A stretch of 35,937 bases of DNA from contig JAUYPF010000045.1 in assembly GCA_030697685.1 (NCBI GenBank), positions 1 through 35,937 on the forward strand, given 5' to 3'. The translations under genes and the position numbers were made by a program. The number at the start of each line of letters is the position of its first letter. Within the stretch, counting starts at the first letter, position 1. The DNA comes from a bacterium. GTDB lineage: Archaea; Nanobdellota; Nanobdellia; SCGC-AAA011-G17; GW2011-AR17. Shown piece by piece: positions 1 through 35,937 of the stretch. The notes under the pieces are model-generated. The model did not search any database. It saw nothing but the letters and a program-made list of their open reading frames with translations, and had not been told where the DNA came from.

Positions 1-105
1 CAAATGATTGTTAATGGTTTTATCGAACCAATAGTTAAAGCACTTCCTCTAGAATACGCAGTTGAACTCAATAAACTTATAGAACTAGAAATTGAGGGGC
101 TCTAA
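1..105 (+). CDS. sufB: SufB, Fe-S cluster scaffold, C-terminal end only
   Basis: The reading frame is open from the first base of the window and encodes the last 34 residues of a protein, ending in a TAA stop. The tail ([20 protein letters not shown]) matches the conserved C-terminus of SufB/SufD-family proteins, and the next gene is SufD, so SufB is the natural reading. SufB is the scaffold of the SufBCD complex on which Fe-S clusters are built in the cytoplasm. Most of the gene lies outside the window, so the catalytic part cannot be checked. Nine bases separate its stop from sufD, consistent with one operon. Confidence 0.85.
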
Positions 106-114
106 AATTCTACA

Positions 115-1263
115 ATGAAAAAAAATATACAATCCATAGGAATAAGCCTTCAAAAAGAAAAGGAACTCGCAAAAGAACTTTTTAAGAATCTGGGGATTCC
201 ATCTTTAAAATATGGGCTAGGAATACAAATTATCCTCAATGAATTAGATCTCAATAAAGCACTTGCAAAAGAAAATGAAGAAGAAAGAATGTCTATTGAA
301 GCACCAAAAGAAGTAAAAATTCTCTCACCAACAGAACTATCTAGTGAAGAACAGGAATATTATTGGGAAGGTTTAGTTTCTGCTGACGAAAATAAATTCC
401 TTGCTCTTCATCACGCAATTCTAAATGATGCAAAGATTATTATAATCCCACAAAATGTAAGCTGCAAAGAAGCAATTAGGATTACATCACATTTCTCAAA
501 TAAAGCAAAGGCAGAAAGTATTATTATTATTGCAGAACAGAATTCTTCTGCAAGAATCATTGAAGAAAGCATATCAGAAAACGAGGCATATTACAAAAGT
601 CAAGTCGTACAAATCTATGCCAAAGAAAATGCAATCATAGAATTTTATTCTTTCCAAAACCTCTCTACAGAAACATACAATATGACCATAAAAAGAGGAC
701 GAGCAGAAAGAAACGCAAAAATAAGCTGGTGTGATATTTCTCTAGGAGGAAAATTTACGCAATTACATATACAAACATCCTTACTTTGTCCAAATGCAAA
801 AACTCAAGCAATGGGAGGATACTTTGGAAAAGGAACACAAATATTTGATATTTACAGTGAAGCAACACACAAAGCCTCCGCAACAGAATGTCTACTCTAT
901 AACAAAGGGGTTCTCTGTGATATGGCAAGAACTATAATTAGAGGGAAAATTAGTATTGAAAATGGAAATAGCAAGTGTAAAGCAAAACAAAAATCAGAAA
1001 ACCTCATTGTAGGAGAACATGCACGTTGCGATGCAGTTCCAATGCTTGAGGTAAATAATGATGATGTCACTTGTTCTCATGGCGTTACCATTAGTCATCT
1101 TGATGAAGAAAAGATTTTCTATCTCACAGCAAGAGGTATCGACGAAGAATCAGCAAGAAATATGATCATCTCTGGATTTCTTGATCCAATTATTAATCAA
1201 TTTCCAGAAGAAGCATTTCAAGAAAAAATAAGAGAAAAATTATGGGAAAAAATAACACAATGA
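115..1263 (+). CDS. sufD: SufD-like Fe-S assembly protein
   Basis: This 382-residue protein is the SufB/SufD-type partner of the SufBC2D scaffold. The C-terminal half carries the family's beta-helix core and the recognisable end section, with CSHGVTISHLDEEKIFYLTARGI followed by EESARNMIISGF, including the conserved Cys-Ser-His block near residues 323-325. The N-terminal third is more variable, as usual for SufD. It starts 9 nt after the sufB stop and its TGA stop overlaps the sufS ATG. Known role: with SufB and SufC it accepts sulfur and iron and releases clusters. SufB and SufD are paralogues, but the order B-D-S-U-C supports SufD here. Confidence 0.85.
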   Translation: MKKNIQSIGISLQKEKELAKELFKNLGIPSLKYGLGIQIILNELDLNKALAKENEEERMSIEAPKEVKILSPTELSSEEQEYYWEGLVSADENKFLALHHAILNDAKIIIIPQNVSCKEAIRITSHFSNKAKAESIIIIAEQNSSARIIEESISENEAYYKSQVVQIYAKENAIIEFYSFQNLSTETYNMTIKRGRAERNAKISWCDISLGGKFTQLHIQTSLLCPNAKTQAMGGYFGKGTQIFDIYSEATHKASATECLLYNKGVLCDMARTIIRGKISIENGNSKCKAKQKSENLIVGEHARCDAVPMLEVNNDDVTCSHGVTISHLDEEKIFYLTARGIDEESARNMIISGFLDPIINQFPEEAFQEKIREKLWEKITQ

Positions 1264-2468
1264 AAGACTATAAAGAAGATTTTCCAATACTCAAACAAAA
1301 AGTAAAAGGTAAACCTTTGATTTATTTAGATAATAGTGCAACAACACAAAAACCAAGACAGGTTATTCAAGCAATTACAAACTATTACGAAAAAGATAAT
1401 GCAAATGTACACAGAGGTGTACACGAACTCTCTATGCGTGCAAGCGAAGCATACGAACAGGCACATCAAATAGTTGCAGATTTTATTAACGCACAATTTG
1501 AAGAAATTATTTTCACAAAAGGAACAACAGAAAGTCTCAATCTTTTAGCATATTCATTAGGAAAAAACCTAAAAAAAGATGATGAAATTCTTCTCTCAGA
1601 GATGGAACACCATAGTAATTTTGTTCCATGGCAGCAAATAGCAAAAGAAAAAGGAGCAAAAATAAAACTCATTCCTCTTACTAAAGGATATCGTTTGGAT
1701 ATGAAAGCTGCAGAAAAGCTTATCACTAAAAAAACCAAAATTGTTTCGGTAACACAGTATTCAAATGTTCTTGGAACGATCAATCCTATAAAAATCATAG
1801 CAAAGATGGCACATAAAGTAAATGCAATAGTAATAGTTGATGCTGCACAATCAATTTCTCATATGAAAGTAGATATAAAAGATCTAAACTGTGACTTCCT
1901 CGCATTCTCTGGACATAAAATGTTCGCTCCAACAGGTATTGGTGTACTTTATGGAAAGAAACAACTCCTCGAAAAATTAGAACCATATCAATGTGGTGGT
2001 GGCATGATTCAAGAAGTAACTTTAGAAAAAACAACATGGAATGAACTCCCTTGGAAATTCGAAGCAGGGACTCCAAACATAGAAGGAGCTATTGGTCTTG
2101 CAAAAGCAATAGAATACATTGAAAAAATTGGAAGAGAAAATATAGAAAGATACAATGAAGAATTAACAGGCTACGCACTCAAACAACTCTCTCCAATAAA
2201 AGGTCTCACAATTATTGGTCCAAAAGAAAATAAAGAAAGAGGAGCAGTAATTTCTTTTATACTTGAAGGCTTGCATCCTCATGATGTTGGGGAAATTCTC
2301 AATCAAGAAGGCATTGCTATTCGGGGAGGAAACCATTGTGCCATGCCTCTCATGACAAGTCTAAAGATCAATGGAACAAATCGTGCTTCTTTTCATATTT
2401 ACAACACAAAAGAAGACATAGACAGTTTAATAAAAGCAATAAAAAAAGCACAGGATCTATTCAAATGA
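1260..2468 (+). CDS. sufS: SufS-type cysteine desulfurase
   Basis: A PLP-dependent group II cysteine desulfurase of 402 residues that takes sulfur from cysteine for cluster assembly. The PLP lysine is K220 in SGHKMFAPTGIG. The sulfur-accepting cysteine is C360 in RGGNHCAMPL, the SufS form of the active-site loop. An in-frame ATG exists six codons upstream, but the ATG at 1260 forms an ATGA overlap with the sufD stop, the same junction used three more times in this operon, so I take 1260. It is followed directly by SufU, the usual zinc-dependent sulfur acceptor of SufS in Gram-positive bacteria. A second desulfurase of the IscS/NifS group lies at 22868. Confidence 0.93.
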   Translation: MKDYKEDFPILKQKVKGKPLIYLDNSATTQKPRQVIQAITNYYEKDNANVHRGVHELSMRASEAYEQAHQIVADFINAQFEEIIFTKGTTESLNLLAYSLGKNLKKDDEILLSEMEHHSNFVPWQQIAKEKGAKIKLIPLTKGYRLDMKAAEKLITKKTKIVSVTQYSNVLGTINPIKIIAKMAHKVNAIVIVDAAQSISHMKVDIKDLNCDFLAFSGHKMFAPTGIGVLYGKKQLLEKLEPYQCGGGMIQEVTLEKTTWNELPWKFEAGTPNIEGAIGLAKAIEYIEKIGRENIERYNEELTGYALKQLSPIKGLTIIGPKENKERGAVISFILEGLHPHDVGEILNQEGIAIRGGNHCAMPLMTSLKINGTNRASFHIYNTKEDIDSLIKAIKKAQDLFK

Positions 2469-2896
2469 AAAAAGAAGAGCTCGATAAGATTGATAGAAAT
2501 GAAATTTCTTCTACAACACTCACAGAAGAACAAGAGATGTACAAAGATAATATTATTGATTATTATAAACATCCTAGAAATAAATGTGAATTAAAAGATT
2601 ATACTCATAAACGAAGGGAAATCAATCCTTTATGCGGTGATGATATTACATTGTATTTGAAAATAGAAAAAGGAAAGATAAAAGAAGCAAGTTTTATTGG
2701 CAAAGGTTGTGCAATATCTCAAGCATCTATCTCTCTACTTACAGAAAAGATAAAAGACATGCCTATCAAAAATGCAAAAAAATTACAAAAAGAAGATATA
2801 CTAGAAATATTAGGAATTCCCATTAGTTTTGTGCGTATGAAATGCGCATTACTCTCATTAAAAGTACTAAGCAAAGAACTCGAGGAAATAAAATGA
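2465..2896 (+). CDS. sufU: SufU zinc-dependent sulfurtransferase
   Basis: A 143-residue SufU/IscU-fold protein. The three cysteines and aspartate that bind zinc in SufU are present: C57 and D59 in NPLCGDD, C82 in GKGCAIS and C127 in RMKCALL. The HPRN motif (residues 36-39) is also typical of the family. Its known role is to take persulfide sulfur from SufS C360 through Cys-Zn ligand exchange and pass it to SufB. The start at 2465 overlaps the sufS stop as ATGA. A longer frame reaching upstream would overlap sufS by 130 nt and has no family similarity. The first 25 residues are a charged extension that I cannot match to known SufU. Confidence 0.88.
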   Translation: MKKEELDKIDRNEISSTTLTEEQEMYKDNIIDYYKHPRNKCELKDYTHKRREINPLCGDDITLYLKIEKGKIKEASFIGKGCAISQASISLLTEKIKDMPIKNAKKLQKEDILEILGIPISFVRMKCALLSLKVLSKELEEIK

Positions 2897-3639
2897 AACA
2901 ACTAGAAATTCAAGATCTTCATGTAGAAGTAGATGGAATTGAAATTATTAAAGGAGTAACACTCAACTTTCACTCTGGAAAAGTGCATGCACTCATGGGG
3001 CCAAATGGATCAGGAAAATCAACCCTGGCAAATGCACTCATGGGACATCCAAAGTATAAAATCACAAAAGGAAAAATTATTTTAGATGGAAAAGATATAA
3101 CATATGAAAAAGCAAATATTCGTGCAAAGCTTGGTTTATTCTTATCATTTCAATATCCTGCAGAAATTACTGGAGTAACCATGAATAATTTTTTAAGAAC
3201 TGCAGTAAATAATCAAAGAGAAAAGAAATTTTCCATAGTTGAATTTCACACATTCTTAAAAGAAAAACTAAAAGAATTAAATATGGAATCTTCTTTTATG
3301 AAACGATATATTAACGAGGGTTTTTCAGGTGGAGAAAAGAAAAAAGCAGAGATATTACAATTATCTTTATTAGAACCAAAGTATGCCATTCTTGATGAAG
3401 CAGACAGCGGGGCAGATAGGGATGCATTAAAAATTATTGGAGAAAGTATAAATAGAATAAAACAAAAGAATAGTATGGGAATAATTGTAATAACACACTA
3501 TCAAAAAATGTTACATTATCTTAAAGCAGACCATGTAACGATATTAGTTGAGGGGAAAATTGTCGATACTGGAGATGCAACACTCGCAGAAGAAATCGAA
3601 AAGAATGGATATAACAAATATTTAGGAGAAATAAAATGA
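2893..3639 (+). CDS. sufC: SufC Fe-S assembly ATPase
   Basis: An ABC-type ATPase of 248 residues, the normal SufC length. Visible motifs are Walker A GPNGSGKST (36-44), the Q-loop in LSFQYPAEI, a signature reading FSGGEKKKAE, Walker B plus D-loop ILDEADSGADRDAL, and the switch histidine in ITHYQ. The D-loop has Ala where SufC usually has Leu (DSGLD). It acts in the cytoplasm with SufB/SufD. The ATG at 2893 overlaps the sufU stop as ATGA; the extra upstream codons of the frame lie inside sufU. The stop overlaps the next gene's start in the same way. Confidence 0.95.
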   Translation: MKQLEIQDLHVEVDGIEIIKGVTLNFHSGKVHALMGPNGSGKSTLANALMGHPKYKITKGKIILDGKDITYEKANIRAKLGLFLSFQYPAEITGVTMNNFLRTAVNNQREKKFSIVEFHTFLKEKLKELNMESSFMKRYINEGFSGGEKKKAEILQLSLLEPKYAILDEADSGADRDALKIIGESINRIKQKNSMGIIVITHYQKMLHYLKADHVTILVEGKIVDTGDATLAEEIEKNGYNKYLGEIK

Positions 3640-3923
3640 TAACAGAAGAAGATCTCATTGAAGTCTTTAAAAATTATGATGACCCAGAACTAAATATTGA
3701 TGTCTGGACTTTAGGTTTAATCTACAAAATAGAAATAATAGATGATACACATGTAAAAATACTTCTCACCTTTACTTCTCCTATGTGTCCCTTTGGCCCA
3801 GAAATGGTTGCGGAGTTAAAAAAGCGAATTCAAGCAAAAGGTGTAGAGAATGTCGAAATAGAAATTACGTTCGATCCGCCATGGGAAGCTTCTGAAGAAT
3901 TACGAGAAATGCTGGGTGTATAA
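3636..3923 (+). CDS. SufT-like MIP18/DUF59 Fe-S maturation factor
   Basis: A 95-residue protein of the MIP18/DUF59 (SufT, PaaD, MIP18) family. The family features are seen in DDPELNIDVWTLGLIYKIEI and in TSPMCPFGPEMVAEL, with the conserved cysteine C51, then FDPPWEASEEL near the end. SufT-type proteins help mature Fe-S proteins, and the position as the last gene of a suf operon, joined by an ATGA overlap to sufC, supports that role. No recognisable promoter or gene follows for about 70 nt, so the operon probably ends here. Confidence 0.85.
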   Translation: MITEEDLIEVFKNYDDPELNIDVWTLGLIYKIEIIDDTHVKILLTFTSPMCPFGPEMVAELKKRIQAKGVENVEIEITFDPPWEASEELREMLGV

Positions 3924-3996
3924 ATCTCTTTATTCTTATTTGGGGATAGGAATACCTCTGGGTTCTGCATTGGCTCTTGTTTCTTCAACCAAAAGC

Positions 3997-4040
3997 TTTA
4001 AATAGTTGTTTTGTCCCTTTAAAGTAGTCTCAGAGGTGAT
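3997..4040 (+). promoter_or_regulatory. TATA box and strong SD for the 4052 gene
   Basis: TTTAAATA at 3997-4004, preceded by purines as in a BRE, predicts transcription from about 4027-4030. The leader then carries GAGGTGAT at 4033-4040, an excellent match to the archaeal anti-SD, 11 nt before the ATG at 4052. A nearer ATG at 4047 is in another frame and hits a stop after seven codons. Confidence 0.6.
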
Positions 4041-4051
4041 AGGATCATGAG

Positions 4052-4270
4052 ATGCGAAAAAACCCTTTAATCTTTAAACATGAGGAATATGAGTTTCTTC
4101 ATCGAGTCTACTTAGTACGGCCTTCTAAAGGAAAATTTTATGATGGAATTAACAGAAAGAAAGGTGTTGGCTTAAATAAAGATCAAATCCTTTTTATTAA
4201 GAAAAAATTTTCTGAGTGGAAGCAAAAAAACCCGAATGAGTTGCTTTGGATGGGAATTGAGGCTGAATGA
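4052..4270 (+). CDS. small basic protein of unknown function
   Basis: A 72-residue, lysine-rich protein that I do not recognise. It has no signal peptide or membrane segment. It contains hydrophobic and aromatic positions spread through HEEYEFLHRVYLVRPSKGKF and ends with an acidic tail. A TATA box and a near-perfect SD precede it, and its TGA stop overlaps the ATG of the kinase-like gene downstream as ATGA. Translational coupling suggests the two proteins work together, perhaps as a regulator or substrate of the kinase-like protein; that is inference only. Confidence 0.6.
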   Translation: MRKNPLIFKHEEYEFLHRVYLVRPSKGKFYDGINRKKGVGLNKDQILFIKKKFSEWKQKNPNELLWMGIEAE

Positions 4271-5187
4271 GTGAATATACAGAAGAAGAGGTGAAATTTA
4301 TTAGGGAAGCATTTATTCAAAAAGATATTTCACAAGAAGACATAACTTCTTTTTTATCTCTTGGAGAGGTTCCAAAGTATCTTCTTAGTTTTCTCCCTTT
4401 ATTTTCTCATCACAGAGATTTGTTTGAAAAAATACGAGCTGATGAAAAAGTACAAAGATATTCTTTTTTAGGCTTTTTTCCAGAATCATTTCCACTTGTG
4501 TATGAGAATGAGACTCTTCCAGAACTTTCTTTTACACGAGGAAATAGAGGGTTTGTTTACTTATTTTCACATCCTACAAAAAAATTTGTGATTAAGCCTT
4601 TTCAAAGCAAAAGAGAAAGAAATATTGCTGTTATTGCAGAGAGACTTGGTGTTGGACCAAAGCAGTATAACAGTCTGGAGGGATTTCTTACAGAAGAGCT
4701 TGTTGATGGAAACCTTTTTTCTCAATTGAAAGAAGAAAAGACTTCTCCTGAGCAAATGTATTCCTTAGGAAGAAGAGTGGGTGAGATTCTTTTTTCATTA
4801 CACAAAGAAGGAATTTTTTATAATGATACCATTTTGAGTGATGATTATGGACGATCGCACGTTCTTGTTCCAGAGCAATCTCCAGCGAAACTTTTTGATT
4901 ATGGTGTTGCTGTACAGATTGGAAAAGATAAAATATGGAATGATGATGAAGTGTATGATTATGCTAGAACTTTACCTATGATTAATGCATTCTTTTCTGG
5001 TTCTGTGGAAGAAAGAAAGCACCTTATTGAGCAATTTCGACCTGAAGTTGAGTTTTTATCTGCTGAAGATATTTTGAGAAGAGATATAAGTTTTATTTTT
5101 GAAGGATTGCATTTTGCTGAGTATCGATTTTGTAGGCTTATTAGTGAACCTTTTTTGAAAGGATTTAAGGAAGTGTATCCTTTATAG
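4267..5187 (+). CDS. atypical protein-kinase-fold protein (RIO/Bud32-like)
   Basis: A 306-residue soluble protein with a recognisable, divergent kinase core. A glycine-rich strand pair RGNRGFVYLF (91-100) is followed by FVIKPF with the likely ATP lysine K110. E125 in AERLGVGPK would be the helix-C glutamate, and LTEELVDGNL (141-150) fits the hinge. The catalytic loop is LHKEGIFYND with D187, and the metal-binding motif is DYG (211-213) in place of DFG. The layout resembles RIO and Bud32 kinases rather than Ser/Thr kinases. Residues 1-85 are an extra N-terminal helical domain, and the C-terminus has a further helical tail. It could also be a small-molecule kinase. Substrate unknown; coupled by ATGA overlap to the 72-residue gene. 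Confidence 0.6.
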   Translation: MSEYTEEEVKFIREAFIQKDISQEDITSFLSLGEVPKYLLSFLPLFSHHRDLFEKIRADEKVQRYSFLGFFPESFPLVYENETLPELSFTRGNRGFVYLFSHPTKKFVIKPFQSKRERNIAVIAERLGVGPKQYNSLEGFLTEELVDGNLFSQLKEEKTSPEQMYSLGRRVGEILFSLHKEGIFYNDTILSDDYGRSHVLVPEQSPAKLFDYGVAVQIGKDKIWNDDEVYDYARTLPMINAFFSGSVEERKHLIEQFRPEVEFLSAEDILRRDISFIFEGLHFAEYRFCRLISEPFLKGFKEVYPL

Positions 5188-5232
5188 TTTTTTAAGAAAG
5201 GAAGGAAATACTACAATGAATTCTGTGCAAAG

Positions 5233-5242
5233 TTTTAAATAA
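5233..5242 (+). promoter_or_regulatory. TATA box, probably leaderless gene at 5264
   Basis: TTTTAAATAA at 5233-5242 lies about 22-30 nt before the ATG at 5264, which is the spacing at which archaeal transcription would begin at or next to the start codon. No SD is visible between them. Confidence 0.5.
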
Positions 5243-5263
5243 GATACTTTTTTTCTACTTTTC

Positions 5264-5875
5264 ATGCATCCTCTTGAAATTTTTAAAGAACAAGGTATTC
5301 GAAATCTTGCCGGGCCTTTTGCTCTGAATCATATTCTTGAAGAAAAACGTCTTGTATATCTAGAACAGAAAGTTGGCATTCTTGCACGAAGTTATTATGG
5401 CCAATTTGAGGATCATGCTTTTCTTATTTCTGGTCTTGTACAACAGCCTCATGCAAAAAAATTATTTGGAACTTTTTCTCGTCTGGGTGTAAAAAATCCT
5501 TGCTTATATCCTTGGGTTTCTTTTTCTGATCAAGAAAAATGGTATAAGCATTCTTCAGTTAGTCTTATTCGTGATATTGAAGTTATCAAGACCCCTTCTT
5601 TGTATATTTATATTGGTGATTTTCCTAATGATGATCTTGTTACATTAACAGATGCTGATACTCGAACTTTTTTTGAGGCTCAGTTACTTCCTCAGTCTCC
5701 TGCAAGTGGATTACGTGATGAGTTTGTTGCATCTTTTTTAGAAGCTATTACCAAAAAAGAGGTTTGTGGCTATGATTTATATTATGGCTATAAGAAAAGT
5801 TTGGATAAGGATTATTATTACAATAGCAGAAAACAAAAATTGTATCGTCTTATTCGTGGGAAGCTTCTTTCTTAA
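5264..5875 (+). CDS. conserved-looking protein of unknown function
   Basis: A 203-residue soluble protein that I do not recognise. It starts with MHPLEIFKEQGIRNLAGPFA, contains an aromatic-rich middle section and ends in a basic, tyrosine-rich tail (DKDYYYNSRKQKLYRLIRG). No signal peptide, membrane helix or catalytic motif stands out. Its own TATA box suggests independent expression. Its 3' end overlaps the convergent HAD phosphatase gene by 26 nt. Confidence 0.6.
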   Translation: MHPLEIFKEQGIRNLAGPFALNHILEEKRLVYLEQKVGILARSYYGQFEDHAFLISGLVQQPHAKKLFGTFSRLGVKNPCLYPWVSFSDQEKWYKHSSVSLIRDIEVIKTPSLYIYIGDFPNDDLVTLTDADTRTFFEAQLLPQSPASGLRDEFVASFLEAITKKEVCGYDLYYGYKKSLDKDYYYNSRKQKLYRLIRGKLLS

Positions 5876-6503
5876 GAAATTTTTCTAGATTTTTGATACT
5901 TTTGAGTATTGCATAAGGTTTTTCTTTTTGCAATTGTGCTTTTGTATGATTTCCTGTGCATACTGCAATTGTTTTTACTTTTGCTTTTTTTCCTGCACGA
6001 ATGTCATAAATAGAATCTCCAATCATATAACCATCATTTAGTTTAAGAAGTTGTTTTGCTTTAATTATTTCATCAGGAGCAGGCTTTGGATGCTTGACAT
6101 CATCATTTCCTATTATTTTGTCAAAATGATTTTTATTTATTTTTGTTGCTTTTAAAATTGCAAGGATTTCTTTATGTTTACAATTTGAAAGAATGGCAAT
6201 TTCATAATCCTTTTTTAGTTTATTTAAAGTTTCTTTTGCACCAGGAATTGCTTTTGTATATTTTATTGTATCTTTGATGAGAAAAGCATCATGATCCATT
6301 ACTACTTTTTCTCTTTGTTTTTCTTTTAATGCAGGGTAAAGTTTTTTTATGAGCTGTGAACTTTCTAAACTGAAGAATTCTAATAGTTTTTTGTCTGTTT
6401 TTATTTTTAGTTTATTTTTCTTAAATGCTTTTTTAAATGCTTGAATATGTGCTTTTGATGAGCGTACTAAGGTGTTATCCAAATCAAAGCATAGTAGTTG
6501 CAT
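5850..6503 (-). CDS. HAD-superfamily phosphatase (phosphoglycolate phosphatase-like)
   Basis: A 217-residue haloacid-dehalogenase hydrolase. Motif I is DLDNT at residues 7-11 (nucleophile D7 and acid/base D9), motif II is the serine in ILSNCKHK, motif III the lysine in HPKPAPDEI, and motif IV is GDSIYDIRAG. The helical cap between motifs I and II is of the C1 type seen in Gph/PGMB-like enzymes. It would dephosphorylate a small phosphorylated metabolite in the cytoplasm; the substrate cannot be told. TTTAAA at 6527-6534 read on the minus strand is a plausible TATA box. The 3' end overlaps the convergent gene at 5264-5875. Confidence 0.8.
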   Translation of the reverse strand: MQLLCFDLDNTLVRSSKAHIQAFKKAFKKNKLKIKTDKKLLEFFSLESSQLIKKLYPALKEKQREKVVMDHDAFLIKDTIKYTKAIPGAKETLNKLKKDYEIAILSNCKHKEILAILKATKINKNHFDKIIGNDDVKHPKPAPDEIIKAKQLLKLNDGYMIGDSIYDIRAGKKAKVKTIAVCTGNHTKAQLQKEKPYAILKSIKNLEKFLKKEASHE

Positions 6504-6525
6504 GTTTTCTTTGGAGGATTTTGTT

Positions 6526-6583
6526 CTTTTAAATGTTTTGGAAAGGTTTTAATACTTTGAGAACTTTATTTATTTAAGGAGGG
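6526..6583. promoter_or_regulatory. divergent promoter region with SD for the propeller gene
   Basis: Between the HAD gene (minus) and the propeller gene (plus) there is CTTTTAAATG at 6526-6535, a TATA-like box for the minus strand, and TTTTAATA at 6547-6554 for the plus strand. The plus leader carries AAGGAGGG at 6576-6583, a strong SD 6 nt before the ATG at 6590. Confidence 0.5.
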
Positions 6584-6589
6584 ATTTTT

Positions 6590-7747
6590 ATGAAAGGAAA
6601 AATATTTATAATATTTAGTATATTATTAGCTAGTGTTTTTGTTTCTGCAGCTTCTTGGCCAGCAGATTCTAGTGGAACAGAATTAGTTTCTGGATTGCCA
6701 AGTCCATATGAGCCAAGCGGACTTGCATGGGATTCTGAAAGCCAAAAATTGTATACCATTAGTGATGAGGGGATTATTAGTCGTATGAACATTGACGGAA
6801 GTAATGTAGAAAATTGGTATGTTTCTGGTGATCTTGAAGGCATTGCAGTTGTTTCTGGAAAAGTGTATGTTGGCATTGAATATCCTTTTGTTATGAAAGA
6901 GTTTGATACAAGCACAGGTGCTTTTACAGGAAAAAGTTGGACCTTCTCTGAAGTTGTAGGAACTTCTAAAATGGGTATGGAAGGTGTTGCAGTTGCTGCT
7001 ACAAGCACTGGGCTACGTGTCTATGCTGGATCACAATCTGATGGAAAAGTTTCTGTATATGATATTGATCCTTCTGTGAGTGAAAGTATGAGTTATGTTG
7101 GAAGCTTTACACCTTATTCTGGAAGTCTTTCTGATCTTTCTTATGATGCACAAACAGGAAGACTCTATGCATTGTATGATAACAAGCTCTTTGAAATGGA
7201 TAGCGATGGAAATGTTCTTGCTGAATATGATGTTGAAGGAAGTGATCAAGAAGGTGTTGTTGTCATTAGTAGTTGTCCTAGCAGTACGGGAAGTATTGTT
7301 ATTGCTTCTGATACAAGTGCATCTATTATGAGATATGACAATTTTGCTGTGAGCTGTCCTGCTGTTGAAGTTGTTGAAGAAGAAGAAGTTGTTATAGATC
7401 CAAATTTAGTAGAAAGTTTTAGTATTAGTAAAGGTGTTGTTTCTGTTCTCTATCAGGATGGGCATAGCAATAGTTTTACTCCAAAGAAATATGGGAAAAT
7501 CCAGGCAGTTCTTTCTTCTGATGCAACAAAACTTATTGTAGGCAATGGAAAGTATCTTGCTGTCTATGAAAATGGAGTAGAGCTTTCTCATGTACGAATA
7601 CCTAAGGGACTCAAGAATTACACTTTATCTCTTTCTGGAGATGAGATTCTTGTAGAGTTTGCTCTTGGACGTTATCAATATAGTGTTCTCTTCACTCTTG
7701 ATGAGGATACTTTAGTATTGGAATCTGTACAAAGAACAAGAAGATAA
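6590..7747 (+). CDS. secreted beta-propeller protein, SdiA-regulated/YjiK-like
   Basis: A 385-residue exported protein. Residues 1-21 form a signal peptide (KGKIFIIFSILLASVFVSAA). Residues about 30-260 contain repeated four-strand blades with EPSGLAWDSESQKLYTISDE, GDLEGIAVVSGKVYVGIE, GMEGVAVA and DQEGVVVISS, the glutamate-glycine repeat pattern of SdiA-regulated (YjiK) and esterase-like propellers. An acidic linker EVVEEEEVVIDP leads into a second beta-rich domain (about 285-385). There is no C-terminal anchor, so it is probably free or bound to the cell surface. The true ligand or enzymatic activity is unknown. A T-rich terminator follows at once. Confidence 0.65.
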   Translation: MKGKIFIIFSILLASVFVSAASWPADSSGTELVSGLPSPYEPSGLAWDSESQKLYTISDEGIISRMNIDGSNVENWYVSGDLEGIAVVSGKVYVGIEYPFVMKEFDTSTGAFTGKSWTFSEVVGTSKMGMEGVAVAATSTGLRVYAGSQSDGKVSVYDIDPSVSESMSYVGSFTPYSGSLSDLSYDAQTGRLYALYDNKLFEMDSDGNVLAEYDVEGSDQEGVVVISSCPSSTGSIVIASDTSASIMRYDNFAVSCPAVEVVEEEEVVIDPNLVESFSISKGVVSVLYQDGHSNSFTPKKYGKIQAVLSSDATKLIVGNGKYLAVYENGVELSHVRIPKGLKNYTLSLSGDEILVEFALGRYQYSVLFTLDEDTLVLESVQRTRR

Positions 7748-7763
7748 TTTTTTTTCTTTTTTT
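7747..7763 (+). terminator. T-tract terminator after the propeller gene
   Basis: Nine T residues, a C and seven more T residues directly follow the stop codon. U-tracts of this kind are the usual intrinsic termination signal in archaea. Confidence 0.55.
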
Positions 7764-7772
7764 ATTCAGAAA

Positions 7773-7824
7773 GTATATAAGGTAGTTATTTCTTGGAAAT
7801 TTTACTAAAAAGAGTGAAAAGGAG
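7773..7824 (+). promoter_or_regulatory. TATA box and SD for the candidate diversified protein
   Basis: GTATATAA at 7773-7780 predicts a transcript start near 7803. GGAG at 7821-7824 is 4 nt before the ATG at 7829. A TTG at 7793 in the same frame falls before the predicted transcript start, so the ATG at 7829 is preferred. Confidence 0.55.
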
Positions 7825-7828
7825 AAAA

Positions 7829-8653
7829 ATGGTAGAAACAATCGCAATTCATAGAAGTAAGCCTTTAACTGGTTCACTACATTATGTTCCGGATAAGAAT
7901 CAAGCATTAATCTGTGCTTTGGAGTCTGTATATAACGCTACTGAAGTCCCTTTTGGGAATAGTGGTTTAGGACGACAAAGAGCATTAGGAAATATTGATG
8001 TGTGGGACAATTGGTTTTATGGTTGCCCTCAAGTGCAGGGAAAAGTTGATGATAAAAGCATGTTTTTCTTTGATGATAGAGTGGTTGATGTAGACCATTT
8101 GGAAGATCATCCTTTGTTAAATCCTGTTTTTTTAAGAGACAATTGGTCTGAAATGAAAAATGGCTCTTTACCTGTTTCTCAAGAGTATTTTTCTGCTTTA
8201 GTAGAATTATCTCGTGTTGAAGGCTCTGGAGTTCGTGCACTTTCTCATGCAGATATGGGAAAAATAAATGACTTTTTTGGGCTATCTCAAGCAAAAAGTC
8301 ATGCATATATGAAAGCTTTCTTAGGTCTTTCAGAAGCAGAGAGAGGAGATTATCTTAAAGCACATGAAACCAAGCATGGAAAAAACATTGGGCTTTATTG
8401 TGCTCTACAAGATGCAGAACAAGAAAAAGCGATGGGGCGTTTGTCTGTGTTCGTTAACGGTTACAACCTGGATGGCAGCAGCATTCTAGGCAGCAATTAC
8501 GCGCGTCTGTTAGGGGTACGTCGTCGTGTGGCGAGCGCAGCGAGCTCCAGCGCCAAAGGCGCTCCGCACAAAACTTTAGAAGATGAACTAGTAGGTGCAT
8601 TTCCTGAAATAGATTCAGAAAGACTAAAAGGTATACTTTCTCGATATCAATAA
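7829..8653 (+). CDS. unknown protein with a candidate retroelement-diversified C-terminal region
   Basis: A 274-residue soluble protein that I do not recognise by fold. Residues 1-200 have ordinary AT-rich codons (for example the Trp-rich NIDVWDNWFYGCPQVQG). From A201 to about P253 the codons abruptly become GC-rich and A-poor (8431-8570 is 59% GC by count). Within it, 15 of the 17 codons for F208-Y224 end in C or T and encode residues reachable from AAC or AAT by changing only the adenines. An Arg/Val-rich conserved-looking block follows (LLGVRRRV), then a perfect GC hairpin at 8549-8563. The last 20 residues return to normal composition. This is the layout of a DGR target protein, possibly with a C-type-lectin fold. 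No reverse transcriptase or template repeat is in the window. The diphthine synthase gene starts one base after its stop. Confidence 0.6.
   Translation: MVETIAIHRSKPLTGSLHYVPDKNQALICALESVYNATEVPFGNSGLGRQRALGNIDVWDNWFYGCPQVQGKVDDKSMFFFDDRVVDVDHLEDHPLLNPVFLRDNWSEMKNGSLPVSQEYFSALVELSRVEGSGVRALSHADMGKINDFFGLSQAKSHAYMKAFLGLSEAERGDYLKAHETKHGKNIGLYCALQDAEQEKAMGRLSVFVNGYNLDGSSILGSNYARLLGVRRRVASAASSSAKGAPHKTLEDELVGAFPEIDSERLKGILSRYQ
8429..8548 (+). other. candidate DGR variable region (VR) and IMH-like block
   Basis: About 120 bp of foreign composition inside the host gene: A makes up 20 of 120 bases, against roughly a third around it. Codons 8450-8500 read as NNY except two leucine codons (CTG, CTA), the pattern left when AAY codons of a template repeat are randomised at adenines. 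8501-8548 is nearly free of A in first and second codon positions and would correspond to the constant initiation-of-mutagenic-homing part. No second copy of this block exists in the window, so the assignment rests on composition and layout only. Confidence 0.45.
8549..8563 (+). other. perfect GC hairpin just after the candidate VR
   Basis: AGCGCC-AAA-GGCGCT is a 6-bp perfect inverted repeat with a 3-nt loop lying inside the coding sequence directly behind the GC-rich block. DGR targets commonly have a GC-rich hairpin or cruciform a few bases downstream of the IMH sequence, needed for efficient retrohoming. Here it is translated (SAKGA) without disturbing the frame. Confidence 0.5.
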
Positions 8654-8654
8654 G

Positions 8655-9377
8655 ATGTTAACCCTCATTGGCCTAGGCTTGAACGACGAAAAGGACATTT
8701 CTATAAAAGGACTAGAAATAGTCAAGAAAGCAGACATTGTCTACTTAGAAAATTATACTTCAAAACTTCAATGCTCAAAACAATCTTTAGAAAAACTCTA
8801 TGGCAAAGAAATTCAATTAGTAGAAAGGGAAGTCCTAGAGAATGCAACTGCAATAATTAGCCAAGCAGCATATAACACTGTTGCCATTCTTATTGTTGGA
8901 GATGTTTTCTCTGCGACCACGCATATTTCCTTATTCCAAGAAGCAAAGCAAAAAGGAATTGAAGTAAAGGTTATCAATAATGCTTCTGTCTTAAATGCAA
9001 TAGGCATTACAGGTTTGGAATTGTACAAATTTGGAAAAACAACATCTATCCCTTTTCATGAATCAGACACTCCTCTAAAAGTCATAAAAGAAAATTTTAA
9101 ATTGCATACTCTTTGTTTATTAGACCTGGTTCCTAGTGAAAATAAATTTATGGAATCTAGTGAAGCAATTGAAAAATTAAAAAAATCCGGTTTTGATACA
9201 AACACAAAAGTGGTTGTTTGTGCACAATTAGGTTCTGACAATCCTACAATTATCTATACAGAAGCAAAGAATGTAAAACAATTAAACAAGTTTCCTCAGT
9301 GCTTGATAGTTCCTGGTGACTTGCATTTCATGGAAAAAGAATTGCTTGAATATTATAAACCAAAAATATCGGTATAA
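8655..9377 (+). CDS. dphB: diphthine synthase
   Basis: A 240-residue tetrapyrrole-methylase-fold SAM methyltransferase. Recognised by the N-terminal LTLIGLGLNDEKDISIKGLE, the YLENYTS segment, the GDVFSATTH loop and INNASVLNAIGITGLELYKFG, all hallmarks of Dph5/DphB. It trimethylates the modified histidine of elongation factor aEF2 in the second step of diphthamide synthesis, an archaeal/eukaryotic trait. It starts one base after the upstream stop without an SD, so it may be cotranscribed with the candidate diversified gene. The 3' end contains the first half-site (TATCGG, 9367-9372) of the dyad that precedes fic. Confidence 0.93.
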   Translation: MLTLIGLGLNDEKDISIKGLEIVKKADIVYLENYTSKLQCSKQSLEKLYGKEIQLVEREVLENATAIISQAAYNTVAILIVGDVFSATTHISLFQEAKQKGIEVKVINNASVLNAIGITGLELYKFGKTTSIPFHESDTPLKVIKENFKLHTLCLLDLVPSENKFMESSEAIEKLKKSGFDTNTKVVVCAQLGSDNPTIIYTEAKNVKQLNKFPQCLIVPGDLHFMEKELLEYYKPKISV

Positions 9378-9409
9378 ACAAATAATTGTACTAACCGATA
9401 CTTATATAA
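9367..9409 (+). promoter_or_regulatory. TATCGG-N22-CCGATA dyad plus TATA box upstream of fic
   Basis: TATCGG at 9367-9372 and CCGATA at 9395-9400 form a perfect inverted repeat with a 22-bp spacer, immediately followed by the TATA box TTATATAA (9402-9409). The gene start at 9432 is about 25 nt downstream, so the transcript is probably leaderless. The same dyad with the same spacer recurs at the other end of fic (10332-10365), which suggests a regulator-binding site. Confidence 0.55.
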
Positions 9410-9431
9410 ACTTATACTCTTATAGGAAAGT

Positions 9432-10358
9432 ATGCTTATCACAAAAAAACTCTTTGAAAGAATCCAAGAAAAGAAAAAGAAGTTAGAGAAGTTAAGGCCT
9501 TTAGATAAATTCTCCTTAGGAAAATTAAAAGAAGAATTTCTGATAGAATATATTTATAATTCTACATCAATAGAGGGAAATACGCTTTCTCTGAATGAAA
9601 CAAAACTTGTTTTAGAAGAAGGAATCACTATAGGAGGAAAAAGCTTAAGAGAGCACCTAGATGTAACAAATCAAAAAGAAGCATTTACCTGGATAGAAAA
9701 TTGGGTAAAAGAAAAGAAAAACATAAGAGAAGCAGATATTCTAACTTTACACCAAATAACACTCAAGGGTATTTCAGAATATTGGGCAGGAAAATATAAA
9801 ACTTCAGAAAATAGAATTATAGGCTCCAAATTAAAAACAACTGCACCGTATAAAGTCCAATCTGAAATGGGAAATTTAGTCTATAAACTAAATGTAAACC
9901 CTGAAAAATATAATCTTATAGAATTAGCAGCTTTTGCTCATCATGAAATTGCAAAGATTCATCCTTTTGTAGATGGAAATGGAAGAGTAGCAAGGCTTCT
10001 CTGTAATTTGATTTTTATGAAAAAAGGCTACCCTCCAATCATTATTCGAAATAAAGACAGAAAAAAATATTTTGCAAGCCTAGAAAAAGCGCATTTTGGT
10101 GATGTGAGTATTTTTATAAATTTTATTGCAAAAATGGAAGAAGAATCGCTCATACGGTATTTGAATGCTCTAACAAAAACAACTGCAAATAATGAATTAC
10201 TACCTTTAAGTCTTTTAGCAAAAGAAACACCCTACTCACAGGAATATCTCAGTCTTTTGGCACGAAGGTCTATACTCCCTGCAACAAAGATAAATGGTGT
10301 ATGGCATAGCTCTAAGGAAGAAATACAGAAATATCGGATAAAAGGAAAAAATGAATAA
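9432..10358 (+). CDS. Fic-domain AMPylase with N-terminal inhibitory helix and C-terminal HTH
   Basis: A 308-residue Fic protein. The complete active-site motif HPFVDGNGRVAR lies at 177-188, with catalytic H177. The inhibitory motif S-x3-E-G-N is at residues 44-50 (STSIEGN), placing it in the class with an N-terminal alpha-inhibitory helix (like SoFic). Residues about 255-305 look like a helix-turn-helix (SLLAKETPYSQEYLSLLARR) followed by a basic tail. Fic enzymes transfer AMP from ATP to a hydroxyl on a target protein, and the inhibitory glutamate restrains this. The dyads at both ends of the gene fit autoregulation through the HTH domain. The target cannot be predicted. Confidence 0.88.
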   Translation: MLITKKLFERIQEKKKKLEKLRPLDKFSLGKLKEEFLIEYIYNSTSIEGNTLSLNETKLVLEEGITIGGKSLREHLDVTNQKEAFTWIENWVKEKKNIREADILTLHQITLKGISEYWAGKYKTSENRIIGSKLKTTAPYKVQSEMGNLVYKLNVNPEKYNLIELAAFAHHEIAKIHPFVDGNGRVARLLCNLIFMKKGYPPIIIRNKDRKKYFASLEKAHFGDVSIFINFIAKMEEESLIRYLNALTKTTANNELLPLSLLAKETPYSQEYLSLLARRSILPATKINGVWHSSKEEIQKYRIKGKNE

Positions 10359-10365
10359 ACCGATA
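10332..10365 (+). promoter_or_regulatory. second TATCGG-N22-CCGATA dyad, before the DUF2283 gene
   Basis: TATCGG at 10332-10337 and CCGATA at 10360-10365, again exactly 22 bp apart, overlap the last codons of fic and end 9 nt before the ATG at 10375. The half-sites and spacer length are identical to those at 9367-9400, while the spacer sequences differ. Confidence 0.5.
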
Positions 10366-10374
10366 TTTTGAACA

Positions 10375-10608
10375 ATGAAAGAAAGCCTAAATATCTACTA
10401 TGATGAAGAAGGAGATTTCTTAGAAATCAATATGGGGAAAATGACAAAAGGATTTTTTAGAGAAATAGGTGATGGTATTGCGGAGCGTATTGATGAAAAG
10501 ACAGGAAAAATTACAGGAATATCCATTTTAAGTTTCAAGAAAAGAATCAAGAAAGAAAAAGGTTTGAATATTTCTTTGCCTTTTAAAGTACAAATCCTAA
10601 AAGCATAA
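10375..10608 (+). CDS. DUF2283-family small protein
   Basis: A 77-residue protein matching the DUF2283 pattern: an N-terminal YYDEEGDFLEI strand pair, a central GDGIAERIDEKTGKITGISIL, and a short basic C-terminus. DUF2283 proteins are small beta-rich proteins of unknown function, often next to toxin-antitoxin genes. It directly follows fic and shares its dyad motif, so a partner or antidote role for the Fic protein is possible, though the Fic protein already has its own inhibitory helix. No SD is seen. Confidence 0.65.
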   Translation: MKESLNIYYDEEGDFLEINMGKMTKGFFREIGDGIAERIDEKTGKITGISILSFKKRIKKEKGLNISLPFKVQILKA

Positions 10609-10613
10609 GAAAG

Positions 10614-10623
10614 TTTAAATAAA
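10614..10623 (+). promoter_or_regulatory. TATA box for the 10638 gene
   Basis: TTTAAATAAA overlaps the region just after the DUF2283 stop and lies about 20 nt before the ATG at 10638, consistent with a leaderless or nearly leaderless transcript. Confidence 0.45.
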
Positions 10624-10637
10624 CCTAATTCTTAAGA

Positions 10638-11078
10638 ATGTTTATGGATTGGAAAACCTGGACAAAAATCTCTGCTGTAATTCTGTTTATTATTGCAATT
10701 GCAGGTTTTTATTTAAATAATTTTTATAATGAAGGTGTAGAATTAAGCATACAAAATTTTCCTGAGCATCTTGATTCTTTAGAAACCTCAGAAGATATCT
10801 CTTTTTCCTTCTATCTCTATAACGAAGGAGATACAACTGCTTTTGTAGAGTCTATCCTTCTTGTAAGATACGAAGAAGATGGGGCACAAGTAGCAGATAC
10901 AGTTTATGTGATTCCTTCCAGAGATTTCACTATCGAACCAGGTGAATCAAAAGAAATTCTTGTTGTTCTCCCAAGTTCTGAAAAAGAAAAGGAATATTCC
11001 CTTACTGCAGAAATATTCTATGATAATAATAAACTCCTTTCAAACACCATTCCTGTCGCTTGGGGCACCTTATTATGA
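10638..11078 (+). CDS. membrane-anchored Ig-like surface protein
   Basis: A 146-residue protein with one N-terminal membrane segment (about 9-27, ISAVILFIIAIAGFYL) and no clear cleavage site, so it is likely anchored with its C-terminus outside. The rest is a single beta-sandwich domain: ISFSFYLYNEGDTTAFVESI and FTIEPGESKEILVVLP resemble CARDB/Ig-like surface domains. Function unknown. The stop overlaps the ATG of the DUF167 gene as ATGA. Confidence 0.6.
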   Translation: MFMDWKTWTKISAVILFIIAIAGFYLNNFYNEGVELSIQNFPEHLDSLETSEDISFSFYLYNEGDTTAFVESILLVRYEEDGAQVADTVYVIPSRDFTIEPGESKEILVVLPSSEKEKEYSLTAEIFYDNNKLLSNTIPVAWGTLL

Positions 11079-11278
11079 GAGTAGAAATTAAAGTAAAAAC
11101 AAATGCAGGAAAATCAGAAATCCAAGAGAAAGATGGAAAATATACTGCTTTCTTAAAATCTGCTCCTGAAGATGGGAAAGCAAACATGGAATTACTAAAA
11201 TTGGCAAGCAAATACTTCAAGAAACCTGTACGAATAGTTCTTGGAAAAGCAAGTAAAAATAAACTTATAGAATTTTAA
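11075..11278 (+). CDS. DUF167 (YggU/UPF0235) family protein
   Basis: A 67-residue alpha/beta protein with the family features VEIKVKTNAGKSEI, the SAPEDGKANMELLKLASKYF segment, and the IVLGKASKNKLIEF end. The function of the family is not established. The ATG at 11075 overlaps the stop of the upstream gene (ATGA), which decides the start over a TTG 15 nt upstream. The 3' end overlaps the convergent small membrane protein by 4 nt. Confidence 0.8.
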   Translation: MRVEIKVKTNAGKSEIQEKDGKYTAFLKSAPEDGKANMELLKLASKYFKKPVRIVLGKASKNKLIEF

Positions 11279-11472
11279 AAAGCTTTATGAAATCGTATTA
11301 GAATTGATTGAAAAAAAATGATAAAGCTTGCAATGATCGAAGCAACTCCTGTAAGTAACATAATGAGCCTATCTTCAAAGAAAATAATCTGTGAAAAAAT
11401 AACAAAGAAATTATTAAATGCAATAAGACCTAAAATTAAAAGCAAGATTGCCAAAAGTATTTTATAATTCAT
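11275..11472 (-). CDS. small membrane protein, two helices
   Basis: A 65-residue hydrophobic protein: two predicted membrane helices at about 4-28 and 33-57, with a short basic C-terminus. No family recognised. A TATA-like TTTATAAA lies about 25 nt upstream on the minus strand (near 11491-11499), supporting real, leaderless expression. It sits between a convergent DUF167 gene and the co-directional 11505 gene. Confidence 0.45.
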   Translation of the reverse strand: MNYKILLAILLLILGLIAFNNFFVIFSQIIFFEDRLIMLLTGVASIIASFIIFFQSILIRFHKAF

Positions 11473-11504
11473 CTATTTTACAAAGAACTCTTTTTTTATA
11501 AACT

Positions 11505-11972
11505 TTACCCAGAAACATTCTCATTTATCTTAAAAGAAGGCCCACCAGTCTTAAAATTCATAATATTTTCTTCATCTTCACTAATCGTTTCCCCATTCTC
11601 CGCATTCACTTTCAAGTTATAGACTTTGAACTCTGAAGTAAGAATAGTAATATTCCACACTACAACACCATCAATGATCTGGAGAATAATAATAGACTTA
11701 TCAGAATCAACAGTCACCTTCTCTAATGCCTGGAGATAATGAATGGTAACCTTATCTAAATCTAACTTCTCCAATTTCTTTTGTTTTTTCTGAAAAATCT
11801 CATCTTTTTGATGTTGCAGTTTCCCATTTTGTTTAAAATAGGTCAGCATTTTATGCTCTTTTGGAGAATAATAATCTATTCGCCACTCTTTATTCATAAG
11901 AAAACAAGAAACAAGATAAGCTCCTTTTACTGTTCCAATCTCTTTAATCAAAGCTCGCACATCTTCTAACAT
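11505..11972 (-). CDS. conserved-looking protein of unknown function, possibly PepSY-like
   Basis: A 155-residue soluble protein. The C-terminal part WNITILTSEFKVYNLKVNAE followed by NGETISEDEEN looks like the beta-hairpin of a PepSY-like domain, in which a strand ends in a xG(E/K)xL turn; this is a weak resemblance. The middle is rich in Lys and Gln (QKDEIFQKKQKKLEKLDLDK) and may be helical. It begins 7 nt inside the end of the ThrRS gene, so the two are probably cotranscribed. No function assigned. Confidence 0.55.
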   Translation of the reverse strand: MLEDVRALIKEIGTVKGAYLVSCFLMNKEWRIDYYSPKEHKMLTYFKQNGKLQHQKDEIFQKKQKKLEKLDLDKVTIHYLQALEKVTVDSDKSIIILQIIDGVVVWNITILTSEFKVYNLKVNAENGETISEDEENIMNFKTGGPSFKINENVSG

Positions 11973-13717
11973 TTTTTGCTTATTTCATCGAGCACTTTAT
12001 GCATAAAGCTACTTGTTGAGATCTGCTCGACTTTACCCTCTCTGTCTCGTACAGCTAAACTATTTTTCTCCTCTTCCTGATCTCCGATGGTAACAATATA
12101 ATTCACTCTTTCAAGGATGGCACTTCGCACTTTCTTTCCAATGCTTTCATTTCTAATATCTAACTCAACACGAATGCCTTTCTCTTTCATTTCTTCTGCA
12201 AGTTTTTCTGCAAATGTATTATTTTTCTCAGTCACAGTCATCAATTTGACTTGTACTGGACTCAGCCAAAGAGGAAATTTACCTCTATACAATTCAATCA
12301 AAAATGCGATAAATCGCTCATGTGTGCTTAATGGTGCTCGGTGTATAACAAACACTTCATTATTTTGCTTTCCATGTGCATCATCATAATGTAGCTCAAA
12401 TCTTTTTTTTGCTGCAAAATCTAGTTGTACAGTAGACATAGTCTCTTCTTTGCCAAAAACATTCTTAAACTGCACATCAATTTTTGGCCCATAAAAAGCA
12501 GCTTCATCTTTTGCTTCAACATATTTTAATTTTAATTTATGTAAAACATTTCTCAGCACATCCTCTGCATGCTCCCAATTTTCAGGTTCATCAATATATT
12601 TTTCTGTATGTGTCCTGTCCCCTAAAGAAAGTCTAAACCAGTAACTATGGAAACCAAAAGTAGTAAAATAAAACTGGATCATTTTTAAAACATGTTCAAT
12701 TTCTTGTTCTACCTGTTCTTTTGTGCAATAAATATGTGCATCATTCATAGAAAGCATGCGCACCCTTTGCAATCCAGCAAGTGTTCCAGATAATTCATTT
12801 CGATAGACAATACCATATTCTGCAATACGCAAAGGAAGTTCTCTATAGCTTCGCACTTTTCGTGAGTAAATCAAATGATGAAATGGGCAATTCATTGATT
12901 TAAGATAATATTCTCCATCATCCATCTTCATAGAAGGATACATACCATCTGCATAGTAAGGCAAATGCCCTGATCGCATAAATAATTCTTTTTTGGCTAA
13001 ATGTGGAGTAGAAACGCGTACATATCCTGCCTTTGCCTCAGTTTCAAGAGCAAACTTCTCCACTTCACTCTTAATGGTTTCTCCTTTAGGCAACCACACA
13101 GGCAAACCTTTTCCTACAAGATCAAAAAGTGCAAAGAGTTCCATCTCCTCACCAATTTTTCGATGGTTATACTTTTCCGCATCTTCTAGCTCTTGTAATC
13201 GTTGCTTCAAAGCTTCTTCACTTTCATATGCAAGCCCATAAATTCTTTGCAATTGTATATTCTTTGCATCTCCTTTCCAATAAGCCCCAGAAACTTTAGT
13301 TAATGTAAAATGCTTCAACTCTTTTGTATTCTCAACATGTGGACCATGGCAAAGATCAACAAAAGTTCCTTGCCCATAAAAGGTAGGTTTTTCTCCTTTG
13401 GATTTTAGTTCTTCATATAATTCTTTTTTCAAAGACTCATGAGCAAGAAATTCTTTTTGTTTTTCAGCTGAAAGCTCTATTTTTTGAATAGCCTCTGCAG
13501 CACTAACTAGGTCTTTCATTTTCTTGCTAATCTTTTTCAGATCTTCAGGAGTAAAAGGCTCTTTTCTGAGAAAATCATAATAAAATCCATCTTCAATGAC
13601 AGGACCAATACCCATCTGTACATCTGGAAATAATTGTTTTACAGCCTGTGCTAAAAGATGTGCACTGCTATGGCGAATGCGATGTAATTTACTATCCTCA
13701 TTTTCATCATTATCCAT
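11966..13717 (-). CDS. thrS: threonyl-tRNA synthetase, bacterial-type editing domain, no TGS domain
   Basis: A 583-residue class II synthetase charging tRNA-Thr. The N-terminal editing domain (N2) has HSSAH (16-20) and DLCHGPH with C123 and H127, the HxxxH/CxxxH set of bacterial and eukaryotic ThrRS, not the D-aminoacyl deacylase-like domain of most archaea. The catalytic core shows C277 in MNCPFHHLIY, motif 2 YRNELSGTLAGLQRVR, NDAHIYC and motif 3 HRAPLSTHERFIAFLIE; the zinc ligands C277 and two histidines are present. Motif 3 reads PLST where AILGS is common. The protein begins directly at N2, lacking the usual N-terminal TGS domain. TTTTAAAA near 13739-13748 (minus strand) can serve as TATA box. 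Confidence 0.95.
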   Translation of the reverse strand: MDNDENEDSKLHRIRHSSAHLLAQAVKQLFPDVQMGIGPVIEDGFYYDFLRKEPFTPEDLKKISKKMKDLVSAAEAIQKIELSAEKQKEFLAHESLKKELYEELKSKGEKPTFYGQGTFVDLCHGPHVENTKELKHFTLTKVSGAYWKGDAKNIQLQRIYGLAYESEEALKQRLQELEDAEKYNHRKIGEEMELFALFDLVGKGLPVWLPKGETIKSEVEKFALETEAKAGYVRVSTPHLAKKELFMRSGHLPYYADGMYPSMKMDDGEYYLKSMNCPFHHLIYSRKVRSYRELPLRIAEYGIVYRNELSGTLAGLQRVRMLSMNDAHIYCTKEQVEQEIEHVLKMIQFYFTTFGFHSYWFRLSLGDRTHTEKYIDEPENWEHAEDVLRNVLHKLKLKYVEAKDEAAFYGPKIDVQFKNVFGKEETMSTVQLDFAAKKRFELHYDDAHGKQNNEVFVIHRAPLSTHERFIAFLIELYRGKFPLWLSPVQVKLMTVTEKNNTFAEKLAEEMKEKGIRVELDIRNESIGKKVRSAILERVNYIVTIGDQEEEKNSLAVRDREGKVEQISTSSFMHKVLDEISKKC

Positions 13718-13762
13718 ATCAACAAGAAATTCTTCTTATCCTTTTAAAACTTTCTCTGGGAA

Positions 13763-14584
13763 TTATGTGGAGTTTGCAATCATTTCTAAGAGAAGTTTTA
13801 CTGCAAGATGTGCGGTTCTTTGATCTTGATCATAGCTTGGATTAAGCTCCATAATATCAAAACCTATGACTTGTCTTTGTTTCATAATTCTTTTCATAAG
13901 AAATAATACTTGGTTAAAATCTAATCCTCCTGGTACTGGAGTAGAAACTCCTGGTGCAATAGAAGGGTCAAAAACATCTAAGTCTAAAGAAATATACACT
14001 TTTTTCCCTTTTGTTTTTTGTGCAATCTGTTTCCAGACCCAAGGCAATCCATGCTCATAAAAATCCTGTGGAGAAATAACCTGTAAACCTACTTTTTTCA
14101 AAGTGGCTAACTCTTCTGTTTCTGGTTCTCGCATACCAACAAGAATGCTTTTTTTAAGATCAACAGGAGCATCATGAAGAACCGACCCATAATATCTTTT
14201 TTCAGAAGAAATAATATCTGGATGTGCATCAAAATAGATCACAGCAGCATGAGGAAAACAAGAGAGTACTTCTGTAGTAATAGAATGATCTCCTCCAATA
14301 ATAATAGGTATCCTTCCTTGGTTTGTACGAATAATTTGAGAAATTTTTTTCTTTGGAATATTTCCATAATCATATATTTTTTTTTGGATTTTTCCAGAGC
14401 TGACCTGTGCAAGGGAAATTTTTCCATTTCTTTTGAACACACATCGTTCAGTCGCAACTTTTCGTATTGCATCAGGCCCTTTCTTAGCACCTTTTCGAGA
14501 AGAATGACTTCCAGATTCATCTGGAACTCCAATCAAGACAAATTCAGCTCCTTTCAAATCTGAGTTTGCATAAACAAATTTCAT
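13763..14584 (-). CDS. ureohydrolase, agmatinase/arginase family
   Basis: A 273-residue ureohydrolase. The manganese-binding motifs are complete: GGDHSIT, YFDAHPDI and SLDLDVFDPSIAPGVSTPVPGG, with the late glutamate in DIMELNP. Enzymes of this fold hydrolyse agmatine, arginine or related guanidino compounds to urea and an amine; agmatinase (polyamine synthesis) is the usual archaeal assignment, but the sequence alone does not settle the substrate. The N-terminus VLIGVPDESGSHSSRKGAKKGPDAIR is typical. The gene has its own promoter, with a dyad around the TATA box at 14601-14624. Confidence 0.85.
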   Translation of the reverse strand: MKFVYANSDLKGAEFVLIGVPDESGSHSSRKGAKKGPDAIRKVATERCVFKRNGKISLAQVSSGKIQKKIYDYGNIPKKKISQIIRTNQGRIPIIIGGDHSITTEVLSCFPHAAVIYFDAHPDIISSEKRYYGSVLHDAPVDLKKSILVGMREPETEELATLKKVGLQVISPQDFYEHGLPWVWKQIAQKTKGKKVYISLDLDVFDPSIAPGVSTPVPGGLDFNQVLFLMKRIMKQRQVIGFDIMELNPSYDQDQRTAHLAVKLLLEMIANST

Positions 14585-14600
14585 AGACTCTCAAAGAGCA

Positions 14601-14646
14601 AAGGACTTTATATTCTTTGTCCTTAAAATTTCCGAAATCTTTTTAA
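14601..14646. promoter_or_regulatory. divergent promoter with a dyad flanking the agmatinase TATA box
   Basis: AAGGAC (14601-14606) and GTCCTT (14619-14624) are inverted repeats that bracket TTTATATTC, the likely TATA box of the minus-strand ureohydrolase gene starting at 14584. A repressor bound here would block TBP. On the plus strand CTTTTTAATC at about 14638-14646 is a plausible TATA box for the gene at 14670. Confidence 0.4.
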
Positions 14647-14669
14647 TCTGAATCCTCTTTGCAACATTT

Positions 14670-14927
14670 ATGTTTAATCCAGCATTTAATTTGAAGAAAA
14701 CAAAAAACTCAAAAGTTTTCTTTCTTCTCTTATTCTTCACAGTTATCCTAGGATTTAGTTTAAGTCTTTTCCCATTTGCTTCTTCTACTTTTTCTCAAGA
14801 TGTTGTTCCTCTACAAAGCGGTTTTTTCTTCTTTGCAGGTTTTTTCTTTCTATTGGTTTTAGTGACTTTGTACCTTTGGTGGAGAAAAAAGGCAGAAGAA
14901 CGCCTTGCTTTCAGAAAAACTTTTTAA
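14670..14927 (+). CDS. small membrane protein, two helices
   Basis: An 85-residue protein with predicted membrane helices at about 16-37 and 50-70, separated by a short Ser-rich loop, and a basic C-terminal tail (WWRKKAEERLAFRKTF) likely in the cytoplasm. No family recognised. A TATA-like box about 25 nt upstream and the 23-nt gap to the following hydrolase gene suggest a two-gene transcript. Confidence 0.5.
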   Translation: MFNPAFNLKKTKNSKVFFLLLFFTVILGFSLSLFPFASSTFSQDVVPLQSGFFFFAGFFFLLVLVTLYLWWRKKAEERLAFRKTF

Positions 14928-14950
14928 ACTCCAAGGCCAATGCATAAATT

Positions 14951-15799
14951 ATGCCTACATTCATAAAGTCCCATGATGGATTAGATATTCATTATGTCTA
15001 CAAGCAAGTAAAATCTTCCAAACCAATAATTCTTTTTTTACATGGTCTAGGTGCAAATTATAGTGAATGGAAACAAACAATGGCACTTGCAAAAAAGAAG
15101 GGTTATAGTACACTTGCAATTGATTTACGTGGGCACGGCCTTTCTTCCACGCCGGAACAATTTGAATTCTATGCTTTAGAGCATTTTGCTGATGATGTAA
15201 AAAAGATCATCACCCATTTAAAGATTAAAAAATTAGTTTTAGTAGGCCATAGTTTTGGGGGTTCTATTGCCATTGTCTATTGTACAAAATATCTTGATTC
15301 CTCACTGCAAAGAATGATTCTTATAGAATCCACACATAAATATCCTTACAAAAAGTATCATGAGTTAAATGTCAATCCCATTTTTTGTTTTTTATTAAGA
15401 AAACTAGTTCAATTAAATATTTTAACAAACAAATCCTTCCCTAAAATTCCAGAATTAAATTTGATAGAATTATACAAAGAGAATATGTTTTTTCAAATTT
15501 ATGATGAATTGTATCACACTCCATTTAAAGTTATTTTTCAATGTTTAGATAAGGCAAAAGATTTTTCTACACAAAAAGAAAGAAAAATCACTTCAACTTT
15601 GCAAAGTATACAATTTCCAACTTTGCTTATTACAGGAACAGAAGATACTATTATTGATAAAGAATATTCCTACAAACTTAAAAATCTTATTCCTAATTCT
15701 AAACTAAAAGTTTTTGAAAAAGCAAGCCATCAGTTTCCTTTAGAAGAGAATCATATCTTAAATAAAGAATTATTTTCTTTTCTTGCAGAGAAAAATTAA
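14951..15799 (+). CDS. alpha/beta hydrolase
   Basis: A 282-residue alpha/beta-hydrolase-fold enzyme. It has the oxyanion HGLG (31-34), the nucleophile elbow GHSFGGS with S101, an acid in LLITGTEDTIID, and the catalytic histidine in KASHQFPLEEN. The cap region is about residues 125-190. The fold includes esterases, lipases and C-C hydrolases, so the substrate is open. No signal peptide. No SD is seen; it follows the small membrane protein by 23 nt. It overlaps the convergent gene by 4 nt. Confidence 0.8.
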   Translation: MPTFIKSHDGLDIHYVYKQVKSSKPIILFLHGLGANYSEWKQTMALAKKKGYSTLAIDLRGHGLSSTPEQFEFYALEHFADDVKKIITHLKIKKLVLVGHSFGGSIAIVYCTKYLDSSLQRMILIESTHKYPYKKYHELNVNPIFCFLLRKLVQLNILTNKSFPKIPELNLIELYKENMFFQIYDELYHTPFKVIFQCLDKAKDFSTQKERKITSTLQSIQFPTLLITGTEDTIIDKEYSYKLKNLIPNSKLKVFEKASHQFPLEENHILNKELFSFLAEKN

Positions 15800-17343
15800 C
15801 GGACAATATATTGGTTTTTAATTTTTCCATCTTGATTCTTAAACATTTTTTCTTGATCAAATGCATAGAGGAATACTTGGGGTTCTAAACATTTCTGATT
15901 TGTTTTATGATTATGATAATATTCAGCATATTCTAAATTCTTTCTTAAAAGTGTATCTAAAATTGCTTTCTCCAAAACTGTTTTAATCTTCGCATTTTTT
16001 TCCACATTTTTCTTAAGTTCAATATACACATGGAAATTTGCATTTTGTTTTGCATCAATATGAGAGGCAAGCATAAATCGATTGACTTTTGCAGAACAAG
16101 AAGAAGTTTGTATCGCAATACCTATTTGTTCAGGATAAATATTGTTTCCTCCTATAGATATAGTTCCATCTGCTCTTCCAACGACAAAAAGAAAAGGAAG
16201 TTTCAGGGTTTTATTCCTCTTAAGAAATGCTTCTAGTTTCTTTTTCTCATGCCCTTTAACAATGTTAAGAAGAGACCCATAAGAAATGCTTCCTCCCTGG
16301 TCATGGAGATTATATTTTATTTTTGGAGAATAGACAGAAGGATCTAAAAGGGTAATAGTAAAGTCCCCTTTTGGAGTATTCTCAATATAGTGCATCAAAG
16401 GATTATATTGAAAGAGAATAGGATTTTCATGCACACTAAAAAGTTCTTTATTTAATTCTGAATTCGTATAAGCAAGTTCTCGAATAAATTCTGAAAAAGG
16501 TGTTTCAAAACCAATTCCTATATCAATATCAGATGCCCCATAGGAAGAAATAATAATTGCATGTGGATTTCCTAATCTTTTTTGAATATATTTCTTCCAT
16601 TCAATAGAACTAGATTCTCCTCCAGTAAGTACATCAATAGCATAATCTTTCCATTGAATTTCTTTCCTATCAAAAAGAATTTTTAAAAATGGAGGGTATC
16701 CTGCAATAAGATAACTATGCTTTGGCCCTAATTGTTTGAGCGTACGCAGAATATTATCAATATCTGCAGTAGTATTTTTGACAAGAGTATAATGTTGAAT
16801 AATTTCACAAAACTTTAAGCCTGTTGCCCATGGACCAGAAGACCAAGCACTTAAAACAATATATTTTTTTTTCTGTGCCTCATAAGTATAAAAAAATTCA
16901 AATTTCGCAACTTTAAACAGGAGATCTTCTTCATCAATTGATCGTATCCAATTTGTAGCTTCTCCACTTGATCCAGAAGATTCTTCAATATTACCTAAAG
17001 AGGGAAAATTTCCTTCTAAACAGCGGCCCTCATAACTATATTTTTCTACATAATTCTTTTTATCTGTTTCAGGAACTTCTTGAATAGAAGAAAAAATCTT
17101 TCCTTTGCTATGTTTTTTATATGCAGGAACATGCCGAGTTGCATAATAATACATTGCCAAAGCCTTTTTTCTGGAAAGTGCTTCTAAAAACGAAGGAGGG
17201 ACATATTCTAAAGCCAAACGTGTAATATGATAACTTTTAAGAAACTGTTTTTCTAAAACTCCTAGCCAAGGAACAACATCAAACTTCTTTTTTCCCATAT
17301 CTTCTTTCAAGGAGCAATAATTATTATAAAGCTTTCTAGACAA
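15796..17343 (-). CDS. adenylate-forming enzyme, phenylacetate-CoA ligase/CapK-like
   Basis: A 515-residue ANL-superfamily enzyme. Core motifs: the phosphate loop ESSGSSGEATNW, then SSYGASDIDIGIG (ATP-binding A5-like), KYNLHDQGG (A7-like aspartate) and GRADGTISIGGNNIYPEQI (A8-like hinge region) before the small C-terminal domain. It resembles PaaK and CapK-type proteins, which activate an acid as an acyl-adenylate. Substrate unknown; capsule or lipid roles are known in relatives. The start is unsure: TTG at 17343 is near the predicted transcript start, and ATG at 17298 is an alternative giving 500 residues. The TATA box at 17374-17385 reads well on both strands. Confidence 0.7.
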   Translation of the reverse strand: MSRKLYNNYCSLKEDMGKKKFDVVPWLGVLEKQFLKSYHITRLALEYVPPSFLEALSRKKALAMYYYATRHVPAYKKHSKGKIFSSIQEVPETDKKNYVEKYSYEGRCLEGNFPSLGNIEESSGSSGEATNWIRSIDEEDLLFKVAKFEFFYTYEAQKKKYIVLSAWSSGPWATGLKFCEIIQHYTLVKNTTADIDNILRTLKQLGPKHSYLIAGYPPFLKILFDRKEIQWKDYAIDVLTGGESSSIEWKKYIQKRLGNPHAIIISSYGASDIDIGIGFETPFSEFIRELAYTNSELNKELFSVHENPILFQYNPLMHYIENTPKGDFTITLLDPSVYSPKIKYNLHDQGGSISYGSLLNIVKGHEKKKLEAFLKRNKTLKLPFLFVVGRADGTISIGGNNIYPEQIGIAIQTSSCSAKVNRFMLASHIDAKQNANFHVYIELKKNVEKNAKIKTVLEKAILDTLLRKNLEYAEYYHNHKTNQKCLEPQVFLYAFDQEKMFKNQDGKIKNQYIVR

Positions 17344-17373
17344 AATTTTTGTAACTTTTCTTTAGTGGGAAAA

Positions 17374-17418
17374 CCTTATAAACCCAAGAACTTCTGCAAA
17401 AGTATCAAAATAGTGAGG
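17374..17418. promoter_or_regulatory. shared bidirectional TATA element and weak SD
   Basis: CCTTATAAACCC at 17374-17385 reads as a TATA box in both directions (GTTTATAAGG on the minus strand), between the divergent genes starting at 17343 and 17427. For the plus strand, GTGAGGT at about 17412-17418 is a weak SD before the ATG at 17427. Confidence 0.4.
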
Positions 17419-17426
17419 TTATAAAA

Positions 17427-18185
17427 ATGTTAAATCCAACAAAACTAATACCACAAATTTGGGGTGAAAACCTGGAAAGAGTAAATAAATTTAGAGAAAA
17501 TGTTTCTGGAGATATTATTTTATGTGTTTCTGATGATCAAAGAGATATTTTAGAAGGTCTTGCAGAAGTAGCACGATTATACAATGGCAGAAATTCTAAT
17601 TCTGAATGGAAAGGAACACTTCCATATATTCTTACTGTAGGCTATTCTGATTCAACTCAGACAAGAGGTATATACGATCAACTTAGAGAAGCAGTAGAAT
17701 ATAATGAAACACATTTTGATGCAGGAAGTTATGAACAAACAAAAATGGTAGAAAGATCTTTAAGGACTCAATTTCAAGAAGCTGGTTTATTAGATAAGAT
17801 AGTGCTTGCGGATAATCTTGCAGCACCAAGGCCAGGAACAAGAATCTACCATGTACAAGATTTGAGAATGGAAGGAGATACTCCTGGGAAAGATATGATT
17901 GGAACTTTCGAAAAAGCTGTAGCAGAAAGACCGGGTTTTTATCCAAATGTTATTTTCATTTGGAGTACTTTATCTGCAGGGCGAGCAGCATTTGCAAGAC
18001 AAATTCCAACAGTAGAGACCGCAGAGCATATAAATATTATTGCAGTTCCAAAACGAGCTGTGGAAGGAAGTTACGGTCTTGGACTTTTAGAAGATCTAAC
18101 AAAAGCATTGACAGGTGATTCAAACTTTCCTGTAGTGAATGCAAAAACATATCGTGGGCAAAAAGTCCATGGTCTTCATTATTAA
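17427..18185 (+). CDS. alpha/beta protein of unknown function
   Basis: A 252-residue soluble protein with alternating hydrophobic strands and helices: SGDIILCVSDDQRDI, LPYILTVGYSDS, NVIFIWSTLSAGRAAFARQI, INIIAVPKRAVEG. This suggests a Rossmann-like or phosphoribosyltransferase-like fold, but no defining motif (such as a PRPP loop) is present, so I assign no function. It has its own promoter and is convergent with the histidine-kinase-like gene, the two stops being 8 nt apart. Confidence 0.55.
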   Translation: MLNPTKLIPQIWGENLERVNKFRENVSGDIILCVSDDQRDILEGLAEVARLYNGRNSNSEWKGTLPYILTVGYSDSTQTRGIYDQLREAVEYNETHFDAGSYEQTKMVERSLRTQFQEAGLLDKIVLADNLAAPRPGTRIYHVQDLRMEGDTPGKDMIGTFEKAVAERPGFYPNVIFIWSTLSAGRAAFARQIPTVETAEHINIIAVPKRAVEGSYGLGLLEDLTKALTGDSNFPVVNAKTYRGQKVHGLHY

Positions 18186-18193
18186 TTATTTTT

Positions 18194-20164
18194 TTAATTT
18201 ATTTTAATTATTTCTTGTGGGAAAATAATTTTTTGTCTAAGATATCTTTCAGAAAAATTTCCTTCAATAACATAAGGCGCTCCAATAATTCGTAATGTAT
18301 CTACGATAAGACGCTGTGCTACACCTCGTTCATTTGTTCTTTTTATATCTCCTTTTGTAGAGAATCCAGTGCCTGGAGCTTGCATGCGCTGGACAATGTC
18401 ATGAACTTGCTCTTCACTTTTCCAAGGAGCAGAATTTTCTATAATCGTAACTATCCCATCAGGCTGTGTTTCTCCTAAAACTCTTAAGTATCCTCCTGGG
18501 ACTTCTGCTGCTGCTTCAAGAGCATTGAGTGTGAGGTTTTCAATAAGCAATTCAAATCGTTTCTGATTTGTTTGAAAAATAATATCAGATGGAATCTGAA
18601 CACTCTGTTGTACTTTTCTTCCAATATAAGTAAACTTTTCTAACGTTCTCTGAAGTAATTCTGCAAAAGAGATTTCTCCAACAATTTTTCCTTTTTCTCC
18701 CAACATCATTCTTCTAATCTCTTTTTCAAGATGTTCAAAATCTTTTTCAAGTTCATCCATACGAGTAATTTCTCTTTCTAAAATATTCACCTCATTCCTA
18801 TCTTCTCTTTGTTGAAGAATTTCTAAAAGAGAATAACTAACAGTACCAATGTTTGCGGGGCCATTTTTTTTAGGATCTTCTAAAAATTTTAAAAATTCAG
18901 GAAGCTCATAACATGCAAGAGCTTCATTTAGTTTAGAAAGTATAGCTTGGTCTTTTACAAATATATCCCTAGCAAAAATATCTAACCATCCTAAATAAGA
19001 AGTATAATTTTTCTGCCGAACACCATTAATTTTATGTCCAAAATCATGAAGTTCTAGTCGAAGAAGTTCTCTAGTCTCTATATCTTCTTGGAGACGCCCG
19101 TACGCTTCAGTAGTTCTATTTTTAAGTTCACTTTTAAGGCCTGTTACAGCTTTTTCTGCCTTATCTCTTCTTTCAGCCTCTTTATCTGCAAGCAATGCCA
19201 TATGCCCAATAGTTTCTCTGCTTTCAAAAATTTCTGCTCGCAAACCAGACAAAAATAACCATACTCTTTGTCTCAAGCCTTCTTTTGCTTCCCAACGTAA
19301 ATCATAAAGGTTTGTTGGCGCTGGATGTTTTCCTCCAAAAAAAACACCTCCTCTGATAAAAGGCACACCTTCACTTTCAAGGGCTCTAGTAGTTTCTACA
19401 ACAAGCAACTCTTCTAGTCCTACTTTTCTTCCACTTTTTGCTTTTTCCAGACTTCCAATAAAATAACTTCCATCCTTCATTTCCCAAAGGGGAGAAGGAA
19501 TTCCTAAAAATGCCAAAGATGTTTGTTGGTAAGGAATAGTTTTTGCAAATAATTTACCTTGGCTATAAAAATTTCCTTCTTCATCCTTTTCCCAAACAAA
19601 TTGTGCTGCATACTGATGTAAAAATATTTCTAATGGCATAGAGAGCATCCTTAATTCTGCTTCAATTTCTTTAAGATTGAAAAGTGGTGCGATACCTTTG
19701 TAATATCCCATTGCTCCAAAAACTTGTTCTGGATAAAAAAACTCTGTTGGTCCTTCAACAGTTTGTTGAATACTTGCACCAGATGCACGAAGGCTGTGTA
19801 CTTTTATTCTAGAGTCATCATTAAGCATTCCACTAAAATATGCAGAAGCTTCAACGACTGCAGGAGCATTTCCAAGAAGTTTCGCAAGCCCACGCACAGG
19901 GCTTTCTTTACTTGTTCCAATAGATTTGTACACAGAAAACAAAAGTTCTGGATTTCTTTCTCCATAGACTTCATAAAATGCATCAATGAGAGTATGATAA
20001 TCTCCATGTGATCTTTTTTTCCTTCCCAACCATTCTTCTTTTATTTTTCCTGAATGTTCGTAAAATTGTTCTTGTTTTTCTGGCGAAAAAGATTCTTCTA
20101 TAAAATCAATAATTACTTTGTACGCATCTCTTGATAAGGAAGGGCTGTGAAGGTTGAATGGCAT
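18194..20164 (-). CDS. soluble histidine-kinase-like sensor protein
   Basis: A 656-residue protein without membrane helices. Residues 1-320 form an unrecognised sensory region. A coiled coil (about 322-370) leads to an H-box-like ELHDFGHKINGVRQ with H373 (or H377). The HATPase region has the N-box LLIENLTLNALEAAAE (N543, N547) and an F/G2-like PGTGFSTKGDIKR followed by GVAQRLIVDTLRIIGA. The G1 box, normally DxGxG, reads IIENSAPW, so nucleotide binding may be altered. No response regulator is encoded nearby. It may phosphorylate a distant partner or act as a GHKL ATPase. CTTTATATATTA at 20185-20195 (minus strand) is a strong TATA box giving a leaderless transcript. Confidence 0.65.
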   Translation of the reverse strand: MPFNLHSPSLSRDAYKVIIDFIEESFSPEKQEQFYEHSGKIKEEWLGRKKRSHGDYHTLIDAFYEVYGERNPELLFSVYKSIGTSKESPVRGLAKLLGNAPAVVEASAYFSGMLNDDSRIKVHSLRASGASIQQTVEGPTEFFYPEQVFGAMGYYKGIAPLFNLKEIEAELRMLSMPLEIFLHQYAAQFVWEKDEEGNFYSQGKLFAKTIPYQQTSLAFLGIPSPLWEMKDGSYFIGSLEKAKSGRKVGLEELLVVETTRALESEGVPFIRGGVFFGGKHPAPTNLYDLRWEAKEGLRQRVWLFLSGLRAEIFESRETIGHMALLADKEAERRDKAEKAVTGLKSELKNRTTEAYGRLQEDIETRELLRLELHDFGHKINGVRQKNYTSYLGWLDIFARDIFVKDQAILSKLNEALACYELPEFLKFLEDPKKNGPANIGTVSYSLLEILQQREDRNEVNILEREITRMDELEKDFEHLEKEIRRMMLGEKGKIVGEISFAELLQRTLEKFTYIGRKVQQSVQIPSDIIFQTNQKRFELLIENLTLNALEAAAEVPGGYLRVLGETQPDGIVTIIENSAPWKSEEQVHDIVQRMQAPGTGFSTKGDIKRTNERGVAQRLIVDTLRIIGAPYVIEGNFSERYLRQKIIFPQEIIKIN

Positions 20165-20300
20165 TACTTTTTAGGAGTAATAACTAATATATAAAGATTA
20201 TTATAACTTAAAATCTGTCTCTAAAATTCAGTGAATTAAAAAAAATACAAAAATTTTTTCTTTTTGAAATATGGAAAACAATAATCAAAATCCAGAAAGG

Positions 20301-20308
20301 TTTATATA
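20301..20308 (+). promoter_or_regulatory. TATA box of the large surface protein
   Basis: GGTTTATATAG with TTTATATA at 20301-20308, purine-rich upstream, is a near-ideal archaeal TATA/BRE. The ATG at 20334 is about 26 nt downstream of its end, so the leader is only a few bases long. Confidence 0.6.
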
Positions 20309-20333
20309 GAGGAGAAGCTATTATAGATTTATT

Positions 20334-22292
20334 ATGAAAAGAGGCGTGATAGTAATATTATTAGTAATTGTATTTTTACTTCCAGCTGTTTCAGCAACAA
20401 TAAGCATCACAGGTCCATCTCAAGTACAATATAATATTGGTGAACAGATTGAGATTTCTGGATATGTTCAAGAAACGGAAGATCTTTCTGGTCAATTACA
20501 ATTATCTTTGATTTGTTCTTCAAAAACATATAAACTTCAAGCAACAAATATAGATCTCTCCGCAGGAGAAAAAGTTTTATTCTCACAATTAAATTTACCA
20601 ACACTTATAGCAAGTTCTTCTATGCAAGGCATTTGTAGAGTAAAAGGAGACATCCTTGTCAATAATGTAGTTAAGGAAACAGCAAGTTCTTCTTCATTTC
20701 AAATTACAAATGATTTAGAAGGCTCTTTTACAGTAGATAAATCACAAGCACAGTTAGGAGATACTATTACATTGACTAGTTCCATAACAGACATTGATGG
20801 TGATCCTTTAGAAGGAACTGCAGAAATTTATTTTGCCTATAAAGATGAAGAGTATCTTATGGATTTTGTAACAGTACAAAATGGTGCTTTCACATACAGT
20901 CATACATTTGTATCCAATTCTGCAGGATCATATAGAGTAAATATCATTGCAAGAGATAGCCTTGGAAACGAAGAAGAATTCAACAATGTAGAGAGTTTTA
21001 CTATTTTAGATGATTTACAAGTAAATATAGACACAAATGCACAAGTTTTTTCTCCAGGAGATGTAATGAATGTTTTCGGAGATGTAAAAACAGTATTACA
21101 GAATTATGTTTCTATAGCAACAGTAGAAATTTCTTTGGATGATGCAACACAAAGCACTTCTTTAGCAGATAGTAAATTCACACAAGATATTTTTATTCCT
21201 ACAACAATTAAATCAGGTCAGCATACAATTAAAGTAGAAGTAGAAGATATTTATGGGAATGCAGGTTCTTCTTCTCTAAATATTGAAGTAGAACCAAAAG
21301 CAACAAGCATAGAAAATAGCATAAGTGCTACAGTTCTAAATCCCCAAGAACAGCTCACGATTGGAGTAAGCTTATATGATCAAGCTAGCGATCTAATGAC
21401 AGACTATGTCTATTTAGAAGTTTACGATTCTAAAAATAAACTTGTTACAGAGACACAAATTGCTTCTGAAGAGAGTATAACATACATTATTCCTCAATTT
21501 GCTCCAGCTGGAGAATGGACAATAAAGAGTTATTACCGTGATGATGGAACACAAGAAGAATTAGTTGTAGCATCTGATAGCTTGACAATAAATGAAATAC
21601 AAAAATTAGACATACAATTACTTGATAATATTTTATACATTAAAAACATAGGAAATATCCCATATAATGATAATATGGACATTAATGTTGAGGGAATAGA
21701 TCAAAATTATCTTATCAGTAGAACAAAAAATCTTGGAGTAAATGAAACTATTGCTATTAATTTAGAAGAAGAGCTTCCTTCTGGTGCTTATACAATTTCT
21801 ATTCCTACAGGATATAATACTGCAGAACAAACTCCTATTACCATTGAAAATGGGAAAAAATTAGCAACTTTAACATGGCCTTATGCAATATTAGCAATTA
21901 TTTTCCTAATAGGATTAGGGTATCTTGTCTATAGAAGGATTCATACAAAGAAAAAAGCAAAGGGAAAGGAACTTTCTCCTGCAGAAAGACCAGCACAGAA
22001 AACAAAAGCACCACAAAAAATTCGTCTCTATGATCCAAAAAGAGAAACAGCAAAAGGAAAGAAAGTCAGTCTAACTTTTGAAGATAAACAGCATAGTTTA
22101 GAAGATTTCAAACAAAGAACCTTAGAAGAGATCAAAAGAACCGAAGAAAAAATTCAAAGAGAGAGTAATAGTAGAAGAACAAATATGATTTCTGATGGGA
22201 AATTGGGCTATATAACTGGAAGAAATGATCCTGTAGCAAAACCAAAAGCTGCTGCAGAAAAGCCTTCAGTGTTTAATTTATTTGATGATTAA
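20334..22292 (+). CDS. large type I membrane surface protein with Ig-like repeats
   Basis: A 652-residue protein. Residues 1-21 are a signal peptide ending VSA. Residues about 22-510 contain several beta-sandwich repeats of the kind that begin with GPSQVQYNIGEQIEISGYV, DKSQAQLGDTITLTSSI and TNAQVFSPGDVMNVFGDV. A membrane helix follows at about 515-537 (WPYAILAIIFLIGLGYLVY), then a stop-transfer RRIHTKKKAKGK. The cytoplasmic tail is unusually long, about 110 residues, highly charged, with a helical stretch DFKQRTLEEIKRTEEKIQRE and the end VFNLFDD. Related multi-Ig proteins in DPANN are surface or secretion-associated; the role is unknown. Its end overlaps the convergent methyltransferase by 15 nt. 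Confidence 0.7.
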   Translation: MKRGVIVILLVIVFLLPAVSATISITGPSQVQYNIGEQIEISGYVQETEDLSGQLQLSLICSSKTYKLQATNIDLSAGEKVLFSQLNLPTLIASSSMQGICRVKGDILVNNVVKETASSSSFQITNDLEGSFTVDKSQAQLGDTITLTSSITDIDGDPLEGTAEIYFAYKDEEYLMDFVTVQNGAFTYSHTFVSNSAGSYRVNIIARDSLGNEEEFNNVESFTILDDLQVNIDTNAQVFSPGDVMNVFGDVKTVLQNYVSIATVEISLDDATQSTSLADSKFTQDIFIPTTIKSGQHTIKVEVEDIYGNAGSSSLNIEVEPKATSIENSISATVLNPQEQLTIGVSLYDQASDLMTDYVYLEVYDSKNKLVTETQIASEESITYIIPQFAPAGEWTIKSYYRDDGTQEELVVASDSLTINEIQKLDIQLLDNILYIKNIGNIPYNDNMDINVEGIDQNYLISRTKNLGVNETIAINLEEELPSGAYTISIPTGYNTAEQTPITIENGKKLATLTWPYAILAIIFLIGLGYLVYRRIHTKKKAKGKELSPAERPAQKTKAPQKIRLYDPKRETAKGKKVSLTFEDKQHSLEDFKQRTLEEIKRTEEKIQRESNSRRTNMISDGKLGYITGRNDPVAKPKAAAEKPSVFNLFDD

Positions 22293-22727
22293 AATCATAT
22301 CTTTTTCTTCTTCAATAATTTTTATCTTTTCAAAAGTTTTTCGCAGAGAAGAAATAATCAGCGTGCATTTTTTACTTTTTGTTAAAATACTCAAAACCAT
22401 AAGGGGAGCTTTCATTCGTTTGAGTTCTTTGATAACTTTTGGAATATTTGTATGGTGCAATGCAGTGAGGGAAACAATCGTATCAAATGATCCTGCTTTG
22501 AAAGGAAGATGTTCAGCTTCTCCTAAAACTTTCATTCCAGACGCATGTTTCAACATTTCTAAAGAAGGATCTAAAGAAACAACGTTAGGAAAATGCTTGG
22601 CAACAATACCAGTTCCAGCACCAATATCTAATATTCTTCCTTTGAGAAAAGGAGCAATTTTTTGGAGTTTCTTTTCTTGTTCTTCACCATAAAGTTCATC
22701 ATATCCTTTTGCAAGAGAGTCATACAT
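22278..22727 (-). CDS. small class I SAM-dependent methyltransferase
   Basis: A 149-residue Methyltransf_11/UbiE-like enzyme. Motif I is ILDIGAGTGIVAKHF, the acidic residue after strand 2 is in VVSLDPS, the post-motif AEHLPFKAGSFDTIVSLTALHH is typical, and the short C-terminal part has two more strands. It is much shorter than standard UbiE-type enzymes but the SAM-binding core is whole; the short form has no evident frameshift. Substrate unknown. ATG at 22727 is preferred to the TTG just before it. CTTTTAAAG at about 22750-22758 can be the minus-strand TATA box. Confidence 0.75.
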   Translation of the reverse strand: MYDSLAKGYDELYGEEQEKKLQKIAPFLKGRILDIGAGTGIVAKHFPNVVSLDPSLEMLKHASGMKVLGEAEHLPFKAGSFDTIVSLTALHHTNIPKVIKELKRMKAPLMVLSILTKSKKCTLIISSLRKTFEKIKIIEEEKDMILIIK

Positions 22728-22867
22728 CAAAAAGAAAAATGCTTTTATTCTTTTAAAGCCTTGGGGTCACAAATAGACTATTTTTTCCATAAATATGGGA
22801 ATTAAATTAATGTTGCTAATCCTTTTGTTCACAAAAGCCTTAAAAAAGAAAACACAATAAGAACACT
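22728..22867. other. divergent intergenic region with a CTTTTG/CAAAAG dyad
   Basis: This 140-bp gap holds the minus promoter of the methyltransferase and the plus promoter of the cysteine desulfurase. CTTTTG (22822-22827) and CAAAAG (22832-22837) form a perfect 6-bp inverted repeat with a 4-nt loop, directly upstream of a poor TATA-like CTTAAAAAAG (about 22839-22848). It may be an operator; nothing else is seen. Confidence 0.3.
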
Positions 22868-23980
22868 ATGCAAATATACCTAGACAATGCAGCAACAACA
22901 CAAATAGATGAAAAAGTCCTTTCTATACTTAATAAAAGCCTAAAAGAAGATTTTGGAAATACTTCCTCTATTCACAAAAAAGGAAAAGAAGCAAAAGAAA
23001 AACTTGAACAAGCACGAAAAGAAATAGCAAAAACACTTAATGCAGAACCAGAAGAAATTATTTTCACCTCTGGAGCAACAGAAGCAAATAATCTCGCAAT
23101 AAAAGGGATATTAAAAGCATCAAAAAAGAAGGATATAATTATTTCTACAATCGAACATGTCTCTATAAAAAATCTCTGTGAAGAATTACAAAAAGAAGGC
23201 TATACTATACATAAAATTCCTGTTGATAAAGATGGATTTGTACAAATAAATGAACTCAAGAAAAAACTAAATGAGAAAATAGCCATTATTTCTTTTATAC
23301 ATGCAAATAATGAGACTGGAGTAATACAAGATATACAAAAAATTGCAGAGCTTTGTGCACAAAAGAATATTCCTTTTCATACAGATGCAGTGCAATCCTA
23401 CAAAAAGATTCCATTAGACCTAAAGAAAATAAAACTTACAGTCATAAGCATTTCCGCACATAAAATACATGGACCAAAAGGTATAGGAGTTCTCTATATC
23501 AGAAAAGGAACAAAGATAAAAGCTCTTTTCAATGGTGGAAAACAGGAACATGGCCTGCGTCCTGGCACAGAAAATCTTCCTTATATACGCGCCTTTGCTG
23601 CAGCAGCACAGCTTCCCTATCCGAGCAAACAAATAGACAAAAAAAAGACTTACTTAATTAAGAAATTAAAAGAAATTCTAAATATAAAAATAAATACCCC
23701 TGAAAAAAGTATTTGTAATGTTGTGAATCTCTCTATAAAAGGAGTAAATGGAGAAACTCTGGTAAGGCATCTCAGTGAGCAAGGAATATATATTTCAACT
23801 GGTTCAGCGTGCTCTTCAGGCACTATAGAAGCTTCTCATGTTCTCAAAGCAATGGGGTTAACAGAAGAACAAGCTCGTTCAAGCATTCGGGTTTCTCTAA
23901 GCAAAAATACAACAAAAAAAGAAATCGATGAAACAATAAAACATTTAAAGTCCATAGTTCCTATATTAAGAAACATATGA
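22868..23980 (+). CDS. iscS: IscS/NifS-type cysteine desulfurase
   Basis: A 370-residue group I cysteine desulfurase. The N-terminus IYLDNAATTQIDEKV, the PLP lysine K199 in SAHKIHGPKG, and the sulfur-carrying C315 in the flexible loop STGSACSSGTIEASHVL are diagnostic. It differs from the SufS at 1260, whose loop is RGGNHCAMPL. It likely delivers sulfur for tRNA thiolation or an ISC-like route. No scaffold IscU neighbours it. The stop overlaps the dCTP deaminase ATG as ATGA, so the two are cotranslated. Confidence 0.92.
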   Translation: MQIYLDNAATTQIDEKVLSILNKSLKEDFGNTSSIHKKGKEAKEKLEQARKEIAKTLNAEPEEIIFTSGATEANNLAIKGILKASKKKDIIISTIEHVSIKNLCEELQKEGYTIHKIPVDKDGFVQINELKKKLNEKIAIISFIHANNETGVIQDIQKIAELCAQKNIPFHTDAVQSYKKIPLDLKKIKLTVISISAHKIHGPKGIGVLYIRKGTKIKALFNGGKQEHGLRPGTENLPYIRAFAAAAQLPYPSKQIDKKKTYLIKKLKEILNIKINTPEKSICNVVNLSIKGVNGETLVRHLSEQGIYISTGSACSSGTIEASHVLKAMGLTEEQARSSIRVSLSKNTTKKEIDETIKHLKSIVPILRNI

Positions 23981-24471
23981 TCCTCACAAAAAAAGAAATT
24001 ATCCAGGAAATAAAAAATAAAAATATTAGTATTTCTCCTTTGAATAAGAAAAATATTGGTCCAGCTTCTATAGATCTTACACTTGCAGATGAATTTAGGG
24101 TCTTTCTTCCTGCACAAAAAATACTTCTAACAGAAGCAACAGATGCAGAAAAATTCACAAAAAAAATAACACAAAAACAAATCATTTTACAACCTGGTGA
24201 TTTTGTTCTTGCAAAAACAAAAGAAAAAATAACTCTCCCAGAAAATATCTGTGGCTTATTATCAGGAAGATCTCGTTTTGCTCGTATTGGCCTTCTTATT
24301 GATGTTACGGCATTCTTTATCCATCCTGGTGTTTCTAATCATCAAATATTTGAGATAAAAAACATTTCTCATAATGAAATTACATTAACAAAAGGCTTGA
24401 AAATAGCCCAGCTTATCTTTATACGTACAAATGGAAAAGCAAAATATAATGGGAAATTTAAAAATCAATAA
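23977..24471 (+). CDS. dcd: dCTP deaminase-like enzyme
   Basis: A 164-residue trimeric dUTPase-fold protein. It has ISPLNKKNIGPASIDLTLADEF, QPGDFVLAKTKEKITLPENI, the SGRSRFARIGLLIDVTAFFIHPG block, and an acidic residue in IFEIKN at the position of the catalytic glutamate. Dcd makes dUTP from dCTP, and bifunctional archaeal forms go on to dUMP. It is a little shorter than E. coli Dcd (about 193 residues), lacking the C-terminal tail. A dUTPase-only function cannot be excluded. ATG 23977 overlaps the iscS stop. Confidence 0.8.
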   Translation: MILTKKEIIQEIKNKNISISPLNKKNIGPASIDLTLADEFRVFLPAQKILLTEATDAEKFTKKITQKQIILQPGDFVLAKTKEKITLPENICGLLSGRSRFARIGLLIDVTAFFIHPGVSNHQIFEIKNISHNEITLTKGLKIAQLIFIRTNGKAKYNGKFKNQ

Positions 24472-24477
24472 TTTTTA

Positions 24478-24514
24478 TCCGGAAATCTTCCGGTTTTTTC
24501 GGAAATCTTTCGAA
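24478..24514 (+). repeat. two direct copies of TYCGGAAATCTTYCG, 20 bp apart
   Basis: TCCGGAAATCTTCCGG begins at 24478 and TTCGGAAATCTTTCG begins at 24498, two helical turns apart, right after the dcd stop. A third copy, TCCGGAAATTATCCG, begins at 27095 in front of the leuS TATA box. They could be regulator-binding sites; the T6 run between the first two may also aid termination. Confidence 0.4.
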
Positions 24515-24702
24515 AATTTTGCCTAAAGCTTTTTTAAGAAGCTTTTCTTAGAGTAGTTTTGTATTGTACTTGCTTAAAGCAATGACCTCAAAAGTTTTAA
24601 TTGCAGATTAAAAAACTGATGGAACATCCCAAATAATGGATAAGTCTTAGCTGCAGTGCAATATATAAAATTTACTTAGCGGGAGCTATGAAGGAGGAAA
24701 AA
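24515..24702 (+). promoter_or_regulatory. intergenic region with promoter and SD of the LTD operon
   Basis: After the repeats there is an imperfect hairpin built on two AAGCTT hexamers (about 24526-24547). Near the end ATATATAAAA at 24661-24670 is a good TATA box, with a predicted start near 24688-24692. AAGGAGG at 24691-24697 is a strong SD placed 5 nt before the ATG at 24703. The ATG at 24688 would instead be leaderless. Nothing else recognisable. Confidence 0.5.
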
Positions 24703-25941
24703 ATGAAAAGAATATTCTTAACAACAATTTGGCTTTGCTTATTTTTTCCATTGGTAACAGCAAACTTGTACATAACAGAAATTATGCACAGCCCAACACA
24801 AGTAAGTGATAGTGAAGGAGAATGGATTGAAATTTATAATGATGGAGAAAACATAATAGATCTCAATACGTGGATTCTTGATGGAAAAACTATTGGAAAT
24901 AGAAGCATTAAATCAAAAGAATATTTTGTGATAGCAAGAGAGCTTCTTGATGGCACAGATTTAGATACAGAAAGTTTTGAATTCTATTGGGGAAATAATA
25001 ATGGGATTTGGGATGAAAATTTCTCGGCAACAGAACTAACTTTAAGTCTCAAAGAAGAAGATACGATTGTTCTAACAAATGGATTAAACACAAAAGAATT
25101 CTCATACAACAAATCTTTTGGTGGAAATAGAAATGGCAAAACTTTAGAAAGAATATCCTTAACAGAATGGCAAGAAGGTCCATTAGATGGGACACCTGGA
25201 TTTGGGAATTTTTCCACAACAAAAAATAATTGGAATAGTATTAATATTTTCTTAGAGCTTCTCAATAATGCTCCAGAAATTATTCAAATAAATCTCACAG
25301 ATGATAATGAGAAGGAAGGAATACAAATTCTTCCTTTATTAAATGAAGAAAAGATGGTTTTCATCCAAGTAATAGTAAATGAGACTGATGGTTTTCAAGA
25401 TATAGAGAGTATAAGTTTCTCAATACTAAATGAAACAAGAAATCTCACTTTTAAAGAGAATCTCTCAACAACAAATGCGCGATATGAAGGAAATTTTACA
25501 CTTTCCAATAATCTCACTGCAGGAGAATATACCATTTTTGTATTTGCAGCAGATAAAGAAAATAAAACAAAAAAGGATATAAATTTTACTTATGAAGGAA
25601 TTGTTTCTACAGAATTAAATGTTACCAATTTTAAAATGAGTATGCATAGTGGAGAAACAACACTGCATTCTATGCAAATTCTCAATGGAGGAAATGTTCC
25701 TATTGATACAGAAATTTCTGCAAATGACCTTCTTTCAGAAAAAGAAAGTATCCCCAGAAATTCTATAGAGGTATTCCAGGATATTTGGTTACCTTTAGAA
25801 AATCCTGTATTTTTAGATCTAAATGTTGCACCTCAGGATATAAAAGAAATTCAGTTCAGAATAAGAACACCACAACAAGCACGTTCTGGAACCTATAAAG
25901 GAGTAATCACCATCACTTCTGTGGAGAGTAAAGATGAATAA
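24703..25941 (+). CDS. secreted protein with N-terminal lamin-tail (LTD) domain
   Basis: A 412-residue exported protein. The signal peptide is about residues 1-20 (KRIFLTTIWLCLFFPLVTA). An LTD domain follows (about 21-155): LYITEIMHSP, GEWIEIYNDGENIIDLNTW, then SLKEEDTIVLTNG and GKTLERIS, ending DGTPGFGN. The remainder is beta-rich with many N-glycosylation-like Asn-x-Ser/Thr sites (for example NETRNLTF, NFTLSNNLT). LTD domains are common in DPANN surface proteins. No membrane anchor in this protein; the third gene of the operon encodes an anchored one. The start at 24703 is chosen for the SD; ATG 24688 is the alternative, adding five residues. Confidence 0.7.
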   Translation: MKRIFLTTIWLCLFFPLVTANLYITEIMHSPTQVSDSEGEWIEIYNDGENIIDLNTWILDGKTIGNRSIKSKEYFVIARELLDGTDLDTESFEFYWGNNNGIWDENFSATELTLSLKEEDTIVLTNGLNTKEFSYNKSFGGNRNGKTLERISLTEWQEGPLDGTPGFGNFSTTKNNWNSINIFLELLNNAPEIIQINLTDDNEKEGIQILPLLNEEKMVFIQVIVNETDGFQDIESISFSILNETRNLTFKENLSTTNARYEGNFTLSNNLTAGEYTIFVFAADKENKTKKDINFTYEGIVSTELNVTNFKMSMHSGETTLHSMQILNGGNVPIDTEISANDLLSEKESIPRNSIEVFQDIWLPLENPVFLDLNVAPQDIKEIQFRIRTPQQARSGTYKGVITITSVESKDE

Positions 25942-26194
25942 AAAACTACTTGATGAGCTGAATTTCATCTTGGAAGAAGCAGAAGCAAAAGTGGGAAACA
26001 AAATAGAGAAAGTTCTTCTTGAAATGTACTGGCAGATAGGCTATTGTCTAAGGGAATATAATGAAGAAGAGCTAAATATACTCATTAAAGAGCTTTCTCT
26101 TCTTCTTAAGCTTGAACAAGAAATATTTTTTACTGCCTATCATCTCTATAAAGAATATCCTATAAAGAAAAATATAAGGAGAATTGCAGCATGA
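25934..26194 (+). CDS. small helical protein resembling the DUF1016 N-terminal domain
   Basis: An 86-residue soluble, helical protein. LLEMYWQIGYCLREY, then IKELSLLLKLEQEIFFTAYHLYKEYP, resembles the N-terminal helical domain of DUF1016/YhcG-type proteins (YW-IG-I pattern, later FY-YP-like end), but there is no nuclease domain behind it. The likeness is partial. It sits between two genes for exported proteins, overlapping the first by 8 nt and the second by ATGA, so it is strictly cotranslated. Function unknown. Confidence 0.5.
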   Translation: MNKKLLDELNFILEEAEAKVGNKIEKVLLEMYWQIGYCLREYNEEELNILIKELSLLLKLEQEIFFTAYHLYKEYPIKKNIRRIAA

Positions 26195-26628
26195 AAAGAA
26201 TACTTCTTTTTTTTCTTCTTCTCATACCATGTACCACTGCTTTAGCAGTAAGTCCAACAAGTGTAGACTTAAGAGATGGCTCTATAGGAGAAGTATACAT
26301 CTACAATACACTTGAAACTCAGATAGACATTCAAATTGATGGTGTCTACAAAGAAAATTTTACCTTAGCTCCAGAAGAGAAAAAGATTCTCCATATTTCT
26401 GTTCAAGGAGAACGTCCAGGAAGCTATGAAGGGCAATTGATCATTAAAGAAGTATATGATAATGGTTTCATCAATGCAATAGCTATTCCTGTAGAATATG
26501 CTGGAGTTATTCCTCAGACACAGAAACAGATTTTTCCAGTAAAGCTAGCAGTATCTTTACTTCCAATTATAGGAATTCTTATTGGATTTACAGCTTATTT
26601 GTACAAAAAAAGGAAGAAATGTGTATAG
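26191..26628 (+). CDS. exported membrane-anchored beta-domain protein
   Basis: A 145-residue protein with signal peptide (1-20, ending ALA), one beta-sandwich domain (about 22-105, with LAPEEKKILHISVQGERPGSYEG, typical of archaeal surface Ig-like modules), and a C-terminal membrane helix (about 118-138) followed by KKRKK. It is therefore a type I membrane protein. It may anchor or partner the secreted LTD protein of the same operon. Its end overlaps the RelE-like toxin reading frame. Confidence 0.65.
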   Translation: MKRILLFFLLLIPCTTALAVSPTSVDLRDGSIGEVYIYNTLETQIDIQIDGVYKENFTLAPEEKKILHISVQGERPGSYEGQLIIKEVYDNGFINAIAIPVEYAGVIPQTQKQIFPVKLAVSLLPIIGILIGFTAYLYKKRKKCV

Positions 26629-26943
26629 AGTTTTTCGTACGGATCGTTATGATAAGAAATTTTTAAGATTAGATTATCATGAAAAAATATTGGGTGATGT
26701 TATTGAGAAAAAATTAAAGCTAGAGCCATATTCTTCGAAACATTTAGGCCTTCCTTTTTTCGTGAAAAGAAGTTTGAAAATAAAAGAATCCTCTTTTTGG
26801 TCTATGAAGAATATTCAGCTGTACTTCTTGTGTCTGTGACAAATAAAAAAGATCAGCAAGAAGAAATAGACTTTATTAAAAATAATTTTGTAGAATTTAA
26901 AGAATTAGTGCTAAAATTAGTAAAATCTACTAAATCTCTTTGA
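26621..26943 (+). pseudogene. RelE-like toxin gene interrupted by a -1 frameshift at a T6 run
   Basis: From GTG 26621 (SD-like AGGAAG at 26611) the frame encodes VYRVFRTDRYDKKFLRL and later LEPYSSKHLGLPFF, a typical archaeal RelE/ParE-family toxin start. At the six-T run 26755-26760 the family-like sequence moves to the -1 frame: REKKFENKRILFLVYEEYSA, then VLLVSVTNKKDQQEEIDFIK, to a TGA at 26943. Together the two parts make a full toxin of about 107 residues. Either one T was lost (inactivation or a homopolymer sequencing error), or ribosomes shift at T-TTT-TTC, which is a canonical -1 slippery heptamer. An antitoxin-like ORF lies convergent on the other strand. Confidence 0.6.
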
Positions 26944-27049
26944 TTCTTCCATGCCTTAAATCTTCTAATGCCATTTTTAAATCTTCTAAAATAGAATAAT
27001 CTTCTTCATTCTTCTGCACTTTTTTTTTAGTTACAGTAACAGTTTTCAT
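26930..27049 (-). CDS. 39-residue antitoxin-like protein
   Basis: A short ORF opposite the RelE-like gene. It starts MKTVTVTKKKVQKNEEDYSI and ends LEDLKMALEDLRHGRIKEI; the ending resembles the C-terminal toxin-binding helices of small RelB-like archaeal antitoxins (often ..DLKxGRVxxI). A TATA-like GTTTTATAAGC on the minus strand (27071-27081) lies about 25 nt upstream, giving a leaderless transcript. The last 14 nt overlap the toxin's 3' end in convergent orientation, which is unusual for type II modules, where antitoxin and toxin share a transcript. It is short, so the call is tentative. Confidence 0.45.
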   Translation of the reverse strand: MKTVTVTKKKVQKNEEDYSILEDLKMALEDLRHGRIKEI

Positions 27050-27094
27050 AAAAAAATAAATATCTTTTCAGCTTATAAAACTATGCCAAAAAAA

Positions 27095-27124
27095 TCCGGA
27101 AATTATCCGAAAGATTTATATAAA
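27095..27124 (+). promoter_or_regulatory. leuS promoter with an upstream TCCGGAAAT-type site
   Basis: TCCGGAAATTATCCGAAAG (27095-27113) matches the two repeats at 24478-24514 and abuts the TATA box TTTATATAAA (27115-27124). The ATG at 27145 is about 25 nt from the TATA box, so leuS is likely almost leaderless. Confidence 0.5.
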
Positions 27125-27144
27125 ATGTAATACTTTCTCGTCTC

Positions 27145-30003
27145 ATGTCAGACTTCAAAGAAATCCAGGATAAATGGCAGAAAAAATGGAAGCAAGAAAA
27201 AGTCTTTGAAGTAGATATAAACAAAAAAAAAGAAAAATTTTTCATTAACACACCTTATCCATATATTTCTGGTTCTTTGCATATTGGTCATGCACGAGCA
27301 GTAACTGAAGTAGATGTATATTCTCGCTTTATACGTATGCGAGGAAAGAATGTTTTGTTTCCAATGGCATTCCATATTTCTGGTATGCCTGTATTAGGAA
27401 TAAGTATGGGAATTAAAAATGGCGATGAAAAAAAGATCGCACAATACAAAGAATACGTAAGTGCTTATGTCTCTAATGAAAAAGAAGTCGAAAAAATTGT
27501 CAAAAGTTTTGAAGATCCTTGGAAAATAGTAGAATTCTTTATCCCAAAAATGAAAGATGAGTATGCCTCTCTCGGTCTGGGTGTGGATTGGAGAAGATCC
27601 TTTACTTCTGGTGATGTAGAGCATCAAAAATTAGTAGAATGGCAATTTCACAAATACAAAGAAAAAGGCTACCTTATGCAGGGAAAATATCCCGTTCTTT
27701 ATAGTAAAACACTAAATAATGCTGTGGGGGAAGATGATATTACTGATGGTGATACAGATCCTGTAGAAAAAAGAGAATTTACTTTAATGAAATTTTCTTT
27801 TGGAGATTCCTTCTTAGTCACGGCAACACTTCGTCCTGATACTCTTTTTGGACAAACAAACCTTTGGCTGAATCCAGATGTAACTTATGTAAAAGCAAAA
27901 GTCAATGGAGAGAAATGGATTATCTCTAAGCCTTGTGCAGAAAAACTTTCCTATCAGGATAAAAAAGTAGAAATTCTAGAAGAAGTTACTGGAAAATCTC
28001 TTTTAGGAAAAACTTGTAAAGCAATACACAAAAATACAGATTTATTGATTCTTCCTTTCAAAGGCTGTAAACCAGAAATTGCAACGGGCCTTGTCATCTC
28101 TGTTCCAAGCTCTGCTCCCTATGATTACCTTGCATTAAAAGAACTGCAAGATTCTCCACAGCTCTGCCAGAAATATGGTCTTGATCATGCAAAAATAAAA
28201 GCTATTCAAGCAATTCCTATTATTGTCTCTGAAAGCTTCTCAGAATTTTCCGCACAAGAAGTATGTAAGAAAATGAACATTACTTCTATACAACAAGACA
28301 AACTTATTGATGTAGCAACAAAAGAAGTCTACAAAGTTGAATTTCATACAGGAAAATTATTGAAAAGTTGTGGCAAGTACGCAGGAAAATCCGTGCAACA
28401 AGCACAGCAATTGATTGTTGAAGATCTCAAAAAAGAAAAGAAAGTAGATATATTCTATGAAGTCTCTCGCCATGCAGTATCTCGTGATGGCGGAGAAATT
28501 ATTGTTGCCATAATGGATAATCAATGGTTCTTAGATTTTAATGCAAAGGGCTGGAAGAAAGATGCAAAACAAGCTTTGAAAGAAATGGAAATTCTTCCCA
28601 ACAAATATAGAAAACAATTTGAAGATGTTTTTGAATGGTTAGACAAAAGACCATGTGCACGCCTTCGTGGCATAGGAACACAGCTTCCTTTTGATAAACA
28701 ATGGGTCATTGAATCTCTTTCTGATTCCACTATATACATGTCTCTTTATACAATTCAAGATAAACTAAAGAAATATAAAATCTCTGGAGAACAACTGACT
28801 CCTGAATTTTTTGACTATATTTTCCAAAGTAAAGGAAAACTAACTGACCTAAGTAAAAAATTAAAAATAAAAGAAGCAGAACTAAAAGATATCAAAGATA
28901 ATTTTGAGTACTGGTATCCCTTTGATCAAAGACATACCTTTCAACCTCATTTAGCAAATCACTTGTCTTTTATGATCTTCGCACATACCGCATGCTTTCC
29001 TAAAGACAAACAACCAAAGAAAATTTCTTTACATGGTATGATTATTTCAGGAGGGACAAAAATGTCTAAATCCAAGGGAAACACAGTAACATTAATGGAT
29101 TTAAATAAACAGTATGGTGCAGATGCTTTCCGTGCTTTTCTCTGTAATTCAACTTCTGTGGATGCAACAATGAATTGGCAGTCCTCAGAAGTCGAAAAAA
29201 CAAAAAAACAAATAGAACATATATACACACTTGTTCAAGAACTAAGTAAAAACAGAAAACAAGGTTCTATCACAAATAAATCTTTTCTCTCTAAAATAGA
29301 ATCTTGTATACAACGAGCAACACAGAGTTTTGAAGAAATGAATCTAAGAGAATACAGTAATGTTGTTCTCTTTGAAATGCCTCGTGTCTATCAACATATA
29401 GCCAAACAAGGAAAAGATATCCCTGCAATAAACGATTATATTTTTGATCGTTGGGTTCCTATGCTTGCACCTTTGTGTCCACACTATGCAGAAGAATTGT
29501 GGTCTCTAGGAAAGAAAAAAGGCTTTGTTTCTCTAGCACTATGGCCTCAGTATAATGAAAAACTCATAGATGAGAAAGCAGAGTTTATTGAAGAAACTAT
29601 TGAGAATATTGCTGCGGATGTTCAAGAGATTCAAAAGTTATTAAAAAAAGAAAAAATGGAAAAAATAAAAATTATAATCGCTCAAGAATGGAAATACACA
29701 TTTATGAAAAACTTCAAAAAACTTCTTGCAAAAGAGCGAGATATAGGTGTTTTGATAAAATCCTTAGTGGATAAAGAACATACAAAAGATATCACTGCAT
29801 TAGTTCCAGCATTAGTGAAAAATCCTTCAAAGATTCCTCTTGTTATTCTTACACAAAAAGAAGAGAACGCTATGTTTGGACAGTATAAAGAGATTTTAGA
29901 AAAGAAACTTTCTTGTAAGGTAGAAATAGAATTGGCAGAAAAAAGCAAAGAGCAAAAGGCTGCGAATGCTTTGCCAAGTAAACCTGCGCTTGTGCTCTCC
30001 TAG
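27145..30003 (+). CDS. leuS: leucyl-tRNA synthetase, archaeal/eukaryotic type
   Basis: A 952-residue class I synthetase that charges tRNA-Leu. The HIGH motif is SGSLHIGHARA (HIGH at 46-49) and KMSKS is at 639-643 in GGTKMSKSKGNT. The CP1 editing domain is present between them: TATLRPDTLFGQTNLWLNPD is the Thr-rich editing motif and GLVISVPSSAPYDYLAL contains the conserved aspartate. The placement of domains and the length match archaeal LeuRS (about 950) rather than the bacterial enzyme (about 860). The C-terminal domain ends AANALPSKPALVLS as in complete archaeal proteins, so the mobile-element remnant that follows has not truncated it. Confidence 0.97.
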   Translation: MSDFKEIQDKWQKKWKQEKVFEVDINKKKEKFFINTPYPYISGSLHIGHARAVTEVDVYSRFIRMRGKNVLFPMAFHISGMPVLGISMGIKNGDEKKIAQYKEYVSAYVSNEKEVEKIVKSFEDPWKIVEFFIPKMKDEYASLGLGVDWRRSFTSGDVEHQKLVEWQFHKYKEKGYLMQGKYPVLYSKTLNNAVGEDDITDGDTDPVEKREFTLMKFSFGDSFLVTATLRPDTLFGQTNLWLNPDVTYVKAKVNGEKWIISKPCAEKLSYQDKKVEILEEVTGKSLLGKTCKAIHKNTDLLILPFKGCKPEIATGLVISVPSSAPYDYLALKELQDSPQLCQKYGLDHAKIKAIQAIPIIVSESFSEFSAQEVCKKMNITSIQQDKLIDVATKEVYKVEFHTGKLLKSCGKYAGKSVQQAQQLIVEDLKKEKKVDIFYEVSRHAVSRDGGEIIVAIMDNQWFLDFNAKGWKKDAKQALKEMEILPNKYRKQFEDVFEWLDKRPCARLRGIGTQLPFDKQWVIESLSDSTIYMSLYTIQDKLKKYKISGEQLTPEFFDYIFQSKGKLTDLSKKLKIKEAELKDIKDNFEYWYPFDQRHTFQPHLANHLSFMIFAHTACFPKDKQPKKISLHGMIISGGTKMSKSKGNTVTLMDLNKQYGADAFRAFLCNSTSVDATMNWQSSEVEKTKKQIEHIYTLVQELSKNRKQGSITNKSFLSKIESCIQRATQSFEEMNLREYSNVVLFEMPRVYQHIAKQGKDIPAINDYIFDRWVPMLAPLCPHYAEELWSLGKKKGFVSLALWPQYNEKLIDEKAEFIEETIENIAADVQEIQKLLKKEKMEKIKIIIAQEWKYTFMKNFKKLLAKERDIGVLIKSLVDKEHTKDITALVPALVKNPSKIPLVILTQKEENAMFGQYKEILEKKLSCKVEIELAEKSKEQKAANALPSKPALVLS

Positions 30004-30011
30004 TTAGGTAA

Positions 30012-30156
30012 TTGCTATTGAAAGACAAAAAGATGATGAAACCTACTCTTGAAATAAGCACTGTTGAAGCCCCAGATCTTAAGATTTTCTCGCTAGAAAT
30101 CCCCTAATTCAGTTGCTTTGCAACTGGATGTGCCTTTAGGCATGGGAGGACGTCAA
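30012..30156 (+). mobile_element. IS200/IS605-type right-end remnant (TnpB tail and omega-RNA-like scaffold)
   Basis: 30012-30107 is an open stretch without start that ends TLEISTVEAPDLKIFSLEIP and a stop, like the short tails of archaeal TnpB. From about 30099 a compact structured block follows: an outer TCCC...GGGA pairing enclosing a perfect stem CAGTTGC-TTT-GCAACTG (30110-30126) and a second hairpin TGCC-TTTA-GGCA (30131-30142). It ends GGGAGGACGTCAA (30144-30156). Archaeal IS605 right ends and omega-RNAs characteristically finish with such hairpins, then GGGAGGATGTCAA-like sequence. No TnpA or TnpB core is present, so this is a relic, a solo end or a non-autonomous element. Confidence 0.5.
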
Positions 30157-30163
30157 TTTTTTA

Positions 30164-30502
30164 CTAAAATCCCTCAGAGCCAATAGTTCGAAGAATATGT
30201 TTTATTTTTTCTATAGTTTCTTGTTGTGCTTTTTTATCTGACATGCGTACAAAGAGAAGTAAGATATCCAAGAGTTTTTTTTCGTCCATACATCGTAATG
30301 TAAATCCATCAGTAATAAAATAAAATCGAAAGCCTTTATATTTTAATTCTTTGATAACAATACCACCAACAGTTCCTAGTTCTTTTCCTTTTTGTGGATG
30401 TTGCTCTAATGATTTCAAATATTCTAAAACTTCCACACTCTCTTGCTTAAATTTTTTATAAATTTCTAAAGTAAGCGAATCTACAATTTCTACTTTTGCC
30501 AT
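30164..30502 (-). CDS. RelE-superfamily toxin
   Basis: A 112-residue protein with a RelE/ParE-like fold pattern: N-terminal helices, KGKELGTVGGIVIKELKY with the rising beta strands, KGFRFYFI, and LLDILLLFVRMSDKKAQQETI before the C-terminal helix. RelE-type toxins cut mRNA on the ribosome or inhibit gyrase; which applies cannot be told. The gene lies behind and overlaps (13 nt) the antitoxin gene, the normal type II order. Its DKKAQQETI segment resembles NKKDQQEEI in the broken toxin at 26621, so the two toxins are distant relatives. Confidence 0.75.
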   Translation of the reverse strand: MAKVEIVDSLTLEIYKKFKQESVEVLEYLKSLEQHPQKGKELGTVGGIVIKELKYKGFRFYFITDGFTLRCMDEKKLLDILLLFVRMSDKKAQQETIEKIKHILRTIGSEGF

Positions 30503-30693
30503 TTCTCTTTCGCTCTTTTTATAGCCTTATCAATAGGAATTGCTTTTTCTGAAGAAAAAAGAAACTCTCTCAGCTGTTCTTTTACAGCCATGCGGTACAT
30601 TCTTCTCACTATATCATCATAGCTATCTTTTTTTGATCCAAAGGTACTAATCAATTCTTTTGTTTCTTCTTCAATTTGTATAGTTGTTGCCAT
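30490..30693 (-). CDS. VapB/RHH-like antitoxin
   Basis: A 67-residue protein: ATTIQIEEETKELISTFGSK, then KDSYDDIVRRMYRMAV, the ribbon-helix-helix-like N-terminus of archaeal antitoxins, followed by a charged toxin-binding tail (AIPIDKAIKRAKEKWQK). ATG at 30693 is chosen over a TTG 48 nt upstream because the predicted transcript starts at or next to it. It binds and neutralises the RelE-like toxin encoded immediately downstream, and would autorepress through the CTATAG array in its promoter. Confidence 0.75.
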   Translation of the reverse strand: MATTIQIEEETKELISTFGSKKDSYDDIVRRMYRMAVKEQLREFLFSSEKAIPIDKAIKRAKEKWQK

Positions 30694-30694
30694 C

Positions 30695-30728
30695 CTATAG
30701 GATCTATAGCAGCTATAGTATATAAAAG
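30695..30728 (-). promoter_or_regulatory. toxin-antitoxin promoter with three CTATAG sites at 9-bp period
   Basis: The palindromic hexamer CTATAG occurs at 30695, 30704 and 30713, spaced exactly 9 bp, between the antitoxin start codon and its TATA box (TATATAAAAG at 30719-30728, read as CTTTTATATA on the minus strand). Tandem short palindromes are the usual operator of ribbon-helix-helix antitoxins, so this is a likely autorepression site. Confidence 0.6.
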
Positions 30729-30844
30729 TTTCGTTGGACAAGCCTTGGACAAAATTACTTTGCCACTACAAGCCTTATATCTACTGAATATGACCACATG
30801 GACAGATGGACAACTTGGCACGACCTCCGCGCCAGCTTTAAATA
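30729..30844 (+). promoter_or_regulatory. gap with higher GC and the TATA box of the 31008 operon
   Basis: About 100 bp without a convincing gene. It has a higher GC content than its surroundings and an imperfect hairpin (TGGC...GCCA, 30816-30834) whose loop contains ACCTCC. CTTTAAATAGG with TTTAAATA at 30837-30844 is the TATA box for the regulator operon, with a predicted start near 30868 and hence a leader of about 140 nt. Confidence 0.4.
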
Positions 30845-30895
30845 GGTTCTGCCAATATGTTCTAAGCAATGATAAAAGGAAATTAACAAATTCCT

Positions 30896-30984
30896 AATCC
30901 CCTCGAATTCGAGGGATTTAGAAAGGAACCGAATTCGATCCCTTTAGAAAAATATTATGTAACTGTGTCGGATTCGATACAGTT
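30896..30984 (+). promoter_or_regulatory. leader with three related 24-nt hairpins
   Basis: Three 24-nt stem-loops lie at 30896-30919, 30922-30945 and 30961-30984. Each has a central (T/C)CG-RATT-CGA core with a tetraloop AATT, AATT or GATT. Each is followed by AGAAA, so every unit ends TTAGAAA. The outer stems differ (AAAGG/CCTTT in the second, AACTGT/ACAGTT in the third) yet keep pairing, as expected for a selected RNA structure. GGAGG at 30997-31001 is 6 nt before the ATG at 31008. Confidence 0.6.
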
Positions 30985-31007
30985 AGAAATAAAAAAGGAG
31001 GCAAAAA

Positions 31008-31454
31008 ATGATAAAAATATCCAAAGATACACCCTTAGCAGAACTCACTTTGAGGAAATATGAAAAGCCATATGAGATGTCTAAGAGAGACTTGATGCGA
31101 AAGATTTGTCTTTCCACAGGTTTGTTGCAGCCAGGAGACTCCAGAGATGTTATTGTAGATATTTTTCAAATCCTCCTAGAAAAAAAACAAGAAATGTCTT
31201 GTGATGAAATTCAAGAAGCAGTCATCGCAAAAAGAAAAGAAGAAAAGCTTCCTCTAAATGGTATTGCTGCATCAAATATACGAAGACAAGTAAAACGCCT
31301 CAGAGATATATACTTTGTAGAAAAAGTACGCAACAATTATCGCATCCATGAAAATGAACAATTATCAATATTATTTACAGAAAAAATTGAAAAGTTTTAT
31401 TTAGTGGGAATTGTTTCCAGGGTTAAAGAATATTTACAAGAACTAGAAAAATGA
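31008..31454 (+). CDS. winged-helix transcription-regulator-like protein
   Basis: A 148-residue protein. The N-terminal 40 residues (TPLAELTLRKYEKPYEMSKR) are basic and unassigned. The central part (about 45-115) looks like a winged helix: VIVDIFQILLEKKQEMSCDE, a recognition-helix-like AASNIRRQVKRLRDI, and a wing VEKVRNNYRIHE. The C-terminus is helical. It is probably DNA- or RNA-binding. Its own leader carries the three-hairpin array, so it may control itself through it. It is followed by an ATGA overlap with the methyltransferase gene. The N-terminal conserved-looking block is not one I can name. Confidence 0.6.
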   Translation: MIKISKDTPLAELTLRKYEKPYEMSKRDLMRKICLSTGLLQPGDSRDVIVDIFQILLEKKQEMSCDEIQEAVIAKRKEEKLPLNGIAASNIRRQVKRLRDIYFVEKVRNNYRIHENEQLSILFTEKIEKFYLVGIVSRVKEYLQELEK

Positions 31455-31963
31455 TATACGAACCACGAGAAGATTCAGACCTCTTACAGAAATGGGTAAA
31501 GAAGCTAGTGACTGGAAAAGTCCTTGACATGGGCACTGGCTCTGGCATACAAGCGCTCACAGCCTTAAAGAATACAAAAGATGTTTTAGCAGTAGACATC
31601 AATCCAGAATCTGTAGAGTATGTAAAAAAGAAAGGAGTACATGCTATACAAAGTAACCTCTTCTCCAATGTTCCAGAATCCTTTGATTGGATTATTTTTA
31701 ACCCACCTTACTTGCCAGAAGATTTAGAAGAACCAGAAGATTCCAAGCTTGCAACGACTGGAGGTGTCGAAGGGAATGAAATTCTTATAAACTTTTTACA
31801 ACAAGCAAAAGCACACCTCAATACAAACGGAAAAATTCTCATAGTCATAAGTTCACTCACAGGAGAAACGGAAGAAATTTTTACAGGCTATACATGGAAA
31901 TGTTTAGAAACACAAGAACTATTCTTTGAAGAACTTTCAGTGTATGAATTGATAGCTTTTTAA
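31451..31963 (+). CDS. Mtq2/HemK2-like protein glutamine methyltransferase
   Basis: A 170-residue class I methyltransferase. The N-terminal YEPREDSDLL, the SAM motif VLDMGTGSGIQAL, DVLAVDINPESV, and the catalytic NPPY in IIFNPPYLPED mark the HemK/PrmC-related Mtq2 group. Mtq2 methylates the GGQ glutamine of the release factor (aRF1), usually with Trm112 as partner. The short length without an N-terminal domain fits Mtq2 and not bacterial PrmC. Cotranslated with the winged-helix regulator. Confidence 0.85.
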   Translation: MIYEPREDSDLLQKWVKKLVTGKVLDMGTGSGIQALTALKNTKDVLAVDINPESVEYVKKKGVHAIQSNLFSNVPESFDWIIFNPPYLPEDLEEPEDSKLATTGGVEGNEILINFLQQAKAHLNTNGKILIVISSLTGETEEIFTGYTWKCLETQELFFEELSVYELIAF

Positions 31964-31967
31964 ATTG
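31956..31967 (+). promoter_or_regulatory. TATA box for the U32 hydroxylase operon
   Basis: CTTTTTAAATTG overlaps the end of the methyltransferase gene and lies about 20 nt before the ATG at 31987, so a leaderless transcript for the U32/ferredoxin-chorismate mutase pair is likely. No SD is present in between. Confidence 0.45.
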
Positions 31968-31986
31968 CTGCTTATTCCTCTAACTA

Positions 31987-33234
31987 ATGCGAAATATAGA
32001 AATTATGTCTCCGGCAGGGAATTGGGAATCCTTGCAAGCAGCGATTCAAGCAGGTTGTAATTCTATCTATTTTGGAGTAGAACAGCTCAATATGCGTGCT
32101 CGCTCAACAAATAATTTCACGATTGATGATCTCAAAAAAATATGTTCACATTGCAAAGAAGCAAAAATAAAATCTTATCTAACATTAAATACTATTTTGT
32201 ATGATCATGATATGCAATTGATGAAAAAAATAATTGATGCAGCAAAAGAAGCAGGAATAACAGCAATTATTATTAGTGATCTTGCAGCTTTACAATATTG
32301 TAAAGAAAAAGGAATAACTTGTCATATAAGCACCCAAGCAAATATATCTAATATCGAAACCATAAAGTTTTTTTCTCTATTCGCAGATGTTATGGTCTTA
32401 GCGCGCGAACTAACGTTACAACAGGTTGCTTCTATAGTAAAAGGCATTGAAGAAGAAAATATTTGTGGTCCTTCTGGTCAGCATGTTCGTATAGAAATCT
32501 TTGCACACGGAGCATTATGTGTTGCAGTTTCTGGTAAATGTTATATGAGCTTGCATACATATAATTCTAGTGCGAATAGAGGTGCTTGTCTTCAAAACTG
32601 TCGAAGAAGTTACATCGTTACGGACAAAGAAACTGGAGAGGAATTAGAAATTGATAATGAATATATCATGTCTCCAAAGGATCTTTGTACAATTGATTTT
32701 CTTGATAAAGTTTTAGCCACAGGCGTAAATGTTTTAAAAATTGAAGGAAGAGCAAGACCTCCAGAATATGTCTATACTGTAACAAAATGTTATCGTGAAG
32801 CTTCTGATGCAGTTCTAAAAGGAGAATATACTCCTGAAAAAATAAAAAAATGGAAAGAAGAACTAAGCACAGTATTTAACAGGGGTCTTTGGGAAGGTTA
32901 TTATCTTGGGAAAAAACTTGGAGAATGGTCTGGAGCCTATGGATCAAAAGCAACAAAGACAAAAATCTATAAGGGCTCAGTAATAAATTGGTATGCGCAG
33001 CCTAAGGTAGCTGCAGTATACTTAGATGCAGGTGATCTTGTTGTTGGTGATGAAATTCTTATTACTGGTGTAACCACGGGTGTTATTCAAACTACTGTAA
33101 ATGGTATATTTCAAGATGAAAAAGCTGCTATTGTTGGCAAACAAAATAATATTGTTACTTTCCCTATAGAACAGAAAGTTAGAGTTAAAGATAAGGTCTA
33201 TGTATTAAAAAGTAAAGAGGATGTGAAAGAATGA
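31987..33234 (+). CDS. U32-family protein, TrhP/RlhA-like RNA hydroxylase
   Basis: A 415-residue U32-family protein. The N-terminal barrel begins IEIMSPAGNWESLQAAIQAG and the domain includes CHISTQANISN. The cysteine cluster typical of U32 proteins is whole: C178 and C185 in HGALCVAVSGKCYMS, C201 and C205 in NRGACLQNCRRSY, and C234 in SPKDLC. The late RARPPEYVYTVTKCYR is also characteristic, and a small C-terminal beta-barrel ends the protein. U32 proteins were first called peptidases, but E. coli TrhP makes 5-hydroxyuridine in tRNA and RlhA makes 5-hydroxycytidine in 23S rRNA. It is close to TrhP in length and arrangement, though it could be RlhA-like or another U32 member. Its stop overlaps the next ATG (ATGA). 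Confidence 0.8.
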   Translation: MRNIEIMSPAGNWESLQAAIQAGCNSIYFGVEQLNMRARSTNNFTIDDLKKICSHCKEAKIKSYLTLNTILYDHDMQLMKKIIDAAKEAGITAIIISDLAALQYCKEKGITCHISTQANISNIETIKFFSLFADVMVLARELTLQQVASIVKGIEEENICGPSGQHVRIEIFAHGALCVAVSGKCYMSLHTYNSSANRGACLQNCRRSYIVTDKETGEELEIDNEYIMSPKDLCTIDFLDKVLATGVNVLKIEGRARPPEYVYTVTKCYREASDAVLKGEYTPEKIKKWKEELSTVFNRGLWEGYYLGKKLGEWSGAYGSKATKTKIYKGSVINWYAQPKVAAVYLDAGDLVVGDEILITGVTTGVIQTTVNGIFQDEKAAIVGKQNNIVTFPIEQKVRVKDKVYVLKSKEDVKE

Positions 33235-33734
33235 TTCTTATTACACATAGGAGAAATGATTGTATAGGCTGCAATTCATGTGTAGAACATGCTCCATTGA
33301 GATGGAGGATGGATGAGCTAGACGGAAAATCTCAACTTATAGGCTCCACAAAAAAAGGAGAACATTTTGTTTTGAAAGTTAGTGATGATGAATTGGAAGC
33401 AAATAAACTTGCGGAACAAGACTGCCCTGTGAATATTATTCATGTGGAAAAGAAAGATTTTTTGAAACAAGAAAGAGAACGTATTGATTGTATAAACAAA
33501 GAAATTCTTCTATTACTAAAAAAAAGAATGCTTGTTGTGGAAAAGATTTTTGAGTATAAAGAAAAGGAATATCTCACGATAGAAGACTTAGAAAGAGAAA
33601 AAGAAATTATAGATCTTGTTAAGAAAGAATCGCAGAAAGAAAGTATTGACACACAGTTTGCACAAGAAATTTTCAAGACAATAATAAATAGTTCAAAATC
33701 TTGGCAGAAAAGAGTTATTGTGAACAAGAAATAA
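33231..33734 (+). CDS. [4Fe-4S] ferredoxin fused to AroQ-type chorismate mutase
   Basis: A 167-residue fusion. Residues 1-72 are a single-cluster ferredoxin: CIGCNSC gives C11, C14, C17, and C65 in DCPVNII is the fourth ligand. Residues 78-161 are an AroQ chorismate mutase that aligns without gaps to E. coli CM; R11, R28, K39, D48, E52, S84 and Q88 correspond to R82, R99, K110, D119, E123, S155 and Q159. It should convert chorismate to prephenate. No dehydratase or dehydrogenase domain follows. Coupled by ATGA to the U32 gene, it appears to supply prephenate and electrons or a cluster to that enzyme. I know of no standard fusion of this kind; it may be rare or limited to a lineage. Confidence 0.88.
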   Translation: MILITHRRNDCIGCNSCVEHAPLRWRMDELDGKSQLIGSTKKGEHFVLKVSDDELEANKLAEQDCPVNIIHVEKKDFLKQERERIDCINKEILLLLKKRMLVVEKIFEYKEKEYLTIEDLEREKEIIDLVKKESQKESIDTQFAQEIFKTIINSSKSWQKRVIVNKK

Positions 33735-33758
33735 AAGAGCTTAGTAAAAATAAAAGAC

Positions 33759-33848
33759 CTACCTATCTCTTCCAGCTTTAATATTAGAAAGGCTACTCAT
33801 AAATTGCTGTAAGAGATCCATATTTATCTGGATTTGCTTCTGAAGCAT
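33759..33848 (-). CDS. 29-residue ORF with an antitoxin-like end (uncertain)
   Basis: A short minus-strand ORF starting MLQKQIQINM and ending SSLSNIKAGRDR. The K-A-G-R ending resembles the tail of small archaeal antitoxins. A minus-strand TATA (TTTTATATAC at about 33906-33915) exists but is about 60 nt upstream. The frame is also open upstream to a stop without another start, so it may be a truncated relic. Low confidence. Confidence 0.2.
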   Translation of the reverse strand: MLQKQIQINMDLLQQFMSSLSNIKAGRDR

Positions 33849-33957
33849 TTCATATCCTTTTTTTAGATACCTATCATTTTAAGAATAGTAGATGAGTTTA
33901 ATTTGTATATAAAAGAATAGGTTATTAAAAATAAAAATTATTTGGGAATATGAATAA

Positions 33958-35937
33958 TTATTCTCTCCAACTTTTTATATTAGTAGTAAGATCTTTTATT
34001 TGAACCTCTAAATCTTCAAGTCTGGCTAATTGAGCAAATTTTTTACCTAAGGATAAATGGCCCTCTGCTAAACTAAAATATCCTCCTATTACATTTTTTT
34101 TAGCTTCTTCAATAGCTATTTGAACAGTATGCCTTGCAAATTCTCTAGGGTCTATACTATTTTTTTTTGCGGTTTCTAATCCAAAAGTGAAATACGTTTC
34201 TGCTGATCCCATAGAAGTTCTTTTTAGGTTTTCACTTGCTTCATAGAATATTAGTTTTACAATTGGTTTAACATATGGTTTTACATCAATATCTTGCTCT
34301 TGTGCAATTTTATTTGCCCAATTAATTTCTGTATCTGCAAGATCTCGGTACCCATACTTTAGACTGCTTTGTGCTGATGTATATATTACTTTTACAACCT
34401 CTGTGGCATATTCTTTTACATCAATATCTTGCTTTTGTGCAATTCGATTTGCCAAATTCATCTCTTTTTCAACGAGGATTTTATAACTATAACCCAATTT
34501 TACATATTTCCTTGCTTGCTTATAAGATTTATTTACCATATTTCGTGCAAAAATATAATTAGGATCTCCCTCTTTTAAAGCAAGAGCTTGTGCTTTTCTT
34601 CTAGAATTCCATTTTTTCACACAAGATGATGCTCTTTCTAGATTTTGTGTAATACAAAATTCATATCCTGTTTTTTTGTGTGTGACAAGAATAAGTCTTT
34701 CATAGTTTCCATTTACATGTTCACAAGAATTCCAAGCTAAAGTGTAGTCTTCAAATTCTGGTGCTGCAAAAGAGATTTTAGAATTTGCAGGGTTTTCTTC
34801 AAGAAGCTTTTCTAAATCATAACTATATCTCACTCCATTTGTTTCTCTAACAAAAAGCTCATCTCCATAGTATGCAGCTTGAACAATATCATAAAGTTTT
34901 GTGAAATTAAATTGTGATGAAACATGGGATTCTGGTATTTTCTGAAATTCTTCTCCTAGAAGAACAGAACCTAATGTAAAAGAGATTTTACCTTCTTTTA
35001 AATCAATTTTTACAGTTGGAGGATCTTGAAAATGAAATGTATAAGGCATATTTTGACTAATTCTTCTAGTAGCAACAATAGGAATAGAACATTCAAGTCT
35101 CTCTTGTAGATCCCGTTCAATAGTCTCAATGTCTAGTAAGAAATATACTGTTCCAAAATCAGATACTTGTTCACCAATTAAATCTGTAACACCTCCATTT
35201 TTACCTATTTTTTGGTATGCTCTATCTACAACAGGAAGATGTAAAGCCTCAAATAGATCTTTAGTTATATCTTTAAGTGTAACACCAGATTTGTAAGCAG
35301 CACTGTGGAAGGAATATAAATTTCTTGAGATCTCCTGTAAAATTATATTTGAAATTTCTCTTGCATTTTCTCTTAGATGAGTTTCTTCCTGAGGAGATTT
35401 TATATTTTTGTAAGCTTGATTAAATTGAGACAAATTATCCTCAATGAGTGATAAAGCATGTAAAATTTCTACAGGATTTGGCATTTGTTTTCTGTTCTCA
35501 GGATCTATAAATAAATCTAAAACATCAGTTTTAAGAACTCTACAGAGCCGTACCATTCGTTCATAATTATCTGTGGCATTAGAAATAGGCAGAACACTAA
35601 AAAAATCGGCCTTAAATGCATCAGTACCTTCTCCTCTTTCTTTTCCATAAGGAATATTTGGAAAGAATAACCATAATTTATCTATCTCTTTCTTTAATCC
35701 TTGATAAGGAACATAAGCCAAATCAGAACAATCTCTTCTAAGCTCTTCATATTTAGAAGATTCAGAAAGTTCTTTGAGGAACTCGGGTTCATGTAAGACA
35801 ATAAACTCAAGAGCTTCATATACTTCTTCTTGGCTTCTTTTCTTATTACTTTTTCTATTTCTTCCTGCAGCGATAAAATCAAATTTCCTTTTTCTGAGAT
35901 TTGGAAGATAGACAGCATCGTATTCTTTTATACCTTG
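33958..35937 (-). CDS. large protein with C-terminal helical repeats, 5' end outside the window
   Basis: The frame stays open to the last base of the window, giving at least 659 residues; an apparent TTG start at 35721 is internal because coding-quality sequence (YEALEFIVLHEPEFLKELSE) continues before it. No family recognised. The C-terminal 200 residues contain about four repeats of 36-42 residues with the pattern A-(x)n-GY...LA..E...A.KIAQ.Q.IDV..Y...VVK, for example NLANRIAQKQDIDVKEYATE and NWANKIAQEQDIDVKPYVKP, an alpha-solenoid or TPR-like scaffold. No signal peptide or membrane helix in the visible part. It may be a protein-interaction protein. Confidence 0.65.
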   Translation of the reverse strand, partial: QGIKEYDAVYLPNLRKRKFDFIAAGRNRKSNKKRSQEEVYEALEFIVLHEPEFLKELSESSKYEELRRDCSDLAYVPYQGLKKEIDKLWLFFPNIPYGKERGEGTDAFKADFFSVLPISNATDNYERMVRLCRVLKTDVLDLFIDPENRKQMPNPVEILHALSLIEDNLSQFNQAYKNIKSPQEETHLRENAREISNIILQEISRNLYSFHSAAYKSGVTLKDITKDLFEALHLPVVDRAYQKIGKNGGVTDLIGEQVSDFGTVYFLLDIETIERDLQERLECSIPIVATRRISQNMPYTFHFQDPPTVKIDLKEGKISFTLGSVLLGEEFQKIPESHVSSQFNFTKLYDIVQAAYYGDELFVRETNGVRYSYDLEKLLEENPANSKISFAAPEFEDYTLAWNSCEHVNGNYERLILVTHKKTGYEFCITQNLERASSCVKKWNSRRKAQALALKEGDPNYIFARNMVNKSYKQARKYVKLGYSYKILVEKEMNLANRIAQKQDIDVKEYATEVVKVIYTSAQSSLKYGYRDLADTEINWANKIAQEQDIDVKPYVKPIVKLIFYEASENLKRTSMGSAETYFTFGLETAKKNSIDPREFARHTVQIAIEEAKKNVIGGYFSLAEGHLSLGKKFAQLARLEDLEVQIKDLTTNIKSWRE

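Follow-up and report, generated by a model that had tools for sequence, protein, structure and literature searches.

A putative diversity-generating retroelement target gene in a Nanobdellia genome, probably rewritten from a remote template with an RT-16 leader

The target gene and its variable region

The window analyzed here is a stretch of 35,937 nucleotides, contig C47 of a MAG (G000; 1.07 Mb, 92% complete, 65 contigs). On its plus strand, an open reading frame starting from an internal ATG (7829–8653) encodes a 274 amino acid protein, VP1, which from its family profile is a putative AvpA-like variable protein of a diversity-generating retroelement (DGR). Base counts gave 16.7% A and 58% GC for 8429–8548, and the GC maximum of the window, which is 32.5% GC overall, is reached in the 120-nt stretches starting at 8447–8452 (60% GC). 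Fifteen of the 17 codons at 8450–8500 are NNY, the exceptions being CTG and CTA. Past the variable region (VR) lies a GC-rich element (8515–8548, plus strand, beginning GGTACGTCGTCGTGTGGCGAGCG) that is invariant among the VR genes and missing from the template repeat (TR), and each of the five VR genes in this genome carries its GGGTACGTCGTCG portion with 0–1 mismatches. Next within the coding sequence are a hairpin, AGCGCC-AAA-GGCGCT (8549–8563, plus strand), and a C-terminal extension (8564–8650, plus strand) that is divergent between aligned paralogues. These observations agree with an earlier note on this DNA, which had described a low-A, GC-high block of 120 bp, the same 15 of 17 NNY codons, a constant GC block after the VR and a perfect hairpin. 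The note had placed the whole feature at 8429–8563; the DGR block is real, and the part derived from a template is shorter, covering only the 81 nt at 8434–8514.

The genome was searched piece by piece using the window block as query. Close copies were found at C37:44687–44833 and C36:6355–6493 (87–88% identity), an adenine-rich copy, the TR, at C37:44330–44418 beside a reverse transcriptase (RT) gene, and weaker matches on C48 and C8. Given its recurrence on C36 and C37 and the adenine-rich copy beside the RT, the block is not a product of chance. The TR is 81 nt long, has 28 adenines and 53 other bases, and includes 13 Asn codons (AAY), reading GRLSVF-NNNNN-L-N-G-NNN-L-NNNN-ARLL in the frame of the target. 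In the alignment of TR and VRs, the variable region of the window (VR1; 8434–8514, plus strand) lies in frame within VP1, has 13 AAY-derived codons and differs from the TR at 13 positions, each of them a template adenine, with 0 of the 53 non-A positions changed. VR2 on C37 and VR3 on C36 have 14 and 13 mismatches to the TR, again all at template adenines and none at the 53 other positions, so that 40 of 40 mismatches in the three VRs fall at template A (P ~1e-7 or lower per VR). The earlier note had inferred that an RT and a template lie elsewhere in the genome, the template being a repeat that differs at its adenines and stands beside a DGR-type RT, and had named a genome lacking either as the outcome that would count against it; both were looked for, and both occur on C37 of the same genome.

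The end of the VR is also where template and targets differ in the manner of known DGRs. The TR ends in TTAGGAATA (IMH*) where VR1, VR2 and VR3 all read TTAGGGGTA, an IMH-type end lying at 8505–8520 (plus strand) in the window, and the TRs of relatives end in GGAATA. An IMH followed by a hairpin had been anticipated by the earlier note, and both this IMH/IMH* difference and the 8549–8563 hairpin were found. VR2 and VR3 are also followed by the hairpin, with a GAA loop, while the C8 gene has a hairpin of other sequence and the same form and that of C48 is degraded.

Substitutions at template adenines in this genome are only to G or T. A-to-C changes number 0 of 40 here, 20 of 579 in TR/VR pairs of the order and 20 of 457 in those of other orders, compared to 3 of 18 in BPP-1 and 2 of 17 in ANMV-1; this rarity could be due to RT bias or to selection. 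Thirteen AAY codons would allow a protein diversity of at most about 15^13, and G and T substitutions alone would allow 9^13 (about 2.5e12). Three adenine changes, at 8471, 8489 and 8490, are common to all three VRs, which could be due to selection or to partial descent from a common VR.

VP1 has no credible match in Pfam, NCBIfam or PHROGs, and no member of its family was found in viral contigs. A profile built from four sequences of the family had AvpA (5ioo) as its sole PDB match at E<=10 (E=1e-5), with an alignment spanning the VR, the YAR-x-x-GV motif and the SAEG segment encoded by the hairpin. An AlphaFold model built from three sequences was of low confidence (pLDDT 48.6) and too weak to count by itself, and its only credible fold match was again 5ioo (prob 1.00, E=2.7e-3). 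AvpA is a nanoarchaeal DGR protein of the C-type-lectin type with an internal VR, a hairpin inside its coding extension and an extension of 46 residues past the VR, comparable to 8564–8650 of VP1 (PMC5006420). Because of this likeness, and that to other DGR targets, VP1 appears to be a binding protein of the C-type-lectin kind with 13 variable residues; rewriting probably changes what it binds, and its ligands would be the surfaces of host cells or of other cells. Near VP1, after a TP_methylase (Dph5-like) gene, the window also has a gene of the Fic/DOC family (9432–10358, Pfam E=8e-21), and a similar Fic-like ORF was noticed by eye on C37 (L008:3257–4228).

The template cassette and its RT-16 leader

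C37 has the order target gene, leader, TR, RT, with about 30 nt between the end of the TR and the start codon of the RT. The RT (364 aa, C37:43208–44299) is the sole RVT_1 match in the genome. Its best PDB match is 8ub7 (E=7e-46), a chain that BPP-1 Brt matches over its full length; group II and related RTs match far less well. The C37 RT is 32% identical to BPP-1 Brt and 43% identical to the DGR RT of archaeal virus ANMV-1. Motifs of the LG...SQ type are a mark of DGR RTs; the C37 protein has LGNLTSQ along with YVDD, and LG...SQ makes up 75 of the 78 motif matches among the RT-16 loci described below. By sequence, the C37 enzyme is a DGR-type RT. Many DGRs, though not all, have the accessory protein Avd; no small ORF was found between target, TR and RT on C37, and the Avd profiles PF05635 and PF22296 matched nothing in the genome nor in any control genome. 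The genome contains an adenine-only TR/VR pair, an adjoining DGR-type RT, a VR inside a gene, an IMH/IMH* pair and a downstream hairpin, each of them a criterion by which DGRs are recognized.

The stretch between target and TR on C37, the leader (L008:11413–11566, minus strand), is conserved in relatives and matches the Rfam family RF03019 (RT-16 RNA) over its full length, 1–158, at 87.4 bits against a gathering threshold of 50. Rfam models a structured RNA over the whole stretch, gives it no function, and its model stops at the TR. RT-16 was found in 43 of 103 genomes of the order (66 loci, L102–L167), in 0 of 14 control genomes and in 63 of 236 genomes drawn from the phylum. Among the 66 loci of the order, the DGR RT begins 110–158 nt 3′ of the RNA in 51, an adenine-specific TR follows the RNA directly and has a VR nearby in 50, and 58 have either; template adenines differ at 645 of 1198 positions and other bases at 36 of 2690. 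The 40 further loci from outside the order (L181–L220) include 31 with the RT, 35 with the TR/VR pair and 0 with neither. Class-wide, 98 of 106 RT-16 loci adjoin a DGR RT, immediately precede an adenine-mutated TR, or do both. Since the TR/VR scan favours A-mismatches by design, its threshold and random control outweigh the raw counts: 85 of the 106 loci scored above threshold compared to 7 of 318 random anchors. At L108, L109, L128, L141, L151, L154 and L164, and likewise at L184, L185, L191, L192, L207 and L217, a leader, TR and target occur with no RT in the first 700–900 nt 3′, and it is possible that these cassettes are DGRs served in trans. RT-16 was absent from ANMV-1 and from viral contigs with related RTs. 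On one viral contig, an RT-18 RNA (RF03021; L177:2904–2978) lies directly upstream of a DGR-related RT, and other RT-n families may also be leaders of DGR templates.

The nucleotides that immediately follow the TR (TAGCCCAAG...) are complementary to the 5′ part of the leader (...CTTGGGCTA). In this genome the two would pair as GGCTGAGGCTA/TAGCCTCAGCT, with 11 pairs including a terminal G-T, and the minimum-energy fold of leader and TR recovers this helix unprompted, though the z-score of the overall fold is a modest -1.9. Across 64 loci, complementarity within the own locus averaged 20.4 against 15.2 +/- 0.35 with shuffled partners, a level reached in 0 of 20,000 shuffles (kinship uncorrected). 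In a fixed register of 12 pairs at 58 motif-anchored loci, 80.6% of pairs are standard, compared to 64.4 +/- 1.3% when shuffled and 26–45% when slid, and pairs covary between loci, as in GGGCTA/TAGCCC, AGACCA/TGGTCT and AAACCA/TGGTTT. The 35 usable hold-out loci gave 67.6% against 59.3 +/- 1.7% (0 of 5,000), which is weaker than the first set and likewise uncorrected for kinship. The helix lies outside the RF03019 model because that model ends at the TR.

We lean towards the view that, throughout the class, DGR template RNAs have RT-16 as their 5′ leader, its 5′ strand pairing with the sequence just 3′ of the TR and closing a template loop, so that cDNA would start beside the folded leader; such a structure may take the place of the 3′ spacer and Avd of BPP-1-type systems and serve targets in trans. 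A conserved AT-rich box, ATAAAATAC, in the leaders examined resembles the archaeal TATA element, and RT-16 could instead be mainly a promoter and not part of the template RNA. This we consider unlikely, as covariation ties what lies 5′ of the box to what lies 3′ of the TR, a pattern to be expected only of segments of a single RNA, and Rfam treats the whole RT-16 stretch as structured. We found no account linking RT-16 to DGRs in a literature search that covered work other than the founding description of RT-16. RT-16 was reportedly described by Weinberg in 2017. The link of RT-16 to DGRs, and the helix, is the part of this work that may be new.

Rewriting in trans and the other targets

VP1 has paralogues on C36, C37 and C55; counting the N-terminal fragments found at contig ends (C37, C55), the family has at least four genes. 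The target-gene pieces at both ends of C37 suggested a circular contig, an idea we rejected as there is no exact terminal overlap; contig breaks simply fall within near-identical target genes. A second target family is represented by C48:31356–32171 and fragments at C8:1–381 and C45:6–401. It shares the GGGTACGTCGTCG element, has relatives in two other genomes (G005 and G006), and its differences fall, by eye, in AAY-like codons. The assembly has no template for this family (C48, C8, partial C45); such a template either lies in the missing ~8% of the genome or has been lost. A tyrosine recombinase gene of the phage-integrase family stands directly before a DGR target gene at L168:469–1317 (C45) and at L172:3040–3948, and the targets that follow it belong to different families in the two genomes.

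Over the 300 bp upstream of the VR, pairs of the three target paralogues have 35–64 differences (12–21%), compared to 0 at the 53 non-A positions of the VR (Fisher p = 4.6e-3, 6.2e-5 and 2.0e-5). With the non-A positions identical despite this divergence, the window gene seems to be a target rewritten in trans and not a fossil. Identical non-A sites would follow if a single template had overwritten the VRs again and again; simple paralogy does not explain them. We put the probability that 8434–8514 is the VR of a DGR target gene rewritten in trans by the TR and RT of C37 at about 0.93, judging from sequence comparison. C37 and C47 are separate contigs whose linkage rests on binning, and the near-perfect match of VR and TR supports, at the sequence level, their belonging to one genome.

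It is improbable that VR1 is instead a fossil, diversified earlier beside an RT or copied along with VR2 and no longer rewritten. The window contig has neither RT nor TR, three adenine changes are common to all three VRs, and the template-less second family (C48, C8) shows that fossil VRs may exist in this genome. However, a fossil would drift at non-A sites, and 0 of 53 differ from the TR or among paralogues whose flanks differ by 12–21%. An ordinary GC-rich coding insert or dispersed repeat unrelated to DGRs, suggested by the GC content of the block and its presence in several genes, is ruled out for practical purposes by mismatches falling exclusively at adenines of a noncoding copy beside a DGR RT (P ~1e-7 per VR).

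To return to rewriting in trans, a target has probably occupied this chromosomal position since a time before the lineage split from that of archaeon nzgw39. In the related MAG contig JAHFJQ010000077.1 (isolate nzgw39), a gene of the target family precedes the same TP_methylase gene, the neighbour proteins being 86% identical to those of the window; the nearest named loci are those of this archaeon and of a groundwater Woesearchaeota MAG (JACRKH010000051.1). As to mechanism, the transcript of leader and TR would fold and bring the 3′ end of the TR, which is where cDNA starts in BPP-1 (PMC12875486), beside the leader. The RT would then copy the template RNA and make errors at adenines, for the most part A to G or A to T; the resulting cDNA would take the place of the matching stretch in three or more target genes, each at its own locus, with the GGGGTA IMH-type end and the downstream hairpin marking the recipients. 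From these sequence patterns we infer retrohoming and present-day activity in trans.

Comparison with known systems

Bacteria are already known to have DGRs with remote targets (PMC10907252), and nanoarchaea are suspected of having them (PMC4372165); surveys that demand a VR beside the RT miss such targets (PMC8144416). The homogenization of non-A sites used here needs no more than an assembly to address the question of fossil or remote target, and its answer is in favour of the latter. The association of RT-16 with DGRs proposes a role for an orphan RNA family, gives an easy way to look for DGRs, also for cassettes that lack an adjoining RT, in a large and uncultured class of archaea, and suggests a model, open to test, for the organization of cDNA synthesis without a 3′ spacer of the BPP-1 type.

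The DGR of Bordetella phage BPP-1 (NC_005357, 8ub7) resembles this one in its related RT, adenine-specific differences, IMH/IMH* and hairpin. In BPP-1, avd immediately precedes the TR, and TR and brt are separated by a gap of 146 nt whose RNA folds and recruits bRT-Avd (PMC12875486), whereas here the gap is much shorter, there is no adjoining avd and the leader lies 5′ of the TR. ANMV-1 (KP703175) has the order target, TR, RT and the more similar RT of the two, but its target is Mtd-like and it has no RT-16 match. Thiohalocapsa PB-PSB1 likewise has remote targets diversified by an RT and TR elsewhere in the genome; those are sensors of bacterial conflict systems with activity read from sequencing reads, while ours are known from an assembly alone, and DPANN RTs form a separate clade, 5F (PMC10907252).

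Also close are the DGRs of Nanoarchaeota DUSEL4 with AvpA (Paul 2015, PMC4372165; Handa 2016, PMC5006420, 5ioo), likewise archaeal and with an AvpA-like C-type-lectin target. Both have an internal VR with a motif of the R-x-x-G-V type at its end and a hairpin in a coding extension, and both include VR genes with no adjoining RT. Avd-like proteins were reported in DUSEL4 (PMC4372165), while none was found here in searches run without a positive control. Paul 2015 left open whether the RT-less VR genes of nanoarchaea are fossils or remote targets (PMC4372165). Unlike in DUSEL4, a single TR here fits three targets that lie at separate loci and are identical to it at every non-A position; this favours remote diversification.

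Follow-up and report, generated by a model that had tools for sequence, protein, structure and literature searches.

In Escherichia coli the U32 proteins TrhP and RlhA require prephenate, and mutants of conserved TrhP residues do not restore the modification (Sakai et al., PMC6599085); TrhP holds a [4Fe-4S] cluster (PMC11138216). Prephenate has also been reported as the oxygen source in anaerobic ubiquinone synthesis (PMC11574389), and hydroxylation of a ubiquinone precursor is carried out by two further U32 proteins, UbiU and UbiV (PMC6747719, PMC10470549). According to a 2024 review, it has yet to be shown exactly how prephenate is transformed and what the Fe-S cluster does, and catalysis has yet to be demonstrated directly (PMC11574389). 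In a review of 2020, ho5C is listed for bacteria and ho5U for both bacteria and eukaryotes, while neither is listed for archaea (PMC7694415). A survey of archaeal gene fusions names chorismate mutase (CM) only with PheA/TyrA-type partners (PMC11237513). In a literature search that covered few subscription journals, we found no published description of a linkage between U32, ferredoxin and CM genes; the one paper that mentions both chorismate mutase and peptidase U32 is that on E. coli TrhP.

Such a linkage is found in the stretch of DNA analysed here (referred to as the window), which comprises 35,937 nucleotides and corresponds to contig C47 of an archaeal assembly of 1.07 Mb in 65 contigs, with a completeness of 92%. 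The U32 gene and its partner sit at the right end of the window, and the features to be discussed are as follows:

31451-31963, + strand: protein methyltransferase of the HemK2/MTQ2 type (TIGR00537, 111.2 bits, cut-off 87)
31987-33234, + strand: U32 oxidase-type protein of 415 aa (open reading frame, PF01136)
33231-33734, + strand: ferredoxin–CM fusion of 167 aa (open reading frame, Pfam)
33231-33458, + strand: ferredoxin domain of the fusion, single [4Fe-4S] type (PF13459, PF13370)
33462-33710, + strand: AroQ (CM_2) CM domain of the fusion (PF01817, residues, fold)

Both reading frames, and the ATGA in which the U32 stop and the fusion start overlap, were found exactly where the initial annotation had placed them; we propose that the ferredoxin half is translationally coupled to U32. 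Our preferred reading, to which we give a probability of about 0.6, is that the two genes form a unit consisting of an O2-independent U32 hydroxylase with a dedicated supply of prephenate and electrons, probably acting on RNA. We infer that the CM is active in vivo, that prephenate is the donor, that electrons are transferred and that RNA is the substrate: the CM half would turn chorismate obtained from outside the cell into prephenate; the U32 protein, its four cysteines carrying a [4Fe-4S] cluster, would use this prephenate as oxygen donor and hydroxylate its substrate, most likely an RNA pyrimidine; and the ferredoxin half would give or relay electrons to the U32 protein. The ferredoxin is a candidate electron partner for U32 enzymes, and donor synthesis, ferredoxin and hydroxylase encoded by two adjacent genes would provide a compact system for reconstitution.

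The HemK2/MTQ2-type gene ends 23 bp upstream of the U32 gene and is possibly co-transcribed with it; no relative of this gene was found beside U32 in related loci, and it is therefore probably outside the module. A frameshift error as the origin of the fusion is unlikely, the frame being clean and the other two frames containing 17 and 14 stops. An assembly error may possibly lie behind the fused form, and CM may also be made separately from internal GTG/TTG codons of the fusion gene. At the other end of the window (115-3639) lies a SUF-type Fe-S assembly operon encoding a SufB/D core, a class-V aminotransferase (SufS-like), a NifU-like scaffold and an ABC ATPase (SufC-like); with this operon the organism is probably able to build Fe-S clusters itself. 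The window further encodes a Fic/DOC family protein (9432-10358), and five of its sizeable reading frames have no Pfam match at 1e-5 (7793-8653, 15796-17343, 17427-18185, 18194-20164 and 33958-35721).

The U32 protein matches PF01136 with E=2.1e-66 (224 bits, cut-off 22.4). The cysteine set that had been claimed for it is complete, with four members (C178, C185, C201 and C205); they form the arrangement CX6CX15CX3C, which is the motif of U32 oxidases (PMC11574389), and E170 and H174 are found as well. These residues align, the cysteines first, with C170, C177, C193, C197, E162 and H166 of E. coli TrhP. The protein thus resembles E. coli TrhP (YegQ) and Bacillus subtilis TrhP1/TrhP2 (YrrO/YrrN), which act on tRNA U34, in its PF01136 core, its four-cysteine motif and its essential Glu, and shares with TrhP a C-terminal barrel similar to the one in a U32 protein of Geobacillus. 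The operon logic is also reminiscent of B. subtilis, where yrrN and yrrO lie with a partner gene; unlike in the TrhP systems, however, the window protein is archaeal, and its linked genes are those of ferredoxin and CM in place of a methyltransferase such as YrrM. In the predicted structure (model pLDDT 80.6) a barrel is followed by a C-terminal beta domain, with residues 175-209 at pLDDT <50, too low to judge cluster geometry. Foldseek retrieved many barrels, one of which was the U32 structure 5d88, as well as EF-Tu structures, and matched the C-terminal beta barrel (about residues 320-410) to 4he6, the C-terminal domain of the Geobacillus U32 protein (TMt 0.83, 1.1 A, 81 columns). Initially described as TrhP/RlhA-like, the protein merits this name at the level of the superfamily but not at that of the TrhP family, since it scores 163.8 bits against an equivalog cut-off of 534 (NF011996), E. 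coli TrhP itself reaching 875; it is likewise below the UbiU equivalog cut-off (NF047963, 161.2 vs 440 bits). Among the four E. coli U32 proteins, RlhA (23S rRNA C2501) is the best by BLAST, with 31% identity over 327 residues, and the window protein has the SANRG-x-C-x3-C motif in common with it. It differs from RlhA in that, with 415 aa against 653, it does not have the full-length architecture, the similarity stopping at about RlhA residue 313; nor are there ferredoxin or CM partner genes beside E. coli rlhA.

With identities of 30% to UbiU, 31% to RlhA and 27% to TrhP, the protein is about equally near to all three, and it might be a prephenate-dependent hydroxylase of a small molecule or a protein instead of RNA, as UbiU and UbiV are for a quinone precursor. 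Those two belong to the same U32 fold family, hold [4Fe-4S] clusters and are linked to prephenate. We nevertheless consider a substrate of this kind quite unlikely. H174 and C205 are common to TrhP and RlhA, whereas neither this histidine nor the fourth cysteine position is found in UbiU and UbiV (F165 and R197 in UbiU); the C-terminal barrel is like that of the Geobacillus protein, and EF-Tu structures were matched too; and co-occurrence of UbiT, UbiU and UbiV is limited to proteobacteria (PMC6747719), UbiU working as a pair with UbiV, plus UbiT, unlike the window protein. RNA is the favoured substrate because of the features common to TrhP and RlhA together with the C-terminal barrel, and the barrel may slightly favour tRNA over rRNA.

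In the fusion, the ferredoxin claimed in the initial annotation was confirmed by matches to PF13459 and PF13370, both above the gathering cut-off, and by all four of its cysteines, C11, C14, C17 and C65 (CxxCxxC...CP pattern), which are invariant in 79/79 ferredoxins at U32 loci. Judged by its sequence, this N-terminal part belongs to the single-cluster [4Fe-4S] ferredoxin class. The CM part matches PF01817 with E=5.9e-19 (68.5 bits, cut-off 27) and has R82, R99, K110, D119, R122, E123, S155 and Q159 at the positions of E. coli R11, R28, K39, D48, R51, E52, S84 and Q88, that is eight AroQ active-site residues where seven had been counted. It is below the cut-off of the archaeal chorismate mutase equivalog TIGR01791 (50.7 bits, cut-off 66.95). 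Over 88 residues the modelled CM domain superposes on 1ECM, the E. coli chorismate mutase, at 0.9-1.0 A (Foldseek TMt 0.93). This model of the fusion was built on a CM-only alignment, so its first 21 ferredoxin residues have low confidence; a mixed ferredoxin and CM alignment (A2) was dropped, as the two domains were misaligned. The CM fold and residues are the same as in the known AroQ fusions (PheA, TyrA, DAHP synthase-CM), but in these CM is joined to enzymes of aromatic amino acid synthesis, while that of the window is joined to a ferredoxin beside U32.

The fusion contains the only CM_2 match of the assembly. No match to prephenate dehydratase (PDT), to the PDH_C domain of prephenate dehydrogenase or to chorismate synthase was found in this 92%-complete assembly, which verifies the predicted lack of Phe/Tyr genes and of chorismate synthase. 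Each of these absences taken singly is weak evidence at this completeness; the same pattern is seen in all relatives that share the layout. As the assembly lacks chorismate synthase, chorismate must come from outside the cell. Among the 281 genomes of the class, chorismate synthase occurs in six.

A second ferredoxin–CM fusion was found neither in the 281 class genomes nor in 18 family and 103 order genomes. The fused form thus being found in the window genome alone, the case rests on neighbouring genes. CM is present in 51 class genomes and is accompanied by U32 in 39 of them; in 12 of the 39 (12/51 CM genomes) the two genes are neighbours, about 1 kb apart or less (criterion 1.5 kb). These 12 genomes span nine genera and six families, and a ferredoxin (Fd) gene is usually close. 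The arrangements are:

U32-CM-Fd: G172, G212, G159
U32-Fd-CM: G273, and in fused form G000
CM divergent from U32-Fd: G210
Fd-CM-U32: G185
CM-U32 with overlapping ends: G043, G098
Fd-CM-one gene-U32: G107
CM near and convergent to U32: G191, G244

Such varied gene orders with the same content disfavour the simple inheritance of a single arrangement. By chance this proximity would have a naive binomial p of about 5e-17, a value that ignores relatedness; kinship inflates all the p-values given here. PDT, PDH_C and chorismate synthase are found in none of the 12 genomes, against 16 with PDT or PDH_C among the remaining 39 CM genomes (p=0.01; PDH_C was searched for in the 51 CM genomes). U32 is carried by 32 of the 35 CM genomes without PDT/PDH_C, compared with 72 of 230 genomes without CM (p=8e-12, kinship ignored), and by 7 of the 16 CM genomes with PDT or PDH_C. 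The window's own family offers a contrast case, G088 and G121, which have no U32 and in which CM is next to PDH_C. The fusion is unique among the genomes searched, but its counterpart in separate genes, CM near U32, does recur in 12 of 51 CM genomes, and PheA/TyrA-type enzymes are absent there. The presence of CM beside U32 and ferredoxin, with the downstream prephenate enzymes missing, is independent comparative evidence for prephenate as the relevant metabolite.

An ordinary role of this CM in Phe/Tyr synthesis or another chorismate route, its proximity to U32 reflecting shared regulation or chance, seems to us very unlikely, given that PDT and PDH_C are absent from all 12 clustered genomes and that the clustering recurs in differing orders across nine genera. 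In favour of such a role, chorismate synthase is missing in some class genomes that keep PDT or PDH_C, so that salvage of intermediates may exist, and one non-adjacent CM is fused to DAHP synthase; this fusion, and one further case of a DAHP synthase near CM, are among the 35 CM genomes without PDT/PDH_C. The genes around non-adjacent CMs show no single theme. Three of these CM genes (L291, L298 and L304, in G131, G266 and G163) adjoin a gene for a PfkB-family kinase. CM is missing in 72 of the 111 class genomes with U32; in such genomes a private CM may be unneeded, prephenate may be imported, or other donors may be used. Beyond the two-gene unit itself, we put forward tentatively, at somewhat less than even odds, that in host-dependent archaea of the Woesearchaeota type CM has left amino-acid synthesis and is now committed to a machine of U32, ferredoxin and CM that hydroxylates RNA, with chorismate provided by another organism. 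If true, prephenate-dependent RNA hydroxylation would thereby extend to Archaea.

In E. coli chorismate mutase, Gln88 has an important role in catalysis. Its equivalent is absent in 10 of the 12 archaeal CMs adjacent to U32 (L095-L105 compared with window 33462-33710), in several cases through a shortened C-terminus, and this count is least secure where such short C-termini had to be aligned. By contrast, Gln or Glu occupies position 88 in 14/14 CMs that could be assessed in genomes with PDT or PDH_C, a significant difference (Fisher p=2e-5, run with 13 of the 14). R11, R28, K39, R51 and E52 are kept in nearly all the U32-adjacent CMs, the partial match of G273 beginning after position 11. Taken together, the loss of Gln88 and the retention of the other five residues would fit a linked CM that is mainly a chorismate- or prephenate-binding subunit, delivering, holding or sensing the donor for U32. 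Against this, the CMs of the window and of G210 retain Gln88, and that of the window retains all eight residues; we hold this explanation to be unlikely as a general one, although CM may have turned into a donor-binding subunit in some lineages. To judge from their sequences, the linked CMs without Gln88 in some relatives may work slowly, may rely on a different residue, or may bind without converting. The dedicated supply of prephenate by an active CM remains our preferred reading. The view expressed in the initial annotation, that CM here serves RNA modification, gains from the recurrent clustering of CM, U32 and ferredoxin, from the lack of PheA/TyrA-type enzymes and from the presence of U32 in 32/35 genomes, and is weakened by the frequent loss of Gln88 in linked CMs. 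The term self-contained fits poorly, as chorismate is external, the fusion is known from one genome, 72/111 U32 genomes have no CM and 10/12 linked CMs lack Gln88.

The pairing of U32 with ferredoxin extends further than that with CM. Of 98 archaeal U32 loci, 26 have such a pair (<=1.5 kb), as have 54 of the best 80 loci in genome_contigs; 79 of those 80 are titled bacterial, mostly Bacteroidota; these bacterial loci were chosen by similarity, so their frequencies describe a non-random sample. In a quick tree, a single clade (SH-aLRT 95) contains all CM-adjacent U32s and most of the ferredoxin-linked U32s, and bacterial sequences are nested among archaeal ones, which suggests transfer of the U32 gene across domains, in either direction. 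E. coli TrhP, RlhA and UbiU are on long branches, and subfamily assignment from this tree was discarded. U32s of Bacteroidota, Ignavibacteriae and Patescibacteria (L116-L195) are 56-64% identical to the archaeal U32, mostly with the same ferredoxin. In Patescibacteria, no CM was found beside U32 among the CM places examined (30 of 36 with flanks up to 1.5 kb, the other six being in genomes without a U32 match); co-occurrence of CM and U32 (20/35 vs 2/19, a small, non-random comparison) is suggestive only. Among Bacteroidota loci, L122 has the consecutive genes CM, U32 and ferredoxin, the second CM of that genome being inside a 389-aa frame. Another Bacteroidota locus, L150, was not counted as support: its CM is within a divergent frame of 246 aa and is not a stand-alone CM. 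In the genus of the window, G210 has two U32-ferredoxin pairs (L077 and L214), one of them with a divergent CM.
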